DNA of 64,000 bases, taken from assembly GCF_003428335.1 (NCBI RefSeq), contig NZ_CP031704.1, positions 1,178,001 to 1,242,000 on the forward strand, read 5' to 3'. The position numbers and the translations under genes are program-made. The notes under the pieces are model-generated. The model saw only the letters and a list, made by a program, of their open reading frames with translations. It had not been told where the DNA came from and did no database searches. The DNA is from Solimonas sp. K1W22B-7 (lineage in GTDB: Bacteria; Pseudomonadota; Gammaproteobacteria; Nevskiales; Nevskiaceae). Below, piece after piece: positions 1-64,000 of the stretch (positions are counted from its first letter, which is position 1; the number at the start of each line of letters is the position of its first letter).

Positions 1-529
1 CATTGGTGCGCACCAGGCAGAAGATCCAGTTGGCGTGGTGGCCCAGCGTGGTCCAGGTCTTCTGGCCGTTGACGATGTACTTGTCGCCGACGCGCTCGGC
101 GCGGGTGCGCAGCGAGGCCAGGTCGGAGCCCGAGCCCGGCTCGGAATAGCCCTGGCACCACCAGTGCTCGCCGCTGCGGATGCGCGGCAGGTAGTACTGC
201 TGCTGTGCCGGGCTGGCAAAAGCCATGATCACCGGGGCGACCATGCGCAGGCCGAAGGGCGAGAGGATCGGCGCGCCGGCGTCGGCGCATTCCTCCTCGA
301 AGATGTGCTGCTGCGCCGCGTTCCAGCCCGGGCCGCCGAATTCCTGCGGCCAGTTGGCCGCCACCCAGCCCTGCTCGTGCAGCGCCACATGCCAGCGGAA
401 GTAGTCGTCCTTCTGCAGGCGCTTGCCTTCCAGCACCTTGTCGCGCAGGTCTGCGGGCAGCTTGCTGTCGATGAATGCGCGGGCTTCGCCGCGGAAAGCC
501 TCGTCCGCGGCCGTGAAATTCAGGTCCAT
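1..529 (-). CDS. Acyl-CoA dehydrogenase, N-terminal part (cut by window edge)
   Basis: Reading leftwards from an ATG at 529, about 176 residues are visible before the window ends. They match the N-terminal and middle domains of FAD-dependent acyl-CoA dehydrogenases, including a stretch reading WWCQGYSEPGSGSDLA, typical of the middle domain, and GQKTWTT shortly after. The family oxidises acyl-CoA to trans-2-enoyl-CoA, the first step of beta-oxidation or of side-chain degradation. A GGAGGAGACC ribosome-binding site precedes the start. It is divergent from a hydratase/dehydrogenase that would take the next two steps, so the two probably serve one catabolic route. The substrate cannot be told from this fragment, and the catalytic base lies outside the window. 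Confidence 0.9.
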   Translation of the reverse strand, partial: MDLNFTAADEAFRGEARAFIDSKLPADLRDKVLEGKRLQKDDYFRWHVALHEQGWVAANWPQEFGGPGWNAAQQHIFEEECADAGAPILSPFGLRMVAPVIMAFASPAQQQYYLPRIRSGEHWWCQGYSEPGSGSDLASLRTRAERVGDKYIVNGQKTWTTLGHHANWIFCLVRTN

Positions 530-680
530 GGGTCTCCTCCGGATTGCGGGCCGCAGCATAGGGCCCCACCCGCCCATCAAGCCAATGAATTGTATGAATC
601 CGTCGCCATCAATCCGGTCGATGGCAAACCTGCGGGTCTCGCGGACAAACAATGAGCCATTCTTATTGGCGGGGATCAAT

Positions 681-698
681 ATCATTCATTTGAATGAT
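681..698. promoter_or_regulatory. 18-bp perfect palindrome between divergent beta-oxidation genes
   Basis: The sequence ATCATTCATTTGAATGAT is an inverted repeat with 8-bp arms and a TT centre. It lies in the AT-richer part of the 225-bp gap between the acyl-CoA dehydrogenase and the hydratase/dehydrogenase, 56 bp before the latter's start. Size and position fit a dimeric repressor operator such as a TetR-type regulator. No regulator gene is adjacent, so the binding protein is unknown. Confidence 0.5.
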
Positions 699-754
699 GA
701 TGCCACCCCCCGCTAGTCTCCAGAATCCAGAACAAGCCCAATCAGGAGAGCCCC

Positions 755-2842
<2,088 letters not shown>

Positions 2843-2859
2843 GCTGTGGGCTGCAAGTC

Positions 2860-2976
2860 CCCTCTCCCGCTGGCGGGAGAGGGCTAGGGTGAGGGTGGTG
2901 CAGCGGCGGTTACGCACAGTGCCTCCGAATGAAGGCTCCACCCTCACCCCAACCCTCTCCCGCCAGCGGGAGAGGG
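2860..2976. repeat. Inverted pair of REP-like CCCTCTCCCGC hairpins
   Basis: Two hairpins of the form CCCTCTCCCGC-N2-GCGGGAGAGGG lie at 2860-2883 and 2953-2976. They face each other through a second inverted segment (GGGTGAGGGTGG against CCACCCTCACCC). The same hairpin recurs at 10571, 38055, 46898 and 46993 in this window, so it is a dispersed family. It fills the gap between the hydratase gene and the next gene and could slow transcription or protect mRNA ends. Confidence 0.85.
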
Positions 2977-2992
2977 AGCCAAGGAGCCGTCC

Positions 2993-3475
2993 ATGCACCG
3001 CAACGCCGAAACCATCGAGAAGTTCTACCGCGCCTTCGCCGCGCTCGACGCCGACACCATGGCCCAGTGTTACGCGCCCGACGTGGAGTTCCAGGACGAG
3101 GTCTTCACCCTGCACGGCAAGCGCGAGACCGTCGGCATGTGGTCCATGCTCTGCAAGGGCGTGCGCGAGAAGGGTGCCGACGCCTGGCGCCTGGACTACA
3201 GCGGCATCAGTGCCGACGACCGCAGCGGCCGGGCGCATTGGGACGCTCACTATCGCTTCACGGCCACCGGCCGCATGGTGCTCAACCGCATCGACGCCGA
3301 ATTCAGCTTCCGCGATGGCCTGATCGTGGCCCATCGCGACCGTTTCGACTTCTGGGCCTGGTCGCGCCAGGCCCTGGGTGCCCCGGGCCTGCTGCTGGGC
3401 TGGACCCCTTTCCTGCGCAGGAAAGTGCAGGCCACGGCCTCCGGCAACCTGGATAAGTTCCTGAAAGGCACCTGA
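2993..3475 (+). CDS. NTF2-like / SnoaL-like family protein
   Basis: A 160-residue protein opening MHRNAETIEKFYRAFAALD, with VEFQDEVFTLHGK and a DGLIVAHRDRFDFWAWSRQA segment. This pattern is typical of the nuclear transport factor 2-like cone fold, which includes ketosteroid isomerase-type and SnoaL-type proteins. The fold can hold small hydrophobic ligands, but no catalytic residues can be assigned here. AAGGAG lies about 9 nt before the ATG, directly after the upstream repeat. The function is unknown; proximity to beta-oxidation genes hints at lipid metabolism but proves nothing. Confidence 0.82.
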   Translation: MHRNAETIEKFYRAFAALDADTMAQCYAPDVEFQDEVFTLHGKRETVGMWSMLCKGVREKGADAWRLDYSGISADDRSGRAHWDAHYRFTATGRMVLNRIDAEFSFRDGLIVAHRDRFDFWAWSRQALGAPGLLLGWTPFLRRKVQATASGNLDKFLKGT

Positions 3476-3547
3476 AAAACTTACAGCGGCGGGAATCGCC
3501 ATGAATCGGCAGTTTTCCACTGTAATCTGTTGAAAAGGGGGTTCCGG

Positions 3548-3553
3548 TATAAT
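3548..3553 (+). promoter_or_regulatory. Consensus -10 box upstream of miaB operon
   Basis: A perfect TATAAT stands 35 bp before the proposed miaB ATG. The best -35-like sequence, TTGAAA at 3530-3535, is only 12 bp away instead of about 17, so the -35 contact is uncertain. Transcription from here would give a very short leader. Confidence 0.5.
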
Positions 3554-3582
3554 CGGGGTCCCTCCCGGCTGTGCCTCCTGCG

Positions 3583-4926
3583 ATGTCCAAGAAGCTGTAC
3601 CTGATTACCTACGGCTGCCAGATGAACGAGTACGACTCGTCCAAAATGGCGGATGTGCTCGCAAAATCACATGGTTACGAGCGCACGCAGAATCCGGAAG
3701 AGGCCGATTTGCTGCTGCTGAACACCTGCTCGGTGCGCGAAAAGGCGCAGGAAAAGGTGTTCTCGGAACTGGGCCGCTGGAAGGACTGGAAGAAGGCCGA
3801 CCCCGCACGCCTGATCGGCGTGGGCGGCTGCGTGGCCAGCCAGGAGGGCGAGGCCATCGCCAGCCGCCAGCCGCTGGTCGATATCGTCTTCGGCCCCCAG
3901 ACCCTGCATCGCCTGCCGCAGCTGCTGGACAGCACCCGCGCCTCGCGCAAGCCGGCGGTGGACGTCAGCTTCCCCGAAATCGAGAAGTTCGACCGCCTGC
4001 CGGAGCCGCGCGCCGAGGGCGTCACCGCCTTCGTCTCGATCATGGAAGGCTGCTCCAAGTACTGCACCTTCTGCGTGGTGCCCTATACCCGTGGCGAGGA
4101 AGTGTCCCGCCCGCTGGACGACGTGCTGCTGGAATGCGCCCAGCTGGCGCAGCAGGGCGTGCGCGAGCTGACCCTGCTGGGCCAGAACGTCAACGCCTAC
4201 CGCGGCCGCATGGGCGATACCGCCGAGCTTTGCGACCTGGCCCTGCTGATCCGCTACGTCGCCCAGATCCCGGGCATCGAGCGCATCCGCTACACCACCT
4301 CGCACCCGGCCGAGTTCACCGACTCGCTGATCGAGGCCTATGCCGAGGAACCCAAGTTGGCCAGCTATTTGCACCTTCCCGTGCAATCCGGCTCCGACCG
4401 CATCCTGGGCATGATGAAACGCGGCTATACCCGTGCGCAGTACATCGAGAAGATTCGCCGCATCCGTGCCGCGCGGCCGGGCCTGTCGCTGTCCTCGGAC
4501 TTCATCGTGGGTTTTCCGACCGAGTCGGAAGACGACTTCATGCGCACCATGGACCTGATCGCGGAGTGCGGCTTCGACTGCGCCTTCTCGTTCAACTACA
4601 GCCCGCGCCCCGGCACCCCGGCGGCCAACCTGCGCGACACCGTGCCGGCGGAAGAGAAGTCGCGCCGCCTGCACCTGCTGCAGCAGCGTATCCAGCAGCT
4701 CGACGACGCCTTCAAGCAGTCCCTGGTCGGCAGCACCCAGCGCGTGCTGGTGGAAAAGCCCTCCAGGCGCGGCGGCGGCCAGATCGCCGGGCGCATCTCG
4801 CACAACCGCATGGTCAACTTCGACGGGCCGGAATCGCTGATCGGCCAGTTCGTCGACATCGAGATCACCGAGATGCAGACCAACTCGCTGCGCGGGCGCC
4901 TCGCCGCCGAGACGGTGGCGGCATGA
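3583..4926 (+). CDS. miaB: tRNA-2-methylthio-N6-dimethylallyladenosine synthase MiaB
   Basis: A radical-SAM methylthiotransferase that adds a methylthio group to i6A37 in tRNAs reading UNN codons. The N-terminal UPF0004 domain opens [18 protein letters not shown] and has the cluster cysteine in [12 protein letters not shown]. The radical-SAM motif is [15 protein letters not shown], and a TRAM domain closes the protein (RVLVEKPS to LRGRLAAE). The length of 447 residues is normal. An in-frame GTG at 3571 would add four residues; the ATG at 3583 fits the family N-terminus better. Its stop overlaps the next start by 4 nt, heading a translationally coupled operon of RNA-maturation genes. Confidence 0.97.
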
Positions 4927-5927
4927 AGAAGGGACCCGTGCAGGCGCGGCTCGACATGGAGCTGGTGCCGGACGAAGCCCAGCGCATCGTCAACCTCAAC
5001 GGCCCCTTCGACGCCCACCTGCGGCAGATCGAACTGCGCCTGGGGATCGAGATCCGCAGCCGTGGCAACCGCTTCCAGCTGGTCGGCGCGCGCCCCGACA
5101 TCGCCCGCGGCGAGCTGGTGCTGCGCGATCTGTTCGAGCAGACCGAGGACGACCTCGTCACCACCGAGCACGTCCACCTGGCCCTGGCCGAGCATGGCCC
5201 CGACCCGGAACTGGATGCCGCGGCCGCCGAGGAAGAGCGCAGCGCCACCGGCGAAGTGGTGGTGCGCACCAAGCGCGGTGTCGTGCGCGGCCGCAGCCTG
5301 CAGCAGAAGAATTACCTGAAGGCGATCGCCAGCAACGACATGAACTTCGGCATCGGCCCCGCCGGTACCGGCAAGACCTACCTCGCCGTGGCCAGTGCCG
5401 TGCAGGCGCTGGAGCGCGACCGCGTGCGCCGCATCGTGCTGGTGCGCCCGGCGGTGGAAGCCGGCGAGAAGCTGGGCTTCCTGCCCGGCGACATGGCCGA
5501 GAAGATCAATCCCTACCTGCGCCCGCTGTACGACGCGCTGTACGAGATGATGGGCTTCGAGAAGGTTGCGCGCCTGCTCGAGAAGAGCGTCATCGAGATC
5601 GCGCCGCTGGCCTTCATGCGCGGCCGCACGCTCAACGAATCCTTCGTGATCCTCGACGAGGCGCAGAACACCTCCGTGGAACAGATGAAGATGTTCCTGA
5701 CGCGCATCGGCTTCGGCAGCGTCGCAGTGGTCACCGGCGACATGACCCAGGTGGACCTGCCCAAGCACCAGCTGTCCGGTCTGCGCCATGCCGAGCAGGT
5801 GCTGGCGACCACGCCGGGCATCTCCTTCACCCGCTTCCAGAAGGAAGACGTGGTGCGTCATCCGCTGGTCCAGGCAATCGTGCATGCTTACGAGCAGTAC
5901 GAACAGCGCACGGAGACCCAGGCTTGA
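4923..5927 (+). CDS. ybeZ: PhoH-family ATPase YbeZ
   Basis: A cytoplasmic P-loop ATPase of 334 residues related to PhoH. The Walker A motif GPAGTGKT lies at about 145-152 and a Walker B-like [10 protein letters not shown] at about 240, with [11 protein letters not shown] after it. In gammaproteobacteria ybeZ sits next to ybeY, and the two proteins are linked to rRNA processing and ribosome quality control; the ATPase is thought to assist the nuclease. It overlaps miaB by 4 nt (ATGA) and ybeY by 4 nt, so expression is likely coupled. All expected motifs are present. Confidence 0.95.
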
Positions 5928-6367
5928 GCGCCGACATCAGCATCCAGCGCATGGTCCCCGCCGCCGGCATTCCGGCCGCCGCGAGCCTGCGCGGCTGGGC
6001 ACTCGCCGCCCTCGGACGCGAGAAGGGCGAGCTGAACATCCGCATCGTCGGCGACGAAGAGTCCCGGCAGCTCAACCACCAGTACCGCGGCAAGGACAAG
6101 TCCACCAACGTGCTGTCCTTCCAGGGCGAGCCGGAGCTGGAAAGCCTGCCGGTGCTGGGCGACCTGGTCATCTGTGCGCCGGTCGTGGCGCGCGAGGCCG
6201 CCGAGCAGGGCAAGCCGGCCCGCGCCCACTGGGCGCACATGGTGGTGCATGGCTGCCTGCACCTGCTGGGCCACGACCACGAGCGCGACTCCGAGGCGCT
6301 GCGCATGGAAGCGCTGGAAACCCGTATTCTCAAGCGTCTGGGCTTTGCCAATCCGTATGAACGATAA
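5924..6367 (+). CDS. ybeY: Endoribonuclease YbeY (rRNA maturation factor)
   Basis: A zinc-dependent single-strand endoribonuclease of 147 residues acting in 16S rRNA 3'-end maturation and 70S quality control. The metal motif [11 protein letters not shown] supplies H109, H113 and H119, and [16 protein letters not shown] is the other conserved block. The start is a TTG at 5924 overlapping the ybeZ stop, which keeps the native N-terminus. A few residues upstream of the metal motif differ from textbook YbeY, but the core is intact. The last 11 nt overlap ybeX. Confidence 0.95.
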
Positions 6368-7229
6368 CGACGAACACAGTCCCAGGCCCGACGGCGCCGG
6401 CACTGCATTGCAGCGCTGGTGGCGTCGGGTGACCCACAACTTCGGTGGCGGCCCGCGCACGCGCGAGGAACTGCTGGAGGTTCTGGAAGAGGCGCGGGCG
6501 AGCGAGCTGCTCGACGCCGACGCGCAGGAGATGTTCGAGGGCATCCTCGACAGCGCCGAGACCCAGGTGCGCGACGTGATGGTGCCGCGCGCGCAGATGG
6601 TCACGCTGGAATCCGACTGGCGCCTGGACCGCATCCTCGGCGTGGTGGTCGAATCGGGCCACTCGCGCTTTCCGGTCACCGGCGACTCGCGCGACGAGGT
6701 GCTGGGCGTCCTGCTGGCCAAGGACCTGCTGAAATTCTCGTCCAGCGTGGAGGGCTTCGACCCCGCCACCTTCGACATGCAGCGCCTGCTGCGCCCGGTG
6801 GTGTTCGTGCCGGAGTCCAAGCGCCTCAACGTGCTGCTCAAGGACTTCCGCAAGTCGCGCAACCACATGGCGATCGTCGCCGACGAGTACGGCGGCGTCG
6901 CCGGCCTGGTGACGATCGAGGACGTGCTGGAGCAGATCGTCGGCGACATCGACGACGAGTACGACGAGGCCGAGGGTGCGCTGATCCTCAAGCAGGACGA
7001 GCGCCGCTTTCTGGTCAACGCGCTGACCACGATCGAGAACTTCAACGGCTACTTCGGCACCGACTTCCCGACCGACGAGTTCGACACCATCGGCGGCCTG
7101 GTGCTGCACCGCTTCGGACACATGCCCAAGCGCGGCGAGAGCGTGCGCATCGAACGCTTCAACTTCAATGTGCAGCGCGCCGACAGCCGCCGGGTCCATA
7201 TGTTCCAGGTCACCCTGTCTCCGGCATGA
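6357..7229 (+). CDS. ybeX: CorC/YbeX family CBS-domain protein (magnesium/cobalt efflux associated)
   Basis: A 290-residue cytoplasmic protein with the HlyC/CorC layout. A short N-terminal segment is followed by two CBS domains ([15 protein letters not shown] at about 77 and the pair ending in [20 protein letters not shown] at about 165-200) and a C-terminal CorC_HlyC domain ([19 protein letters not shown]). It lacks the DUF21 membrane part of larger relatives. E. coli YbeX/CorC is linked to magnesium and cobalt resistance and to ribosome metabolism. It starts inside the end of ybeY and its stop overlaps the next start. Confidence 0.94.
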
Positions 7230-8470
7230 ACCGCCTGCGAGGTCTAGGCTTGGCGCTGATGCTGGCGCTTGGAGCGCTGTCGTCCGCGCAGGCACAGCCG
7301 GTCATGGAAACTGCGCCGGCCGCCGTGGAAGGGCGCCCCGCGCCCGCCATCATGCTGCTGACCTTCTCGCCGGGTCCGGTCTACTGGCAGCGCTTCGGCC
7401 ACAATGCCCTGCTGGTGCGCGACATCGCCAACGGCGAGGACCGGGTCTACAACTACGGCATCTTCGACTTCCACCAGAAGAATTTCTTCCTCAACTTCGC
7501 GCGCGGCCACATGCAGTACCGCCTGGCGGTGGAGCCGCTGGCCGACACGCTCGCGCAATACCAGCACGAGGGCCGCTGGGTGCAGGCCCAGGAGCTGGAC
7601 CTGGAACCCGCGCAACGCCGCGAGCTGGCGGCCTTCCTGGCCTGGAATGCCCGGCCCGAGAACGCCGACTACCGCTACGACTACTTCCGCTCCAACTGCT
7701 CCACGCGCGTCCGTGACGCCATCGACCGGGCCATGGGGGGCGACCTCAAACGGCAGATGCAGGGCAAGCCCACCGGCGTCAGCTACCGCTTCGAGGCCAC
7801 CCGCCTGATCGCGCCGGTGCGCCCGCTGTTGCTGGGCATGGACGCGGTGATGGCTGGCGGCGGCGATGCGCCGATCGACCTGTGGCAGCAGAGCTTCGTG
7901 CCGATGGTGCTGATGGAAGCGCTGCGCAGTGTGCGCCTGCGCGATGCCGGCGGCGCCGAGCGGCCGCTGCTGCGCGGCGAGGCAAGCGTGCTGGACAGCA
8001 CGCTGTATCCCGAACCGAAGCGCCCGCCGGCGCTGCTCCTGCCGCTGGCCGGCCTCGGCCTGGTGCTGGCCGCAGGCCTGCTGCTGCTGTCGCGCCTGCG
8101 CCGCCACGCGCCGGCCCGCTGGACCCTGGGCAGCCTGCTGCTGCTGCTGAATCTCGCCGCCGGACTCGGTGGCCTGATCCTGCTGGCGACCTGGTTCCTG
8201 ACCGACCACTGGGTAATGTGGCGCAACTTCAACCTTCTGCTGTTCAGCCCCTTGTGCCTGCTGTTGCTGCCGGCTGCCTGGGGGCAGTTCCGTGCCCTGG
8301 CCCTGCCGGGCCGCGTCGGCCGGGGGGTGGCGCTGATGGTGCTGGCCGGTGCCGCCCTGGCCCTGCTGCTGCCGGCCCTGCCGGGCGCGCAGCAGAACCT
8401 GCACTGGGTGGCGCTGTGGCTACCCCTGCATGCCGCCCAGGCCTGGATCCTGGCGCGGCGGCGGGCCTAG
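7226..8470 (+). CDS. DUF4105 (Lnb N-terminal periplasmic domain) membrane protein
   Basis: A 414-residue protein with a signal peptide ([16 protein letters not shown], cut near AQA at about 22). A periplasmic DUF4105 domain follows, with the family landmarks RFGHNALLVRD, YNYGIFDF, FARGHMQYRL and YRYDYFRSNCSTRVRD. The cysteine and histidine in these blocks suggest a papain-like or NlpC/P60-like active site, but this is unproven. The C-terminal third holds about five transmembrane helices. It overlaps ybeX by 4 nt, the place where many gammaproteobacteria carry lnt. Function is unknown; the name derives from a bifidobacterial lacto-N-biosidase chaperone region. Confidence 0.85.
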   Translation: MNRLRGLGLALMLALGALSSAQAQPVMETAPAAVEGRPAPAIMLLTFSPGPVYWQRFGHNALLVRDIANGEDRVYNYGIFDFHQKNFFLNFARGHMQYRLAVEPLADTLAQYQHEGRWVQAQELDLEPAQRRELAAFLAWNARPENADYRYDYFRSNCSTRVRDAIDRAMGGDLKRQMQGKPTGVSYRFEATRLIAPVRPLLLGMDAVMAGGGDAPIDLWQQSFVPMVLMEALRSVRLRDAGGAERPLLRGEASVLDSTLYPEPKRPPALLLPLAGLGLVLAAGLLLLSRLRRHAPARWTLGSLLLLLNLAAGLGGLILLATWFLTDHWVMWRNFNLLLFSPLCLLLLPAAWGQFRALALPGRVGRGVALMVLAGAALALLLPALPGAQQNLHWVALWLPLHAAQAWILARRRA

Positions 8471-8538
8471 TGCCGGGAACACCGCCGCCGCGCGGTGGTC
8501 TGAGCTGCCGAGCCGGCCTGCATTAAGCTGAAACTCCA

Positions 8539-10560
8539 ATGACGCAGAAACGCCCCCAGAGCCGCTGGATCGTGTTGTCGCTGCTGCTGCTGACCGTGGC
8601 GACACTGGTGCTGATCTGGGACTGGGACTGGTTCCGGCCCCTGGTGGAGCGCCAGGCCTCGGCGGCGCTGGGCCGTCCGGTGACGCTGCAGCGCTTCAAC
8701 CTGGACCTCGGCCGCTATCCCCTGGTCTCCGCCGACGGCATCGTGGTGGCCAATCCCGAAGGATTTCCCGCCGACAGCCGCATGGCCGCCGTGGGGCGCC
8801 TGGCGATCCGCATCGATCCCCTGCGACTCTGGCAGCGCGAGATCAACCTGCAGGAAATCCGCATCGACGGCATCGAGGCCGACCTGCGGCCGGATGCCGC
8901 CGGCAAGCCCAACTGGCAGCTGGACCGCAGCAAGGACGAAGACAGCGGCCCCTCGCGCTGGACCCTGGAGATCGCCCAGCTGCAGATCGGCAATGGCCGG
9001 GTCCACGTGCTGGAGCCGCGCCTGAAGGCCGACTTCGACCTGCGCATCCGTACCGAGCCGGCAGCCGATGGCGAGCCGCGCCTTCACCTCGATGCCGAGG
9101 GCCAATACAACGACGCCCCGATCGTGGCCCACTTCATCGGCGGTTCGCTGCTGGGCCTGCGCCAGCCCGAGCGGCCCTACCCGGTGCAGTTCGACGCGGT
9201 CAACGGCAACACCCGCATCGACCTGAAGGGCAGCCTGCTGCAACCGATGCAGTTCGGCGGCGCCAAGCTGGACCTGCGGTTGCGCGGTGACAGCCTGGCG
9301 GCGCTGTATGGCCTGAGCGGCGTGCCGCTGCCGCCGACCGCGGCCTATGAGCTGAAGGGCCGGCTCGACTACGAGCAGGGCCGCGTGCGCTTCCGCGATT
9401 TCAGCGGCACGGTCGGCCACAGCGACCTGTCGGGCCAGCTGGCGGTGGACCTCAGGCGCGAGCGGCGCCTGGTGACGGCGCAGCTGCATTCGAAGAAGGT
9501 CGTGCTGGCCGACCTCGGCGGCTTCGTCGGCGCCACCCCGGGCAAGGACGAGGCTGCGTCCGAAACCCCGCAGCAGGAAGCCGAGCGCGAACAGGCCCAG
9601 GCGCATGAGCGCGTGCTGCCGGACCAGCCGATCAACCTGCCGAAACTGCGCGCCGCCGATCTGGACATCGAGTACAAGGCCGACCGCATCGAGAGCGAGC
9701 TGCCTTTCGACAGCCTGTCTGCACACCTGGTGTCGCGCGAGGGCGAGCTGCAGCTCAAGCCGCTGCGCTTCACCGTCGGCGACGGCCAGATCGCCGGCAA
9801 CATCGAGCTGGACGGCCACAGCGACGTGGTGCACTTCGTCGGCGACATGGACTTCCGCCGCATCGACCTCAAGCGCCTGGTGCGCGACAACCCGGCGCTG
9901 AACGGCACGGGACTGATCGGCGGCAGCGTGCGCCTGGACAGCTACGGCAACTCCACCGCGCAGATTCTCGGCAGCGGCGACGGCGAACTGAAGCTGTACA
10001 TGAACCGCGGGCAGCTCAGCGCCCTGCTGGTGAACCTGGCCGGCCTGGAGTTCGGCAAGGCGCTGCTGTCGGCCATCGGCCTGCCCTCGGAGACCAATGT
10101 GCGCTGCGCCATCGCCGACTTCGGCATGAAGGAAGGCCTGCTCGACACGCGCCTGCTGCTGGTGGATACCGGCGAAGCCAACATCCTGGGCGACGGCAGC
10201 ATCAACCTGCGCGACGAAACCCTGGACTACCGCATCCACACCAAGCCCAAGCGCTTCGGCATCGCCTCGCTGCGCGCGCCGATCACCATCGGCGGCAGCT
10301 TCCGCGATCCGCGCCTGCGCCCGGACTGGGAGCGCCTGGCCGTACGCGGCGGCGCGGCGGTGGCCCTGGGCGCGCTGATCGGCCCCCTGGCAGCGTTGCT
10401 GCCGACGGTGGAACTCGGCCTGGGCGACGACAACGACTGCAAGGCCCTGGTCGACGAGATCAAGGCCGAAGCGGCGAATTTGCCGGCCGAGATGGAGAAG
10501 GAGAAGAAGGCAGAGAAAGGTGCGAAGAAGGCCGCAGCCTCGAAGTCGAAGAACCCCTAA
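8539..10560 (+). CDS. AsmA family protein
   Basis: A 673-residue protein with one N-terminal membrane anchor (WIVLSLLLLTVATLVLIWDW) and a long periplasmic part built of beta-rich AsmA repeats. Recognisable pieces are LGRPVTLQRFNLDLGRYP near the N-terminus and, near the C-terminus, LDYRIHTKPKRFG and LRAPITIGGSFRDP. AsmA-like proteins belong with TamB/YhdP in the bridge-like lipid transfer group and affect outer-membrane phospholipid balance. The tail is lysine/alanine rich (EKEKKAEKGAKKAAASK). It lies 68 bp after the previous operon and may have its own promoter. Confidence 0.88.
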   Translation: MTQKRPQSRWIVLSLLLLTVATLVLIWDWDWFRPLVERQASAALGRPVTLQRFNLDLGRYPLVSADGIVVANPEGFPADSRMAAVGRLAIRIDPLRLWQREINLQEIRIDGIEADLRPDAAGKPNWQLDRSKDEDSGPSRWTLEIAQLQIGNGRVHVLEPRLKADFDLRIRTEPAADGEPRLHLDAEGQYNDAPIVAHFIGGSLLGLRQPERPYPVQFDAVNGNTRIDLKGSLLQPMQFGGAKLDLRLRGDSLAALYGLSGVPLPPTAAYELKGRLDYEQGRVRFRDFSGTVGHSDLSGQLAVDLRRERRLVTAQLHSKKVVLADLGGFVGATPGKDEAASETPQQEAEREQAQAHERVLPDQPINLPKLRAADLDIEYKADRIESELPFDSLSAHLVSREGELQLKPLRFTVGDGQIAGNIELDGHSDVVHFVGDMDFRRIDLKRLVRDNPALNGTGLIGGSVRLDSYGNSTAQILGSGDGELKLYMNRGQLSALLVNLAGLEFGKALLSAIGLPSETNVRCAIADFGMKEGLLDTRLLLVDTGEANILGDGSINLRDETLDYRIHTKPKRFGIASLRAPITIGGSFRDPRLRPDWERLAVRGGAAVALGALIGPLAALLPTVELGLGDDNDCKALVDEIKAEAANLPAEMEKEKKAEKGAKKAAASKSKNP

Positions 10561-10570
10561 GGTTTTTATT

Positions 10571-10594
10571 CCCTCTCCCGCCAGCGGGAGAGGG
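10571..10594. repeat. Single REP-like hairpin between convergent genes
   Basis: CCCTCTCCCGC, CA, GCGGGAGAGGG form a perfect 11-bp stem 10 bp after the AsmA stop. It is the same family as the element at 2860. Its position between convergent genes suits a role in transcript end formation, although no U-tract follows. Confidence 0.8.
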
Positions 10595-10716
10595 GGTTCT
10601 CCAATCTTTGGTTCCTACGCCGGTGCTAATGATTGGGCGCGCGGTTAACTCTTAAGCGCTCTTCGCGACGCTAAGATCCCCAACTTCGTTGGGGCCCCTC
10701 CACGCTGCTCAGAACT

Positions 10717-11472
10717 TCAGTCCCCATACCCCGGATTCACCCGATCCAGCTTCCGCAGCAGCCCCGGCCAGGCCAGCGCCCCGCCCAAGCCCCGCGTCAC
10801 CATCTGCACCTGCTTCTGGATGCCGTCGAGGATCGGCTTGGCGATCGGGATCAGCTCGCTGCCGCCGGCCTGGGCGCGCACCTGGATCATGCAGGCGGCC
10901 TCGAAGATGTACATCTGCAGGAAGGCGTCGGCGATGGTGTTGCCCAGCGTCAGCAGGCCGTGGTTGCGCAGCATGTAGAAGATCCTGTCGCCGAGATCCG
11001 CCACCAGCCGCGGCTTCTCGTCCTCGTTCAGCGCCACACCCTCGTAGCTGTGATAGGCCAGCGAAGACAGCACGAACAGCGACTGCTGCGAGATCGGCAG
11101 CACGCCGTCCTTCTGCGCCGACACCGCCACGCCGTTGAGCGAATGCGTATGCATCACGCACTGGATGTCGTGGCGCGCCGCGTGGATCGCGCTGTGGATC
11201 GTGAAGCCGGCCGGGTTCACCGGGTGCGGCGAGTCCATCACCTTGCGGCCCTGCTGGTCGATCTTCACCAGCGAGCTGGCGGTAATCTCCTCGAACATGA
11301 AGCCGTAGGGGTTGATCAGGAAATGATCGTCGCTGCCGGCCACCCGCGCCGAGATATGGGTGAAGACCAGGTCGTCCCAGCCGTACAGGGCCACCAGCCG
11401 GTAGGCCGCCGCCAGGTCCACCCGCAGCTGCCACTCCTCCGCCGACACCTGCTCGCGCACGCTCTGTCCCAT
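10717..11472 (-). CDS. Class II aldolase/adducin family protein
   Basis: A 251-residue zinc-type class II aldolase/adducin domain protein. Visible landmarks are LFTHISARV-like (LVFTHISARVAGSDDHFLINP), the metal-binding HTHSLNGVAVSAQ and the later NHGLLTLGNTIADAF. Family members split or epimerise sugar phosphates or act on small hydroxy-acids; the substrate here is unknown. The ATG at 11472 (MGQSVREQVS) is preferred over an upstream in-frame start at 11529 because it has GGGAG before it. It is convergent with the AsmA gene and divergent from the DUF2461 gene. Confidence 0.88.
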   Translation of the reverse strand: MGQSVREQVSAEEWQLRVDLAAAYRLVALYGWDDLVFTHISARVAGSDDHFLINPYGFMFEEITASSLVKIDQQGRKVMDSPHPVNPAGFTIHSAIHAARHDIQCVMHTHSLNGVAVSAQKDGVLPISQQSLFVLSSLAYHSYEGVALNEDEKPRLVADLGDRIFYMLRNHGLLTLGNTIADAFLQMYIFEAACMIQVRAQAGGSELIPIAKPILDGIQKQVQMVTRGLGGALAWPGLLRKLDRVNPGYGD

Positions 11473-11564
11473 GGCCCGCTCCCGTGAATTTCGTGCCGAC
11501 AACTTGCGCCCGGCGCGCGGCCTTGGCAAGGTGAAAAAATCACTCTCCCAAGGGCTCCAAGGCC

Positions 11565-12296
11565 ATGGCCAAACAGCAGGCTTGTTTCACCCCGGACCTG
11601 TTCAAGTTCCTCAAGGCGCTCAAGCGCAACAACAGCCGCGAGTGGTTCCAGGCCAACAAGGCGAACTACGAGGAGCAGGTACGCGGGCCGGCGCTGCGGC
11701 TGATCGCCGACATGGAGGCTCCGCTGCGGTCGCTCAGCCCCCAGATCGTCGCCAACCCGAAGCCGGTCGGCGGGTCCCTCTTCCGCATCCACCGCGACAC
11801 GCGCTTCGCCACGGACAAGACGCCCTACAAGACCCACGTGGGCATCACCTTCTACCACGCCGCCACCAAGGCGATGCAGCGCGGGGATGCCGGCAGCGCC
11901 GCGATGGGCCGGCTCGACGCGCCGGTGCTCTACCTGCACCTGGAGCCCGGGGAATGCTTCACCGGCGGCGGCATCTGGCACCCTCAGCCGGAGAGCCTCG
12001 CGCGCATCCGCAACTACCTGCTGAACAACCCGGCAAGCTGGAAGCAAGCGACCCGTTCAGCGGCCTTTCGCAAGCACTGGGAGATGGGTGGCGACTCGCT
12101 GTCGCGACCGCCCAAGGGCTATGACCCGACCCACGAACTGATCGAGGACCTCAAGCGCAAGGACTTCATCGGCAGCACGGCCTTGTCCGACGAAGACATC
12201 CTCTCCCCGGGCCTGCCGCAGCTGCTGATGAAGCGCTACCGCGAGGTCGTGCCGCTGTGCGACTGGCTGTGCGGGGCGCTGGATCTGGAGTTCTGA
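11565..12296 (+). CDS. DUF2461 domain-containing protein
   Basis: A 243-residue protein matching the DUF2461 family. It opens with FTPDLFKFLKALKRNNSREWFQ and later has FRIHRDTRFATDKTPYKTHVG and YLHLEPGECFTGGGIWHPQP, all hallmark segments. No signal peptide or membrane helix is seen. The biochemical role of the family is unknown. It is followed after one base by a DUF3144 gene, so the two are probably co-transcribed. Confidence 0.9.
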   Translation: MAKQQACFTPDLFKFLKALKRNNSREWFQANKANYEEQVRGPALRLIADMEAPLRSLSPQIVANPKPVGGSLFRIHRDTRFATDKTPYKTHVGITFYHAATKAMQRGDAGSAAMGRLDAPVLYLHLEPGECFTGGGIWHPQPESLARIRNYLLNNPASWKQATRSAAFRKHWEMGGDSLSRPPKGYDPTHELIEDLKRKDFIGSTALSDEDILSPGLPQLLMKRYREVVPLCDWLCGALDLEF

Positions 12297-12297
12297 G

Positions 12298-12585
12298 ATG
12301 ACAGACCCCATCGATCCCGGCTTCTACGATCGTGCCGACTCCTTCATCCATGTCGCCAACGAGCACTGCAGCCAGATTGGCCGCGGCAAGGTCAGTGCCT
12401 CGTTCATGTACGGCATGGCCAGGTTCAGCGCCTGGGTCAGTGCCTGTGGGTTCGAATCCGCCGAGCAGATGCGGGAGGCCAAGCCGGAGACGGTTGAGTA
12501 CTTCACCCAGCAGTTCCGCGCCATGCTCGAGGAGAACCTTGAGGACTACATGGGCAATTTCAACGAGTACATGAAGCGGAAATAG
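12298..12585 (+). CDS. DUF3144 domain-containing protein
   Basis: A 95-residue acidic cytoplasmic protein that matches DUF3144 along its whole length. Landmarks are FYDRADSFIHVANEHC, VSASFMYGMARFSAW and YFTQQFRAMLEENLEDY. The function is unknown. Its ATG follows one base after the DUF2461 stop. Confidence 0.88.
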   Translation: MTDPIDPGFYDRADSFIHVANEHCSQIGRGKVSASFMYGMARFSAWVSACGFESAEQMREAKPETVEYFTQQFRAMLEENLEDYMGNFNEYMKRK

Positions 12586-12597
12586 TCACGTAGCCCG

Positions 12598-12616
12598 GCC
12601 GGACATCCTGTCCGGC
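12598..12616. terminator. Hairpin after DUF3144, possible transcript end
   Basis: GCCGGACA, TCC, TGTCCGGC make an 8-bp stem 12 bp after the DUF3144 stop. No U-tract follows, so factor-independent termination is doubtful; it may simply stabilise the 3' end. Confidence 0.35.
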
Positions 12617-12669
12617 TCGCCCCTGCGCCCGATCTCTGTGCGGGCGCCGCTACGAGGGAACCCGGAACA

Positions 12670-12697
12670 TCAAAAGCATTCGCTTGCGCTTATCAAG
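12670..12697 (+). repeat. Dispersed 28-bp repeat, first copy
   Basis: This 28-bp stretch, beginning TCAAAAGCATTCGCT and ending ATCAAG, recurs inverted at 63262-63289 with 25 of 28 positions identical. It lies in non-coding DNA next to other palindromic repeats. Confidence 0.7.
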
Positions 12698-12728
12698 CCA
12701 TTGGAAGACACAGATGGCGTGGGGCTGT

Positions 12729-12799
12729 CTGTAGGGTGCGCATCGCGCACCATTCATGTTGGCCGAGCCTGCTCTGCGTGCGCGATGCGCACCCTACAG
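12729..12799. repeat. Perfect 22-bp inverted repeat
   Basis: The arms at 12729-12750 and 12778-12799 are exact reverse complements (they begin CTGTAGGGTGCGCATCGC) around a 27-nt loop. The element sits between the DUF3144 gene and the convergent VOC gene, ending 12 bp from the latter's stop. It looks like a dispersed palindromic repeat that could also end both transcripts. Confidence 0.8.
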
Positions 12800-12810
12800 A
12801 AGCGAAAAGC

Positions 12811-13182
12811 CTACGGCTCTATCGACTGCCCGATCCGCCACAACACCCCCGACGGATCATGCATCGTGAAATCACGCAGCCCCCAGTCCCGATCCTCCGG
12901 TGGTGCCACCGTGATGCCATAGCGCCCGGGCAGATCCTGCGCGTCGATCTGCCGCCACCAGGCATCCACGTCCACCACCAGCAGATGCATCATCAGGTTC
13001 TCAGCGAATTCCCGGGTGTAGAAATCCGACAGCAGGAAACTCGATTTGCCGGCATGCAGGTAGGCGAGGCTTTCCGAGGCCCAGGCCAGGGTGAAGCCGA
13101 TGTCGCGGTAGAACTGCTTGCTGAGTTCGAAGTCCTTCGCCGGCAGGAAGGCCTTGATCTCGATGGTTTCCAGGTTGTCCAT
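12811..13182 (-). CDS. VOC (glyoxalase/bleomycin-resistance fold) family protein
   Basis: A 123-residue vicinal-oxygen-chelate fold protein with the characteristic opening ETIEIKAFLPAKDFELSKQFYRD and a closing FTMHDPSGVLWRIGQ. The histidine and glutamate pattern of metal-binding members is incomplete, so it may be a binding protein rather than an enzyme. The ATG at 13182 has GGAG 9 nt upstream; a GTG one codon earlier is less likely. Confidence 0.85.
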   Translation of the reverse strand: MDNLETIEIKAFLPAKDFELSKQFYRDIGFTLAWASESLAYLHAGKSSFLLSDFYTREFAENLMMHLLVVDVDAWWRQIDAQDLPGRYGITVAPPEDRDWGLRDFTMHDPSGVLWRIGQSIEP

Positions 13183-13320
13183 CACGCTCGCTCCGGTGGG
13201 CGCATGCCCGACTATAAAACCTCGCTGGGCCGGTGAGGAGCTTCATTTCATCGGGGCCGCCCGACTTGCGCTAGGCTTGGGTCCTGGCCCGAAGCGCGGC
13301 CTCGCCTCAAGGAAAACCGC

Positions 13321-14061
13321 ATGCACAAGCAACTCCCCGCTTTGGCGCTGATGCTGGCGCTCACCGGCTGCGCGACCTCCGACTGGGAGCAGGGCGTCGG
13401 CCAGGTGCTCGGTGCGATCCAGCAGCCCGCCGGCCAGTCTTCCGCACTGGGCGAGGGCGAGATCATCGGCGGCCTGCGCGAGGCGCTGGCCCAGGGCACG
13501 ACCAAGGCGATCAACCAGCTGGGGCGCCGCGACGGTTACTGGAACAACGCCCAGGTGCGCATCCCGCTGCCGGCATCGATGGCCCGGTTCGAGAGCGGCC
13601 TGCGCCAGATCGGGCAGGGGAAAGTGGTGGACGAGTTCCACCTGACCCTCAACCGCGCCGCCGAGCAGGCGGTGCCGCAGGTGGCGGACATCTTCGGCAA
13701 CGCCGTGCGCCAGATGAGCATCCAGGACGCGCGCGCCATCCTCAGCGGCTCCCCGGATGCCGCGACGCAGTTCTTCCGCCGCACCACCAGCGAGTCGATC
13801 TACGCCAAGGTCTATCCCATCGTGCAGACCACCACGCAGCGTGTCGGCGTGACGCAGCAGTACAAGCAGCTGGCGACCTCGTACGGGCCGCTGCTGAAGA
13901 TGGCCGGCGTGAAGAACCTGGATCTCGACAGCTATGTCACCGAGCAGGCGCTGACGGGCCTGTTCACGACCATCGCCGAGGAAGAGGCGCGCATCCGGCA
14001 GAACCCGGCCGCGCGCACCAGCGAACTTCTCAAGCGGGTGTTCGGCTCACAGGGGCGCTAG
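13321..14061 (+). CDS. DUF4197 lipoprotein
   Basis: A 246-residue protein with a lipoprotein signal peptide (MHKQLPALALMLALTGC, lipidated Cys at 17), so it is anchored in an envelope membrane facing the periplasm. The body matches DUF4197: ALAQGTTKAINQLGRRDGYWNN, IPLPASMARFESGLRQIGQG, and LFTTIAEEEARIRQNPAARTS near the end. The function of the family is unknown. AAGGA precedes the ATG. Confidence 0.88.
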   Translation: MHKQLPALALMLALTGCATSDWEQGVGQVLGAIQQPAGQSSALGEGEIIGGLREALAQGTTKAINQLGRRDGYWNNAQVRIPLPASMARFESGLRQIGQGKVVDEFHLTLNRAAEQAVPQVADIFGNAVRQMSIQDARAILSGSPDAATQFFRRTTSESIYAKVYPIVQTTTQRVGVTQQYKQLATSYGPLLKMAGVKNLDLDSYVTEQALTGLFTTIAEEEARIRQNPAARTSELLKRVFGSQGR

Positions 14062-14062
14062 T

Positions 14063-14079
14063 CCGCGCGATCAGCGCGG
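14063..14079. terminator. Short GC hairpin between convergent genes
   Basis: CCGCGC, GATCA, GCGCGG lies directly after the DUF4197 stop and before the stop of the minus-strand gene at 14103. It could act in both directions, but there is no U-tract. Confidence 0.3.
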
Positions 14080-14102
14080 CCAAGGTCCCGCCCCGGCGAG
14101 CG

Positions 14103-14336
14103 TCAGTCCTGCCGCAGGGTCGCCTGCGTGTCGACCTGCAGGCCGGGGTGCTTGCGCCGTACCAGTTCGACGGCTTCCTCGGCGTTCCGCGCTTCCTGCG
14201 GTACCGCAAAGCCGACCAACTCCGGGTTCAGTGCTTCGCCGGCGGCATTCTGAGACAGCTTGCGCTTCCAGAAGTCGAAGTAGTCCTTCTCCCGGCCCTT
14301 GTTGATTACCTTGATGATGTACGTCGATTTGGCCAT
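14103..14336 (-). CDS. Small hypothetical protein (77 aa)
   Basis: I do not recognise this protein. It is a charged 77-residue ORF opening MAKSTYIIKVINKGREKDYF and ending with KHPGLQVDTQATLRQD. There is no signal peptide or membrane segment. CGGAG lies a few bases before the ATG and the base use looks coding. It stands alone between a convergent lipoprotein gene and a co-directional phosphoesterase gene. The lysine/arginine-rich centre could bind nucleic acid or a partner, but this is speculation. Confidence 0.6.
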   Translation of the reverse strand: MAKSTYIIKVINKGREKDYFDFWKRKLSQNAAGEALNPELVGFAVPQEARNAEEAVELVRRKHPGLQVDTQATLRQD

Positions 14337-14509
14337 GGCATGACTCCGTCAGCTGTGAAAAGGCGCGCTGTCCAGACCAGGCAATGGCAGGGGCGGGGCT
14401 TCGAACCGCCTAGTATCCACTAGATGGGGAATTCGTGCTGCCGGCGCGGCCTGTCGGCGGGACCCTCGCCACCGGATTGCAGCGGCCTCCCATAGTCGCG
14501 AGCACGGAA

Positions 14510-15394
14510 TCAGGGCTGCGCCTGGAGACGCAGGATCGATATCTCCGGCGGCACCAGGAAACGCACCGGCAGGATGCTGGTGCCCAGCCCGGTGCTGACG
14601 AACAGATGGCGCCCCTCTTCGACCACCAGCCCCGCCGCGTAGCGCTGGCCGTAACGCGAGGGCACCACCGGCCGCCCGATGCCCGGAATGCGCACCTGCC
14701 CGCCGTGGGTATGCCCGGCAATGCTCAGCGTCACCCGCGCGGGGATTTCCGGGAACAGGTCCGGGTTGTGCGTGAACAGCACCACGGGCGCCGCGTCGTT
14801 TACGCCGGAAAGCGCCTGCTTCACATCATGTTTCGCTGTCCAGAAGTCGCCGATGCCGGCGAGCCAGAAGCGGCAGTCGCCGCGTGCCAGTTGCCGAGCG
14901 CTGTCCTCCAGCACCGGGATTCTGGCTGCTTCCAGGGCCCGCGTTATGCGCGGGCCATCCAGCCACCAGTCGTGGTTGCCGAGCACGGCGTAGGTACCCA
15001 GCGGCGTGGACAGCTTCGCCAGTTCCGCGGCGATCTGTTCCGGCGTGACGAAGCGGCCGCCGACAACACCCTGGATCACGTAGTCACCGGCCAGCAGCAC
15101 CAGGTCGGGCCGCGCCGCGTTCACGGTCTGCACGATCTTCCGCAACTGCGCCGGGCCCTGCCAGGGCGAGCCCACATGCAGGTCGGCCAGCACCGCCACC
15201 CGCACTCCGTCGCAGCTCTGCGGCCACCGCGGCAGCGCCAGGGAATGCTCGCGGGTGCTCAGGCTTGCCGGTTCCAGCCAGAAGGCCCACAGGGCGAGCG
15301 CCAGGACCATCGATGCCAGCGCAGCGACGATCCCGCGCCGCCTTTTCATTCGTCCGCCTCTCGGCGGGGGTATGGATGGAACTTCGGTCTGCAT
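14510..15394 (-). CDS. Metallophosphoesterase, membrane-anchored (YkuE/YaeI-like)
   Basis: A calcineurin-like phosphoesterase with an N-terminal membrane anchor (IVAALASMVLALALWAFWLEP). The two-metal site motifs are all there: LADLHVGS, LVLLAGDYV, VLGNHDWW, LFTHNPDLFPE and IAGHTHGGQ. Close relatives include YaeI and YkuE, which act on lipid-linked phosphates or UDP-diacylglucosamine; the substrate here is unproven. The ATG at 15394 has GAGGAG at good spacing; an ATG at 15349 (MKRRRG) is an alternative. It lies just downstream of rsmI on the same strand. Confidence 0.9.
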   Translation of the reverse strand: MQTEVPSIPPPRGGRMKRRRGIVAALASMVLALALWAFWLEPASLSTREHSLALPRWPQSCDGVRVAVLADLHVGSPWQGPAQLRKIVQTVNAARPDLVLLAGDYVIQGVVGGRFVTPEQIAAELAKLSTPLGTYAVLGNHDWWLDGPRITRALEAARIPVLEDSARQLARGDCRFWLAGIGDFWTAKHDVKQALSGVNDAAPVVLFTHNPDLFPEIPARVTLSIAGHTHGGQVRIPGIGRPVVPSRYGQRYAAGLVVEEGRHLFVSTGLGTSILPVRFLVPPEISILRLQAQP

Positions 15395-15502
15395 GGGCCG
15401 CTCCTCGGAGGCATCGGCCCATTCTGGAAGCGGCCCGCGCAAGGCCGGTGCAGACCCGGTGCAAATGTTGAAGAACAGGGTGCAGGGGCAGTGCAATCGC
15501 GC

Positions 15503-16399
15503 TCAGCCCTCACGATTCCCCGTCCCATCTGCCGCGCCACCGAAACCCAGCGACATCTCGTACAGCTCGCGCTTCTTCCTGCCGGTGATCTCCGCCGCCA
15601 GCCGGGCGCCCTGCGAGGCGCCCAGTTCCTTCACCAGCACGCGCAGGATGCGCTCCACGTCGGCGGCCGCCGTGGCCTGCTGGCGCGGCGCGCCCTCGAC
15701 CACCAGCACGAACTCGCCCTTCTCGCGGTTGGCGTCGGCGGCGATCCAGGCCGGCAGCCCGGCCGCGGGCATGGCCTCGCTCTGCTCGAACAGCTTGGTC
15801 AGCTCGCGCGCGATGCAGACGCGGCGGTCGCCCAGCACGGCAGCGAGATCGACGGCACAGTCGGCGATGCGGTGGCTGCTCTCGTAGAGCAGCAGCGTGG
15901 CAGTCTGCGGCGCCAGCTCTTCCAGCGCCGCGCGGCGCTGGCTGGACTTGGCCGGCAAAAAGCCGACGAACAGGAAGCGGTCGCTGGCGATGCCGGAGAT
16001 CGACAGCGCGGCGATGGCGGCGCAGGGGCCGGGCAGGGCCACCACCGGCAGGCCCGCTTCGCGCGCGGCGCGCACCAGGCGAAAGCCGGGGTCGGACACC
16101 AGCGGCGTGCCGGCGTCGGAGATCAGCGCCAGCGATTCGCCGCCGGCGAGCCGCGCGACCAGGCCGGCGGCCACCTGTTCCTCGTTGTGGTCGTGCAGGG
16201 CCAGCAGCGGCTTGCGCAGGCCGAAGTGGTTGAGCAGGCCGGCGCTGTTGCGGGTGTCTTCCGCGCAAATGGCATCCACGCCGCGCAGCACCTCCAGGGC
16301 GCGGGGCGACAGGTCGCCGAGGTTGCCGATCGGTGTGGCGACGACGTAGAGGTGGCCGGACTGGACGGCGCTGGCAGCAGGGTTCAAGGGCGGCTCCAT
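15503..16399 (-). CDS. rsmI: 16S rRNA (cytidine(1402)-2'-O)-methyltransferase RsmI
   Basis: A SAM-dependent tetrapyrrole-methylase-fold enzyme of 298 residues that 2'-O-methylates C1402 of 16S rRNA in the decoding centre. Landmarks are LYVVATPIGNLGDLSPRA at the N-terminus, CAEDTRNSAGLLNHF, ALISDAGTPLVSDPG and LPGPCAAIAALSISG. As in most gammaproteobacteria it is divergent from lpoA. The 72-bp gap to lpoA must hold both promoters. Confidence 0.96.
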   Translation of the reverse strand: MEPPLNPAASAVQSGHLYVVATPIGNLGDLSPRALEVLRGVDAICAEDTRNSAGLLNHFGLRKPLLALHDHNEEQVAAGLVARLAGGESLALISDAGTPLVSDPGFRLVRAAREAGLPVVALPGPCAAIAALSISGIASDRFLFVGFLPAKSSQRRAALEELAPQTATLLLYESSHRIADCAVDLAAVLGDRRVCIARELTKLFEQSEAMPAAGLPAWIAADANREKGEFVLVVEGAPRQQATAAADVERILRVLVKELGASQGARLAAEITGRKKRELYEMSLGFGGAADGTGNREG

Positions 16400-16471
16400 A
16401 AGGGGCTGTCAACAGACCCTTTCAGTACTGCATGTCATAATTCGCACCATTATCGTTCCCCCCGAGGCGAC

Positions 16472-18109
16472 ATGCCCAAGCCCATGCCCAAGCCGACCTG
16501 TGCCCTGCTGTTCCTCGCGCTGGCCACGGTGCTGCTGCCGGCCTGCGCCAGTACCGGGGCTGCCGACAGCGCTGCGCTGCCGGGTGCGCCGGGGCCCTCG
16601 CCGGGTTTGGCCGAGGCGCGTGACGCCTGGTTGCGCGGAGACTATGCGGCAGCTTCCCGGTCCTACGAACGCGCCGCGCTGGCGCAGCCGCCGGCCGTGG
16701 CGGCGGAATTCTGGCTGGCGTCGGCCGAGGCTGCGGTGGCGGCGCGCGATGCCGACCGCGCCCTGGCCCTGGCCGCGCATATCCCGCTCAATGCCCTGGC
16801 CGGCGAGAAGCTCGGCCGCCTGCAGCTGCTGCGCGCCGAGAGCCTGCTGCTGAAGAACCTGCCCTTCGAGGCGGCCAAGGCCCTGCCGGCATCCAGCGAG
16901 CAGATGCCGGGCCTGGCGGCGCGTATCGAGGCCGCGCGCGCGCGCGCGCTGTTCGGCAGCACCGAACCGGCTGCGCCGGTGGCGCAGACCGTGCCGCTGG
17001 CTGTGCCGGCCGCGGCCGAAGGCACGGCCCCGGTGGTGGTCGCCGGGCCGGTCAACGCGGGCGGTGCCGCGCTGCTGCTGCCGCTCAGCGGCTCCTTCGG
17101 TGCCAGCGCCGAAGCGGTGCGCGACGGGTACCTCGCCGCGCACTTCCGCAACGGCGCCGCCGGGCGCGTGCGGGTCTACGACGTCGGCAGCGCGGCCAGT
17201 GCCGATGCCACGCTGGCCGCCTACCAGCAGGCCCTGACGGATGGTGCCGCGGTGATCGTCGGGCCGCTGCGCAAGGAAAGCGTCGCCGCGATGGCGCAGC
17301 TGGGCTCGCCGGCGGTGCCGGTGCTGGCGCTGAACTACCTGGACGACAGCCAGCAGGCGCCGTCGCGCTTCCTGCAGTTCGGCCTGGCGCCGGAGGACGA
17401 GGCGCGCACGGCCGCCGAGCACGCCGCCGGCCAGGGCCTTCGCCGCGCCGTGGCGCTGGTGCCCACCTCCGACTGGGGCGAACGCAGCTACGCGGCCTTC
17501 CGCCAGCGCTTCCAGGCGCTGGGCGGCCAGGTGGTGGAGGTGTCGCGCTATCCCGCCGGCCAGAAGGACTTCTCCACCACCGTGCGCACGCTGCTGCGCG
17601 CGCAGAAGGACGCCGGTCCCAAGCTGGCGCCGGGCGCGGTGCCGCCGGCGCGGCGGCGCACCGACATCGACATGGTGTTCCTCGTCGCGCGGCAGATCGA
17701 CGCGCGCCTGATCGGCTCCATGCTGCGCTTCTACTTCGCCGGCGACCTGCCGATGTACGCCACCTCGGCGATCTACGCCGGGCGCCCTGACAACGACACC
17801 GGCGGCATGCGCTTCTGCGACATGCCCTGGATGCTGTCCGCGCAGGCCTACCCGGCGGAGCGCGCCGAGGCGGCGCAGCTGCCCTCGCAGCGGCGCGATC
17901 CGCGGCTGTTCGCCTTCGGCTACGACGCCCAGGCGATCGCGGCGACGCTGCGTCCCGGCGCAACGCTGTCGCGCATGCCCGGCATGACCGGCCTGCTCAG
18001 CATCGGCGCCAACGGCGCGGTGCGGCGCGGCTTGCAGTGTGCCGAGATCCAGCCGGACAGCCTGCTGCTGCTGGAGACGCCGGCGGCGGTCGTCGGCCCG
18101 GCGCAGTGA
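16472..18109 (+). CDS. lpoA: Penicillin-binding protein activator LpoA-like lipoprotein
   Basis: An outer-membrane lipoprotein of 545 residues. The signal peptide ends LLPAC with the lipidated Cys at about 25. An N-terminal helical TPR-like region (residues 45-185) is followed by a linker rich in Ala and Pro and a periplasmic-binding-protein type I domain from about 195 (ALLLPLSGSFGASAEAVRDG, then VIVGPLRKESV). In E. coli LpoA reaches through peptidoglycan to activate PBP1A. A second ATG at 16484 would shorten the signal peptide by four residues. The stop overlaps yraN by 4 nt. Confidence 0.92.
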   Translation: MPKPMPKPTCALLFLALATVLLPACASTGAADSAALPGAPGPSPGLAEARDAWLRGDYAAASRSYERAALAQPPAVAAEFWLASAEAAVAARDADRALALAAHIPLNALAGEKLGRLQLLRAESLLLKNLPFEAAKALPASSEQMPGLAARIEAARARALFGSTEPAAPVAQTVPLAVPAAAEGTAPVVVAGPVNAGGAALLLPLSGSFGASAEAVRDGYLAAHFRNGAAGRVRVYDVGSAASADATLAAYQQALTDGAAVIVGPLRKESVAAMAQLGSPAVPVLALNYLDDSQQAPSRFLQFGLAPEDEARTAAEHAAGQGLRRAVALVPTSDWGERSYAAFRQRFQALGGQVVEVSRYPAGQKDFSTTVRTLLRAQKDAGPKLAPGAVPPARRRTDIDMVFLVARQIDARLIGSMLRFYFAGDLPMYATSAIYAGRPDNDTGGMRFCDMPWMLSAQAYPAERAEAAQLPSQRRDPRLFAFGYDAQAIAATLRPGATLSRMPGMTGLLSIGANGAVRRGLQCAEIQPDSLLLLETPAAVVGPAQ

Positions 18110-18447
18110 CCGGCGCCGAGGCCGAAGACCTCGCGCTGCGCCTGCTGCAGAAGCGCGGCCTGAAGCTGCTGCAACGCAACTACCGTTGTCGCGGCGGCGA
18201 GCTGGACCTGGTGATGCTGCACGGCGACACGCTGGCCGTGATCGAAGTGCGCAGCCGCAGCAATCCCGGCTACGGCACCGCCGCCGAATCGGTCGATGCG
18301 CGCAAGCAGCGGCGCATCGTGCTGGCGACGCAGATGTTCCTGGTGACCCACCCCGGGCACGGCAACCGCCCGGTGCGCTTCGACGTGGTCGCCTTCGATG
18401 CCGGCGGCAAGCCCGACTGGATCACCGCGGCCTTCGACGCCGTGTAA
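18106..18447 (+). CDS. yraN: YraN family (UPF0102) putative endonuclease-like protein
   Basis: A 113-residue protein of the YraN family, whose fold resembles archaeal Holliday-junction resolvases and other PD-(D/E)xK nucleases. The likely active-site series is visible as GGELDLVMLHGDTLAVIEVRSRS, with E, D and the ExR in place of ExK. It starts with a GTG whose bases overlap the lpoA stop (GTGA). The lpoA-yraN pair is conserved in gammaproteobacteria. The biological role is unknown. Confidence 0.92.
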   Translation: MTGAEAEDLALRLLQKRGLKLLQRNYRCRGGELDLVMLHGDTLAVIEVRSRSNPGYGTAAESVDARKQRRIVLATQMFLVTHPGHGNRPVRFDVVAFDAGGKPDWITAAFDAV

Positions 18448-18493
18448 GCTGGTTCCTGCCATGCTGAGTTTATTTATAAAACTCCATAATTTT

Positions 18494-18514
18494 AATGTGA
18501 TAGAAAATCACATT
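18494..18514. promoter_or_regulatory. AT-rich palindromic operator candidate before the GlcD-type oxidase
   Basis: Arms AATGTGAT and ATCACATT flank AGAAA, in a 50-bp AT-rich patch (18465-18515) that stands out from its GC-rich surroundings. The core TGTGA and TCACA half-sites resemble CRP/Clp/FNR-type sites, but with a 7-nt rather than 6-nt spacer. It ends 14 bp before the next gene's GTG, so binding there would overlap the promoter or ribosome-binding region. Confidence 0.5.
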
Positions 18515-18528
18515 TCAGGGCTACGCCC

Positions 18529-19929
18529 GTGACGTCGCTGGCGCCGGCCCTGCTGCGGCGCCTGGGCGAGGTCTTCCCCGGCGAGCGCCTGCTGACCGAC
18601 CCGGCCGACTGCCTGTCCTACGGCTACGACAATTCCAGGCGCACCGCGCTGCCGCAGGCGGTGGTGTTCGCGCAGACCCACGAGGAAGTGCTGGCCCTGG
18701 TCGCGGCCTGCAACGAATTCCGCACGGTGCTGGTGACGCGCGGCCGCGGCACCAACACCACCGGCGCCAGCGTGCCGATCCATGGCGGCATCGTGCTGTC
18801 GCTGGAGCGCATGAACCGCATCCTGCGCATCTCCCCGGGCGACCGGCTGATCGAATGCGAAGCCGGCACGCTCAACGGCGAGGTGCAGGCCGCGGCGGCG
18901 CAGCACGGCCTGTTCTGGGCGCCCGATCCCACCAGTGCCGGGTATTCCACCGTCGGCGGCAACCTGGCCTGCTGCGCCGGCGGGCCGCGCGCGGTGAAGT
19001 ACGGCACCGCGCGCGACAATGTGCTGGGCCTGCGCGCGGTGACCGGCGCCGGTGTTTCGCTGAAGACCGGCTGCACCACCACCAAGGGCGTGGTCGGCTA
19101 CGACCTGACGCGCCTGCTGGTCGGCAGCGAGGGCACGCTGGCGGTGATCACCGAGGCCACGCTCAAGCTGCTGCCGCAGCCGCAGGCGCGGCGCACGCTG
19201 CGGGCCTGCTATGCCGACGTGTCGGCCGCCGCCAGCGCGGTGGCGCGCATCATGGGCCAGCCGGAAACACCCTGTGCCCTGGAACTGATGGATGGCGAGG
19301 CGGTGCGCCTGGCCGAGGAATACCAGCGCACCGGCGTGCCGCCCGGCACCGGCGCACTGCTGCTGATCGAAGTCGACGGCAGTCCCGAATCCCTCGAGGC
19401 CGCGGTGGCGGCGGTGAGCGCCGCCGCGCGCGGGCAGGGACTGGTGGAACTGAAAGCCGCCGCATCCACTGCCGAGGCCGAGGCGCTGTGGGCCTGCCGC
19501 AAGGTGCTGTCGCCCTCGCTGCGCAAGATCGCGCCGAAGAAGGTCAACGAGGACGTGGCGGTGCCGGTGACGCGCATCCCGGAACTGATCAACGGCCTGC
19601 GCGAGCTGTCGCGGCGCCATGCCATCCGCATCGTCAACTTCGGCCACGCCGGCAACGGCAACATCCACGTCAATCTGCTGGCCGACCCGGAAGACCCGGC
19701 GCAGATGCGCGCGATCACGGCCTGCCTGCACGACGTGTTCCGCCTGGTGCTGTCGCTGGAGGGCACCCTCTCCGGCGAGCATGGCGTGGGCATCGAGAAA
19801 CGCGACTACGTCGGCTGGGAGATCGCCGCCGACACGCTGGAGACCATGCGCGCGCTCAAGCGCACGCTGGACCCGCTGGGCATCCTCAATCCTGGCAAAT
19901 GCTTGCCGGATGGGCCGTCGCAGGGGTAG
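18529..19929 (+). CDS. FAD-binding oxidase, GlcD / D-lactate dehydrogenase type
   Basis: A 466-residue FAD-linked oxidoreductase of the GlcD family. The FAD_binding_4 domain carries TRGRGTNTTGASVPIHGGIV and PTSAGYSTVGGNLACCAGG. The C-terminal FAD-oxidase domain has the metal/substrate segment NFGHAGNGNIHVNLL and the closing GEHGVGIEKRDYVGWE. Family members oxidise 2-hydroxy acids such as glycolate or D-lactate and pass electrons to quinones or partner subunits. No GlcE/GlcF-like partners are next to it, which favours a stand-alone D-2-hydroxyacid dehydrogenase. The start is a GTG at 18529; no strong ribosome-binding site is seen. Confidence 0.9.
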   Translation: MTSLAPALLRRLGEVFPGERLLTDPADCLSYGYDNSRRTALPQAVVFAQTHEEVLALVAACNEFRTVLVTRGRGTNTTGASVPIHGGIVLSLERMNRILRISPGDRLIECEAGTLNGEVQAAAAQHGLFWAPDPTSAGYSTVGGNLACCAGGPRAVKYGTARDNVLGLRAVTGAGVSLKTGCTTTKGVVGYDLTRLLVGSEGTLAVITEATLKLLPQPQARRTLRACYADVSAAASAVARIMGQPETPCALELMDGEAVRLAEEYQRTGVPPGTGALLLIEVDGSPESLEAAVAAVSAAARGQGLVELKAAASTAEAEALWACRKVLSPSLRKIAPKKVNEDVAVPVTRIPELINGLRELSRRHAIRIVNFGHAGNGNIHVNLLADPEDPAQMRAITACLHDVFRLVLSLEGTLSGEHGVGIEKRDYVGWEIAADTLETMRALKRTLDPLGILNPGKCLPDGPSQG

Positions 19930-19965
19930 AACGGAACTGTCCCCGTACGCAAGGGAGCGTCCGCG

Positions 19966-20181
19966 ATGACCGAGCAGGACCTGCAAAGACTGGCGCAGAA
20001 GCTGCGGCGTCCCCCGGCCGGCCTGGCGCCGCTGGGTTTGCTCTCCGACGCCGACTTCGCGCGGCTCGAGGCCCTGGTCGGCCGCAGCTGCGAGGAGCTG
20101 GAAACCCGCAGCCGCCGCGAGCTGGAACACGCGCTGCCGTGGCCGCTGCGTGCGCTGCTGTGGCCGCGGAGCGAGCGGTGA
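19966..20181 (+). CDS. Small hypothetical protein (71 aa), coupled to the next gene
   Basis: I do not recognise this protein. It is 71 residues, predicted mostly helical, opening MTEQDLQRLAQKLRRPPAG and ending PWPLRALLWPRSER. The ATG lies 36 bp after the oxidase stop, and its own stop overlaps the next start (GTGA), which supports a genuine operon. There is no membrane or metal motif. It probably acts with the following 392-residue protein. Confidence 0.65.
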   Translation: MTEQDLQRLAQKLRRPPAGLAPLGLLSDADFARLEALVGRSCEELETRSRRELEHALPWPLRALLWPRSER

Positions 20182-21356
20182 GCCGCCTCGCCAGCCGCGC
20201 CGAGCTGCTCAAGCTGGCGCTGCTCACCGGCAGCGGCGCCGACGAACTCGCCTACCTCGAACCCCTGCCTTCCGAAACGCTGCGCCAGCTGCGCATCGCG
20301 TTGCTGGAGCGCTACTCGCGGCAGCAGGGCGCCGTGGTGCGGCGGCTGGCAGCGATCGCGCGCTGGCTGCCGACGGGGCTGATCGTGCTGCTGGCGCGCT
20401 GGTGGCTGGGGCCGGCGCTGACCGCGCGCATCGCCGGCGAGATGCCGGCGCCGCAGGCGGCCGCGATCACCCAGCGCCTGGACCCCGCCTTCATGGCCGA
20501 CGTCGCCGCCTGGCTGGACCCGCGCCGCGCGCGCGAGCTGATCCGCCTGGTGGCGGTGGAGCGCATCGTCGACGTGGCGCAGGCCATGCTGTCGCGGGGC
20601 GACTACGTGACCATGGGCCGTTTCGTCGAGTACCTGTCCGACGACGCCGTGCGCGCGGTGGCCGACACCATCGCCGACGAGGGCGAGCTGATGCAGATCG
20701 TGTTCCACGTCGAGTCCAAGAACCGCCTGGACCACCTGGTGCGCGTGCTGCCGCCGGAGCGCGTGCGCAAGGCGATCCTGCTGGTGCTGGACCCGGCGCG
20801 GCGGCCGCTGTGGCCCAAGATCCTGTCGCTTGTGACGCACGTCGGCTACGTGCTCAAGCGCGAGCTGGGCGACCTCGCCGCCAGCCAGGGCGACGCGGTG
20901 CTCGACGCCATCATCCACGCCGCGCAGGAAGAAGACCTGTGGGAGGACATCCTGCCGGTGGTGACCTGCCTGTCGCCGGAAGTGCAGGCGCGGGTGGTCA
21001 ACCTGGACGCGATCCGCCGGCCGCCGGTGATGCGGCGCATCCTGCGCGCGGCCGACGAAGCCGAACTGTGGTCCGAGCTGATCTCGCTGCTGCAATGGAT
21101 GGAGAACGCCACGCGCGACGCCGTGGCCGACGCCGTGTCGCTGCTGCCGCCGGAGGCCCTGGGCCGCATCGCCTACGCCGCGCTGCTGCGCGAGCAGTGG
21201 GAACCGACGCTGGACGTGGTGCGGCGCCTGCCGCAGGCGCGCCGCGAGGAATGCCTGCGCATCGTCGAAGGCTACCGCCCGCATGCCGATACCGAGACCA
21301 TGGCGCGCATCGACCGCAGGCTGCGGCATCACGGGTTGGTGGCGGAGGCTGTGTAG
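20178..21356 (+). CDS. Helical-repeat protein of unknown function (392 aa)
   Basis: A 392-residue protein starting at a GTG that overlaps the previous stop. It appears almost entirely alpha-helical. Repeated motifs such as GRFVEYLSDDAVRAVADTI, HLVRVLPPERVRKAI and VSLLPPEALGRIAY resemble the superhelical repeats of MgtE-N-like or HEAT-like scaffolds. One hydrophobic stretch (WLPTGLIVLLARWWLG at about 55-70) could be an amphipathic or membrane-touching helix. No catalytic motif is visible. Context with a 2-hydroxyacid oxidase and a 71-residue partner does not identify the job. Confidence 0.7.
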   Translation: MSRLASRAELLKLALLTGSGADELAYLEPLPSETLRQLRIALLERYSRQQGAVVRRLAAIARWLPTGLIVLLARWWLGPALTARIAGEMPAPQAAAITQRLDPAFMADVAAWLDPRRARELIRLVAVERIVDVAQAMLSRGDYVTMGRFVEYLSDDAVRAVADTIADEGELMQIVFHVESKNRLDHLVRVLPPERVRKAILLVLDPARRPLWPKILSLVTHVGYVLKRELGDLAASQGDAVLDAIIHAAQEEDLWEDILPVVTCLSPEVQARVVNLDAIRRPPVMRRILRAADEAELWSELISLLQWMENATRDAVADAVSLLPPEALGRIAYAALLREQWEPTLDVVRRLPQARREECLRIVEGYRPHADTETMARIDRRLRHHGLVAEAV

Positions 21357-21367
21357 CTTTTCGCTTT

Positions 21368-21441
21368 TGTAGGAGCGGCTGTTAGCCGCGATCGCCGGTC
21401 AACATGACAAACGGCGCTCGCGGCTAACAGCCGCTCCTACA
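21368..21441. repeat. Perfect 23-bp inverted repeat (TGTAGGAGCGGCTG family)
   Basis: Arms at 21368-21390 and 21419-21441 are exact reverse complements, beginning TGTAGGAGCGGCTGTTAGCC, around a 28-nt loop. A second copy of the same family lies at 34427-34500 and a half-copy is found inside flhA. It sits between convergent genes and would fold into a strong stem in either transcript. Confidence 0.88.
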
Positions 21442-21448
21442 TCCGGAG

Positions 21449-23230
21449 CTAAGCCCGCGGCAGCTTGTCCCGCAACGGCCCCAGCTGCTCCAGCGCATAC
21501 TCGTAGCCGCGCTCCACCAGTTCCTCCAGGCGCAGCCAGTCGAACATGCCGATGTCCTGGATCGGCATGCGCAGGTAGACGTCGGCGCGCTCGATCGAGG
21601 CACGCTGGATCGCCGTATCGCTGGTCAGCGTCGCGCTGCGCATCAGGATTTCCGACAGCCGCGGGATGCGATGTTCGCCCTTCCAGTTCAGCAGCGCCGA
21701 CTGGTCGGGCTCCTCGGCGCCGGCGCCGGGCGCGCGGATCTCGCCCTCGCTGCTGACGTTGCTGGCGATGATCGTGCCGCGCTCCAGGTTCTGCATGACG
21801 TCGGTGGGCAGGTTGTTGACCACGCCGCCATCGCAGAGCAGCTCGCCCTGCCAGGCCACCGGCGGCGCCACGCCGGGCACGCACATGCTGGTGCCGACCC
21901 AGCTGGCCAGCTCGCCGCGGTCGTGGACCACGGTGGCGCCGGTGGTGAGGTTGGTGGAGATGCAGTAGTAGCTGCGCCGCAGCTCCTCGATGCGGCGCTC
22001 GCCGAAGATCGCGCGCAGGCGCTTCAGGAAACGCTGCCCGCGGATCAGCGAGACACGCGGCATGGTGTAGTCGTTGAGGTAGTTGCGCGCGATGAAGGTT
22101 TCGCGCGCGATCTGCGCCATCTCCACGCTGTCGAAACCGCAGGCCAGGAGCGCCGAGACGAAGGCGCCCATGCTGGTGCCGCCGCAGACGTCCACCGGAA
22201 TCTGCAGCTGCTCCAGCGCGCGCACCAGGCCGATATGCGCGAAACCGCGCGCGCCGCCACCGCCCAGCACCAGGCCGATGCCGCGCCCGGTGATCTGCCG
22301 CGCCAGCGCCGCAAGTTCGTCCTGTGCCCAGGGATGCACGAAGTAGTGCGCGCGGGCACAGCTCTCGCGGCACCAGGCCAGGGTATGCGGCGAGGGCTCG
22401 CCTTGCGCGCGCAGCAGCACCAGCTCCACCGGTGCGATCAGGCCCTGTGCATGCAACTGGTCCAGCACCGGCACGTCGCGCGGCGGCGACTGCGCCTCGG
22501 CCAGGATCAGGATGCGGTCGGCCTGGCGCAGGCAGCGCAGCGACCAGGGATCGTCGAAGTTGTCGGCGGCGTAGACCACGTAGGCGTGGCGCTCTTCGAG
22601 TTCCGACAGCCAGGCGCGCAGGCGCTCGCCGGCGGCGGCATCGTCCAGCGCGGTCTGCGCGAAACCGCTGCCGAAGTTGGCATCGACATGGCTCGCCGTC
22701 ACCAGGCGCGCCTGCGGCCAGCCGGAGAACTGCTGCACCAGCGCCTCGGCCAGGCGCACCGCCGGCACGCCGGGCGAGGCGGGAATCACCGCGAAGCTGC
22801 CGCGCTGCCCGGTGGTCACCAGGCGCCGCTGGCTCTGGTACTGGCGCCCGCGCGCGATCACCAGCCGGGTCAGGTCCAGCAGCGCCTCGGGCTCGCTGCG
22901 CAGGAAGTCCAGGAAGGCCGCCGCGGGAATGCGCAGCAGCAGGCTGTCGCGCACCGCATGCACCGAGGCATTGCGCGGCTCGCCCGAGACCACGCCCATT
23001 TCTCCCACCGGCTCGCCGCGGCTGATGTAGCCCAGCAGCGTGCCGCGCGAGGTCACGCGCAGGCGGCCGCGCAGCAGCACGTAGAACCAGGCGGGGGTGT
23101 CGTTCTCGGAGTAGAGGGAGGCGCCGCTGCCCAGTTCACAGCGCTCGGCCTGGTCCGCCAGCCGCTGCAGGGCAGCCGGGGCCAGCGCGGCGAACAGCGG
23201 CATCTGTGCGAGAACGCTGACGGACTCCAC
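21449..23230 (-). CDS. Patatin-like phospholipase with cyclic-nucleotide-binding domain (NTE type)
   Basis: A 593-residue protein of the neuropathy-target-esterase type. Residues 5-125 form a cNMP-binding domain (RGEPVGEMGVVSGEPRNASV). A middle Rossmann-like region follows, then a patatin domain from about 320 with GGGGARGFAHIG for the oxyanion hole, the nucleophile in GGTSMGAF and the catalytic aspartate in CDGGVVNNLPTD. It probably hydrolyses phospholipid or lysophospholipid esters at the inner membrane. A GTG at 23230 preceded by GGGGAGAG is preferred over an upstream TTG at 23242. It lies downstream of sspB on the same strand. Confidence 0.92.
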   Translation of the reverse strand: MESVSVLAQMPLFAALAPAALQRLADQAERCELGSGASLYSENDTPAWFYVLLRGRLRVTSRGTLLGYISRGEPVGEMGVVSGEPRNASVHAVRDSLLLRIPAAAFLDFLRSEPEALLDLTRLVIARGRQYQSQRRLVTTGQRGSFAVIPASPGVPAVRLAEALVQQFSGWPQARLVTASHVDANFGSGFAQTALDDAAAGERLRAWLSELEERHAYVVYAADNFDDPWSLRCLRQADRILILAEAQSPPRDVPVLDQLHAQGLIAPVELVLLRAQGEPSPHTLAWCRESCARAHYFVHPWAQDELAALARQITGRGIGLVLGGGGARGFAHIGLVRALEQLQIPVDVCGGTSMGAFVSALLACGFDSVEMAQIARETFIARNYLNDYTMPRVSLIRGQRFLKRLRAIFGERRIEELRRSYYCISTNLTTGATVVHDRGELASWVGTSMCVPGVAPPVAWQGELLCDGGVVNNLPTDVMQNLERGTIIASNVSSEGEIRAPGAGAEEPDQSALLNWKGEHRIPRLSEILMRSATLTSDTAIQRASIERADVYLRMPIQDIGMFDWLRLEELVERGYEYALEQLGPLRDKLPRA

Positions 23231-23340
23231 GACTCTCCCCAATCCCTTGCGGGTGCTGAAAATCGGATGCAGTGGCTGCGTCGATTACAGCGCGGATAGG
23301 GCGTGAGCGCCAGCGGCGGCCGCGTTGCTTCCCGTGGGAG

Positions 23341-23754
23341 CTACTTCACCACGCGCAGCTGCGGCCGGCCCGGCTTGGGGCGCGTCGGCTCGGGCGGGGT
23401 TGTCGGCGGAGTGCTGTCGCCCTGCGGCTCGGCCGGCTCCACCTCGCCGAACACCACGCCCTCGCCATTCTCGCGGGCGAAGATCGCCAGCACCGCGCCG
23501 CTGGGCACCTGCACGTCGAAGGAACGGCCGGAGAAGCGTGCCGAGAACCAGATCGGTTCCTGCTCCAGGCCCAGGTTCTGTATCGCCATGGGGCTGATGT
23601 TGAGCGTGATGCGGCCGTCCTGCACGTGCTCGCGCGGCACCATCACGCCGGGGTAGTCGGCATGGACCAGCAGGTGCGGCGTGTAGCCGTTGTCCACCGA
23701 CCACTGGTAGATGGCGCGGATCAGGTAGGGACGGCGGGAACGCGGCGTTGTCAT
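23341..23754 (-). CDS. sspB: ClpXP protease specificity-enhancing factor SspB
   Basis: A 137-residue adaptor that binds ssrA tags and hands tagged proteins to ClpXP. The dimeric tag-binding domain is clear: YLIRAIYQWSVDNGYTPHLLV, then RITLNISPMAIQNLGLE and IWFSARFSGRSFDVQVPSGAVLAIFARENG. After a proline/threonine-rich flexible linker the ClpX-binding tail is basic-hydrophobic (RPQLRVVK). It follows sspA on the minus strand, the usual gammaproteobacterial pairing. Confidence 0.95.
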   Translation of the reverse strand: MTTPRSRRPYLIRAIYQWSVDNGYTPHLLVHADYPGVMVPREHVQDGRITLNISPMAIQNLGLEQEPIWFSARFSGRSFDVQVPSGAVLAIFARENGEGVVFGEVEPAEPQGDSTPPTTPPEPTRPKPGRPQLRVVK

Positions 23755-23867
23755 GCGGGTATGTTGGCGGTCGGCGGCGGCGCTGGCAAGCGTGCCTGGG
23801 GGTACTTCATGGGGTGTCCAGAAGCCAGTTTCCTGGCGACCCGGGGGAAGGGATCGCCAGCGGAGAT

Positions 23868-24509
23868 TCAGGCGACCGCGAGGGCCTTGCGCACCGCGGG
23901 CCGGTGCAGCAGGCGTTCGGCGTAGCGCAGCAAGGGCTGCACATCGCCGCCGAGCTTCAGGTTCAGCTGCGGCAGCTGCGAGAACAGGGCGGCCCAGGCG
24001 CAGTCGGCGAGGTTGTAGTCCAGTCCCAGGAACCAGCCGCGCGCCGGGAACATGCGCTGGCTGGCCAGCAGGGCCTCGGCCAGGGCCAGCTTGGCCGTCT
24101 TGCCGTCGGCGCCCTTGTCGGAGATCGCGCGCTGCGCCAGCGGCAACAGGTCGCGCTCCAGGCGCAGCACCGCCATGCGCAGCTTGGCGCGCGCCGCCGG
24201 GTCGGGCGGGCTCATCTTGGGGTGCGGGAAGCGCTCGTCGAGGTACTCGTTGATCACCTGCGCCGGGTGGATCACGGTGTCGCGGTCGGCCAGCGTCGGC
24301 AGTTCCAGCGTCGGGTTCAGCACCAGCAGGTCGTGGTTGGGCTTGCCGGGGTTGATCCACTCGATGCGCGCGCCGTCGACATCCTTCTCGGCCAGCACGA
24401 TGCGCGTCCACAGGCAGGCCAGGCTGTCGCGGCTGCAGAACAGCGTCAGGCCGGCACGCGGGGCGGGCTTGCTGTCCATCACGTATTTGCTGCGGGCGCG
24501 GAGGGTCAT
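23868..24509 (-). CDS. sspA: Stringent starvation protein A (GST-fold RNA polymerase-associated protein)
   Basis: A protein of about 213 residues with a thioredoxin-like N-terminal domain (LTLFCSRDSLACLWTRIVLAEKD, PTLELPTLADRD) and a helical GST C-terminal domain (FLGLDYNLADCAWAALFSQLP). SspA binds RNA polymerase and helps acid and stationary-phase responses; it has no glutathione transferase activity in E. coli. The start is uncertain: ATG at 24509, 24479 or 24539 are all in frame and none has a strong ribosome-binding site. It is downstream of petABC across a terminator. Confidence 0.92.
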   Translation of the reverse strand: MTLRARSKYVMDSKPAPRAGLTLFCSRDSLACLWTRIVLAEKDVDGARIEWINPGKPNHDLLVLNPTLELPTLADRDTVIHPAQVINEYLDERFPHPKMSPPDPAARAKLRMAVLRLERDLLPLAQRAISDKGADGKTAKLALAEALLASQRMFPARGWFLGLDYNLADCAWAALFSQLPQLNLKLGGDVQPLLRYAERLLHRPAVRKALAVA

Positions 24510-24533
24510 CGAATCAGCCAGACGGCAGCGCCC

Positions 24534-24573
24534 AAACAAAAGCGCCGGACATGTATCGGAACATGACCGGCGC
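24534..24573 (-). terminator. Intrinsic terminator after petABC
   Basis: On the minus strand, GCGCCGGTCATGT and ACATGTCCGGCGC form a 13-bp stem with one mismatch and a 6-nt loop, followed by TTTTGTTT. It lies 29 bp after the cytochrome c1 stop and just before the sspA start region, so it separates the bc1 operon from sspAB. Confidence 0.85.
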
Positions 24574-24601
24574 CGAAAGACAACGTTTGGGGTTCAGAAC
24601 G

Positions 24602-25357
24602 TCAGTGAACGTCCTTCCACCACTCCTTCTTCAGCAGGTAGGCCAGGAAGGTGAACAGGAACAGGTACAGCATCACCTTGTAGCCCAGCGAGATACGGGC
24701 ATTGCGGGCCGGTTCGGCGGCGTAGTGCATGAAGTTGACCGTGTCGGTCACGAAGGCCTTGTATTCCTCCGGCTTCAGCTTGCCCGCCTGCACCAGCTCG
24801 AACTTGGGGCCCTTGTGGCCACCATGACCGCCTTCCTCGTGACCCTCGGCGGCATGCTCTTCCACCTTGACCTGCCAGCCCTGGAGGTCGGCCAGCACGT
24901 GCGGCATCGACGCGCCCGGCAGGGTCAGGTTGTTGACGCCCAGCGGACGGCTGGGGTCGACGTAGAAGGTCATCAGGTAGTTGTAGACCCAGTCGGCGCC
25001 GCGGTAGCGGGTCTCCAGGGTCAGGTCGGGCGGAGCTTGGCCGAACCACTTGGCCGATTCCGTCGCCGGCATCGACGAGACGATGTGCTCACCCGGCTTG
25101 TCGGTCGTGAACATCAGGTTGGCCTTGAGCAGGTCATCCGGGATGTGCAGGTCCTGGCCGAGGCGGCCATAGCGCAGGTGCTTCATGGAATGACAGCCGG
25201 AGCAGTAATTCATGAAGTTGCGCGCGCCGCGCTGGGCCGACTGGATGTTGTTGCTGTCGGGCTCGAACTTGTAGGTCAGCGCATGGCCGCCCGACGCGAA
25301 GGCAGGAGCCGCCGCCGTCAGCGCGACCGCGATCAGAAGGGTCTTAATGCGCTGCAT
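24602..25357 (-). CDS. petC: Ubiquinol-cytochrome c reductase, cytochrome c1
   Basis: The haem-c subunit of the bc1 complex, 251 residues. It has a cleavable signal peptide (MQRIKTLLIAVALTAAAPAFA), the haem-attachment motif CSGCH at 52-56, and a C-terminal membrane anchor (KVMLYLFLFTFLAYLLKKEWW). It takes electrons from the Rieske cluster and passes them to soluble or membrane cytochrome c. A histidine/glycine-rich loop (HAAEGHEEGGHGGH) near residue 170 is unusual and might bind metal. It starts within the last 14 nt of petB. Confidence 0.96.
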   Translation of the reverse strand: MQRIKTLLIAVALTAAAPAFASGGHALTYKFEPDSNNIQSAQRGARNFMNYCSGCHSMKHLRYGRLGQDLHIPDDLLKANLMFTTDKPGEHIVSSMPATESAKWFGQAPPDLTLETRYRGADWVYNYLMTFYVDPSRPLGVNNLTLPGASMPHVLADLQGWQVKVEEHAAEGHEEGGHGGHKGPKFELVQAGKLKPEEYKAFVTDTVNFMHYAAEPARNARISLGYKVMLYLFLFTFLAYLLKKEWWKDVH

Positions 25358-26594
25358 GGGTTACACGCTCCGGTTCGGGCTTGGTCTTTTCTGCCCGGGT
25401 GTACCAGGGCATCAGGAGGAAGTAGGCGAAATAGATGACCGTGCCGACACGCGAAACCCAGGTGCCCACCGTCGTCGGCGGCTGCATGCCGTAGTAGCTC
25501 AGCGCCACGAAGGAGATCGTGAACAGGAACAGCGCGGTCTTCGACAGGATGCCCTTGTAGCGGATCGACTTGACCGGCGAGCGGTCCAGCCAGGGCACGA
25601 AGAAGATGATCACGACTGCAGCGCCCATGGTCAGCACGCCCAGCAGCTTGTCCGGAACCGCACGCAGCATCGCGTAGAAGGAACCGAAGTACCAGGCCGG
25701 GGTGATGTGCTCCGGCGTGGCCAGCGGGTTGGCCGGGGTGAAGTTCGGCTTTTCCAGCAACCAGCCGCCGCCATCCGGGGCAAAGAACACGATGCCCAGG
25801 AAGATGATCAGGAACACGCCCACGCCCACCAGATCCTTCAGGGTGTAGTACGGGTGGAACGGGATGCCGTCGAGCGGGATGCCGGTCTTGGGGTCCTTGT
25901 GCTTCTTGATCTCGACGCCGTCGGGGTTGTTCGAGCCGACTTCATGCAGGGCGATCAGGTGGGCGACCACCAGGGCGACCAGCACGAACGGCACGAAGAT
26001 GACGTGGATCGAGAACAGACGGCCCAGCGTGGCGTCGGACGGGAAATAGTCGCCCTGGATCCAGATCACCAGGTCGTTGCCGATCACGGGGATGGCGCCG
26101 AACAGGTTGAGGATGACGTTGGCGCCCCAGTACGACATGTTGCCCCAGGGCAGCACGTAGCCGGCGAAGGCTTCCGCCATCAGCGCCAGGAAGATCAGGG
26201 CACCGAAGACCCAGATCAGCTCGCGCGGCTTGCGGTAGGAGCCGTACATCAGGCCGCGGTACATGTGCAGGAACACGACGATGAAGAACGCCGAGGCACC
26301 GGTGGAATGCAGGTAGCGCAGGAGGTAGCCGTAGGGCACGTCGCGCATGATGTACTCGACGGAGTCCCAGGCGATCGCGGCGTCGGACTTGTAGTGCATC
26401 ACCAGCCAGATGCCGGTCAGCAGCTGGTTGACCAGCACCAGCATGGCCAGCGAGCCGAAGTAGTACCAGAAGTTGAAGTTGCTCGGGGCGTAGTACTCGG
26501 TCAGATGATCGCGCCACAGCTTGGTCGCCGGGAAGCGGTCATCGATCCAGCCCATGAAGCCGGTCGTCTTGTACGGATTGGGGACGATCGCCAT
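25344..26594 (-). CDS. petB: Ubiquinol-cytochrome c reductase, cytochrome b
   Basis: The core quinone-oxidising subunit of the bc1 complex, 416 residues with eight transmembrane helices. Haem-ligand histidines lie in YLHSTGASAFFIVVFLHMYR and in HVIFVPFVLVALVVAHLIALH. The Qo-site motif that is PEWY in mitochondria reads PAWY here (EHITPAWYFGSFY). The start codon overlaps the petA stop by one base, so the three subunits are translated from one message. Confidence 0.97.
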   Translation of the reverse strand: MAIVPNPYKTTGFMGWIDDRFPATKLWRDHLTEYYAPSNFNFWYYFGSLAMLVLVNQLLTGIWLVMHYKSDAAIAWDSVEYIMRDVPYGYLLRYLHSTGASAFFIVVFLHMYRGLMYGSYRKPRELIWVFGALIFLALMAEAFAGYVLPWGNMSYWGANVILNLFGAIPVIGNDLVIWIQGDYFPSDATLGRLFSIHVIFVPFVLVALVVAHLIALHEVGSNNPDGVEIKKHKDPKTGIPLDGIPFHPYYTLKDLVGVGVFLIIFLGIVFFAPDGGGWLLEKPNFTPANPLATPEHITPAWYFGSFYAMLRAVPDKLLGVLTMGAAVVIIFFVPWLDRSPVKSIRYKGILSKTALFLFTISFVALSYYGMQPPTTVGTWVSRVGTVIYFAYFLLMPWYTRAEKTKPEPERVTHAAH

Positions 26595-27187
26595 TACGCA
26601 GCTCCCTGGTCTTCGCCGACGAGAATGGTGTTGCCGTCCACATAGCGGTGCGGCGGCACGGCCAGGTTCAGCGGGGCGGGGACGCCCTTGTAGACGCGGC
26701 CGGCAAGGTCGAACTTGGAGCCGTGGCAGGGGCAGTAGAAGCCGCCTTCCCAGGCCGAGTCGATGTCTTTTGCAGGGTGGTCCGGACGGAAAGTCGGCGA
26801 GCAGCCCAGGTGGGTGCAGGAGCCGACCATGACGAGGATTTCCGGCTTGATCGCGCGGGCCTCGTTCTTGGCGTACTCCGGCTGCTGCTGTTCATCGGAA
26901 CCCGGGTCGCGCAGGTTGCCGGAGACCTTGGCCAGGCTGGCGACCATCTCCGGGGTGCGCTTGATCACCCAGACCGGCTTGCCGCGCCAGGCGACCGTCA
27001 GCTTCTGGCCGGCCTCGAGGTGGGTGATGTCGATGCTGACCGGGGCGCCAAGGGCCTTGGCGCGGTCGCTCGGCTTGAGGGACGCCAGGAAGGGCCAGGC
27101 CGCGGCCGCTACACCTACGCCACCCACGACCGTCGTGGTCAGGGTCAGGAACCGGCGGCGGTCCGGATCCACGCCTTGATTACTCAT
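26594..27187 (-). CDS. petA: Ubiquinol-cytochrome c reductase, Rieske iron-sulfur subunit
   Basis: The 2Fe-2S subunit of bc1, 197 residues. The N-terminus DPDRRRFLTLTTTVVGG is a Tat-type signal anchor that keeps one transmembrane helix. Cluster ligands are C124, H126 and C152, H155 in CTHLGC and CPCHGS, with the disulfide cysteines C129 and C154. The ATG at 27187 is chosen because it puts the twin-arginine close to the N-terminus; an upstream ATG at 27229 would add 14 residues. It is the first gene of petABC. Confidence 0.96.
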   Translation of the reverse strand: MSNQGVDPDRRRFLTLTTTVVGGVGVAAAAWPFLASLKPSDRAKALGAPVSIDITHLEAGQKLTVAWRGKPVWVIKRTPEMVASLAKVSGNLRDPGSDEQQQPEYAKNEARAIKPEILVMVGSCTHLGCSPTFRPDHPAKDIDSAWEGGFYCPCHGSKFDLAGRVYKGVPAPLNLAVPPHRYVDGNTILVGEDQGAA

Positions 27188-27278
27188 TGAACAGTGCCCC
27201 TTGAGAGGATGAATATTGAAAGTAGGCACGAGCGACTGGGTCGAACCGGCACAGGGCCTCGGTCTGCCTATCCTGACT

Positions 27279-27284
27279 AGTATA
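27279..27284 (-). promoter_or_regulatory. Possible -10 box for petABC
   Basis: TATACT on the minus strand, 92 bp upstream of the petA ATG, is a good -10 match. The hexamer 17 bp further upstream (TTACGG) matches only part of a -35 consensus. Confidence 0.35.
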
Positions 27285-27335
27285 CCGACCGGGATTCCGG
27301 ACCGTAATAGGTCCCGAGCATTTGAAGCCTCTGAA

Positions 27336-28205
27336 TCAGGTCAAAAATTCGCCAATCCGGCGCGCCGTCTCCTCCGGTGCGTCGAAATGCAGCATGTGGC
27401 CGGCGTCGGGGATCATCTCTTCCCGGCGGTTCTGGAAGCAGGCCAGGCGCCGGGCCCGCTCCTGGCTGCCGATGGCCTTGCCGAAATGCGACAGCCCGGC
27501 GTCGAGGAACAGGGTGGGGCAGGTGACCTGCCCCCAGACCGCCTCCGACTCGGCCGAGCGGTAGTTCTGCGGGCTGTTCAGGCGATGCTTGGGGTCGGCC
27601 AGCAGCCGGATGCGGCCGCGGCCGTCCTCCTGGCCCCAGCAATGGGCGATGAACAGCGCTTTCTCGGCCGACAGCTGCGGGTGCTGCACCCGCACCCGCG
27701 AGGCCAGGTATTCGAAGGACTCGTAGGTCTTGTCCTTGCCGGGCGCCTTGACCTCGTTGACCCAGCGCAGCAGGCGCCGGGGCGAGCCCTTGGCCGGCAT
27801 GTCCGGCAGGAACAGGCCGTCCAGGCAGACCAGCTGCCTGACCCGGTCCGGGCGCAGGCCGGCATAGAGGCTCAGGATTTGCGCCCCCATGCTGTGGCCG
27901 ACCAGGGTCAGCGGGGTTTCCGGGGAATAGTGGTCGGCGAGCGCGTCGAAGTCGGCGACATAGTCCGGGAACCAGTAGCCGTCCTGCGGCCACTGGCTGT
28001 GGCCGAAGCCGCGCCAGTCCGGCGCCAGCACCTGCCAGCGCTCGGCCAGCAGGCGCGCCACCGGGTCGAAGGTGGCGGAGACGTCGAGCCAGCCGTGGCC
28101 CAGGAACAGCAGCGGCAGGCCGGGGGTACCCCAGCGGCGGACATGGAAGCGCAGGCCGCGGACGCGGATGAACTCGGAACGGCTGGAGTGTTCTAGGGCA
28201 GTCAT
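27336..28205 (-). CDS. Alpha/beta-hydrolase
   Basis: A 289-residue alpha/beta-hydrolase. The oxyanion-hole segment FLGHGWLDVSATFDPV, the nucleophile elbow VGHSMGAQ (S105) and the C-terminal catalytic histidine in DAGHMLHFDAPEE are all present. Overall it resembles epoxide-hydrolase or esterase-like members, but the substrate is unknown. The ATG at 28205 is favoured over an upstream one at 28301 because the extra residues have no family match. It is divergent from the DUF2126 transglutaminase gene. Confidence 0.88.
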   Translation of the reverse strand: MTALEHSSRSEFIRVRGLRFHVRRWGTPGLPLLFLGHGWLDVSATFDPVARLLAERWQVLAPDWRGFGHSQWPQDGYWFPDYVADFDALADHYSPETPLTLVGHSMGAQILSLYAGLRPDRVRQLVCLDGLFLPDMPAKGSPRRLLRWVNEVKAPGKDKTYESFEYLASRVRVQHPQLSAEKALFIAHCWGQEDGRGRIRLLADPKHRLNSPQNYRSAESEAVWGQVTCPTLFLDAGLSHFGKAIGSQERARRLACFQNRREEMIPDAGHMLHFDAPEETARRIGEFLT

Positions 28206-28269
28206 ACTGTGAAGTCTATATTGGCACCGCTTTTGCCAGTGAAAGCCGCCGACCGAGTACAAGGACACG

Positions 28270-31200
28270 ATGACCATCCACGCCGCGCTGCACCACGTCA
28301 CAGCCTACCGCTATGACCGCCGGGTCGGCATGTCGCCGCAGATCATCCGCCTGCGCCCGGCGCCGCATTCGCGCACGCGGGTGCTGAGCTACTCGCTGAA
28401 GGTGGAGCCGCAGCCCAACTTCATCAACTGGCAGCAGGACCCGTTCAGCAACTGGCAGGCGCGCGTGGTGTTCCCCGACCAGGTGACCGAGTTCAAGGTC
28501 ACGGTCGACCTGGTCGCCGACATGGCGGTCTACAACCCCTTCGACTTCTTCGTCGAGCCCTCGGCGGAGCGCTATCCCTTCGAGTACGACGCCAGCCTGC
28601 GCCAGGACCTCGATCCTTTCCTGAAGCCGCTGCCGGCCGGGCCGCTGCTGCAGGCGCTGCTGGCGGAACTGCCGAAGGAGGCGCCGAACACGGTCAACTT
28701 CGTCGTCGACCTCAACCAGGCGCTGCAGCAGCGCATCGGCTACCTGATCCGCATGGAGCCGGGCGTGCAGACGCCGGAGGAAACCCTGGGCAAGGCCTCG
28801 GGTTCCTGCCGCGATTCCAGCTGGCTGCTGGTGCAGATGCTGCGCCATCTGGGCCTGGCGGCGCGCTTCGTCTCCGGCTACCTGATCCAGCTGACCCCGG
28901 ACGTGAAGTCGCTGGACGGCCCCAGCGGCACCGAGATCGACTTCACCGACCTGCACGCCTGGTGCGAGGTCTACGTCCCCGGTGCCGGCTGGATCGGCCT
29001 GGACCCCACCTCCGGCCTGCTGGCCGGCGAGGGTCACATCCCGCTCTGCGCCACCCCGGAGCCGCAGACCGCCGCGCCGATCACCGGCAGCGTCGACGAC
29101 TGCGAGGTCGAATTCGGCCACGAAATGAAGATCAGCCGGCTCTACGAGTCGGCACGGGTCACCAAGCCCTACACCGAGGAGCAGTGGCAGGAGGTCGACG
29201 CGCTGGGCGCGGCGGTCGATGCCCGGCTGGTGGCCGGCGACGTGCGCCTGACCATGGGCGGCGAGCCGACCTTCGTGTCGATCGACGACATGCAGGGCGC
29301 GGAATGGAACACCGCCGCGGTGGGGCCGGCCAAGGAGGCGCGCGCCTACGAGCTGGCGCTGCGCATGCGCAACCACTTCGCCCCGCAGGGCCTGCTGACC
29401 TACGGCCAGGGCAAGTGGTACCCCGGCGAGTCGCTGCCGCGCTGGGTCTATACCTTGTATTGGCGCCGTGACGGCCAGCCCACCTGGCGCCTGCCGCCGG
29501 CGCGCGCCGACAAGGTCAATCCGCCGACCAACGACGAGGCCAGGCAGTTCCTCGGCGCCCTGGCCGAGCGCCTGGAAGTGGACCCGCGCAACGTGCTCGA
29601 CGCCTACGAGGACACGCTTCATTACCTGGTGCGCGAGCGCAAGCTGCCGGTCAACGTCGATCCCACCGATGCACGACTGAAGGACGCCGAGGAGCGCGCG
29701 CGCATCCTGCAGGTGTTCGAGCGCGGCCTGGGCACACCGCGCGGCTTCGTGCTGCCGGTGCAGCGCTGGCAGGCCGAGGCGCGCTGGATGTCGGAGCGCT
29801 GGCAGGTCCGCACCGGCCGCCTGCTGCTGATCCCCGGCGACTCGCCGGTGGGCCTGCGCCTGCCGCTGGAATCCCTGCCCTGGCTGCCGGCCGCGGAACG
29901 GCCGCAGTTCATCCCCGCAGATCCCGGAGCGTTGCCGGCGCTGGGCGCCACCGACCCGCGGCGCCAGCCCTACCTGCAGCGCCACGGCGTCAAGGAAGAA
30001 GACCCGCAGCGCCGCCGCGCCGCGCAGCGCGTCACCCCGGAATCGCGCCAGCCGCCGCCGCGCCGCCATGGCAGCTACCTGCAGGGCGGCAACGTGCGCA
30101 CCGCGATGTCGGCGGAGTCGCGTGACGGCTTCATCAACCTGTTCCTGCCGCCGACCGAGCGCAGCGAGGACTTCCTCGACCTGATCGCGGCGATCGAGGA
30201 CGTGGCGGCCGAGACCGGGCTGCCGGTGCGCATCGAGGGCTACGGCCCGCCGGCCGATCCGCGCCTGGAGATCATCAGGATCACCCCCGACCCGGGCGTG
30301 ATCGAGGTCAACATCCACCCGGCGCACAACTGGGAGCAGCTGCGCGACAACACCCTGGCGATCTACGAGGAGGCGCGGCTGTCGCGCCTGACCACCGAGA
30401 AGTTCCTGATCGACGGCCGCGCGGTCGGCACCGGCGGCGGCAACCACGTGGTGGTGGGCGGCGCCACGCCGGCGGACTCGCCGTTCCTGCGCCGCCCCGA
30501 CGTGCTGGCCAGCCTGCTGCGCTACTGGCAGAACCATCCGGCGCTGTCCTACATGTTCTCGGGCCTGTTCATCGGCCCCACCTCGCAGCATCCGCGTATC
30601 GACGAGGCGCGCGACGGCCAGCTCTACGAGCTGGAGATCGCCCTGGCGCAGCTGCCGGCCAGGGGCGGCAGCGTGCCGCCCTGGCTGATCGACCGCGTGC
30701 TGCGCAACCTGCTGGTGGACCTCACCGGCAACACCCACCGCGCCGAGTTCTGCATCGACAAGCTCTACTCGCCGGACTCCGCCACCGGCCGTCTGGGCCT
30801 GGTCGAGCTGCGCGGTTTCGAGATGCCGCCGCATGCGCGCATGAGTCTGGTGCAGCAGCTGCTGGTGCGCGCGCTGATCGCGCGCTTCTGGAACGAGCCC
30901 TATACCCAGCCGCTGGTGCGCTGGGGCACGCAGCTGCAGGACCGCTGGCTGCTGCCGCATCACAACTGGGCCGATCTCTGCGACGTGGTCGACGACCTGC
31001 GCCGCGCCGGCTACCCGTTCGCGCGCGAGTGGTTCGCGCCGCATTTCGACTTCCGCTTCCCGATCCACGGCACGGTCACCCACGAGGGCGTCACCCTGGA
31101 ACTGCGCCAGGCCCTGGAAGCCTGGCCGGTGCTGGGCGAAGAGCCGGCCGGCGGCGCCACCGCGCGCTTCGTCGACTCCTCGATCGAGCGCCTGCAGGTC

Positions 31201-31602
31201 CGCGTGACCGGCATGACCGGCGAGCGGCACTACGTCACCTGCAACGGTCGCCGCCTGCCGCTGCAGCCCACTGGCACGCAAGGCGAGTTCGTCGCCGGCC
31301 TGCGCTACCGCGCCTGGCAGCCGGCGGCCTGCCTGCACCCGACGATCGGCGTGCACACGCCGCTGGTGCTGGACCTCTACGACACCTGGAACCGGCGCTC
31401 GGTCTCGGGCTGCACCTACCATGTCGCGCACCCGGCCGGCCGCAGCTACGAGACCTTCCCGGTCAACAGCTACGAAGCCGAGGCGCGGCGCCTGGCGCGC
31501 TTCGAGCCGCAGGGCCACCTGGCGGGCTGGTACGTGCCGCCGGTGGAGATGCCGAACCCCGAGTTCCCCTGGACCCTGGACCTGCGCCGCCCGCCGGGCT
31601 AG
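28270..31602 (+). CDS. Transglutaminase-like protein with DUF2126 domain
   Basis: An unusually long protein of 1110 residues. The N-terminal part is a bacterial transglutaminase-like cysteine-peptidase fold with an N-terminal beta region (HHVTAYRYDRRVGMSPQIIRL). Its triad is C180 in GSCRDSSW, H229 in LHAWCEVYV and D245 in GLDPTSG. From about residue 310 to the end is the large DUF2126 region (TMGGEPTFVSIDD, YGQGKWYPGESLPRW, GTGGGNHVVVGG). Such proteins usually sit with a circularly permuted ATP-grasp and an alpha-E gene, suggesting peptide synthesis and cleavage. No such partners are here, so it may act with genes elsewhere. Confidence 0.92.
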   Translation: MTIHAALHHVTAYRYDRRVGMSPQIIRLRPAPHSRTRVLSYSLKVEPQPNFINWQQDPFSNWQARVVFPDQVTEFKVTVDLVADMAVYNPFDFFVEPSAERYPFEYDASLRQDLDPFLKPLPAGPLLQALLAELPKEAPNTVNFVVDLNQALQQRIGYLIRMEPGVQTPEETLGKASGSCRDSSWLLVQMLRHLGLAARFVSGYLIQLTPDVKSLDGPSGTEIDFTDLHAWCEVYVPGAGWIGLDPTSGLLAGEGHIPLCATPEPQTAAPITGSVDDCEVEFGHEMKISRLYESARVTKPYTEEQWQEVDALGAAVDARLVAGDVRLTMGGEPTFVSIDDMQGAEWNTAAVGPAKEARAYELALRMRNHFAPQGLLTYGQGKWYPGESLPRWVYTLYWRRDGQPTWRLPPARADKVNPPTNDEARQFLGALAERLEVDPRNVLDAYEDTLHYLVRERKLPVNVDPTDARLKDAEERARILQVFERGLGTPRGFVLPVQRWQAEARWMSERWQVRTGRLLLIPGDSPVGLRLPLESLPWLPAAERPQFIPADPGALPALGATDPRRQPYLQRHGVKEEDPQRRRAAQRVTPESRQPPPRRHGSYLQGGNVRTAMSAESRDGFINLFLPPTERSEDFLDLIAAIEDVAAETGLPVRIEGYGPPADPRLEIIRITPDPGVIEVNIHPAHNWEQLRDNTLAIYEEARLSRLTTEKFLIDGRAVGTGGGNHVVVGGATPADSPFLRRPDVLASLLRYWQNHPALSYMFSGLFIGPTSQHPRIDEARDGQLYELEIALAQLPARGGSVPPWLIDRVLRNLLVDLTGNTHRAEFCIDKLYSPDSATGRLGLVELRGFEMPPHARMSLVQQLLVRALIARFWNEPYTQPLVRWGTQLQDRWLLPHHNWADLCDVVDDLRRAGYPFAREWFAPHFDFRFPIHGTVTHEGVTLELRQALEAWPVLGEEPAGGATARFVDSSIERLQVRVTGMTGERHYVTCNGRRLPLQPTGTQGEFVAGLRYRAWQPAACLHPTIGVHTPLVLDLYDTWNRRSVSGCTYHVAHPAGRSYETFPVNSYEAEARRLARFEPQGHLAGWYVPPVEMPNPEFPWTLDLRRPPG

Positions 31603-32693
31603 GGCCCCGGCACCACGGCCGGCACGCCCGGCAGACCGCGTGGCGAGTGGATGCCCTCCACCTGCTTCAGAAATTCATCGCGGCGCGTGCGCGGGTTGTA
31701 GAACTGCCGGTACCAGGTGCGCGCCTTGAGGAAGGGGCCGTCGCTGGGCAGGAACATGCCCTTGATGCAGGGACGCTTGTTCGCCCACACCTCGAAGTCC
31801 TGCGCGAAGGCGCCGAGGTGCCCTTGCTGGTAGGCGCGCGCCGCCTGCACGTCCGCCTCCGTCGCGACGCGGTTGCCCCCGGGTGATTTCACCAGCAGGC
31901 CATGCCATACCTGCACCAGGCCGTCGTCCACCGGCGTGTGCACGATGAAGATGATCGCCTCGAACAGGCCGGTCATGCGCGACAGCAATACCCCCGGACC
32001 GTGGTAGGCGGTGTCCGTGCGCAGCAGCGGGTTGCTGCCGTCCTTGTCGGCCAGGGCATCGCCGCGGGTCGTGCCGCCCTGGCGCTGGATCGCCAGGTGC
32101 CCACGGAACTCGTTCTCGAAGTATTGCGGCGTCGCGCCGTGGATCGGCCCCAGGTGGGCGGCATCGGCGATGTTGTCGACGATCTCCTGCGGGTGGCAGC
32201 GCAGCTGGCCGAGGTCGTCGAGCTGCCAGCGCACCCAGGACGGATCGTCCCATTCCTCCAGCCGCGGCGCCTGCCACTCCGGCGCGCCGCCTTCGGGATC
32301 GTGCCAGACGAAGATCGCACCCATGCGTTCCTCCACCGGCCAGCTCCGGATGCTGGCCGAGCGCGGGATGGGCTGGTCCGAGTAGGGAATCTGGTTGCAC
32401 TTGCCGTCGGGGCCGAAGCGCCAGCCGTGATACGGACAGCGGATGGAGTCGCCCTCGATGCTGCCGTCCTGCACGACGTAGGACGTGGTGTTGCGCGCCA
32501 GGTGCGTTCCCATGTGCGGGCAGTACGCATCCAGCAGCACCACCCGGCCGCCGCTGCCGCGATAGAGCGCGAAGTCCCGGCCGAAGAAGTGCAGGTCCAG
32601 CGGCTTGTTCGTCAGCTTCGCGGCATCGGCCACCATGAACCAGCCGCGCGGGTAGGTGAACTCGCCCAGCTCGTAGTCTTTCGTCGTCGCCAT
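31599..32693 (-). CDS. Rieske non-haem iron oxygenase, KshA/VanA-like terminal component
   Basis: A 364-residue oxygenase subunit. The Rieske domain has C58, H60 and C86, H89 (DAYCPHMGTHL and IRCPYHGWRFG). The mononuclear iron site shows DNIADAAHLGPIHG with H180 and H185. Spacing and sequence resemble 3-ketosteroid 9-alpha-hydroxylase KshA and vanillate-demethylase type oxygenases; the substrate is not proven. A separate reductase is required and is not in the window. Its stop shares CTAG with the convergent DUF2126 stop. A LysR gene is divergent and likely controls it. The ATG at 32693 follows CGGAGCGG. Confidence 0.9.
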   Translation of the reverse strand: MATTKDYELGEFTYPRGWFMVADAAKLTNKPLDLHFFGRDFALYRGSGGRVVLLDAYCPHMGTHLARNTTSYVVQDGSIEGDSIRCPYHGWRFGPDGKCNQIPYSDQPIPRSASIRSWPVEERMGAIFVWHDPEGGAPEWQAPRLEEWDDPSWVRWQLDDLGQLRCHPQEIVDNIADAAHLGPIHGATPQYFENEFRGHLAIQRQGGTTRGDALADKDGSNPLLRTDTAYHGPGVLLSRMTGLFEAIIFIVHTPVDDGLVQVWHGLLVKSPGGNRVATEADVQAARAYQQGHLGAFAQDFEVWANKRPCIKGMFLPSDGPFLKARTWYRQFYNPRTRRDEFLKQVEGIHSPRGLPGVPAVVPGP

Positions 32694-32768
32694 CGGTGCC
32701 GCTCCGGTGCCTGAGGTGGCAATGAAGCTAGCAACCGGCACACCGTGCGTAAACGTTTGTTTTCGCAC

Positions 32769-32783
32769 ATTTGCTGTGCAAAT
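32769..32783. promoter_or_regulatory. LysR-type T-N11-A palindrome
   Basis: ATTTGCTGTGCAAAT has 6-bp arms around TGT and contains T-N11-A, the classical LysR box. It lies 86 bp before the Rieske oxygenase gene start and 8 bp before the LysR gene start, fitting divergent activation and autorepression. Confidence 0.6.
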
Positions 32784-32791
32784 ATGCACGC

Positions 32792-33670
32792 ATGATCGAC
32801 TGGGACGACCTGCGCATCTTCCTCAACGCCGTGCGCAGCGGAAACTACACGGCCGCGTCCGAGCGGCTGAAGATCAACCGCACCACCGTCGGCCGCAGGG
32901 TCACCCGGCTCGAAGCGCAGCTGGGCAACTCCCTGTTCGAGCAGACCCTCAACGGCTACCGGCCGACCGCCTTCGGCCGCGCCGTGCTGGAAAGCGCGCA
33001 GCGCATCGAGCAGGAGGTCGAGGAACTGGCGGCGCGCCTCGCGGTGCTCGATACCCGCCTGGCCGGCACGGTGCGCGTCGCCACGCCCACCGAACTGGGC
33101 GACGAGTTCATGGCGGAGTTCGCGGCTTTCCGGGAACACTTTCCCGAGATCCACCTGGAGCTGACCCAGGCGCACGATCCGGTGGCCAGCCTGACCTCGC
33201 GCAAGGCCGACGTCGGCCTGTGCATCGCCCGCGAGGTGCCGGCGCATCTGCGCGGGGTCTCGGTCGGCCAGCTGCAGCGCGCGCTCTACGCGGCGCGCAG
33301 CTACCAGCGCCGGCTGGCGCGGCAACCGCAGCGGCGGCACCACGACTGGATCGGCTGGAGCAGGGACATGGCGAGCAGCCTGTCCGCCGACGCGAACGAC
33401 CTTGGGATTCCGCAGGACGAAGCCGTCGTCACCACGGTGAACTCCTGGAACTCGCTGAAGGAGGCGGTCCGCTGCGGCCTCGGCGTCAGCCACATGTGGT
33501 GCTTCAGCGCGGACAAGGACCGGCGCCTGCTGCGCCTGCGGGAGCCGGAGGCCCGGCTGGGCTCCGGCCTGTGGGTGCTGCTGCGCGAGGACGTGCCGCC
33601 GGACGCCTGCACCGAGTCGCTGCTGAAGTTCCTGGCGCCGCTGGTGCGGAAGCGGATCGCCGCCGCCTGA
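32792..33670 (+). CDS. LysR-family transcriptional regulator
   Basis: A 292-residue regulator. The N-terminal winged helix-turn-helix reads MIDWDDLRIFLNAVRSGNYT, then RTTVGRRVTRLEAQLGNSLFE. The C-terminal periplasmic-binding-like effector domain follows from about residue 90 and carries a short AAARGLARQ-type shape with a histidine-rich stretch. The ATG at 32792 gives the usual start immediately before the DNA-binding domain; an upstream ATG at 32771 falls inside the operator and is unlikely. It is divergent from the Rieske oxygenase and probably responds to that enzyme's substrate. Confidence 0.9.
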   Translation: MIDWDDLRIFLNAVRSGNYTAASERLKINRTTVGRRVTRLEAQLGNSLFEQTLNGYRPTAFGRAVLESAQRIEQEVEELAARLAVLDTRLAGTVRVATPTELGDEFMAEFAAFREHFPEIHLELTQAHDPVASLTSRKADVGLCIAREVPAHLRGVSVGQLQRALYAARSYQRRLARQPQRRHHDWIGWSRDMASSLSADANDLGIPQDEAVVTTVNSWNSLKEAVRCGLGVSHMWCFSADKDRRLLRLREPEARLGSGLWVLLREDVPPDACTESLLKFLAPLVRKRIAAA

Positions 33671-33726
33671 GACGGGAAACCCTGATCCCGCGGCGGCATA
33701 CTGCGTCCGTGGCGGCGGAGGTCGGC

Positions 33727-34431
33727 ATGCGGGACGGGGCAGGGCAGGGCAGTGCGCTGGAGCCATGGGCCTGGCTGACCGGCCTGTGGCCGCTGCTGGC
33801 GGTGCACGCCGCCCATGCCATCTCGCTGAACGCCGGCCTGGTGCCGGCCTGCCTTCCCTATGTCGAGGGCTGCACCTCGATCAGCCGCGCCGCGCGCCAG
33901 GGCGACGCCATCCTGCTGTTCCGCGCCATGATGCTGCCCTACGTCGGCCTGCTGGCGCTGTTCTGGCTGCTCAACGCGCGCTGGTGCGCGCTGCTGGCGC
34001 CGGGGCGGGTCAAGGCGCGCCGCGCGATGCTGGGCTGCGGCCTGGTCGGCGCAGTGTTCCTGGCGCTGTACGCCACCACCCTGGGCGTGGACGGTGACTT
34101 CTACCGCTGGCTGCGGCGCTACGGCATCAACCTCTACTTCTCGCTGACCGTGCTGGCGCAGATGTTCCTGATCGCCATCGCCAGCCGCGCCGAGGTCCTG
34201 GGGGCGGGGCTGCGCCGTGCCTTCCTGGTCCTGCTGGCGCTGCTGCTGGGCCTGGGTCTTGCCAGCCTGCCGCTGCAGTTCCTGCTGGAGGGACCGGCGC
34301 GGGACGCGCGCATGAACGCCCTGGAATGGCAGTACGCGCTGCTGATGGTGCTGGCGTATCCGCTGACGGGGCTGGCCTGGAGGCGTACGGGTTTCCAGGC
34401 CGGGTTCGGGATCGGAAAGGACTCCTTGTAG
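33727..34431 (+). CDS. Polytopic membrane protein, possibly Frag1/DRAM/Sfk1-like
   Basis: A 234-residue membrane protein with about six hydrophobic helices (LTGLWPLLAVHAAHAISLNAG, MLPYVGLLALFWLLN, MLGCGLVGAVFLALYATTLG, and three more). A luminal segment PYVEGCTSISRAARQGDAILLF after the first helix recalls the Frag1/DRAM/Sfk1 (CWH43 N-terminal) family, but the match is only by eye. The stop codon TAG at 34429-34431 lies inside the following palindromic repeat, so the repeat may have cut or fixed the C-terminus. Confidence 0.65.
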   Translation: MRDGAGQGSALEPWAWLTGLWPLLAVHAAHAISLNAGLVPACLPYVEGCTSISRAARQGDAILLFRAMMLPYVGLLALFWLLNARWCALLAPGRVKARRAMLGCGLVGAVFLALYATTLGVDGDFYRWLRRYGINLYFSLTVLAQMFLIAIASRAEVLGAGLRRAFLVLLALLLGLGLASLPLQFLLEGPARDARMNALEWQYALLMVLAYPLTGLAWRRTGFQAGFGIGKDSL

Positions 34432-34500
34432 GAGCGGCTGTTAGCCGCGAGGGAGGCTAGCCCGATCACCGGCAGATCGCGGCTAACAGCCGCTCCTACA
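34427..34500. repeat. Perfect 24-bp inverted repeat, second TGTAGGAGCGGCTG copy
   Basis: Arms at 34427-34450 and 34477-34500 are exact reverse complements and match the element at 21368-21441 arm for arm. The left arm overlaps the stop codon of the membrane-protein gene. It separates that gene from the flagellar block. Confidence 0.88.
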
Positions 34501-34635
34501 ACGGAGAACCGTCACGCGGTGCCGCAGAAACGCCCGCCGGGTTTCCGGCGTGGCGTCTGCGAGGACCCCGACAGCTTTCCGTCTCCCGATCCGCAAGTGA
34601 TTGTCCTTGCTGGGATTTGTACAGCCGAAAAGCCA

Positions 34636-34650
34636 TGGCACATGGCTTGT
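34636..34650 (+). promoter_or_regulatory. Sigma-54-type promoter candidate before fliL
   Basis: TGGCAC-N5-TTGT keeps the GG at -24 and the correct spacing, but the expected GC at -12 is GT. Start of transcription would be near 34662, 20 bp before the fliL ATG. Sigma-54 control of middle flagellar genes is usual in Pseudomonas- and Xanthomonas-like bacteria. Confidence 0.5.
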
Positions 34651-34681
34651 ATCCATGCCTGCGTCCACAGGAGCAACAGGC

Positions 34682-35209
34682 ATGTCGGCAGCCGCGAAAA
34701 CAGCAGACGATGGTGATACCCCGGGGACGGCCGCCGCGCCGCCCAAGGCCAGGTCGCCGGTCCTGATCATGATCGTGGCGGTGCTGTTCTCGGCCGCCGC
34801 CAGCGGTGGCGCCGCATTCTGGTTCTCCAGCCATGGCGCCGCGCCTGCCGCCGCCCACGGTGAAGAGGCCAGTAAGGAAGAGCCCAAGGCACCGGCGCAG
34901 TACCTGGCGCTGGAGCCGTCTTTCGTCGTCAATCTCGAAGACCAGGACGCCTCGCGCTTCCTGCAGGTGGAAGTCCAGGTGATGGCGCGCGATGCCGCGG
35001 TGCTGGAGGCGGTCAAGCTGCACCAGCCGCGCATCCGCAACGCCCTGCTGCTGCTGATGGGCCAGCAGAAGACCGCGCAGATTTCCGACCGCGCCGGCAA
35101 GGAGAAGCTGCAGGCCGCCGTGCTCGCGGAAATCCAGAAGATCCTCAAGGACGAAACCGGCAAGCCCGGTGTCGAGGCCGTCTACTTCACCAGCTTCGTG
35201 ACCCAATGA
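34682..35209 (+). CDS. fliL: Flagellar basal body-associated protein FliL
   Basis: A 175-residue inner-membrane protein. After an Ala/Pro-rich cytoplasmic start comes one transmembrane helix at about 26-48 (SPVLIMIVAVLFSAAASGG). The periplasmic FliL domain (LALEPSFVVNLEDQDASRFLQVEVQVMARD) ends with GKPGVEAVYFTSFVTQ. FliL rings surround stator units and strengthen motor torque. The ATG at 34682 follows AGGAG; an ATG at 34655 is an alternative. It heads an operon whose next gene overlaps by 4 nt. Confidence 0.92.
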   Translation: MSAAAKTADDGDTPGTAAAPPKARSPVLIMIVAVLFSAAASGGAAFWFSSHGAAPAAAHGEEASKEEPKAPAQYLALEPSFVVNLEDQDASRFLQVEVQVMARDAAVLEAVKLHQPRIRNALLLLMGQQKTAQISDRAGKEKLQAAVLAEIQKILKDETGKPGVEAVYFTSFVTQ

Positions 35210-36186
35210 GCCGCGACCTCCTGTCACAAGACGAAATCGACGCACTGCTGCACGGCGTCGACAGCGGCGCGGTCGATACCGAGCCCGCTCCCGCCGCGCC
35301 CGGCGAGGCGCGTCCCTTCAACTTCGGCTCGCAGGACCGCATCGTGCGCGGCCGCATGCCGACGCTGGAGATGATCAACGAGCGCTTCGCGCGCCTGTTC
35401 CGCATCTCCCTGTTCAACATGCTGCGGCGCACGCCGGAGCTGTCCGTTGCCGGCATCGAGATGGTCAAGTTCAGCGAATACACGCACTCGCTGTTCGTGC
35501 CCACCAGCCTCAACCTGATCCGCGTCAAGCCGCTGCGCGGTACCGCGCTGTTCATCTTCGAGCCGCGCCTGGTGTTCACCGTGGTCGACAACTTCTTCGG
35601 CGGCGACGGCAAGCTCGCCACCAAGATCGAGGGCCGCGAGTTCACGCCCACCGAGATGCGCGTGATCCAGCTGCTGCTGCGCCAGGCCTTCGCCGACCTG
35701 CAGGAGGCCTGGTCGCCGGTGATGCCGCTGGAGTTCGAGTACCTGAACTCCGAGGTCAATCCGCATTTCGCCAACATCGTCTCGCCCAGCGAGATCGTGG
35801 TGGTCTGCAAGTTCAAGATCGAGCTGGAGGGCGGCAGCGGACACCTGCACGTGACCCTGCCGTACTCGATGCTGGAGCCGATCCGCGAACAGCTCGATGC
35901 CGGCATGCAGTCCGACCGCGTCGAGAAGGACGAGCGCTGGTCGCAGTCGCTGCGCGAGCAGATCAAGGACACCGAGCTGGAATGCGAGACCGAGCTGGTC
36001 CGCACGCAGATCAGCCTGCGCCAGCTGATGAACCTCAAGGCCGGCGACGTCATCCCCATCAACATGCCCAAGGTGCTGGAGCTCTGCGTCGAGAAGCTGC
36101 CGCTGTTCCGCGGCACCCTCGGTGTCGCCAACGGCCACCACGCGCTGCAGATCACCGAAACCATCCGTCGCCCCAGCTTCCACTAG
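35206..36186 (+). CDS. fliM: Flagellar motor switch protein FliM
   Basis: A 326-residue C-ring protein. The N-terminal CheY-P-binding segment is present (LLSQDEIDALLHGVD). The CheC-like middle domain includes FNFGSQDRIVRGRMPTLEMINERFARLF, and the C-terminal SpoA domain resembles FliN (TQISLRQLMNLKAGDVIPI). It links CheY signalling to rotor switching. It overlaps fliL by 4 nt. Nothing is missing. Confidence 0.97.
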   Translation: MSRDLLSQDEIDALLHGVDSGAVDTEPAPAAPGEARPFNFGSQDRIVRGRMPTLEMINERFARLFRISLFNMLRRTPELSVAGIEMVKFSEYTHSLFVPTSLNLIRVKPLRGTALFIFEPRLVFTVVDNFFGGDGKLATKIEGREFTPTEMRVIQLLLRQAFADLQEAWSPVMPLEFEYLNSEVNPHFANIVSPSEIVVVCKFKIELEGGSGHLHVTLPYSMLEPIREQLDAGMQSDRVEKDERWSQSLREQIKDTELECETELVRTQISLRQLMNLKAGDVIPINMPKVLELCVEKLPLFRGTLGVANGHHALQITETIRRPSFH

Positions 36187-36193
36187 AGCCCCC

Positions 36194-36532
36194 ATGAACA
36201 CGACCCCCAACAGCAACACGGCAGCCGGCAAGACCATCGACGCCGGCGAAAGCCACCCGGCCCACACCGGCGACTTCAACCTCGACGTGATCCTCGACGT
36301 GTCGGTGACGCTGTCGATGGAAGTGGGCCGCGCGCGCGTGCCGATCCGCAACCTGCTGCAGCTCAACCAGGGCTCGGTGGTGGAGCTGGAACGCGCCGCC
36401 GGCGAACCGCTGGACGTCTACGCCAACGGCACCCTGATCGCCCACGGCGAGGTGGTGGTGGTCAACGAGAAGTTCGGCATCCGCCTGACCGACGTGGTCA
36501 GCCCGGCCGAACGCATCCGCAAGCTGAAGTAA
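36194..36532 (+). CDS. fliN: Flagellar motor switch protein FliN
   Basis: A 112-residue C-ring subunit. A variable N-terminus of about 40 residues precedes the SpoA domain: VILDVSVTLSMEVGRARVPIRNLLQLNQGSVVEL, then ANGTLIAHGEVVVVNEKFGIRLTDV. It forms the bottom of the rotor and docks the export ATPase complex. The ATG at 36194 is the only start that avoids overlap with the fliM coding end. Confidence 0.95.
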   Translation: MNTTPNSNTAAGKTIDAGESHPAHTGDFNLDVILDVSVTLSMEVGRARVPIRNLLQLNQGSVVELERAAGEPLDVYANGTLIAHGEVVVVNEKFGIRLTDVVSPAERIRKLK

Positions 36533-36538
36533 GGCCGC

Positions 36539-37015
36539 ATGCAAGCCGACACCCGTCCCACGCCGGTGACGCTGACCGTGGCGGAAGCTCCGGCCGCCGC
36601 GCCGGCCGCGCCGCTCACCGGCAAGCCGATGCTGCTGGCCGGCACCGCGCCTTCGTACTCCGGTACCGGCAGCAGCCTGGCCTCGATGGCCGGCAGCCTG
36701 GTGCTGGTGCTGGGATTGATCTTCGTCTTCGCCTGGCTGATGCGCCGCGTGCAGGGCCTGCGCCCCGCCGGCGGCAGCACGCTGCGTATCGAGGGCGGCC
36801 TGCAGGTGGGCGCGAAGGAGCGCGTGGTGGTGCTGCAGGCCGGCGATACCCGCCTGCTGCTGGGCGTCACCGCCGGCAGCATCTCCGTGCTGCACCGCCT
36901 GTCCGACGCCGGCGCGACGCTGGCCGTGGAAGAAGGCCAGCCCGAAGCGGCGCTGCCGCCGTCGTTCCAGCAGGCCTTTGGCGAACAGCTCGACAAGCTG
37001 CTGGGGCGCAAGTGA
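36539..37015 (+). CDS. fliO: Flagellar biosynthetic protein FliO
   Basis: A 158-residue export-gate assembly protein. It has an Ala/Pro-rich periplasmic N-terminus, one membrane helix at about 43-63 (SLASMAGSLVLVLGLIFVFAWLMRRVQG), and a cytoplasmic FliO domain (LRIEGGLQVGAKERVVVLQAGDTRLLLGV). FliO helps build the FliP ring. It lies 6 bp after fliN, and its stop overlaps the fliP start by one base. Confidence 0.92.
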   Translation: MQADTRPTPVTLTVAEAPAAAPAAPLTGKPMLLAGTAPSYSGTGSSLASMAGSLVLVLGLIFVFAWLMRRVQGLRPAGGSTLRIEGGLQVGAKERVVVLQAGDTRLLLGVTAGSISVLHRLSDAGATLAVEEGQPEAALPPSFQQAFGEQLDKLLGRK

Positions 37016-37767
37016 TGAACAAACTGTTTTCCGCGAAGACCGTCCTGCTGATCGTCGGCCTGCTGCTGTTGCCGGGCCTGGTGCATGCCGCCGGCCTGCC
37101 GGCGGTGACGGTGGCCCCGGCGCCGGGCGGTGGCCAGCAGTACTCGCTGAGCATCCAGGTGCTGTTCCTGATGACGGCGCTGACGCTGCTGCCGGCGGCG
37201 CTGCTGATGACCACCTCGTTCACGCGCATCATCATCGTGCTGGGCCTGCTGCGCCAGGCGCTGGGCACCGGCCAGACGCCCTCCAACCAGGTGCTGATCG
37301 GCCTGGCGCTGTTCCTGACCTTCTTCATCATGTCGCCGGTGCTCGACCGGGTCTACACCGAAGCGGCACAGCCCTACCTCGACGGCCAGATGGAGTTCCA
37401 GCCGGCCCTGCAGAAGGCCGCCGCGCCGGTGCGCCAATTCATGCTGGCGCAGACCCGCGAGGCCGACCTGATGACCTTCGCCAAAATCGCCGGCAAGGGC
37501 CCCTTCGCCCATGCCGACGAGATTCCCTTCACCGTGCTGGCCGCGTCCTTCGTCACCAGCGAGCTGACCACCGCCTTCCAGATCGGCTTCCTGCTGTTCA
37601 TCCCCTTCGTGGTGATCGACCTGATCGTCTCCAGCGTGCTGATGAGCATGGGCATGATGATGCTGTCGCCGATGCTGATCTCGCTGCCCTTCAAGCTGAT
37701 GCTGTTCGTGCTCGTGGACGGCTGGTCGCTGGTGATGGGTTCGCTGGCCGCGAGCTTCTCGGTATGA
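37015..37767 (+). CDS. fliP: Flagellar type III export protein FliP
   Basis: A 250-residue polytopic gate protein. A signal peptide (LFSAKTVLLIVGLLLLPGLVHA) precedes the family core: LTLLPAALLMTTSFTRIIIVLGLLRQALGT, PSNQVLIGLALFLTFFIM and GFLLFIPFVVIDLIVSSVLMSMGMMML. It forms the pentameric channel with FliQ and FliR. A GTG one codon upstream is also in frame. It overlaps fliQ by 4 nt. Confidence 0.97.
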   Translation: MNKLFSAKTVLLIVGLLLLPGLVHAAGLPAVTVAPAPGGGQQYSLSIQVLFLMTALTLLPAALLMTTSFTRIIIVLGLLRQALGTGQTPSNQVLIGLALFLTFFIMSPVLDRVYTEAAQPYLDGQMEFQPALQKAAAPVRQFMLAQTREADLMTFAKIAGKGPFAHADEIPFTVLAASFVTSELTTAFQIGFLLFIPFVVIDLIVSSVLMSMGMMMLSPMLISLPFKLMLFVLVDGWSLVMGSLAASFSV

Positions 37768-38033
37768 CGCCGGAAGACGTCATGAGCTACGGCCGCGAGG
37801 CCCTGCTGCTGGCCCTGATGATCTCGGCGCCGCTGCTGCTGACCGCGCTGGCGGTGGGCGTGCTGGTGGGCCTGTTCCAGGCCGCCACGCAGATCAACGA
37901 AATGACCCTGAGCTTCATCCCCAAGGCCCTGGCGATGGCCGCGGTGCTGGTGATCACCGGGCCGTGGATGCTGCGGCTGCTGGTGGAGTACACGCGGCGC
38001 CTGATCGAGGGCATTCCGGGGTTGGTGAATTGA
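37764..38033 (+). CDS. fliQ: Flagellar type III export protein FliQ
   Basis: An 89-residue export-gate subunit with two transmembrane helices (EALLLALMISAPLLLTALAVGVLVGLFQ and PKALAMAAVLVITGPWMLRLL). The conserved FQAATQINEMTLSFIPK segment lies between them. It wraps around FliP-FliR in the gate. A palindromic repeat separates it from fliR. Confidence 0.96.
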   Translation: MTPEDVMSYGREALLLALMISAPLLLTALAVGVLVGLFQAATQINEMTLSFIPKALAMAAVLVITGPWMLRLLVEYTRRLIEGIPGLVN

Positions 38034-38054
38034 TGGAACCCAGGCTCCTGCCGT

Positions 38055-38186
38055 CCCCTCTCCCGCTTGCGGGAGAGGGTGGCCCGCAGGGCCGGGAGAG
38101 GGTTTCTGTAAATGCCCGATGGGTTACTCCCACTCGATCTACAGAAACCCTCTCTCCCGGCCTCTCTCCCGCAGGCGGGAGAGAGG
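38055..38186. repeat. Compound REP-like inverted repeat in the fliQ-fliR gap
   Basis: A hairpin CCCTCTCCCGC-TT-GCGGGAGAGGG (38056-38079) and its counterpart (38161-38186) flank an inner pair, GAGAGGGTTTCTGTA against TACAGAAACCCTCTC. The whole is one large foldback. The same inner sequence GAGAGGGTTTCTGTAAATG occurs inside cheA at 46929. It breaks an otherwise gap-free flagellar operon and ends 8 bp before the fliR ATG. Confidence 0.88.
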
Positions 38187-38194
38187 AGTAAAGA

Positions 38195-38977
38195 ATGGAA
38201 ATCACCCAGGCCCAGCTCGATTCCTGGCTGCTGCAGTTCTTCCTGCCGTTCGCGCGCATCGCCGGCCTGCTGATGGTGGCGCCGGTGTTCGGCACGCGCG
38301 GTGTGCCGGCGATGATGCGCCTGCTGCTGGCCCTGATGATCTGCCTGCTGATCGCGCCGCTGCTGCCGGCGCCGGCGCCGCTCAAGCCCTTCGGTGCGAC
38401 CTGGTTCCTGGCGGTGGCGCAGCAGGTCGGCCTGGGCGTGGCCATGGGCTTCGTGCTGCAGCTGGTATTCGAAGGCATCATGATGGGCGGAGAACTGATC
38501 TCCTACAGCATGGGCCTGTCCTTCGCGCAGATGGCCGACCCGATCCGCGGCAGCAGCTCGCCGGTGGTGGGCAAGTTCCTGCTGACGCTGGCGATGCTGA
38601 TGTTCCTGGCCATGAACGGCCACCTGGTGGCGCTGGAGATGCTGGCCGAATCTTTCCACACGATGCCGCCAGGCCCTACCGGCTTGGACGCGGAGCGCTG
38701 CCGCGCCCTGGCCCTGCTCGGCAGCCAGATTTTCTCCGGCGGCCTGCGCCTGGCGCTGCCGGTGATGGTGGCGCTGCTCACCGTCAACCTGGCCTTCGGC
38801 ATCATGTCGCGCGCCGCACCCTCGCTGAACCTGATGTCGGTGGGCTTCCCGGCATCGCTGATCGCCGGCCTGCTGCTGCTGTACTTCGGCCTGGAAGGCC
38901 TGGGCCCGGTGCTGCGTGCGCTGCTGGAGAACGCCTGGGCCTTCACCGGCGCGTTGATGGGGGCGGACCGTGTCTGA
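38195..38977 (+). CDS. fliR: Flagellar type III export protein FliR
   Basis: A 260-residue polytopic gate protein opening TQAQLDSWLLQFFLPFARIAGL, with GTRGVPAMMRLLLALMICLLIAP and GELISYSMGLSFAQMADPIRGSS. It completes the FliP5-FliQ4-FliR1 complex. The start lies 8 bp after the palindromic repeat and has GAGAGGAG in the repeat edge as its ribosome-binding site, so the repeat supplies part of the translation signal. It overlaps flhB by 8 nt. Confidence 0.95.
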   Translation: MEITQAQLDSWLLQFFLPFARIAGLLMVAPVFGTRGVPAMMRLLLALMICLLIAPLLPAPAPLKPFGATWFLAVAQQVGLGVAMGFVLQLVFEGIMMGGELISYSMGLSFAQMADPIRGSSSPVVGKFLLTLAMLMFLAMNGHLVALEMLAESFHTMPPGPTGLDAERCRALALLGSQIFSGGLRLALPVMVALLTVNLAFGIMSRAAPSLNLMSVGFPASLIAGLLLLYFGLEGLGPVLRALLENAWAFTGALMGADRV

Positions 38978-40112
38978 GAGCAGCGGCCAGGAGAAAACAG
39001 AACGCGCCACACCCAAACGCCAGCGCGACGCCCGCAAGCGCGGCGACATCCCGCGCTCGCGCGAGCTGGCCACCGCGGCGGTGCTGGCGGTGGGGGTGCT
39101 GTCGCTGTGGGCCTTCGGCGGCGCCATCGCGCGGCGCTGTGCCGCGCTGATGCGCGAGGGCCTGAGCATCGACCCGGCGGTGCTGCACACGCCGCAGCGC
39201 CTGCCGACGATGTTCGGCGAGGCCCTGGTGTCCTCGCTGTGGGTGCTGCTGCCGCTGATGATCGCGCTGATGGGCGCGGTGTTCGCCGCGCCGCTGCTGC
39301 TGGGCGGCTTCAACTTCTCGGTGGAAGCGCTCAAGCCCGATTTCGGCCGTCTCAACCCGGTCAAGGGCTTCGGCCGCATCTTCTCCAGGAACAGCCTGAT
39401 GGAAATGCTCAAGGCCTTTCTCAAATTCGTCCTGCTGGGCGGGCTGGCCGGCATGTTCCTGTGGCTCAGCCACGGCGAGTTCACGGGCCTGAGCCTGGAA
39501 GACCCGCGCGCCGGCATCGGCCATGGCCTGGGCCTGGTGCTGCGCTGCGCCATCTGGCTGCTCGGCGGCCTGCTGGTGCTGGCCTTCATCGATGCGCCCT
39601 ACCAGTGGCTGGCCTACCAGAAGAAGATGCGCATGACGCGCCAGGAAGTGCGCGAGGAAATGAAGGAGAGCGAGGGCCGCCCCGAGGTCAAGGCCCGCAT
39701 CCGCCAGCTGCAGCAGCAGATGGCCAGCCGCCGGATGATGGAGCAGGTGCCGGCGGCCGACGTCATCGTCACCAACCCGACGCATTACGCCGTGGCCCTG
39801 AAATACGCGGCCGGCGAGATGCGCGCGCCCAAGGTGGTGGCCAAGGGCGCCGACGAAATCGCCCGCCTGATCCGCGAACTGGCCGCAGAACACCGCATCC
39901 CGGTGGTGTCGGCACCGCCGCTGGCCCGTGCGCTGTACCGCAGCACCCGGCTCGACCAGGAGATCCCGGCCCCGCTCTACGAAGCCGTGGCCCAGGTGCT
40001 GACCTACATCTACCGCCTGCGCCAGTGGCGCAACGGCCCGGCGCCGTCGCTGCCGCCGATCGTCGATGTGCCGGGCGGCGAGCCGGATCCCGTACCGGAT
40101 TCCCTGCAGTAA
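38970..40112 (+). CDS. flhB: Flagellar export switch protein FlhB
   Basis: A 380-residue export component with four membrane helices and a cytoplasmic autocleavage domain. The N-terminus SGQEKTERATPKRQRDARKRG and the cleavage motif NPTH at about residue 269 (VIVTNPTHYAVAL) are intact, so rod/hook to filament substrate switching should work. The C-terminal tail is proline-rich. The start is a GTG at 38970 inside the fliR end. Confidence 0.96.
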   Translation: MSESSGQEKTERATPKRQRDARKRGDIPRSRELATAAVLAVGVLSLWAFGGAIARRCAALMREGLSIDPAVLHTPQRLPTMFGEALVSSLWVLLPLMIALMGAVFAAPLLLGGFNFSVEALKPDFGRLNPVKGFGRIFSRNSLMEMLKAFLKFVLLGGLAGMFLWLSHGEFTGLSLEDPRAGIGHGLGLVLRCAIWLLGGLLVLAFIDAPYQWLAYQKKMRMTRQEVREEMKESEGRPEVKARIRQLQQQMASRRMMEQVPAADVIVTNPTHYAVALKYAAGEMRAPKVVAKGADEIARLIRELAAEHRIPVVSAPPLARALYRSTRLDQEIPAPLYEAVAQVLTYIYRLRQWRNGPAPSLPPIVDVPGGEPDPVPDSLQ

Positions 40113-40151
40113 CCGCTCGGCGGTGCAACCCTACCGTTTGCCACCATCCCG

Positions 40152-40232
40152 TTCACACCGAGTAGCGCAGCGTATCGAGGTGCGTGCCTCGATACGCCGC
40201 TTTGCGGCACTCGGCATGAACGGTTCGGTGGG
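40152..40232. repeat. Dispersed foldback repeat upstream of flhA, first copy
   Basis: Inner arms GCGTATCGAGG (40170-40180) and CCTCGATACGC (40187-40197) form a perfect 11-bp stem. Its 3' half (40187-40232) matches 63582-63627 at 42 of 46 positions. It lies in the 233-bp gap between flhB and flhA, where no gene or convincing promoter is seen otherwise. Confidence 0.75.
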
Positions 40233-40345
40233 GTCGCGACGGAAAACCAACGTGTCCATTTGTAAGACAGGTTCGTCCAACCGCAAGTAAACCCGTCAAG
40301 AACCCGCCTCCATCCGCCTAGCCCGGTTCTTGCACCCAGGGGTTC

Positions 40346-42415
40346 ATGAACCTCGATCTCAAAGCCCTCCTGACCCGCCTGCGCGGCATCGAGCGCAGCG
40401 GCATCGCCGCGCCGATCCTGCTGCTGGTGATCCTGGGCATGATGGTGGTGCCGCTGGCGCCGCTGGTGCTGGACCTGATGTTCTCGCTGAACATCACCCT
40501 GTCGATCGTGATCCTGCTGGCGGTGATCTACGTCATGCGGCCGATGGAGTTCAGCTCCTTCCCGACCGTGCTGCTGTTCGTCACCCTGATGCGCCTGGCG
40601 CTCAACGTCGCCTCCACCCGCGTGGTGCTGATGCATGGCCACGACGGCCCGCATGCCGCCGGCAAGGTGATCGAGGCCTTCGGCGAGTTCGTCATCGGCG
40701 GCCACTACATGGTCGGCTTCATCGTCTTCGCGATCCTGACGATCATCAACTTCATGGTCGTCACCAAGGGCGCCGAGCGCGTGTCCGAAGTCTCCGCACG
40801 CTTCGTGCTGGACGCCCTGCCGGGCAAGCAGATGGCGATCGACGCCGACATGAATGCCGGCCTGCTGACCCGCGACGAGGCCAAGGAGCGCCGCAACGAG
40901 GTGCGCGAGGAAGCCGACTTCTACGGCTCCATGGACGGCGCCAGCAAGTTCGTCCGCGGCGACGCCGTCGCCGGCATCCTGATCCTGTTCATCAACATCG
41001 TCGGCGGCATCCTCATCGGCACCATCGAGCACGGCCTGCCGGTGGGCGAGGCGCTCAAGACCTACACCCTGCTGACCATCGGCGACGGCCTGGTGGCGCA
41101 GATTCCGGCGCTGCTGCTGTCGGTGGCGGTGGCGGTGCTGGTGACGCGCATGTCGCGCGCCACCGACATGACGCAGATGGTCACCAGGCAGGTCTTCGGC
41201 GAGCCCAAGGTGCTGGGCCTGGCGGCGGCGATGCTGGGCCTGATCGGCATCATCCCGGGCATGCCCAACCTGGTGTTCCTGGCGCTGGCCGGCGGCTGCG
41301 GCGGCCTGTCCTGGATGCTGGCCAAGCGCAGGCAGCAGGCTCAGGAGCAACCCATCGCGGCTGAAGCCGCTCCCACGAAGCCGGCTGAGCTGTCCTGGGA
41401 AGACGTCACCCCGGAAGACGTGCTGGGCCTGGAGGTCGGCTTCCGCCTGATCCCGATGGTCGACGCCCGCCAGGGCGGCGAGCTGATGGCGCGCCTCAAG
41501 GGCGTGCGCAAGAAGCTGACGCAGGAGCTGGGCTTCCTGGTGCCGCCGGTGCATATCCGCGACAACCTGGAACTGCCGCCCGGCGGCTACCGCATCACCC
41601 TGCACGGCGTGCCGCTGGCCACCGGCCAGGTCTACCCCGACAAGGACATGGCGCTGAACCCGGGCCGCGTGTTCGGCACCGTCGAAGGCATTCCCGGCAA
41701 GGACCCGGCCTTCGGCATGGAGGCGCTGTGGATCGAGCGCGGTGCGCGCGACCACGCCCAGACCCTGGGCTACACCGTGGTGGATGCCTCCACCGTCGTC
41801 GCCACGCATCTGTCGACGCTGATCAAGACCCACTCCGCCGAACTGCTCGGCCACGACGAGGCACAGCAGCTGCTGACGCAGCTGGCGCGCGCCGCGCCGA
41901 AGCTGGCGGAAGACCTGGTGCCCAAGCTGCTGCCGCTGGGGCTGTTCGCCAAGGTGCTGCAGCAGCTGCTGGCCGAGCGCGTGCCGGTGCGCAACCTGCG
42001 CGTGATCGCCGAGGCGCTGTCCGAAGCCGCGCCGCGCAGTCAGGAACCCGTCGCCCTGGCCTCCGCCGTACGCGTCGCGCTGGGCCGCCAGATCGTTCAG
42101 GAAATCAACGGCATGGACGCCGAGCTGCCGGTGCTGACGCTGGCGCCGCCGCTGGAACAGGTGTTGCAGGACTCCCTGCGCAACGGTGGTGCGGTGATCG
42201 AACCAGGGCTGGCCGAACGCATGCACAAGTCCATTGCGGACAGCGCGCGCAGGCAGGAGGCCAGCGGTCAGCCAGCGGTGCTGCTGGTGCCGCCGGGACT
42301 GAGGCCGCTGCTGGCGCGGTTCACACGGCAGACGATCCCGGGCCTGCACGTGCTGGCCTACGACGAGGTCCCGGACAGCAAGCAGATCCGGATAGCAGGA
42401 GCGGTAGCTTTCTAA
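40346..42415 (+). CDS. flhA: Flagellar export protein FlhA
   Basis: A 689-residue export-gate subunit with eight N-terminal membrane helices and a large cytoplasmic chaperone-docking domain. Landmarks are MRPMEFSSFPTVLLFVTLMRLALNVASTR, GLLTRDEAKERRNEVREEADFYGSMDGASKFVRGDA (the FHIPEP region) and the C-terminal DTAVREAL-like regulatory region. The linker at about residues 333-350 contains a short dispersed-repeat copy translated in frame (PIAAEAAPTK). No sigma-54 or sigma-28 promoter could be assigned with confidence. Confidence 0.97.
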   Translation: MNLDLKALLTRLRGIERSGIAAPILLLVILGMMVVPLAPLVLDLMFSLNITLSIVILLAVIYVMRPMEFSSFPTVLLFVTLMRLALNVASTRVVLMHGHDGPHAAGKVIEAFGEFVIGGHYMVGFIVFAILTIINFMVVTKGAERVSEVSARFVLDALPGKQMAIDADMNAGLLTRDEAKERRNEVREEADFYGSMDGASKFVRGDAVAGILILFINIVGGILIGTIEHGLPVGEALKTYTLLTIGDGLVAQIPALLLSVAVAVLVTRMSRATDMTQMVTRQVFGEPKVLGLAAAMLGLIGIIPGMPNLVFLALAGGCGGLSWMLAKRRQQAQEQPIAAEAAPTKPAELSWEDVTPEDVLGLEVGFRLIPMVDARQGGELMARLKGVRKKLTQELGFLVPPVHIRDNLELPPGGYRITLHGVPLATGQVYPDKDMALNPGRVFGTVEGIPGKDPAFGMEALWIERGARDHAQTLGYTVVDASTVVATHLSTLIKTHSAELLGHDEAQQLLTQLARAAPKLAEDLVPKLLPLGLFAKVLQQLLAERVPVRNLRVIAEALSEAAPRSQEPVALASAVRVALGRQIVQEINGMDAELPVLTLAPPLEQVLQDSLRNGGAVIEPGLAERMHKSIADSARRQEASGQPAVLLVPPGLRPLLARFTRQTIPGLHVLAYDEVPDSKQIRIAGAVAF
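41355..41376. repeat. Half-copy of a dispersed palindrome inside the flhA linker
   Basis: TCGCGGCTGAAGCCGCTCCC and the next two bases closely resemble one arm of the repeats at 21368 and 34427 (TCGCGGCTAACAGCCGCTCC). It falls in the variable linker between the membrane and cytoplasmic parts of FlhA and keeps the reading frame. Confidence 0.6.
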
Positions 42416-42427
42416 CGAAGCGATGAC

Positions 42428-43690
42428 ATGAAAATCAAACGATTCCTGGCGAAGAACATGCGTGAGGCCATCCGGCTGGTGCGCGAGGAGCAGGGCCCCG
42501 ATGCGGTGATCCTGTCGAACCGCCGTATCGACGGTGGGGTCGAGGTGGTCGCCGCGGTGGACTACGACGCCGCGCTGATGCAGCAGGCCACGCGCCTGCC
42601 GGCGCCGCCGGCACCGGTCGAAGCGCCCGCCCCGGCACCGGTGATCGCCGCGCCGCAGCCGCAGCCCGCGCCGCGCCGCGCCGCAGCAGTACCGGCACAG
42701 AAACCCGTCGCCGTGACCGCGCCGGTCGCGCGGCCCGCGCCGCTGCCGCCAGTGGCCGCGCCCGAACTGCAGCAGCTGCGCCGCGAGATCGGCGGCGTGC
42801 GCCGCATGATGGAACAGCAGTACGCCAGCCTGATGTGGAAGGACCTGCGCGAGCAGCAGCCGGAGCGCATGGGCGCCCTGCGCGCCCTGGCCAACATCGG
42901 CATCGAACCGGCCCTGGTGCGCTCGATCCTCGACGAGTTGCCGGCGCAGACCGACGGCGAGCGTGCGCGCTTCCTGCCGCTGGGCCTGCTGTCGCGCCGC
43001 ATCCCGGCGGCCAAGAAGGACTTCATCCTCGACGGCGGCGTCTTCGCCCTGGTCGGCCCCACCGGCGTCGGCAAGACCACCACCATCGCCAAGCTCGCCG
43101 CGCGCTATGCCGCACGCCACGGCGTGCGCGACATCGCCCTGGTCACCACCGATCACTACCGCATCGGCGCCCAGGAACAGCTTTTCACCTACGGCCGCCT
43201 GCTCGGCGTGCCGGTGCATACCGCAGCCAACAGCGAAGAGCTGGCCCGCACCCTGTTCAAGCTGGCCGACCGCAAGCTGGTGCTGGTGGATACCGCCGGC
43301 CTGTCGCCGCGCGACCAGCAGCTGCAGGCGCAGTTCGCCGAGCTGCACGGCACCCGCACGCCGATGCGCGTGCTGCTGACGCTCAGCGCCACGCAGCAGG
43401 CCGGCGACATGGAAGAGGTCGTGCGCCGCTTCAAGCCGGCCAGGCCCGAAGGCCTGATCCTGACCAAGCTCGACGAGGCCACCCGCATCGGCGGCGCCCT
43501 GTCGGCGGCCATCCGCCATCGCCTGCCGGTCGGCTACATCGCCGACGGCCAGCGTGTGCCGGAGGACCTGCACCTGGCCCGCGCCGACCAGCTGGTCCTG
43601 CGCGCCATGCAGCTCACCCGACAGAACCCCGCGTTGCCCGAAGACGGCACGCTTGCCCTGCAGTATGGAGTCCTCAATGCCGGTTCCTGA
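42428..43690 (+). CDS. flhF: Flagellar biosynthesis SRP-type GTPase FlhF
   Basis: A 420-residue GTPase that marks the site of polar flagellum assembly. The B domain opens MKIKRFLAKNMREAIRLVREEQGPDAVILSNRR, followed by a long Ala/Pro-rich linker at about 60-110. The NG GTPase core has GPTGVGKTTTIAKLA at about 213 and LVTTDHYRIGAQEQLFTYGRLLGVP. Its presence with FlhG implies controlled polar flagellation. It overlaps flhG by 14 nt. Confidence 0.96.
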   Translation: MKIKRFLAKNMREAIRLVREEQGPDAVILSNRRIDGGVEVVAAVDYDAALMQQATRLPAPPAPVEAPAPAPVIAAPQPQPAPRRAAAVPAQKPVAVTAPVARPAPLPPVAAPELQQLRREIGGVRRMMEQQYASLMWKDLREQQPERMGALRALANIGIEPALVRSILDELPAQTDGERARFLPLGLLSRRIPAAKKDFILDGGVFALVGPTGVGKTTTIAKLAARYAARHGVRDIALVTTDHYRIGAQEQLFTYGRLLGVPVHTAANSEELARTLFKLADRKLVLVDTAGLSPRDQQLQAQFAELHGTRTPMRVLLTLSATQQAGDMEEVVRRFKPARPEGLILTKLDEATRIGGALSAAIRHRLPVGYIADGQRVPEDLHLARADQLVLRAMQLTRQNPALPEDGTLALQYGVLNAGS

Positions 43691-44552
43691 ACATCAGGCT
43701 TCGGGTCTGCAGCGCCTGCGGCAGCCGCGGCCGGTGCAGGTGATCGCCGTCACCAGCGGCAAGGGCGGCGTCGGCAAGACCAATGTCTCGGTCAACCTGG
43801 CGGTGGCCCTGGCCAACGAGGGCAAGCAGGTGCTGCTGCTCGACGGCGACCTCGGCCTGGCCAATGTCGACGTGCTGCTCGGCCTGCAGCCGACCCACAA
43901 TCTCTCGCATGTGATCGAAGGCGTCTGCTCGCTGGAGGACACCATCCTCAACGGCCCCTCCGGACTGATGGTGATCCCGGCCTCGTCCGGCAAGCGCCGC
44001 ATGGCCGAACTGACGCCGGCCGAGAACGCCGGCCTGGTGCAGGCCTTCAGCGACCTCAAGCGGCCGCTGGACGTGCTGATCGTGGACACCGCCGCCGGCA
44101 TCGCCGACAGCGTCATCACCTTCAGCCAGGCCTCGCAGGACGTGGTGGTGGTAGTCACCAACGACCCCTCCTCGCTGACCGACGCCTACGCCCTGATCAA
44201 GGTCCTGAACCGCGATCACGGCGTCAAGCGCGCCCACGTGCTGGCCAACATGGTGGCCAGCGGCAACGAGGCGCGCGAACTGTTCGACAACCTGCGCCGG
44301 GTCGCCGAGCGCTTCCTCGACATCACCCTGGACTTCATGGGCATGGTGCCCTCCGACGACTGGCTGCGCCGCGCGGTGCGGCGCCAGCGCTCCGTGGTGG
44401 ACGCCTACCCGAACTGCCCGTCCAGTCATGCCTTCAAGACGCTGGCGCGCAAGATCGAAAGCTGGGGCCGGGCGGAAGGTGCCCGCGGCAACCTCGAATT
44501 CTTCGTCGAGCGGCTGGTGGCACACGGCCGCATCGCCGGAGCACTGGCGTGA
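43677..44552 (+). CDS. flhG: Flagellar number regulator FlhG/FleN (MinD-like ATPase)
   Basis: A 291-residue ParA/MinD-type ATPase limiting flagellar number. The deviant Walker A motif is TSGKGGVGKTNVSVNLA at about 22-38, and the Walker B/A' region is VLLLDGDLGLANVDVLLG. A C-terminal amphipathic membrane-targeting tail is not obvious by eye. The ATG at 43677 has GGAG upstream; an ATG at 43665 is an alternative. It couples to fliA by a GTGA overlap. Confidence 0.95.
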   Translation: MPVPEHQASGLQRLRQPRPVQVIAVTSGKGGVGKTNVSVNLAVALANEGKQVLLLDGDLGLANVDVLLGLQPTHNLSHVIEGVCSLEDTILNGPSGLMVIPASSGKRRMAELTPAENAGLVQAFSDLKRPLDVLIVDTAAGIADSVITFSQASQDVVVVVTNDPSSLTDAYALIKVLNRDHGVKRAHVLANMVASGNEARELFDNLRRVAERFLDITLDFMGMVPSDDWLRRAVRRQRSVVDAYPNCPSSHAFKTLARKIESWGRAEGARGNLEFFVERLVAHGRIAGALA

Positions 44553-45274
44553 ACGCGCAGCTGCGGCCGCTGCCGCCCGCTGACGAGGCGCAGCTGATGC
44601 AGACGCACGCCGGACTGGTGCGGCGCATCGCGCTGCACCTGGCCGCGCGCCTGCCTTCGCACGTCGAGCTGGACGACCTGATCCAGGCCGGCGTGATCGG
44701 CCTGCTGGAGGCCGCGCGCCACTACAGCGGCGAACGCGGCGCTTCCTTCGAGACCTATGCCGGCATCCGCATCCGCGGCGCCATGCTCGACGAACTGCGC
44801 CACACCGACTGGGCGCCGCGCTCGGTGCACCGCCGCCAGCGCGAGGTCAGCGATGCGATCCGCAAGATCGAGCAGCAGACCGGCCGCGAGGCGCGCGATG
44901 CCGAGATCGCCGACCGCCTGGGCCTGCCGCTGGGCGAGTATCACGACATCGTGCAGGACGCTGCCCGCTGCCAGGTGATCAGCCTCGATGCCCAGCGCGA
45001 CGAGGACGACGGCGAGGCGATGGACTATGCCGACCCCGGCGACGGTCCCTCCGACCTGCTGCAGCGCGACGAATTCCGCGCGGCGCTGGCCGAGGCCATC
45101 GCCGGCATGCCGGAGCGCGAACGGCTGGTGATGTCGCTGTACTACGACGACGAGCTGAACCTCAAGGAAATCGGCGCGGTACTGGACGTCAGCGAATCGC
45201 GCGTCTGCCAGATCCACGGCCAGGCACTGCTGCGCCTGAAAGCGCGTTTGTCCGAGTGGACGGCGCGGGCCTGA
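44549..45274 (+). CDS. fliA: RNA polymerase sigma factor FliA (sigma-28)
   Basis: A 241-residue flagellar sigma factor. Regions 2, 3 and 4 are recognisable: [47 protein letters not shown] spans region 2, then a region 3 ([20 protein letters not shown]) and region 4 ([35 protein letters not shown]). It drives late genes such as flagellin and many chemotaxis genes and is normally held by FlgM, not in this window. GTG start. Confidence 0.96.
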
Positions 45275-45305
45275 TAGAGAACACGAGAAACCGGAGCACC
45301 ACCCC

Positions 45306-45698
45306 ATGAACCCGAACATGAAGATCCTGATCGTCGACGACTTCTCGACCATGCGCCGCATCGTCAAGAACCTGCTCAACGACCTGGGCTACACCAACAC
45401 CACCGAGGCCGACGACGGCAAGAGCGCCTGGCCGCTGCTGCAGGCCGGCGGCTTCGACTTCGTGGTCACCGACTGGAACATGCCGGGCATGACCGGCATC
45501 GACCTGCTGAAGGCCATCCGCGGCGACGCCAGGCTGGCCAAGCTGCCGGTGCTGATGGTGACCGCCGAAGCGCAGCGCGACCAGATCATCGAGGCCGCCA
45601 AGGCCGGCGTGAACGGCTACATCATCAAGCCCTTCACCGCGGTGACGCTGAAGGAGAAGATCGACAAGATCTTCCAGCGCGCGGCGGAGACGGCCTGA
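45306..45698 (+). CDS. cheY: Chemotaxis response regulator CheY
   Basis: A 130-residue single-domain receiver. The acidic pocket D11-D12 ([15 protein letters not shown]), the phospho-acceptor D56 in [12 protein letters not shown], the switch threonine in VLMVTAEA and the lysine in YIIKPF are all present. It carries the signal from CheA to FliM. It is directly followed by cheZ with a one-base overlap. Confidence 0.97.
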
Positions 45699-46360
45699 TG
45701 AGCGCCGCGGCGGCTGCCATCGAGCGGCAGCGCCTGGCTTCCGGCCTGCGCAGCCTGCTGGCTGCGGTGGAGGCCGCCGACGAGGCGGCGGTGGAGCGCG
45801 GCCTCGCTGCGCTGCTCAGCGCCCGCGAGCAAGGCCTGTTCGTGCACCTGGCGCGGCTGACGCGCGAGCTGCACCGGGCGCTGGGAGAGCTGGGCCTGGA
45901 TTCGCGGCTCAGCGACCTGGCCGGCAGCGGCATCCCCGACGCCTGCGGCCGGCTCGACTACGTCGTGCAGGTCACCGAGCAGGCGGCGCACCGCACGCTG
46001 GACCTGGTCGACAGCAGCCGCGCGCTGGCCGGCAACATCCTCGGCCGCGCCACCGCCATGCAGGATTCCGCCGCGCGCCAGGCGATCCTGGAAGACACCA
46101 CGACCCTGCGCCACCAGCTCACCGAACTGGCCCAGGCGCAGGAATACCAGGACATCGCCGGGCAGACCATCAAGCGCGTGATCGGCCTGGTGCGCAGCGT
46201 CGAGCAGGCACTGCTGGACCTGCTGCGTGCCGCCGGCACGCGCCCCGCGATGGCGGGCGTGCCGCCGCCGGCACCGCGCGGCCTGCAGGGCCCGGCGCTG
46301 CCGGGCAGCGGCCACAGCCAGCAGGACGCCGACGAACTGCTGGCGAGCCTGGGGTTCTGA
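45698..46360 (+). CDS. cheZ: CheY-P phosphatase CheZ
   Basis: A 220-residue helical protein that speeds CheY-P dephosphorylation. The catalytic segment is QEYQDIAGQTIKRVIGLV, with the active-site glutamine in GQTIKR. The C-terminal CheY-binding peptide is DADELLASLGF, and a flexible Pro-rich linker lies between. CheZ is restricted mainly to beta- and gammaproteobacteria. Confidence 0.96.
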   Translation: MSAAAAAIERQRLASGLRSLLAAVEAADEAAVERGLAALLSAREQGLFVHLARLTRELHRALGELGLDSRLSDLAGSGIPDACGRLDYVVQVTEQAAHRTLDLVDSSRALAGNILGRATAMQDSAARQAILEDTTTLRHQLTELAQAQEYQDIAGQTIKRVIGLVRSVEQALLDLLRAAGTRPAMAGVPPPAPRGLQGPALPGSGHSQQDADELLASLGF

Positions 46361-46361
46361 C

Positions 46362-48230
46362 ATGAGCTCAGGCGTCGACGACGACATCAGGCGCGATTTC
46401 CTGCAGGAGGCGGGGGAGCTGGTCCAGCGCCTGTCCGAGCAGCTGATCGAGCTGGAGAAGTCCCCTGGCGATCCGGAACTGCTCAATGCCGTGTTCCGCG
46501 CCTTCCACACGGTGAAGGGCGGTGCCGGCTTCCTCGAACTGCAGCCGCTGGTCGAGCTGTGCCACGTCACCGAGGACGTCTGCAACGGCCTGCGCAGCGG
46601 TCAGGCCAGGCTCGACAGCACCATGATGGACTGCCTGCTGCAGTCGCTGGACCAGGTGCAGCTGATGCTGGACTGCGTGGCCAAGGACCAGGCGCCCAGG
46701 GCCGCACCCGAGGATCTGCTGGACGCGCTGCGCACGCTGGCCGCCTGCGCCGCGGCGCCGAAGCTGGAAGCGCTTGCCGTGGTTGCCGCGCCGGCCGCCG
46801 CCAGCGACACCATTACCGACGATGAATTCGAAGCGCTGCTGGACCAGTTGCAGGGCAAGGCGCCTGCGGCTCCGGTGGCTGCGCTTGCCATTGAGAACCC
46901 CTCTCCCGCTTGCGGGAGAGGGGAGGGGGAGAGGGTTTCTGTAAATGCTGAGGTCATGGCCACAGCAAGTTCTACAGCACCCTCTCCCCCCGCCCCTCTC
47001 CCGCAAGCGGGAGAGGGGAGCAAAGCCGCACCCGCCGAGACCCAGGTCCGCGTCGATACCCAGAAGCTCGATCGCATGATGAACCTGGTCGGCGAACTGG
47101 TGCTGGTGCGCAACCGCCTCAAGTCGCTGCAGCAGCGCTCCGCCTCCGACCCGGTGTCGCGCGCGGTGGCCGAGCTGGACTTCATCACCCGTGCCCTGCA
47201 GGGCGCGGTCATGCAGATCCGCATGCAGCCGATCAAGCGCGTGTTCTCGCGCTTCCCCAAGCTGGCGCGCGACGTCGCCCGCGGCCTGGGCAAGCAGATC
47301 GAGGTGGAGCTGCAGGGCGAGGACACCGACCTGGACAAGAACCTGGTCGAGGCCCTGGCCGATCCCTTGGTGCACATGGTGCGCAACAGCGTGGACCATG
47401 GCATCGAGCTGCCGGAGACGCGCCTGCGCGCCGGCAAGCCCGCCGCCGGCCGCCTGACCCTGGCGGCGCAGCAGCAGGGCGACCACATCCTGATCACCGT
47501 GCGCGACGACGGCGCCGGCATCGATCCCGAGCGCCTGCGCCAGAAGGCGCTGCAGAAGGGCCTGGTCGATCCGGCCGCCGCGGCGCAGATGACGCCCGAG
47601 GAATGCCTGGACCTGATCTTCCTGCCGGGTTTCTCGACCAAGGAACAGATTTCCGACCTGTCCGGCCGCGGTGTCGGCATGGACGTGGTGCGCTCGCGCA
47701 TCCGCGAGCTCAACGGCCACGTCACGATCGACTCCAAGGTGGGGCAGGGGACCTGCTTCCGCATCCGCGTGCCGCTGACGCTGGCGATCCTGTCGGCGCT
47801 GATGATCCATGCCGGCGGGCGCCGCTACGCGCTGCCGCTGGGTCCGGTGCGCGACGTCTTCGTGCTCGACGACAGCCGCGTGCGCAAGCTCGACCGCTGG
47901 GACGTGGTGATGCTGCGCAACGAACCGCTGCGCCTGGTCTACCTCGATCCCTGGCTGCAGTCCGCCGCCAGCGACCAGCCGCGCCATGTCGCGGTGGCCC
48001 ACGTCGACGAGGAACGCTACGGCTTCGTGGTCAGCGAGGTGCGCGGCCGCGAGGAAATCGTCATCAAGCCGCTGGGCGCCTCGCTGCGCGGCCTCACCGG
48101 CGTCGCCGGTGCCACCGTGATGCCCGACGGCCAGGTGGCCCTGATCCTGGATTTTGGCGGCCTGGTACAGGCCTATCGTCAATCGCTGGCCGCCCCACGG
48201 CCGTCAACTTTGGAAAACGAGCATGGATAA
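46362..48230 (+). CDS. cheA: Chemotaxis histidine kinase CheA (first, flagellar cluster)
   Basis: A 622-residue kinase. The P1 phosphotransfer domain has H49 in FRAFHTVKGGAGF. A short region up to about 178 leads to a linker of about 40 residues encoded by a dispersed repeat (46898-47018). Then come P3 dimerisation (LDRMMNLVGELVLVRNRLK), P4 ATPase ([19 protein letters not shown]) and P5 regulatory domains. A clear P2 CheY-binding domain is not visible. It takes signals from receptor-CheW arrays and phosphorylates CheY. The ATG at 46362 follows one base after cheZ. Confidence 0.95.
   Translation: MSSGVDDDIRRDFLQEAGELVQRLSEQLIELEKSPGDPELLNAVFRAFHTVKGGAGFLELQPLVELCHVTEDVCNGLRSGQARLDSTMMDCLLQSLDQVQLMLDCVAKDQAPRAAPEDLLDALRTLAACAAAPKLEALAVVAAPAAASDTITDDEFEALLDQLQGKAPAAPVAALAIENPSPACGRGEGERVSVNAEVMATASSTAPSPPAPLPQAGEGSKAAPAETQVRVDTQKLDRMMNLVGELVLVRNRLKSLQQRSASDPVSRAVAELDFITRALQGAVMQIRMQPIKRVFSRFPKLARDVARGLGKQIEVELQGEDTDLDKNLVEALADPLVHMVRNSVDHGIELPETRLRAGKPAAGRLTLAAQQQGDHILITVRDDGAGIDPERLRQKALQKGLVDPAAAAQMTPEECLDLIFLPGFSTKEQISDLSGRGVGMDVVRSRIRELNGHVTIDSKVGQGTCFRIRVPLTLAILSALMIHAGGRRYALPLGPVRDVFVLDDSRVRKLDRWDVVMLRNEPLRLVYLDPWLQSAASDQPRHVAVAHVDEERYGFVVSEVRGREEIVIKPLGASLRGLTGVAGATVMPDGQVALILDFGGLVQAYRQSLAAPRPSTLENEHG
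46898..47018. repeat. REP-like compound repeat inside the cheA coding sequence
   Basis: Two hairpins, CCCCTCTCCCGC-TT-GCGGGAGAGGGG (46898-46923) and CCCCTCTCCCGC-AA-GCGGGAGAGGGG (46993-47018), flank GAGAGGGTTTCTGTAAATG, the same layout and inner motif as the element between fliQ and fliR. It is read through in the cheA frame as about residues 179-219 (ENPSPACGRGEGERVSVNAE and onward), with no stop codon. Confidence 0.92.
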
Positions 48231-48963
48231 GCTCTCAGCCGCAGGTGTGGTCCTGGCCTTCGTTGCCCTCATCGGCGGAAGCATCCTCAAGGGCAGCGGC
48301 GTCTCCTCGCTGATCGGCTCCGCCGCCTTCGTCATCGTCATCCTCGGCACGCTTGCCTCGATCCTGCTGCAGACGCCGGGAGCGGTGTTCAAGCACTCGA
48401 TGAAGATCGTCAAGTGGGTGTTCAAGCCGCCGCAGCAGGACCCGGAAGCGCTGATCGCCCGCATCGTCGAGTGGAGCGGCATCGCCCGCAAGCAGGGCCT
48501 GCTGGCACTGGAGGGCGTGGTCGAGGGCGAGTCCGACGCCTTCATCAAGAAGGGCCTGCAGATGCTGGTGGACGGTGCCGAGCCCGACGCCATCCGCAAC
48601 ATCCTGGAAGTGGAGATGTCGAGCAAGGAGCATTTCGACACCCAGGGCGCCAAGGTCTTCGAGGGCATGGGCATCTACGCACCCACGCTGGGCATCATCG
48701 GCGCGGTCATGGGCCTGATGGCGGTGATGAAGAACCTGGCCGACCCGAGCAAACTCGGCCACGGCATCGCGGCGGCCTTCATCGCCACGATCTACGGCAT
48801 CGCCTCGGCCAACCTGTTCTTCCTGCCGATGGCCTCCAAGCTCAAGTCGGTGATCGCCGACCAGACGCGCGTGCGCGAGATGATCATCGAAGGCCTGATC
48901 TCGATTTCGCAGGGTGAAAACCCGCGCAACATCGAGAGCAAGCTCAAGGGCTACCTGCACTGA
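48223..48963 (+). CDS. motC: Flagellar motor stator subunit MotC (MotA/PomA type)
   Basis: A 246-residue four-helix stator protein of the MotA/PomA group. The N-terminus VVLAFVALIGGSILKGS and the proline-bearing segment YAPTLGIIGAVMGLMAVMKNL are typical. The cytoplasmic loop carries charged residues that touch FliG. The start overlaps the end of cheA. It pairs with MotD next door; another MotAB pair may exist elsewhere, as in Pseudomonas. Confidence 0.93.
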   Translation: MDKLSAAGVVLAFVALIGGSILKGSGVSSLIGSAAFVIVILGTLASILLQTPGAVFKHSMKIVKWVFKPPQQDPEALIARIVEWSGIARKQGLLALEGVVEGESDAFIKKGLQMLVDGAEPDAIRNILEVEMSSKEHFDTQGAKVFEGMGIYAPTLGIIGAVMGLMAVMKNLADPSKLGHGIAAAFIATIYGIASANLFFLPMASKLKSVIADQTRVREMIIEGLISISQGENPRNIESKLKGYLH

Positions 48964-48972
48964 GTCACGGTC

Positions 48973-49911
48973 ATGGCCCGCAAGCACAAACACGAGGAGC
49001 ATCTCAACCATGAAGCCTGGGCCATTCCCTACGGCGACCTGGTGACGCTGCTGCTGGCGCTGTTCGTGGTGATGTATGCCGTGTCCTCGGTCAACGAGGG
49101 CAAGTACCGCGTGCTGGCCGATGCGATGAGCGAGGCCTTCGGCGGGCCGCCGCGCTCGATGAAGCCGATCCAGATGGGCACGCAGCAGCGCGGCGAGGAC
49201 CAGACCCAGCAGATCCGCCTGATGCAGCCGCGCGGTACCGAGAAGAAGACCTCCGTCGGCGGCGAGGACCCGGCCCTGCAGAACCGTTTCGTGCATCCTC
49301 CGGTGGTCAGCGGCGGCGCGGGCGAGAAGCAGGCGCGCGAGCACCTGCAGCGCATGGCCGAGGCGGTGGAGCAGGCCCTGGGCGACCTGATCAGCCGCGA
49401 CCTGGTGGTGGTCAAGCGCACCGACTTCTGGCTGGAAATCGAAATCCGCACCGACATCCTGTTCTCCAGCGGCTCGGCCTCGGTGGCGGAGACGGCCTGG
49501 CCGGTGATGTCGCGCCTGGCCAGCATCCTGCGGCCCTTCGACAACACGCTGCGCATCGAGGGCCATACCGACAATGTGCCGATCAGCACCGCGACCTTTC
49601 CTTCCAACTGGGAACTGTCGGCAGCCCGCGCCGCCAGCGTCGTGCACCTGTTCATGCGCGAGGGCGTGGACCCCGGCCGCATGACCGTGGCCGGTTTCGG
49701 GGAGTACCACCCGGCGGGCGACAACGCCACCAACGAAGGGCGCAACCACAATCGCCGCGTCGTCATCGTGGTGCTGGCCGACAGCCAGAAGCCGGCGCCC
49801 GACCTGGGCGGTGAAGCCGCCCTGCGCAAGACCAGTACCAACACCAATACCCGTACCGTAGTGGTGCCGGAAGGCACGCTGGAGCGGCTCAGACAGGGGA
49901 CCGGCGCATGA
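48973..49911 (+). CDS. motD: Flagellar motor stator subunit MotD (MotB type)
   Basis: A 312-residue stator protein. One membrane helix holds the ion-binding aspartate D22 (WAIPYGDLVTLLLALFVVMYA). A periplasmic OmpA-like peptidoglycan-binding domain follows with IEGHTDNVPISTATFPSNWELSAARA and NRRVVIVVLAD. It anchors the stator to the cell wall. The stop overlaps the cheW-like gene by 4 nt. Confidence 0.94.
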   Translation: MARKHKHEEHLNHEAWAIPYGDLVTLLLALFVVMYAVSSVNEGKYRVLADAMSEAFGGPPRSMKPIQMGTQQRGEDQTQQIRLMQPRGTEKKTSVGGEDPALQNRFVHPPVVSGGAGEKQAREHLQRMAEAVEQALGDLISRDLVVVKRTDFWLEIEIRTDILFSSGSASVAETAWPVMSRLASILRPFDNTLRIEGHTDNVPISTATFPSNWELSAARAASVVHLFMREGVDPGRMTVAGFGEYHPAGDNATNEGRNHNRRVVIVVLADSQKPAPDLGGEAALRKTSTNTNTRTVVVPEGTLERLRQGTGA

Positions 49912-50366
49912 GCGGTGCAAGACGCGACGACCAGTCCCTGAGCCGCTGGGTCTGCTTCGAACTGGCGGGGCAGCTCTACGGCCTGCCGATCTCCGGCGTG
50001 CAGGAAGTGCTGGCCGACATCAGCATCGAGCCGGTGCCCGGCACCACGCCGCTGGTGCTGGGCGTGATCAACCTGCGTGGCAATGTCGTCACCGTGCTGG
50101 ACCTGCGCCGGCATTTCGGCTTTCCCGCCGTGCAGGACGCCCAGACCCGCATCATCGTGGTCGATCACGGCAGCGAGGCCCTGGGCCTGTGCGTGGACCG
50201 CGTGGCCGACGTGCGCAAGCTCGCCGAGGGTGCCATCAAGCCGGCGCCGGCCGCCGGCGGCGGCGCGGCCGAGGCTGGCATCCGCGGCATGGTGTCGCGC
50301 TCCGGCGAACTGTTGACGCTGCTGGACCCGGCCCGCCTGCTGGCCGAGTTGCCGCTGCTGGTCTGA
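49908..50366 (+). CDS. cheW: CheW-like coupling protein (first)
   Basis: A 152-residue CheW-domain protein that links CheA to receptors. Landmarks are WVCFELAGQLYGLPISGVQEVL, TTPLVLGVINLRGNVVTVLDLRRHFG and LGLCVDRVADVRKL. Overlap with motD places it in the first chemotaxis set. In Pseudomonas-like clusters a ParC-like and a second CheW gene are here too; they are absent. Confidence 0.92.
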   Translation: MSGARRDDQSLSRWVCFELAGQLYGLPISGVQEVLADISIEPVPGTTPLVLGVINLRGNVVTVLDLRRHFGFPAVQDAQTRIIVVDHGSEALGLCVDRVADVRKLAEGAIKPAPAAGGGAAEAGIRGMVSRSGELLTLLDPARLLAELPLLV

Positions 50367-50530
50367 ACCGTTCCGCGCGCCGCCTGCGCGGCGCCGTTCA
50401 TTCCCCCGTTCGATCCGTTCGTCCCCGATATGGCTTCGGACCTGCTTCGGGCGAAATGCCGGAAAGCCGGCAGGGCACACGAGGAACAGGACTTGCAGCC
50501 ATGCCTTCGTCCGCCTCCCGGAGTGCATCC

Positions 50531-50833
50531 ATGTCCGATTCAAGCCCCGCTCCCGCCGCTGTTTCCCTGCCTGCCGACCTCGGCATCGATGTTGCCGGCG
50601 CCCTCTACCGCGACCTGCTGGCCCGCGTCGACCATCCTGGCCTGGTGACCCTGGACGCCCAGGACGTCGCCCGCATCCACACGGCCGCGCTGCAGCTGTT
50701 CTGCATGTTCTGCCAGGACCGCCGCGCCGCCGGCCGCGAAACCCAATGGCACCAGCCCACCGAGGCGCTGCGCAGCGCCGCGGCCCTGCTGGGTGTCACC
50801 ACGCTGCTGCAGCTCGCGAGGCAGGACGCATGA
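50531..50833 (+). CDS. STAS-domain protein (anti-sigma-antagonist / MlaB-like)
   Basis: A 100-residue STAS-type protein. The segment LVTLDAQDVARIHTAALQLF takes the place of the usual SpoIIAA/MlaB motif, with a threonine where the phosphorylatable serine or threonine normally stands. It is 4 nt coupled to a receiver gene and then CheA2, so it may modulate the second signalling pathway. The ATG at 50531 has CGGAG upstream; an ATG at 50501 is an alternative. This opens a new transcription block after a 160-bp gap with no convincing sigma-28 promoter. Confidence 0.8.
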   Translation: MSDSSPAPAAVSLPADLGIDVAGALYRDLLARVDHPGLVTLDAQDVARIHTAALQLFCMFCQDRRAAGRETQWHQPTEALRSAAALLGVTTLLQLARQDA

Positions 50834-51192
50834 GTCGCATCCTCGCCGTCGACGACTCGACCTCGATGCGGCAGATGGTCAGCTTCACGCTGAAATCTGC
50901 CGGCTATGACGTGGCGGAGGCCGCCGACGGCCTCGCCGCGCTGGAACTGGCGCAGAAGGAGAAGTTCTCGCTGGTGCTGGCCGACGTCAACATGCCGAAC
51001 ATGGACGGCCTGTCGCTGGTGCGCGCATTGCGCGGCCTGCCGGACTACCGGTTCACGCCGCTGCTGATGCTGACCACCGAGTCCACCCCGGAGAAGAAGC
51101 AGGAAGGCAAGGCCGCCGGCGCCACCGGCTGGCTGGTCAAGCCCTTCAATCCGGAACAGCTCGTCGCCACGATCCAGCGCGTGCTCAGCTGA
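50830..51192 (+). CDS. CheY-like single-domain response regulator (second)
   Basis: A 120-residue receiver. D8, D9 (ILAVDDSTSMRQMVSF), acceptor D52 in VLADVNMPNMDG, the threonine in LLMLTTES and the lysine in GWLVKPFNPEQ are all intact. It has no output domain. It lies between a STAS gene and CheA2 and differs from the first CheY, so it is probably the cognate receiver or phosphate sink of CheA2. Confidence 0.93.
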   Translation: MSRILAVDDSTSMRQMVSFTLKSAGYDVAEAADGLAALELAQKEKFSLVLADVNMPNMDGLSLVRALRGLPDYRFTPLLMLTTESTPEKKQEGKAAGATGWLVKPFNPEQLVATIQRVLS

Positions 51193-53177
51193 TGAGCAAC
51201 ATCGACCTCAGCCGCTTTCACCAGACCTTCTTCGAGGAAAGCAGGGAAGGCCTGGATGCCATGGAGTCCGCCCTGCTGCGGCTGGACGTCGGCCAGGCCG
51301 ATGCCGAAACCATCAATCTCATTTTTCGTGCGGCCCATTCGATCAAGGGCGGCGCCGGCACCTTCGGCTTCACCGCCGTGGCCGGCTTCACCCATTTGCT
51401 GGAAACCCTGCTGGAGCGCGTGCGCTCCGGCCAGCGTCAGGTCAGCCAGGCCGACGTCGACCTGCTGTTGCGCTCGGTCGACGTGACCCGCGCCATGCTG
51501 CGCGCCGCCGATGGCGGTGACGCGGTGGACCTGGACGCGGTGGCCCGCGTCAGCGCCGAACTGGAGCAGGCCCTGGAGCTCAGGTCCACGGTCGCCGCTG
51601 TCGCCCCGGCAGCCGTGGCCGCTGCGGCACCGGGCTGGTCGATCCGCTTCCTGCCGAAATCCGAAATCTTCGCCAGCGGCAACGACCCTCTGCGCATCCT
51701 GCGCGAGCTGGATCGCCTGGGCGAGGCGTGCATCGCCTGCGACAGCGTTGCGCTGCCGCCCCTGGCGCAGGCCCTGCCCGAGCGGTGCTACCTGTCCTGG
51801 ACCGTGGAACTGCGCGGCGGCTGCGACGAGGCTGCGATCCGCGAGGTCTTCGCCTGGGTCGAGGATGAATGCGAACTCCATATCCAGGCCCTGGCGGTCC
51901 CGCAGGACGAAGTGGCGCCGGCTTCTTCGGCGAAAGCCGAAAAGCCGGTCCTGCGTGTGGTCGAAGGCGGCCGCGAGCCGATGCAGGAGCGCCGCTCGGG
52001 TGAGAGCGGCAGCATCCGCGTCGGCACCGACAAGATCGACGCGCTGATCAACCTGGTCGGCGAACTGGTCATCACCCAGGCCATGCTGCAGCAGACCGCC
52101 ACCAGCCTGGACCCGGTGCTGAACGAAAAGCTGCTGCAGGGCCTGTCCCTGCTGGACCGCAATACCCGCATGCTGCAGGAGGCGGTGATGTCCACCCGCA
52201 TGCTGCCGGTGGACGCGGTGTTCAGCCGCTTCCCGCGCATGGTGCGCGACCTCGCCGCCAAGCTCGGCAAGCAGATCCGCCTGGAGACGGTCGGCGAGGG
52301 CACCGAGCTGGACAAGGGCGTGATCGAGCGCATCGCCGATCCGCTGACCCACCTGGTGCGCAACTCCCTGGATCATGGCCTGGAGGGCACCGGGCAGCGC
52401 ATCGCCGCCGGCAAGGACCCCACCGGCACGATCACCCTGCGCGCCGCCCACCAGGGCGGCCATATCGTGATCGAGGTGCGCGACGACGGTCGCGGCCTGG
52501 ATCGCGAGCGCATCCTGTCCAAGGCACTGGAGCGGGGACTGGCGGTACCGCCCAACCCCTCCGACGCCGATGTCTGGCAGCTGATCTTCGCCCCCGGATT
52601 TTCCACCGCCGAGCAGGTCACCGACGTGTCCGGCCGTGGCGTCGGCATGGACGTGGTCAAGAAGAACGTGCAGGCCCTGAGCGGCCAGATCGAGATTTCG
52701 ACCACCCCGGGTCGCGGCACCTGCGTGACCATCCGCCTGCCGCTGACGCTGGCGATCCTCGACGGCATGTCGGTGCGCGTCGGCGACGACGTCTTCATCG
52801 TGCCGCTGAACTGCGTGGTGGAGTCGCTGCAGCCGCAGCCGGGCCAGGTCAAGACCCTGACCGGCGACGCCCGCGTGGTCAAGGTGCGCAACGAATACCT
52901 GCCGCTGGCGGCGCTGTACGAACTGTTCAGCATCCGCGCCGACGCCATCGAGCCGGAGCGCGGCATCCTCGTGCTGCTGGAATCAGAGGGCCGCAAGGTC
53001 GCCATCCAGGTCGACGAACTGGTCGGCCAGCAGCAGGTGGTGATCAAGTCGCTCGAAGCCAACTACCGCCGCGTGCACGGCGTTTCCGGGGCCACCATCC
53101 TCGGCGACGGCCGTGTCGCTTTGATCCTCGATGTCGCGGAACTGGTGCGCGGCTACGCGCGCGCCGCCGCGGCCTGA
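51192..53177 (+). CDS. cheA: Chemotaxis histidine kinase CheA (second)
   Basis: A 661-residue CheA. P1 carries H49 in [16 protein letters not shown]. Residues of about 150-235 form a P2-like region ([24 protein letters not shown]). P3 ([20 protein letters not shown]), P4 ([22 protein letters not shown]) and P5 with a CheW-like end follow. Unlike the first CheA it has a recognisable P2, but no repeat insertion. It overlaps the receiver gene by one base and precedes cheW. Confidence 0.95.
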
Positions 53178-53205
53178 ACCCCGACCTGAAACGCAGGAAA
53201 GACCC

Positions 53206-53724
53206 ATGACCGCAGCCACCCCCAGCGCCCCGGCGGAAGCCCGCAACCCGGCACCCGCCGACGGCGGCATGCCGAACGAATTCCTCACCTTCACCCTGGG
53301 CGAGGAGGAGTACGGCGTCGACATCCTCAAGGTGCAGGAGATCCGCGGCTACGACACCGTCACCAAGGTGCCGAACGCCCCCGCCTTCATCAAGGGCGTG
53401 ATCAACCTGCGCGGCACCATCGTGCCGGTGGTGGACCTGCGGCTGAAGTTCAGCCTGCAGCGCGCCGACTACAACGAATTCACCGTGATGATCATCCTCA
53501 ACGTCGCGCGCCGCGTCGTCGGCGTGGTCGTCGACGGGGTCTCCGACGTCATGCAGCTGACACCGGAGCAGATTCGGCCGGCGCCCGAGTTCGGCTCGGG
53601 CATCAACACGAAATTCATCACCGGCATCGGTGCGCTGGACCAGCGGATGCTGATCCTGATGGACATCGAGAAGCTGATGAGCAGCGAAGACATGGCGCTG
53701 ATGGACAGCGCATCCGTTCATTGA
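53206..53724 (+). CDS. cheW: Chemotaxis coupling protein CheW (second)
   Basis: A 172-residue CheW. An acidic, Ala/Pro-rich 30-residue N-terminal tail precedes the domain ([53 protein letters not shown]). It should connect CheA2 to the MCPs encoded directly downstream. AGGAAAG lies before the ATG. Confidence 0.95.
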
Positions 53725-53746
53725 CCCCACGACCCAGGACCTTCCC

Positions 53747-56062
53747 ATGAAAGCCAGATCCACACCGAAATCCGCGGCCAAGTCCCGGGCCCAGTCAGCA
53801 GCCAGGCCCCGTCGTGCCGTCGCCGCGCCGAAGAAGAAGTCCGCTCCGGCCTCCAAGTCCAGGTCCGTGGCCAAGGCCACCTCCGCCGCCGCCGTGGAGC
53901 TGGCCGACCTGCGTGGCCAGATCGCCGCGATCGGCAAGGCCCAGGCGGTGATCGAGTTCACGCTGGACGGCAAGATCCTCACCGCCAACGACAACTTCCT
54001 CGGCGCCGTGGGCTACACGCTGGACGAGATCCGTGGCCAGCATCACTCGATGTTCGCCGACCCGGTGTACCGCGCCAGCCCCGAGTACCGCGCGTTCTGG
54101 GACAAGCTGGGCCGTGGCGAATACGACGCCGGCCAGTACAGGCGCATCGCCAAGGGCGGCCGCGAAATCTGGATCCAGGCCAGCTACAACCCGATCTTCG
54201 ACGCGAGTGGGAAGCCGTTCAAGGTGGTCAAGTACGCCACCGACATCACCGCGCAGAAGCTGCAGGCGGCCGACTCCGCCGGTCAGCTGGCCGCCATCGG
54301 CAAGGCCCAGGCGGTGATCGAGTTCACGCTGGACGGCAAGATCCTCACTGCCAACGACAATTTCCTCGCGGCCCTGGGCTACACGCTGGACGAAATCCGC
54401 GGCCAGCATCACTCGATGTTCGCCGACCCGGTGTACCGCGCCAGCCCCGAGTACCGCGCGTTCTGGGAGAAGCTGGGCCGCGGCGAATACGACGCCGGCC
54501 AGTACAAGCGCGTCGCCAAGGGCGGCCGAGAGATCTGGATCCAGGCCAGCTACAACCCGATCCACGACATGAACGGCAAGCCCTTCAAGGTCGTGAAGTA
54601 CGCCACCGACATCACCGCGCAGAAGCTGCAGGCGGCCGACTACTCCGGCCAGCTGGCGGCGATCGGCAAGGCGCAGGCGGTGATCGAGTTCGATCTCACC
54701 GGCCGCATCCAGGTCGCCAACGACAACTTCCTCAATACGCTGGGCTACACGATGGACGAGGTGCGGGGTCAGCATCACTCGATGTTCGTGGATCCGATCG
54801 AGCGCGGCAGCCCCGAGTACCGTGCGTTCTGGGACAAGCTGGGCCGCGGTGAGTTCGACGCCGGCCAGTACAAGCGCGTCGGCAGGGGCGGCAAGGAGAT
54901 CTGGATCCAGGCGTCCTACAACCCGATCTTCGACATGAACGGCAAGCCGTTCAAGGTGGTCAAGTACGCCACCGACATCACCGAGCAGAAGCAGGCGGTG
55001 AACGAGGTCCAGCGCGTGCTGAGCGCCCTGTCCAGGGGCGACCTCACCGAGAGCATGAGCGGCAACTACAGCGGCGACTTCGGCCGCATGAAGGCCGACG
55101 CCAATGCCACGGTGCAGCAGCTGACCCAGATCATCAGCCAGATCAAGAACGCCACCGAGACGATCAACGTCGCCTCGCGCGAGATCACGGCCGGCAACAC
55201 CGACCTGTCGGCGCGCACCGAGCAGCAGGCGGCGAGCCTGGAGGAAACCGCCTCCAGCATGGAAGAGCTGACCTCCACGGTGAAGCAGAACGCCGAGAAC
55301 GCCAAGCAGGCCAACCAGCTGGCGATCGGCGCCAGCGACATCGCGGTCAAGGGCGGCTCGGTGGTCAGCCAGGTGGTGACCACCATGGCGGCGATCAACG
55401 AGTCCTCGAAGAAGATCGTGGACATCATCAGCGTCATCGACGGCATCGCCTTCCAGACCAACATCCTGGCGCTGAACGCCGCGGTGGAAGCCGCCCGTGC
55501 CGGCGAGCAGGGCCGCGGCTTCGCGGTGGTGGCGGCCGAGGTGCGCAGCCTGGCGCAGCGTTCCGCCGGTGCCGCCAAGGAGATCAAGACCCTGATCGGC
55601 GACTCCGTGGAGAAGGTCGGCAACGGTTCCAAGCTGGTCGAGCAGGCCGGGCGCACCATGGACGAGATCGTGACCAGCGTGAAGCGCGTGACCGACATCA
55701 TGTCGGAGATCACCGCCGCCTCGCAGGAGCAGAGCCAGGGCATCGAGCAGGTCAACCAGACCATCACGCAGATGGACGAGGTGACCCAGCAGAACGCCGC
55801 GCTGGTGGAGGAAGCCACCGCCGCCGCCCGTTCGCTGGAAGAGCAGGCCGGCGGACTGCAGGCTTCGGTCGCCCGCTTCCGCCTCGACGAACAGGACGTG
55901 GCGCCCGCCCCGGCGGCTACGGCTCCGCTGCGTGCGCCGGTGCCCAAGGCCGCTCCGGCGCGCCCCGCGGCACGCCCGGCAGCACCCGCTGCGCGCCGCC
56001 CGGCCGCAGCGGCTCGCAATGGCGCCGGCGAGCGCCACGACGAGCAGTGGACCGAATTCTGA
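53747..56062 (+). CDS. Cytoplasmic methyl-accepting chemotaxis protein with three PAS domains
   Basis: A 771-residue receptor without transmembrane segments. Residues 1-56 are very rich in Lys, Ala, Ser and Arg, like a histone H1 tail. Three tandem PAS units of 122 residues (57-178, 179-300, 301-422) share repeated [15 protein letters not shown] and [20 protein letters not shown] blocks. A short HAMP-like segment and the MCP signalling domain (hairpin tip [21 protein letters not shown]) follow. The C-terminus is Ala/Pro rich and ends EQWTEF, close to the NWETF docking pentapeptide for CheR/CheB. PAS domains imply redox or small-ligand sensing inside the cell. Confidence 0.94.
53915..55012 (+). 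repeat. Three tandem 366-bp PAS-encoding units
   Basis: Units begin at 53915, 54281 and 54647 and are exactly 366 bp each. Units one and two are nearly identical in protein sequence over 122 residues; unit three differs more ([19 protein letters not shown]). This is an internal duplication, with the first two copies the most recent or most homogenised. Confidence 0.9.
55172..55809 (+). repeat. 638-bp segment identical to 58052-58689
   Basis: This part of the first MCP gene, covering the methylation helices and signalling tip, is base-for-base identical to 58052-58689 in the next MCP gene, 2880 bp downstream. Differences appear right at both edges (55171 C against G; 55810 G against A). Silent positions are also identical, so recent gene conversion or duplication is more likely than selection alone. 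Confidence 0.95.
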
Positions 56063-56074
56063 CCCCGCCCGACA

Positions 56075-56100
56075 GGAAGCCGGCATGAGCGCCGGCTTCC
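56075..56100 (+). terminator. Strong hairpin between the two MCP genes
   Basis: GGAAGCCGGC, ATGAGC, GCCGGCTTCC form a 10-bp perfect stem 13 bp after the first MCP stop. Only TTCCCC follows, so it is a weak terminator at best, or an attenuator that lowers expression of the second MCP and the genes beyond. Confidence 0.45.
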
Positions 56101-56140
56101 TTCCCCGCCCATAGACCACCGGATATCCGGACCCTCCGAT

Positions 56141-58939
56141 ATGAACAGACTCTCCATGAAACTGCGGCTGATCCTGGTCGTCGCGCCCCTGACGCTGATG
56201 CTCGCCGTGGTCGGCGTGCTCGGCCTGCATGCCCTGTCGCAGGGCAACGACACCCTCAGCACGGTCTACAAGGACCGCACGGTGGCGCTGTCGCAGCTGG
56301 CGCAGATCGACCAGCTGATGGCCCGTGCCCGCGGCGACGCCTCGCGGCCCCTGGCGATGGACGATCCGCGGCTGATGGCAGAGTCCGCCGCCAAGCTCGA
56401 GCGCAAGCTCGAGGACATCGCCGGCATCCACAAGGACTACCTGGCCACCTACCTGACGCCGGAGGAGACGGCGCTGGTGCAGGCCTTCAACCCGCTGCTG
56501 GAGCGCTATGTCGGCGAGGGCCTCAAGCCGGCCATCGCCGCGCTGCAGGCGGGCGACCGCTCCGGCCTGCGCGAGGTCTACAGCCAGAAGGTCGAGCCGA
56601 GCTATGCCAAGGCCCGCGAGGAACTGGCCAAGCTGGAGGAACTGCAGGTGCGGGTCGCCGGCGAGCACTACGCCGAGGCGGTGGCCGACTATGCCTTCAT
56701 GCGCAACCTGTTCCTCGGCCTGATCGTGCTGGCGGTGGCCTACGGCCTGGGCGCCGGCTACCTGCAGCTGCGCAACCTGGCCGCGGAGCTGGGCGGCGAG
56801 CCGGCCTATGCCCGCGAGGTGGTGCGCCGCATCGCCGAGGGCGACCTGGCCACGCCGGTGAAGGTGACCGGAGAGCGCGGCGGCAGCCTGCTGCACGCCA
56901 TGCAGGCGATGCAGGGGCAGCTGCAGCAACGCCGCGAGGCCGAAGGCCGCCTGGCGGCCGAGACCGCGCGCGTCAAGCAGGGTCTGGACGTGGTGGTGAC
57001 CAACGTCATGATCGCCGACGCCGACCTCAACGTGATCTATGTCAACCACTCGATCAGGGAGATGCTCGACGTCGCCGAGGCCGACATCAAGAAGGACGTG
57101 CCGGCCTTCAACGCCAGGAGCGTGATCGGCACCAACATCGACCTGTTCCACAAGAACCCGGCCTACCAGCGCGGCCTGCTGGCGAAGATGACCAGCACGC
57201 ATAGCGCCAGGCTGGTGCTCGGCGGCCGCAGCTTCTCGCTGATCCTGAATCCGATCAACGACGAGCAGGGCAAGCGCCTGGGCTATGTCGTCGAGTGGAA
57301 GGACATGACCGCCGAACTGGCGGCCGCACAGCGTGAACAGGATCGCCTGGAGGCCGAGCGCAAGCTGGCCAACGAGAACCTGCGCATCAGGAACGCGCTG
57401 GACAATGTTTCCGGCAACGTCATGATCGCCAACAACGAGCGCGAGATCGTCTACATGAATGCCGCGGTCGGCGACATGCTGGTCAAGGCCGAGCCCGAGC
57501 TGCGCAAGGCCCTGCCGCACTTCGACGCGCGCAAGCTGATGGGCGCCAGCATCGACGTGTTCCACAGGAATCCGGCGCACCAGCAGGGCCTGCTGGGCAA
57601 CCTGCGCGGCTCCTACCGCACCGAGATCAAGGTTTCGGGCCTGACCTTCGGCCTGATCGCCAGCCCCATCGTCAACGACAAGGGCGAGCGTCTCGGCACG
57701 GTGGTGGAGTGGGCCAACCGCACCGCCGAGGTGGCGGTGGAGAACGAGGTTTCCGGCATCGTCGGCTCGGCCGCCAACGGCGACTTCACCCGCCGCGTGG
57801 CGCTGGAAGGCAAGGACGGCTTCTTCAGGATGCTGGCCGAGAACATCAACCAGCTGCTGCAGACCAGCGAGGTCGGCCTCAACGAGGTGGTGCGCGTGCT
57901 GGCCGCCCTGGCCAAGGGCGACCTGACCGAGAAGATCACCGCCGAGTACAAGGGGACCTTCGGCCAGCTCAAGGACGACGCCAACAAGACCGTGGAGCAG
58001 CTGACCACGATCGTCAGCCAGATCAAGGGCGCCACCGAGACGATCAACGTGGCCTCGCGCGAGATCACGGCCGGCAACACCGACCTGTCGGCGCGCACCG
58101 AGCAGCAGGCGGCGAGCCTGGAGGAAACCGCCTCCAGCATGGAAGAGCTGACCTCCACGGTGAAGCAGAACGCCGAGAACGCCAAGCAGGCCAACCAGCT
58201 GGCGATCGGCGCCAGCGACATCGCGGTCAAGGGCGGCTCGGTGGTCAGCCAGGTGGTGACCACCATGGCGGCGATCAACGAGTCCTCGAAGAAGATCGTG
58301 GACATCATCAGCGTCATCGACGGCATCGCCTTCCAGACCAACATCCTGGCGCTGAACGCCGCGGTGGAAGCCGCCCGTGCCGGCGAGCAGGGCCGCGGCT
58401 TCGCGGTGGTGGCGGCCGAGGTGCGCAGCCTGGCGCAGCGTTCCGCCGGTGCCGCCAAGGAGATCAAGACCCTGATCGGCGACTCCGTGGAGAAGGTCGG
58501 CAACGGTTCCAAGCTGGTCGAGCAGGCCGGGCGCACCATGGACGAGATCGTGACCAGCGTGAAGCGCGTGACCGACATCATGTCGGAGATCACCGCCGCC
58601 TCGCAGGAGCAGAGCCAGGGCATCGAGCAGGTCAACCAGACCATCACGCAGATGGACGAGGTGACCCAGCAGAACGCCGCGCTGGTGGAAGAAGCCACCG
58701 CCGCCGCCCGCTCGCTCGAAGAGCAGGCCGGCGGACTGCAGGCTTCGGTCAGCCGCTTCCGCCTGGCAGAGCAGGCCGCGGGCCTGGCGGCAGCGGCGGC
58801 GCCGCGCGCCACCGCCAAGCCCGCCGCGGCCCGCTCCGCCACCCGCCCGGCTGTCGCCGCGCGCCCCGCCGCCGCGGCCGCCCCGGTTCGCGTCAACGGG
58901 TCCGGCGAGCGTCACAGCGAGCAGTGGACCGAGTTCTGA
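56141..58939 (+). CDS. Transmembrane methyl-accepting chemotaxis protein with two PAS-like domains
   Basis: A 932-residue receptor. TM1 lies at about 6-32 ([22 protein letters not shown]) and TM2 at about 188-210 ([22 protein letters not shown]), bracketing a 4-helix-bundle ligand-binding domain. Next come a HAMP-like region, two PAS-like units ([22 protein letters not shown] at about 285, [22 protein letters not shown] at about 425) and an MCP domain identical in DNA to that of the preceding gene. The tail ends EQWTEF. It likely reports an external ligand and an internal state to the same CheA2-CheW pair. Confidence 0.94.
58052..58689 (+). repeat. 638-bp segment identical to 55172-55809
   Basis: Second copy of the direct repeat shared by the two MCP genes, encoding the methylation helices and the conserved hairpin tip. 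Recombination between the copies would delete 2880 bp and make a fused receptor gene. Confidence 0.95.
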
Positions 58940-58963
58940 GCCCGGCCCGGACGGAGCATCGCC

Positions 58964-59161
58964 ATGTCGATCGTCAAGCAAGCTGAGTCCCTGGCCTCCG
59001 AGCCGGCGTCGTGGCTGCGACTGTTGGCGAACTGGGGTTTGAGCCTGAGCGGCTCCACCGCGCTGATGCCGGTGGAGACGCGCCAGTGTCCGTTGCGGCC
59101 GCTGCTGTCGCGGCTGTCGGAGGAGAATGGACAGGGGAGGGTGCGTCATGGCGGTGGCTGA
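58964..59161 (+). CDS. Small unrecognised ORF between MCP and cheR (65 aa)
   Basis: I do not recognise this protein. It opens MSIVKQAESLASEPASWLRL, has a possible amphipathic or weakly hydrophobic centre (LLANWGLSLSGSTALMPV) and ends basic ([10 protein letters not shown]). GGAG lies 8 nt before the ATG, and its last 14 nt overlap cheR, the same overlap length seen for flhF-flhG and petB-petC, which supports translation. It could be a small modulator of the second chemosensory set, or not be expressed. Confidence 0.5.
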   Translation: MSIVKQAESLASEPASWLRLLANWGLSLSGSTALMPVETRQCPLRPLLSRLSEENGQGRVRHGGG

Positions 59162-59987
59162 AGCTCGCGAGTTCGCTTTTGCCCGCAGCGACTTCGAACG
59201 CGTGCGCGCACTGATCCATGGCCGCGCCGGCATCTCGCTGGCGCCGGCCAAGCGCGACATGGTCTACAGCCGGCTGGTACGGCGCCTGCGTGCGCTGCAC
59301 CTGGACTCCTTCGGCGACTACCTGGCGCGCCTGGACGATCCGGACAACCCGGAGTGGGAGGCCTTCACCAACGCGCTGACCACCAACTTGACGGCGTTCT
59401 TCCGCGAGCCGCATCATTTCGAGATCCTGGCCGGGCACCTCAGGCTGCAGTCGCGCGGCGAGACGCTGCGGCTGTGGTCCTCGGCCTCGTCCACCGGCGA
59501 GGAACCCTATTCGATGGCGATGGCCGCGATCGAGGCTTTCGGCCGTGACGACCCGCCGGTGCGCATCCTCGCCACCGACGTCGATACCCAGGTGCTGGCC
59601 GCCGCCGAGCGCGGGGTCTACCCGATCGAGCGCATCGAGAAGCTCGACGAGGAACGCCGGCGCCGCTTCTTCTCGCGTGGCACCGGGTCCATGGAAGGCT
59701 ATTGCCGCGTCGCCGAACCGCTGCGCCGCCTGGTCAGTTTCCGCCCGCTGAACCTGCTGGCGGAGCGTTGGCCGATGCGTGGCCCCTTCCACGGCATCTT
59801 CTGCCGCAACGTGATGATCTACTTCGACAAGCCGACCCAGCACCGCCTGCTGGCGCGGCTGACGCCGCTGCTGACGCCCGACGGCCTGCTGTTCGCCGGA
59901 CACTCGGAGAGCTTCTTCCATGCTGCCGACGTCGTGACCCCCTGCGGTCGCACGGTGTATCGACGCACGGCAAAGGGAGGGACCTGA
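59148..59987 (+). CDS. cheR: Chemoreceptor glutamate methyltransferase CheR
   Basis: A 279-residue SAM-dependent enzyme that methylates glutamates on MCPs. The N-terminal helical domain ([31 protein letters not shown]) and the catalytic domain ([43 protein letters not shown]) are complete. Its beta-subdomain could bind the EQWTEF tails of the upstream MCPs. The ATG at 59148 follows GGGAGG. It is the only cheR in the window. Confidence 0.96.
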
Positions 59988-60604
59988 TGTATGCGATGCG
60001 CAAGGCCCGCAGTACCGTCTCCGAGGCGGCCGTTCCTTACTACGATCCGCGCTACAGCGCGCAGGTGGTCAAGGTGCTGCCCGGCGAGTTTGTCGTGACG
60101 ACGCAGGACTGCATCCTGACGACGCTGCTGGGTTCCTGCGTGTCGGCCTGCATCCGCGATCCGCTGAGCGGCATCGGCGGCATGAACCACTTCATGCTGC
60201 CCGACAGCGAGTCCGGCGGCAGCGCCAGCGAGTCCGCGCGCTATGGCGGCTACGCCATGGAAATGCTGATCAACGAACTGCTCAAGCATGGCGCCCTGCG
60301 CGCCCGGCTGGAGGCCAAGGTCTTCGGCGGCGGCGCCATGCTGCCGAGCTTCCAGTACAACAAGGTCGGCGAGCGCAACTCCGCCTTCGTGCTCGAATAC
60401 CTGGAGCGCGAGAGCATCCCGGTGCTGTCGCAGGACCTGCTCGACAACTGCCCGCGCCATGTCCATTACTTCCCGCGCAGCGGCCGCGTGATGCTGCGCA
60501 AGCTGCCGGCCTTCGAGCGCGGCCAGGTCGCGGCCGAAGAGACGCGTTACTTCAGCCGCCTGCGCCAGGAGCCCAAGGGCGGTTCGGTGGAGCTGTTCGA
60601 ATGA
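59987..60604 (+). CDS. cheD: Chemoreceptor glutamine deamidase CheD
   Basis: A 205-residue CheD that deamidates MCP glutamines. The catalytic cysteine lies in [12 protein letters not shown] and the histidine in [11 protein letters not shown]. The C-terminal extension is longer than in the B. subtilis enzyme. It overlaps cheR by one base and cheB by 4 nt, giving a tight R-D-B adaptation unit. Confidence 0.95.
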
Positions 60605-61635
60605 ACCGCATCCGCACCCTGGTGGTGGACGACTCGGCGCTGGTGCGCAGCCTGCTCACCGAGATTCTCTCCGGCGACCCGGAGATCGAGGTCGTGGGCG
60701 TTGCCTGCGACCCCTTCATCGCGCGCGACAAGATCAAGCAGCTCAAGCCCGACGTGCTGACGCTGGACGTGGAAATGCCGCGCATGGACGGGCTGACCTT
60801 CCTCGAGAACCTGATGCGCCTGCATCCGCTGCCGGTGCTGATGGTGTCCTCGCTGACCGAGCGCGGCGCCGACATCACGCTGCAGGCGCTGGAGCTGGGC
60901 GCGGTGGACTTCGTCACCAAGCCCAAGCTCGACGTTGCCCAGGGCCTGCACGAATACGCCGACGAACTGCGCGGCAAGCTCAAGGCCGTGGCTCGTGCCC
61001 GCCCGCGCGGGCCGGCCGCCGCAAGGCCCGCCGCCGCCGTGCCGGCGCGGCGCAGCACGCCGTTCCGCACCACCGAGCGCCTGATCGCGATCGGCGCCTC
61101 CACCGGCGGCACCGAGGCGATCAAGGTGGTGCTCGACATGATGCCGCCCGACGCCCCGGCGGTGGTCATCACCCAGCACATCCCCGCCGCGTTCAGCGCG
61201 CCCTTTGCGGAGCGCATGAACCGGACCTCCGCCATGTCGGTCTGCGAGGCCGCCGACGGCCAGCTGATCGTGCCGGGCCATGCCTACATCGCCCCCGGCG
61301 GCCGCCACCTGACGGTGGTGCGCGACGGCGCCCGCTATGTCTGCCGGCTCACCGACGCAGCGCCGGAGAACCGTCACCGTCCCAGCGTCGACGTGCTGTT
61401 CCGCTCGGTCGCCAGGAATGCCGGCGGCAACGCCGTGGCCGCGATCCTGACCGGCATGGGCGACGACGGCGCGCGCGGCCTGCTGGAGCTGCGCAAGGCC
61501 GGCGCCCATACCCTGGCCCAGGACGAATCCAGCAGCGTGGTCTGGGGCATGCCGGGGTCCGCCGTGAAAATCAACGCCCCGGAACAGGTCTTGCCTCTGG
61601 AGCGTATAGCCGGGCAGCTGCTGGCCTGGACCTGA
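60601..61635 (+). CDS. cheB: Chemotaxis response regulator methylesterase CheB
   Basis: A 344-residue enzyme that demethylates or deamidates MCPs when phosphorylated. The receiver domain has acceptor D56 in [13 protein letters not shown]. After an Ala/Pro/Arg linker the catalytic domain shows S167 ([11 protein letters not shown]), H194 (QHIPAAFS) and D287 ([10 protein letters not shown]). It closes the R-D-B unit. It is the only cheB here, so it may serve CheA1 as well as CheA2. Confidence 0.96.
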
Positions 61636-61670
61636 ATGATGAAGTCGCACCCGAACACAGGGATCACCCC

Positions 61671-62789
61671 ATGAACCTGAACAAATCGATTCCTCCCGCG
61701 CTGGCGCTCACCGCCGCGCATTTCGCCATCCAGCTGGCGGGCCTGCCGGCCACGGCGAGCTGGGCCGGCGTCCTGCTGATGGCGGCTGCCTGGGCCTGGG
61801 CCGGCCGTGAATACTGGCGCGAGCGCCAGGCCACGGAGACCGAACTCAAGACCCTGCGTGCAGCGGGCGAATCGCAGCGCCAGCTGCTGGCCGACCTGCG
61901 CCGCGGCATGGGCGCCGAGATGCAGGGCACGCAGCAGGAGATCGCCCGTGTGCGGCAGCTGGTCACCGAGGCCACGCGCCAGCTCGGCGGCAGCTTCGAG
62001 GAGATGAACCGCCAGGCACAGGTGCAGGCCAGTGCGGTCGGCCGCATCCTGAGCCGCAACGGCGAGCAGCAGGATGGTGGCGGCGTGCGCCACTTCACCG
62101 GCACCGCCGGCACCCTGATGAACAGCCTGGTGGAGGCGCTGGCCCAGGCCAGCCGCCAGAGCGCCGCCAGCGCCGGCCAGATCGACGAGATGGTCAAGCA
62201 TCTCGATGCGATCTTCGACCTGCTGGGCGACGTCAAGACCATTGCCGACCAGACCAACCTGCTGGCGCTGAACGCGGCGATCGAGGCGGCGCGCGCCGGC
62301 GAGGCCGGCCGCGGCTTCGCGGTGGTGGCCGAGGAGGTGCGCAACCTGTCCGAGCGTTCCACCAGCTTCAACGAACAGATCCGCAAGCTGGTTTCCAGCT
62401 CGCGCGACGCCGTGGCCAAGGTCCGCGAGACGGTCGGCGAGATGGCCTCGCGCGACATGAGCGCCAGCACCGAGGCCCGCGACGAGGCCGGCCGCCTGCT
62501 GCGCCAGGTCGAGGAGGTCAACGGCAGCCTCACCGCCGGCATCCGAGAGGTCTCCGCCTCCCGCGAACATATCGCCCAATCGGTGGGTCAAGCGGTCCGT
62601 TGCCTGCAGTTCGAAGACATTGTCACCCAGGCCCTGGGTTCCGCCGAGCGCCACCTGCGGCGTATCGAGGCGATCCAGGCCGAGGGTTCAGGCCAGCCGG
62701 TTCCGGCGGCCACGGAGAATTGGCGCCAGCCGGCACACAAGCCGGTGGCGCAGGTATCGATGCAGTCGGGAGCCGTTGAGCTTTTCTGA
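61671..62789 (+). CDS. Short membrane-anchored MCP-like protein
   Basis: A 372-residue protein. One or two short hydrophobic helices ([33 protein letters not shown]) precede a coiled coil and an MCP signalling hairpin ([34 protein letters not shown]). There is no periplasmic sensor domain. The C-terminus has [24 protein letters not shown], which resembles a CheZ-like or methylation-associated helix rather than a CheR-binding pentapeptide. It is the last gene before the terminator and may tune the array instead of sensing a ligand. Confidence 0.88.
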
Positions 62790-62821
62790 CGAGTCCACTG
62801 TCCAAGAGTGGGGTGTACTTG

Positions 62822-62845
62822 GCGCCGGTCTCCGGCGCTTTTTTT
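62822..62845 (+). terminator. Intrinsic terminator of the chemotaxis block
   Basis: GCGCCGG, TCT, CCGGCGC followed by seven T residues, 33 bp after the last stop. It is a textbook factor-independent terminator and marks the end of the plus-strand block that starts near fliL. Confidence 0.96.
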
Positions 62846-62916
62846 ATGTCTGGAATAAACCTGCCGCACCGGACCCCTGCAGCCCGGCGGGCAGTGAAGC
62901 TAGCTTGTTAAAGAAG

Positions 62917-62985
62917 CCAGACGAGTCCGCGACCTATTCGCGGATGCGTCAGCAGAGCCCTACTCGGTCAGCCCGGGTCGTCTGG
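62917..62985. ncRNA. Possible structured RNA element (nested stems)
   Basis: CCAGACGA (62917-62924) pairs perfectly with TCGTCTGG (62978-62985). Inside, CCGCGA (62927-62932) pairs with TCGCGG (62938-62943) across a 5-nt loop, leaving a 34-nt unpaired or weakly paired region. It resembles none of the riboswitches or housekeeping RNAs I compared it with. It could also be a chance fold or an old repeat. Confidence 0.3.
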
Positions 62986-63173
62986 TGCGGCGCCATACGC
63001 AGCGCCTGGAGGAGAGAGGCCTCTCGCAGCTCGTGGGACTATTTTAATTTCTGGCGGGTGTGATCTCCTAACGGAGTTCCGTATTTTTGCTGGGGTTAAT
63101 ATCTTCGGGCCTCCCCCTCTCTCGGCAACTGCTCCATGCGTTGCCCTACCTCGGGAATCCATTCCCTCGCCAA

Positions 63174-63198
63174 CCCCTCTCCCACGAGGGGAGAGGGG
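63174..63198. repeat. REP-like hairpin variant
   Basis: CCCCTCTCCC, ACGA, then GGGGAGAGGGG is a shorter variant of the CCCTCTCCCGC family, with ACGA in the loop instead of the GC-N2-GC centre. Confidence 0.7.
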
Positions 63199-63261
63199 CT
63201 CAAGTTCCTTGCGAACTGGCAACGATCAGGTGAAGCCTGTTTGGGATCACTCTTCCGAAGG

Positions 63262-63289
63262 CTTGATGAGCGTGAGCGAATGCTTTTGA
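63262..63289 (-). repeat. Dispersed 28-bp repeat, second copy (inverted)
   Basis: The reverse complement begins TCAAAAGCATTCGCTCACGC and matches 12670-12697 at 25 of 28 positions. Confidence 0.7.
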
Positions 63290-63471
63290 CGTTGGGCCCC
63301 TGTTGTGCGGGTGCCTGCGCGGGGGGCGGGCGCAGGGTCGAGCCGGACAGGACGTCCGGCCGAGGACACGCAGGCCATGGATGGCCTGTGTGTCCGACCC
63401 GTCGCGCTCGACCACCGTGCAGGTTGCCCCGCTTCAGCGGGGCCGCCCGCACCCAGGGTGTGCTTTCTTTG

Positions 63472-63503
63472 GTTACTTTCTTTGCACAAGCAAAGAAAGT
63501 GAC
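63472..63503. repeat. 14-bp stem foldback ACTTTCTTTGC/GCAAAGAAAGT
   Basis: ACTTTCTTTGC and GCAAAGAAAGT flank ACAA, and three further pairs (one G-T) extend the stem. The AT-rich stem contrasts with the GC-rich genome. The TTACTTTCTTTG motif is familiar from repeats in Xanthomonas-like genomes, from memory. Confidence 0.7.
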
Positions 63504-63581
63504 TCGCCCTTAGGCGAAATAAACCAACAGGGATCCACGGCTCCCGACCGGCGTAGTCGCCGGCATCACCGCTGTGCGCGC

Positions 63582-63627
63582 CCTCGATACACCGCTACGC
63601 GGCACTCGGGATGAACGGTTCGGTGGG
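63582..63627 (+). repeat. Dispersed repeat, second copy of the flhB-flhA gap element
   Basis: This 46-bp piece matches 40187-40232 at 42 of 46 positions and includes CACTCGGGATGAACGGTTCG. Confidence 0.75.
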
Positions 63628-63741
63628 AATAGAGGAAGGTCGTGAGCAAGCTCGCTCCTACATTCCGGGCCTTTCGACACGCCGTGAGAGGGAGAACTGC
63701 GGTGGGTGTAAACTCAGCGCATCGACCGCAGCTTTTGACTC

Positions 63742-64000
63742 ATGCCCACCAAACCCCGCCTCTACCGCATCCAGTTCACCAACCGCGACCAGGTCTACGA
63801 GATCTACGCGCGCGAAGTCAGCCATGGCTCGATGCTGGGCTTCGTCGAGATCGGCAAGCTGGTGTTTGGCGAGCGCAGCAGCATCGTCGTCGACCCGGGC
63901 GAGGAGAAGCTGAAGAACGAGTTCGAGAACGTCGAGCGCTTCTACGTGCCGGTGCATGCGGTGATCCGCATCGACGAGGTCAACAAGCAGGGCACGGCGC
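63742..64000 (+). CDS. DUF1820 family protein (cut by window edge)
   Basis: The first 86 residues of a DUF1820 protein: MPTKPRLYRIQFTNRDQVYE, then EVSHGSMLGFVEIGKLVFGE and FYVPVHAVIRIDEVNKQG. The family is small, cytoplasmic and of unknown function, and is common in Xanthomonas- and Pseudomonas-like bacteria. The ATG at 63742 gives the expected family start. The C-terminus is outside the window. Confidence 0.88.
   Translation, partial: MPTKPRLYRIQFTNRDQVYEIYAREVSHGSMLGFVEIGKLVFGERSSIVVDPGEEKLKNEFENVERFYVPVHAVIRIDEVNKQGTA

Follow-up and report, generated by a model that had tools for sequence, protein, structure and literature searches.

The cheA gene and its embedded palindrome

The stretch of DNA from Solimonas sp. 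K1W22B-7 analysed here (64,000 nucleotides, referred to as the window) carries a cheA gene on the + strand (positions 46362 to 48230), whose product of 622 aa contains the Hpt, H-kinase_dim, HATPase_c and CheW domains of Pfam by which a protein is classed as CheA. The P1/Hpt domain (residues 9-100) was located at 46386-46661 and the P3 dimerisation domain (H-kinase_dim, residues 228-286) at 47043-47219, both by Pfam and on the + strand. The linker is preceded by the ITDDEFEALLDQL motif (46812-46850, + strand), which is conserved among CheA orthologues and frequently doubled in those from outside Solimonas.

Within the linker, at 46898-47018, lies a palindromic element; no strand was assigned to it or to its arms and hairpins. 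It consists of a left outer hairpin (46898-46923), a left inner arm ending in GGGTTTCTGTA (46925-46943), a centre of 29 nt (46944-46972), a right inner arm (46973-46990) and a right outer hairpin (46993-47018). Both hairpins are perfect, with 12-bp stems, and they sit inside a 46-nt inverted repeat whose arms, 85% complementary, enclose the centre. The cheA reading frame stays open across the whole element, with no frameshift that would point to a pseudogene and, judging from the sequence, the element is probably translated as about 40 residues of the P1-P3 linker (approximately residues 180-219), as the initial annotation had proposed. A scan of Rfam returned no match for the element; elsewhere in the window, positions 63333-63403 matched the TwoAYGGAY RNA (48.8 bits).

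The initial annotation had also suggested that the insert took the place of a P2 domain or displaced it, a reading favoured by its position between P1 and P3, the place of P2 in E. coli CheA. However, the Pfam scan of this protein detected no P2 domain, and none of 38 CheA proteins (this one included, some with an insert and some lacking one) gave a P2 or CheY-binding match at E 0.01. This result is no proof, because HMMER misses many P2 domains (PMC10542144, available sections), and according to the same sections more than half of CheA proteins have no P2. We consider a replacement of P2 extremely improbable.

A dispersed family of palindromes in the Solimonas genome

The pattern CTCTCCCN5CGGGAGAG, allowing at most one mismatch, occurred 224 times in the 5.37-Mb genome and its reversed-pattern control only once, showing that the family is dispersed and far above chance. 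The copy between fliQ and fliR (38055-38186, strand not assigned) indeed had the same build as the cheA element, and GAGAGGGTTTCTGTAAATG, said to be shared by the two, has its only exact occurrences on the + strand of the window at 38096 and 46929. This copy is absent from Solimonas fluminis (L362), where the stop and the start are 8 bases apart. The window also contains a copy of a second subfamily with the inner arm GGGTGAGGGTGG (2859-2977), a lone hairpin of the family (10570-10595) and a lone family-related hairpin (63172-63198), none of them assigned to a strand.

In the whole genome 68 paired and 23 single copies were read, one entry (L009) being the cheA copy once more. They fell into at least two subfamilies, distinguished by the inner arms GGGAGAGGGTTTCTGT and GGGTGAGGGTGG, and GGGAGAGGGTTTCTGTAAAT (at most two mismatches) was present in all four genomes of the genus and in none of 57 other relatives. 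Of 53 copies of the first subfamily, to which the cheA element belongs, 45 had both inner arms recognisable. Because the loops of these 45 copies (loci L010-L202) varied freely in sequence and yet fell almost entirely into two length classes (38 measured 31-33 nt and six 16 nt), a structural rather than a sequence constraint is suggested. Of 97 readings of this subfamily, 72 were open in the GERVSV frame, whereas the two remaining frames of the same strand were open in 3 and 40.

No target-site duplication of 3-8 bp was detected among 67 paired copies, there being no excess over shuffled pairing. In the flanks of these copies TTCTGT and ACAGAA were common directly outside the hairpins; since they echo the inner arm, the true element may be a few bases longer than its hairpin bounds. 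The cheA copy lacks these flanks. A further palindromic module around GGGGATGGATCCCCGAGGTAGGGCAACGCATGGAGCAGTTGCC was nested in the arms of longer copies (L169, L171, L173 and others).

When 89 copies were submitted to a codon-usage frame test, leaving out L009 and one copy too close to the end of its locus, two were in frame in genes, namely that of cheA and one in a NasA-like nitrate reductase. The reductase of S. fluminis, shorter by 38 residues, has an empty site, and the sister species G003 has the insert.

CheA orthologues and the P1-P3 linker

The closest named CheA was that of S. fluminis (87%). The CheA proteins of genome G002 and of other genera aligned on both sides of the insert and showed no recognisable copy of the family there, but the sister species G003 (L120) carries the insert in an identical placement. 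The CheA of S. fluminis was also alignable on both sides and had no recognisable copy of the Solimonas family; its linker is of similar length and may contain a decayed copy, since it resembles the element weakly by eye, but the score was poor (nhmmer E 4.1, equalled by 11 of 500 shuffles). The G002 linker contains a short tandem GATTCCC repeat, which is translated (L122, 2077-2220).

The comparison of the two insert-bearing species bears on whether the insert was exapted, that is, selected as a linker or as an mRNA hairpin limiting the CheA level. Its frame and length are kept in both, and the span from ITDDEF to KLDRM measures 89 residues with the insert and about 49 without it, near the 83 and 81 residues of sister species. 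The proportion of identical third codon positions between this genome (G000) and G003 was 0.88 in the arms (34 codons only), 0.80 in P3-P5, 0.67 in P1 and 0.29 in the loop (7 codons). Folding the element as RNA gave -105 kcal/mol (z -12.9), a hairpin strong enough that it may affect the cheA mRNA. However, fixed arms and a free loop are what the family shows at large, intergenic copies included, and other CheA orthologues manage without the insert. Exaptation thus seems unlikely to us, and the insert most likely acts as a neutral linker.

Palindromes were also found in CheA linkers outside the genus, in genomes G019 (L138), G005 (L133, one hairpin) and G021 (L128), as well as in Nevskia sp. 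D1_Bin_22 (L042, genome G061). They were dispersed in their own genomes, with at least 22 matches in G019, 95 in G061 and 78 in G021 (lower bounds, with up to 40 candidates scored in each, counting the cheA copy and both strands). A search of G005 with the G061 element, instead of its own, gave 25 matches, one of which was the hairpin in G005 cheA. In G021 two unrelated families lie side by side in the linker, the first beginning with GTAG. The CheA linker therefore holds resident dispersed palindromes in at least four lineages, a count set at this level because the insertions in G005 and G061 may go back to a single event.

A blind hairpin scan of 104 of 110 cheA genes (six without a recognised P3 start being omitted, and several loci being duplicate records of one genome) detected CCCTC(T/G)CCC-type hairpins in four genes (L042, L119, L120 and L138), in every case in the linker; the palindromes of L128 and L133 fell below its threshold. 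Hairpins of other types were present in linkers and domains of further genes. Our literature search found no paper on CheA with ParP and a localization and inheritance domain.

In-frame insertion in other proteins

In Nevskia G061, five of 37 loci were open in frame by the codon-usage test (UvrA, LeuRS, ValRS, NirB-like and Tgt), and a sixth, UreC-like, was recognised by eye (L243); names other than LeuRS, ValRS, UvrA and Tgt were assigned by eye. The closest solved orthologues of these four proteins do not have the inserted residues. None of three copies was in frame in G019, and one of 20 was in G021, a doubtful case (L263) which by eye is probably a read-through between two adjacent genes and was rejected. 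The counts for these three genomes rest on best matches and not on random samples.

The LeuRS insert of G061, a metagenome-assembled genome (L288, C1:1274187-1274504), consists of a palindrome, a DUF559 domain and a second palindrome, all in frame, which add about 157 residues in the region of the editing domain; within this 1029-residue protein, the parts that match E. coli LeuRS are residues 29-392 and 550-1028. Because this insert contained a DUF559 nuclease, PF04480 was examined further. Apart from LeuRS, Pfam placed DUF559 within HsdS (L333, L336 and L339), HsdM (L332), a class I/II aminotransferase (L317, BioF by eye), two N6_N4 methylases (L307 and L352) and HsdR (L343), and at the end of an AIRS protein (L354, SelD by eye). 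No inverted repeat above the threshold was detected around the DUF559 genes of L343 and L354. In the three HsdS proteins, which come from Gammaproteobacteria of different families, the element occurs soon after a shared FK(S/D)WF(I/V)DF(D/G)PV motif, and this spot appears to be a second recurrent landing site.

A rival possibility is that the palindromes serve as terminators or regulators for DUF559 and the genes next to it and were multiplied by recombination, with no part for the nuclease in their spread. In its favour, the copies of this genome are mostly intergenic (87 of 89 not in frame in a gene) and fold strongly. In contrast, gene-bearing elements lie in frame within conserved proteins, both arms included, and the sites between fliQ and fliR and in the NasA-like reductase have clean empty counterparts. 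We therefore judge this explanation to be very unlikely.

DUF559 nuclease genes between inverted repeats

PF04480 (DUF559) gave 17 matches, all above the curated cut-off, in eight genomes including that of the window. Sixteen were located by tblastn (L291, a partial match, was not), and 13 of these lay between inverted repeats (13-14 of 16 when repeated three times with different shuffles; an initial count by eye had been 14 of 17). A class-wide draw of 229 genomes had the domain in 54 of them, and inverted repeats flanked 51 of the 71 located matches (52-53 in three reruns with other shuffles), the remaining 20 having no flanking repeats; here L317 and L360 were counted once and four short matches were left out. 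Control windows of 310 bases elsewhere in the same loci were flanked in only 4 of 767 cases, with 60 shuffles per test against 100 for the DUF559 genes. In one rerun, 53 of 65 flanked cases carried a separate hairpin in each arm, and the arms were not always of the CCCTCTCCC type, some being AT-richer or longer. Outside the class, two of four DUF559 matches in a plasmid collection were flanked (Deinococcus aetherius and Azospirillum lipoferum), and those of E. coli and A. brasilense were not.

All three DUF559 genes of the Solimonas genome (L275, L283 and L290) were flanked. Two of the gene-bearing relatives, L199/L283 and L190/L290, have the same ends as short copies, and the inner arms of L199/L283 are the same as in the cheA copy, suggesting that the centre of the cheA element (46944-46972) corresponds to the position of DUF559 in gene-bearing elements. 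Short copies may be internal deletions of the nuclease-bearing copy, but their loops could not be clearly recognised as fragments of its gene. When 45 short-copy loops were compared with one end of the nuclease interior, the mean score was 6.56 against 5.55 for shuffles (single-shuffle sd 1.15); against the rest of the interior there was no excess over shuffles, and none of the 45 scored 10. The idea that the nuclease reading frame is built into the arms was discarded, both arms being open in 23 of 66 cases class-wide and other frames doing no worse.

The hairpin CCCTCTCCCN1-9GGGAGAGGG was present in 43 of 54 genomes with DUF559 and in 29 of 175 without it, with medians of 6.5 and 0 (Mann-Whitney p 2e-20, uncorrected for G+C). 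There were exceptions in both directions: 11 genomes without DUF559 had at least five hairpins and 11 with DUF559 had none of this pattern.

An orthologous nuclease element lies between alike flanks in G000, G002 and G003, with dN/dS of 0.13-0.22. Residues D45, E56, D58 and H62 of DUF559, which we take to be catalytic, were invariant in 26 aligned sequences. Compared with the PDB, the profile matched the endonuclease-like protein 3hrl (1.2e-40) and 3r3p, the mobile intron protein named I-Bth0305I (4.3e-5); matches at E 0.04 and above were treated as chance. A literature search, with most subscription journals lying outside it, yielded no paper linking DUF559 to palindromic repeats, PMC12907096 included as far as its available text goes.

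Tyrosine transposase loci

The initial annotation had pointed to a REP-associated tyrosine transposase as the partner of the repeat, and the genome does contain 11 Y1 transposase matches. In the ordinary REP/RAYT arrangement such an enzyme would move the repeat in trans, and DUF559 would be a mere passenger favouring palindrome loops. RAYT-moved REPs are the standard model, and some RAYT-like genes are flanked by GGGGWSAS inverted repeats (PMC3733652, available sections); the inner arms of the present elements fit GGGGWSAS, and the absence of target-site duplications agrees with such a mechanism. However, eight of the 11 Y1 loci were examined and none carried a hairpin of the cheA type, whereas five of the eight had other inverted repeats of their own. 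In addition, direct reading of the ends of 46898-47018 found neither a GTAG nor a CGTC tag, and it is the DUF559 genes of this genome that are flanked without exception. A tyrosine transposase as the mover is, in our opinion, quite unlikely.

The repeats flanking the Y1 genes of L001, L003, L004, L006 and L008 had sequences very unlike that of the cheA element, GTAG or GGGGACAG motifs occurring in some of them. A two-mismatch pattern match common to L004 and L005 was not a hairpin of the cheA-element kind and was rejected.

Discussion

In our preferred interpretation, which we hold to be probable, the cheA insert represents the gene-less, MITE-like version of a palindromic element whose larger members bear a nuclease; it is tolerated in a disordered linker, and this nuclease would move the family. 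We infer that the DUF559 nuclease, and not a tyrosine transposase, is responsible. Elements of this class are built of an outer hairpin, an inner arm, a loop, an inner arm and an outer hairpin, and in gene-bearing members the loop is replaced by a single gene, a Vsr-like DUF559 nuclease of the PD-(D/E)XK type. The nuclease may cut the hairpins or the target DNA, after which repair would perhaps copy the element, and short gene-less copies would be mobilised in trans. Copies within genes would be kept only if they are open in frame and their Pro/Gly/Arg-rich peptide is tolerated by the protein, the disordered P1-P3 linker of CheA being presumably one such tolerant and repeatedly hit site.

A broader proposal, which we advance tentatively and hold to be somewhat short of an even chance, concerns the common CCCTCTCCC...GGGAGAGGG palindromes found in many Proteobacteria. 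They would be non-autonomous members of a separate class of mobile element, driven by a lone Vsr-like DUF559 nuclease instead of a transposase. Such elements could insert in frame into conserved proteins, whether or not they carry the nuclease, and the CheA linker and the HsdS spot would be recurrent landing sites.

What moves many of the abundant palindromic repeats of bacteria is unclear, and CGTC repeats apparently have no dedicated transposase (PMC3733652, available sections). Since one small nuclease gene is placed tightly inside such palindromes, the DUF559 nuclease is a concrete and testable candidate. If it is the mover, selfish DNA can spread without a transposase, and there would be a route by which such DNA turns into parts of essential enzymes and of a signalling kinase.

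Several known systems share part of these features. Like MITEs, the Solimonas elements are short and non-coding, have terminal inverted repeats, and exist as numerous gene-less copies with a larger gene-bearing relative; unlike with MITEs, no target-site duplications were found, and we know of no DDE transposase for them. The Vsr-like homing endonuclease of the mobile intron (PDB 3r3p) has a related nuclease domain (E 4.3e-5), but here there is no intron, and many unrelated sites are occupied instead of one homing site. The core of CheA proteins without P2 comprises the same domains (Hpt, dimerisation, ATPase and CheW) together with an unstructured stretch (PMC10542144, available sections), part of which is repeat-derived in Solimonas.

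REP/REPIN repeats with their RAYT (REPtrons) and TIRYTs are likewise dispersed palindromes with paired hairpins, intragenic copies and a gene flanked by its own repeats (PMC3733652, available sections), but the elements described here have no GTAG or CGTC tag, and the flanked gene encodes a DUF559 nuclease instead of a Y1 transposase. The initial annotation had called a palindromic repeat turned into a protein linker unusual, which is fair, although intragenic palindromes are already known (PMC10969869, PMC3733652 and PMC2759123, available sections), with intragenic REPs and the Rickettsia palindromic elements (RPE) as precedents. The latter are palindromes of about 100-150 bp lying in frame in many unrelated proteins (PMC10969869, available sections), and in-frame copies in several unrelated proteins of one genome were found here too, in G000 (2 of 89) and in G061 (5 of 37 and the sixth by eye). 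The likeness is one of build, and the Solimonas-type elements differ from RPE in their lineage and in including nuclease-bearing members.
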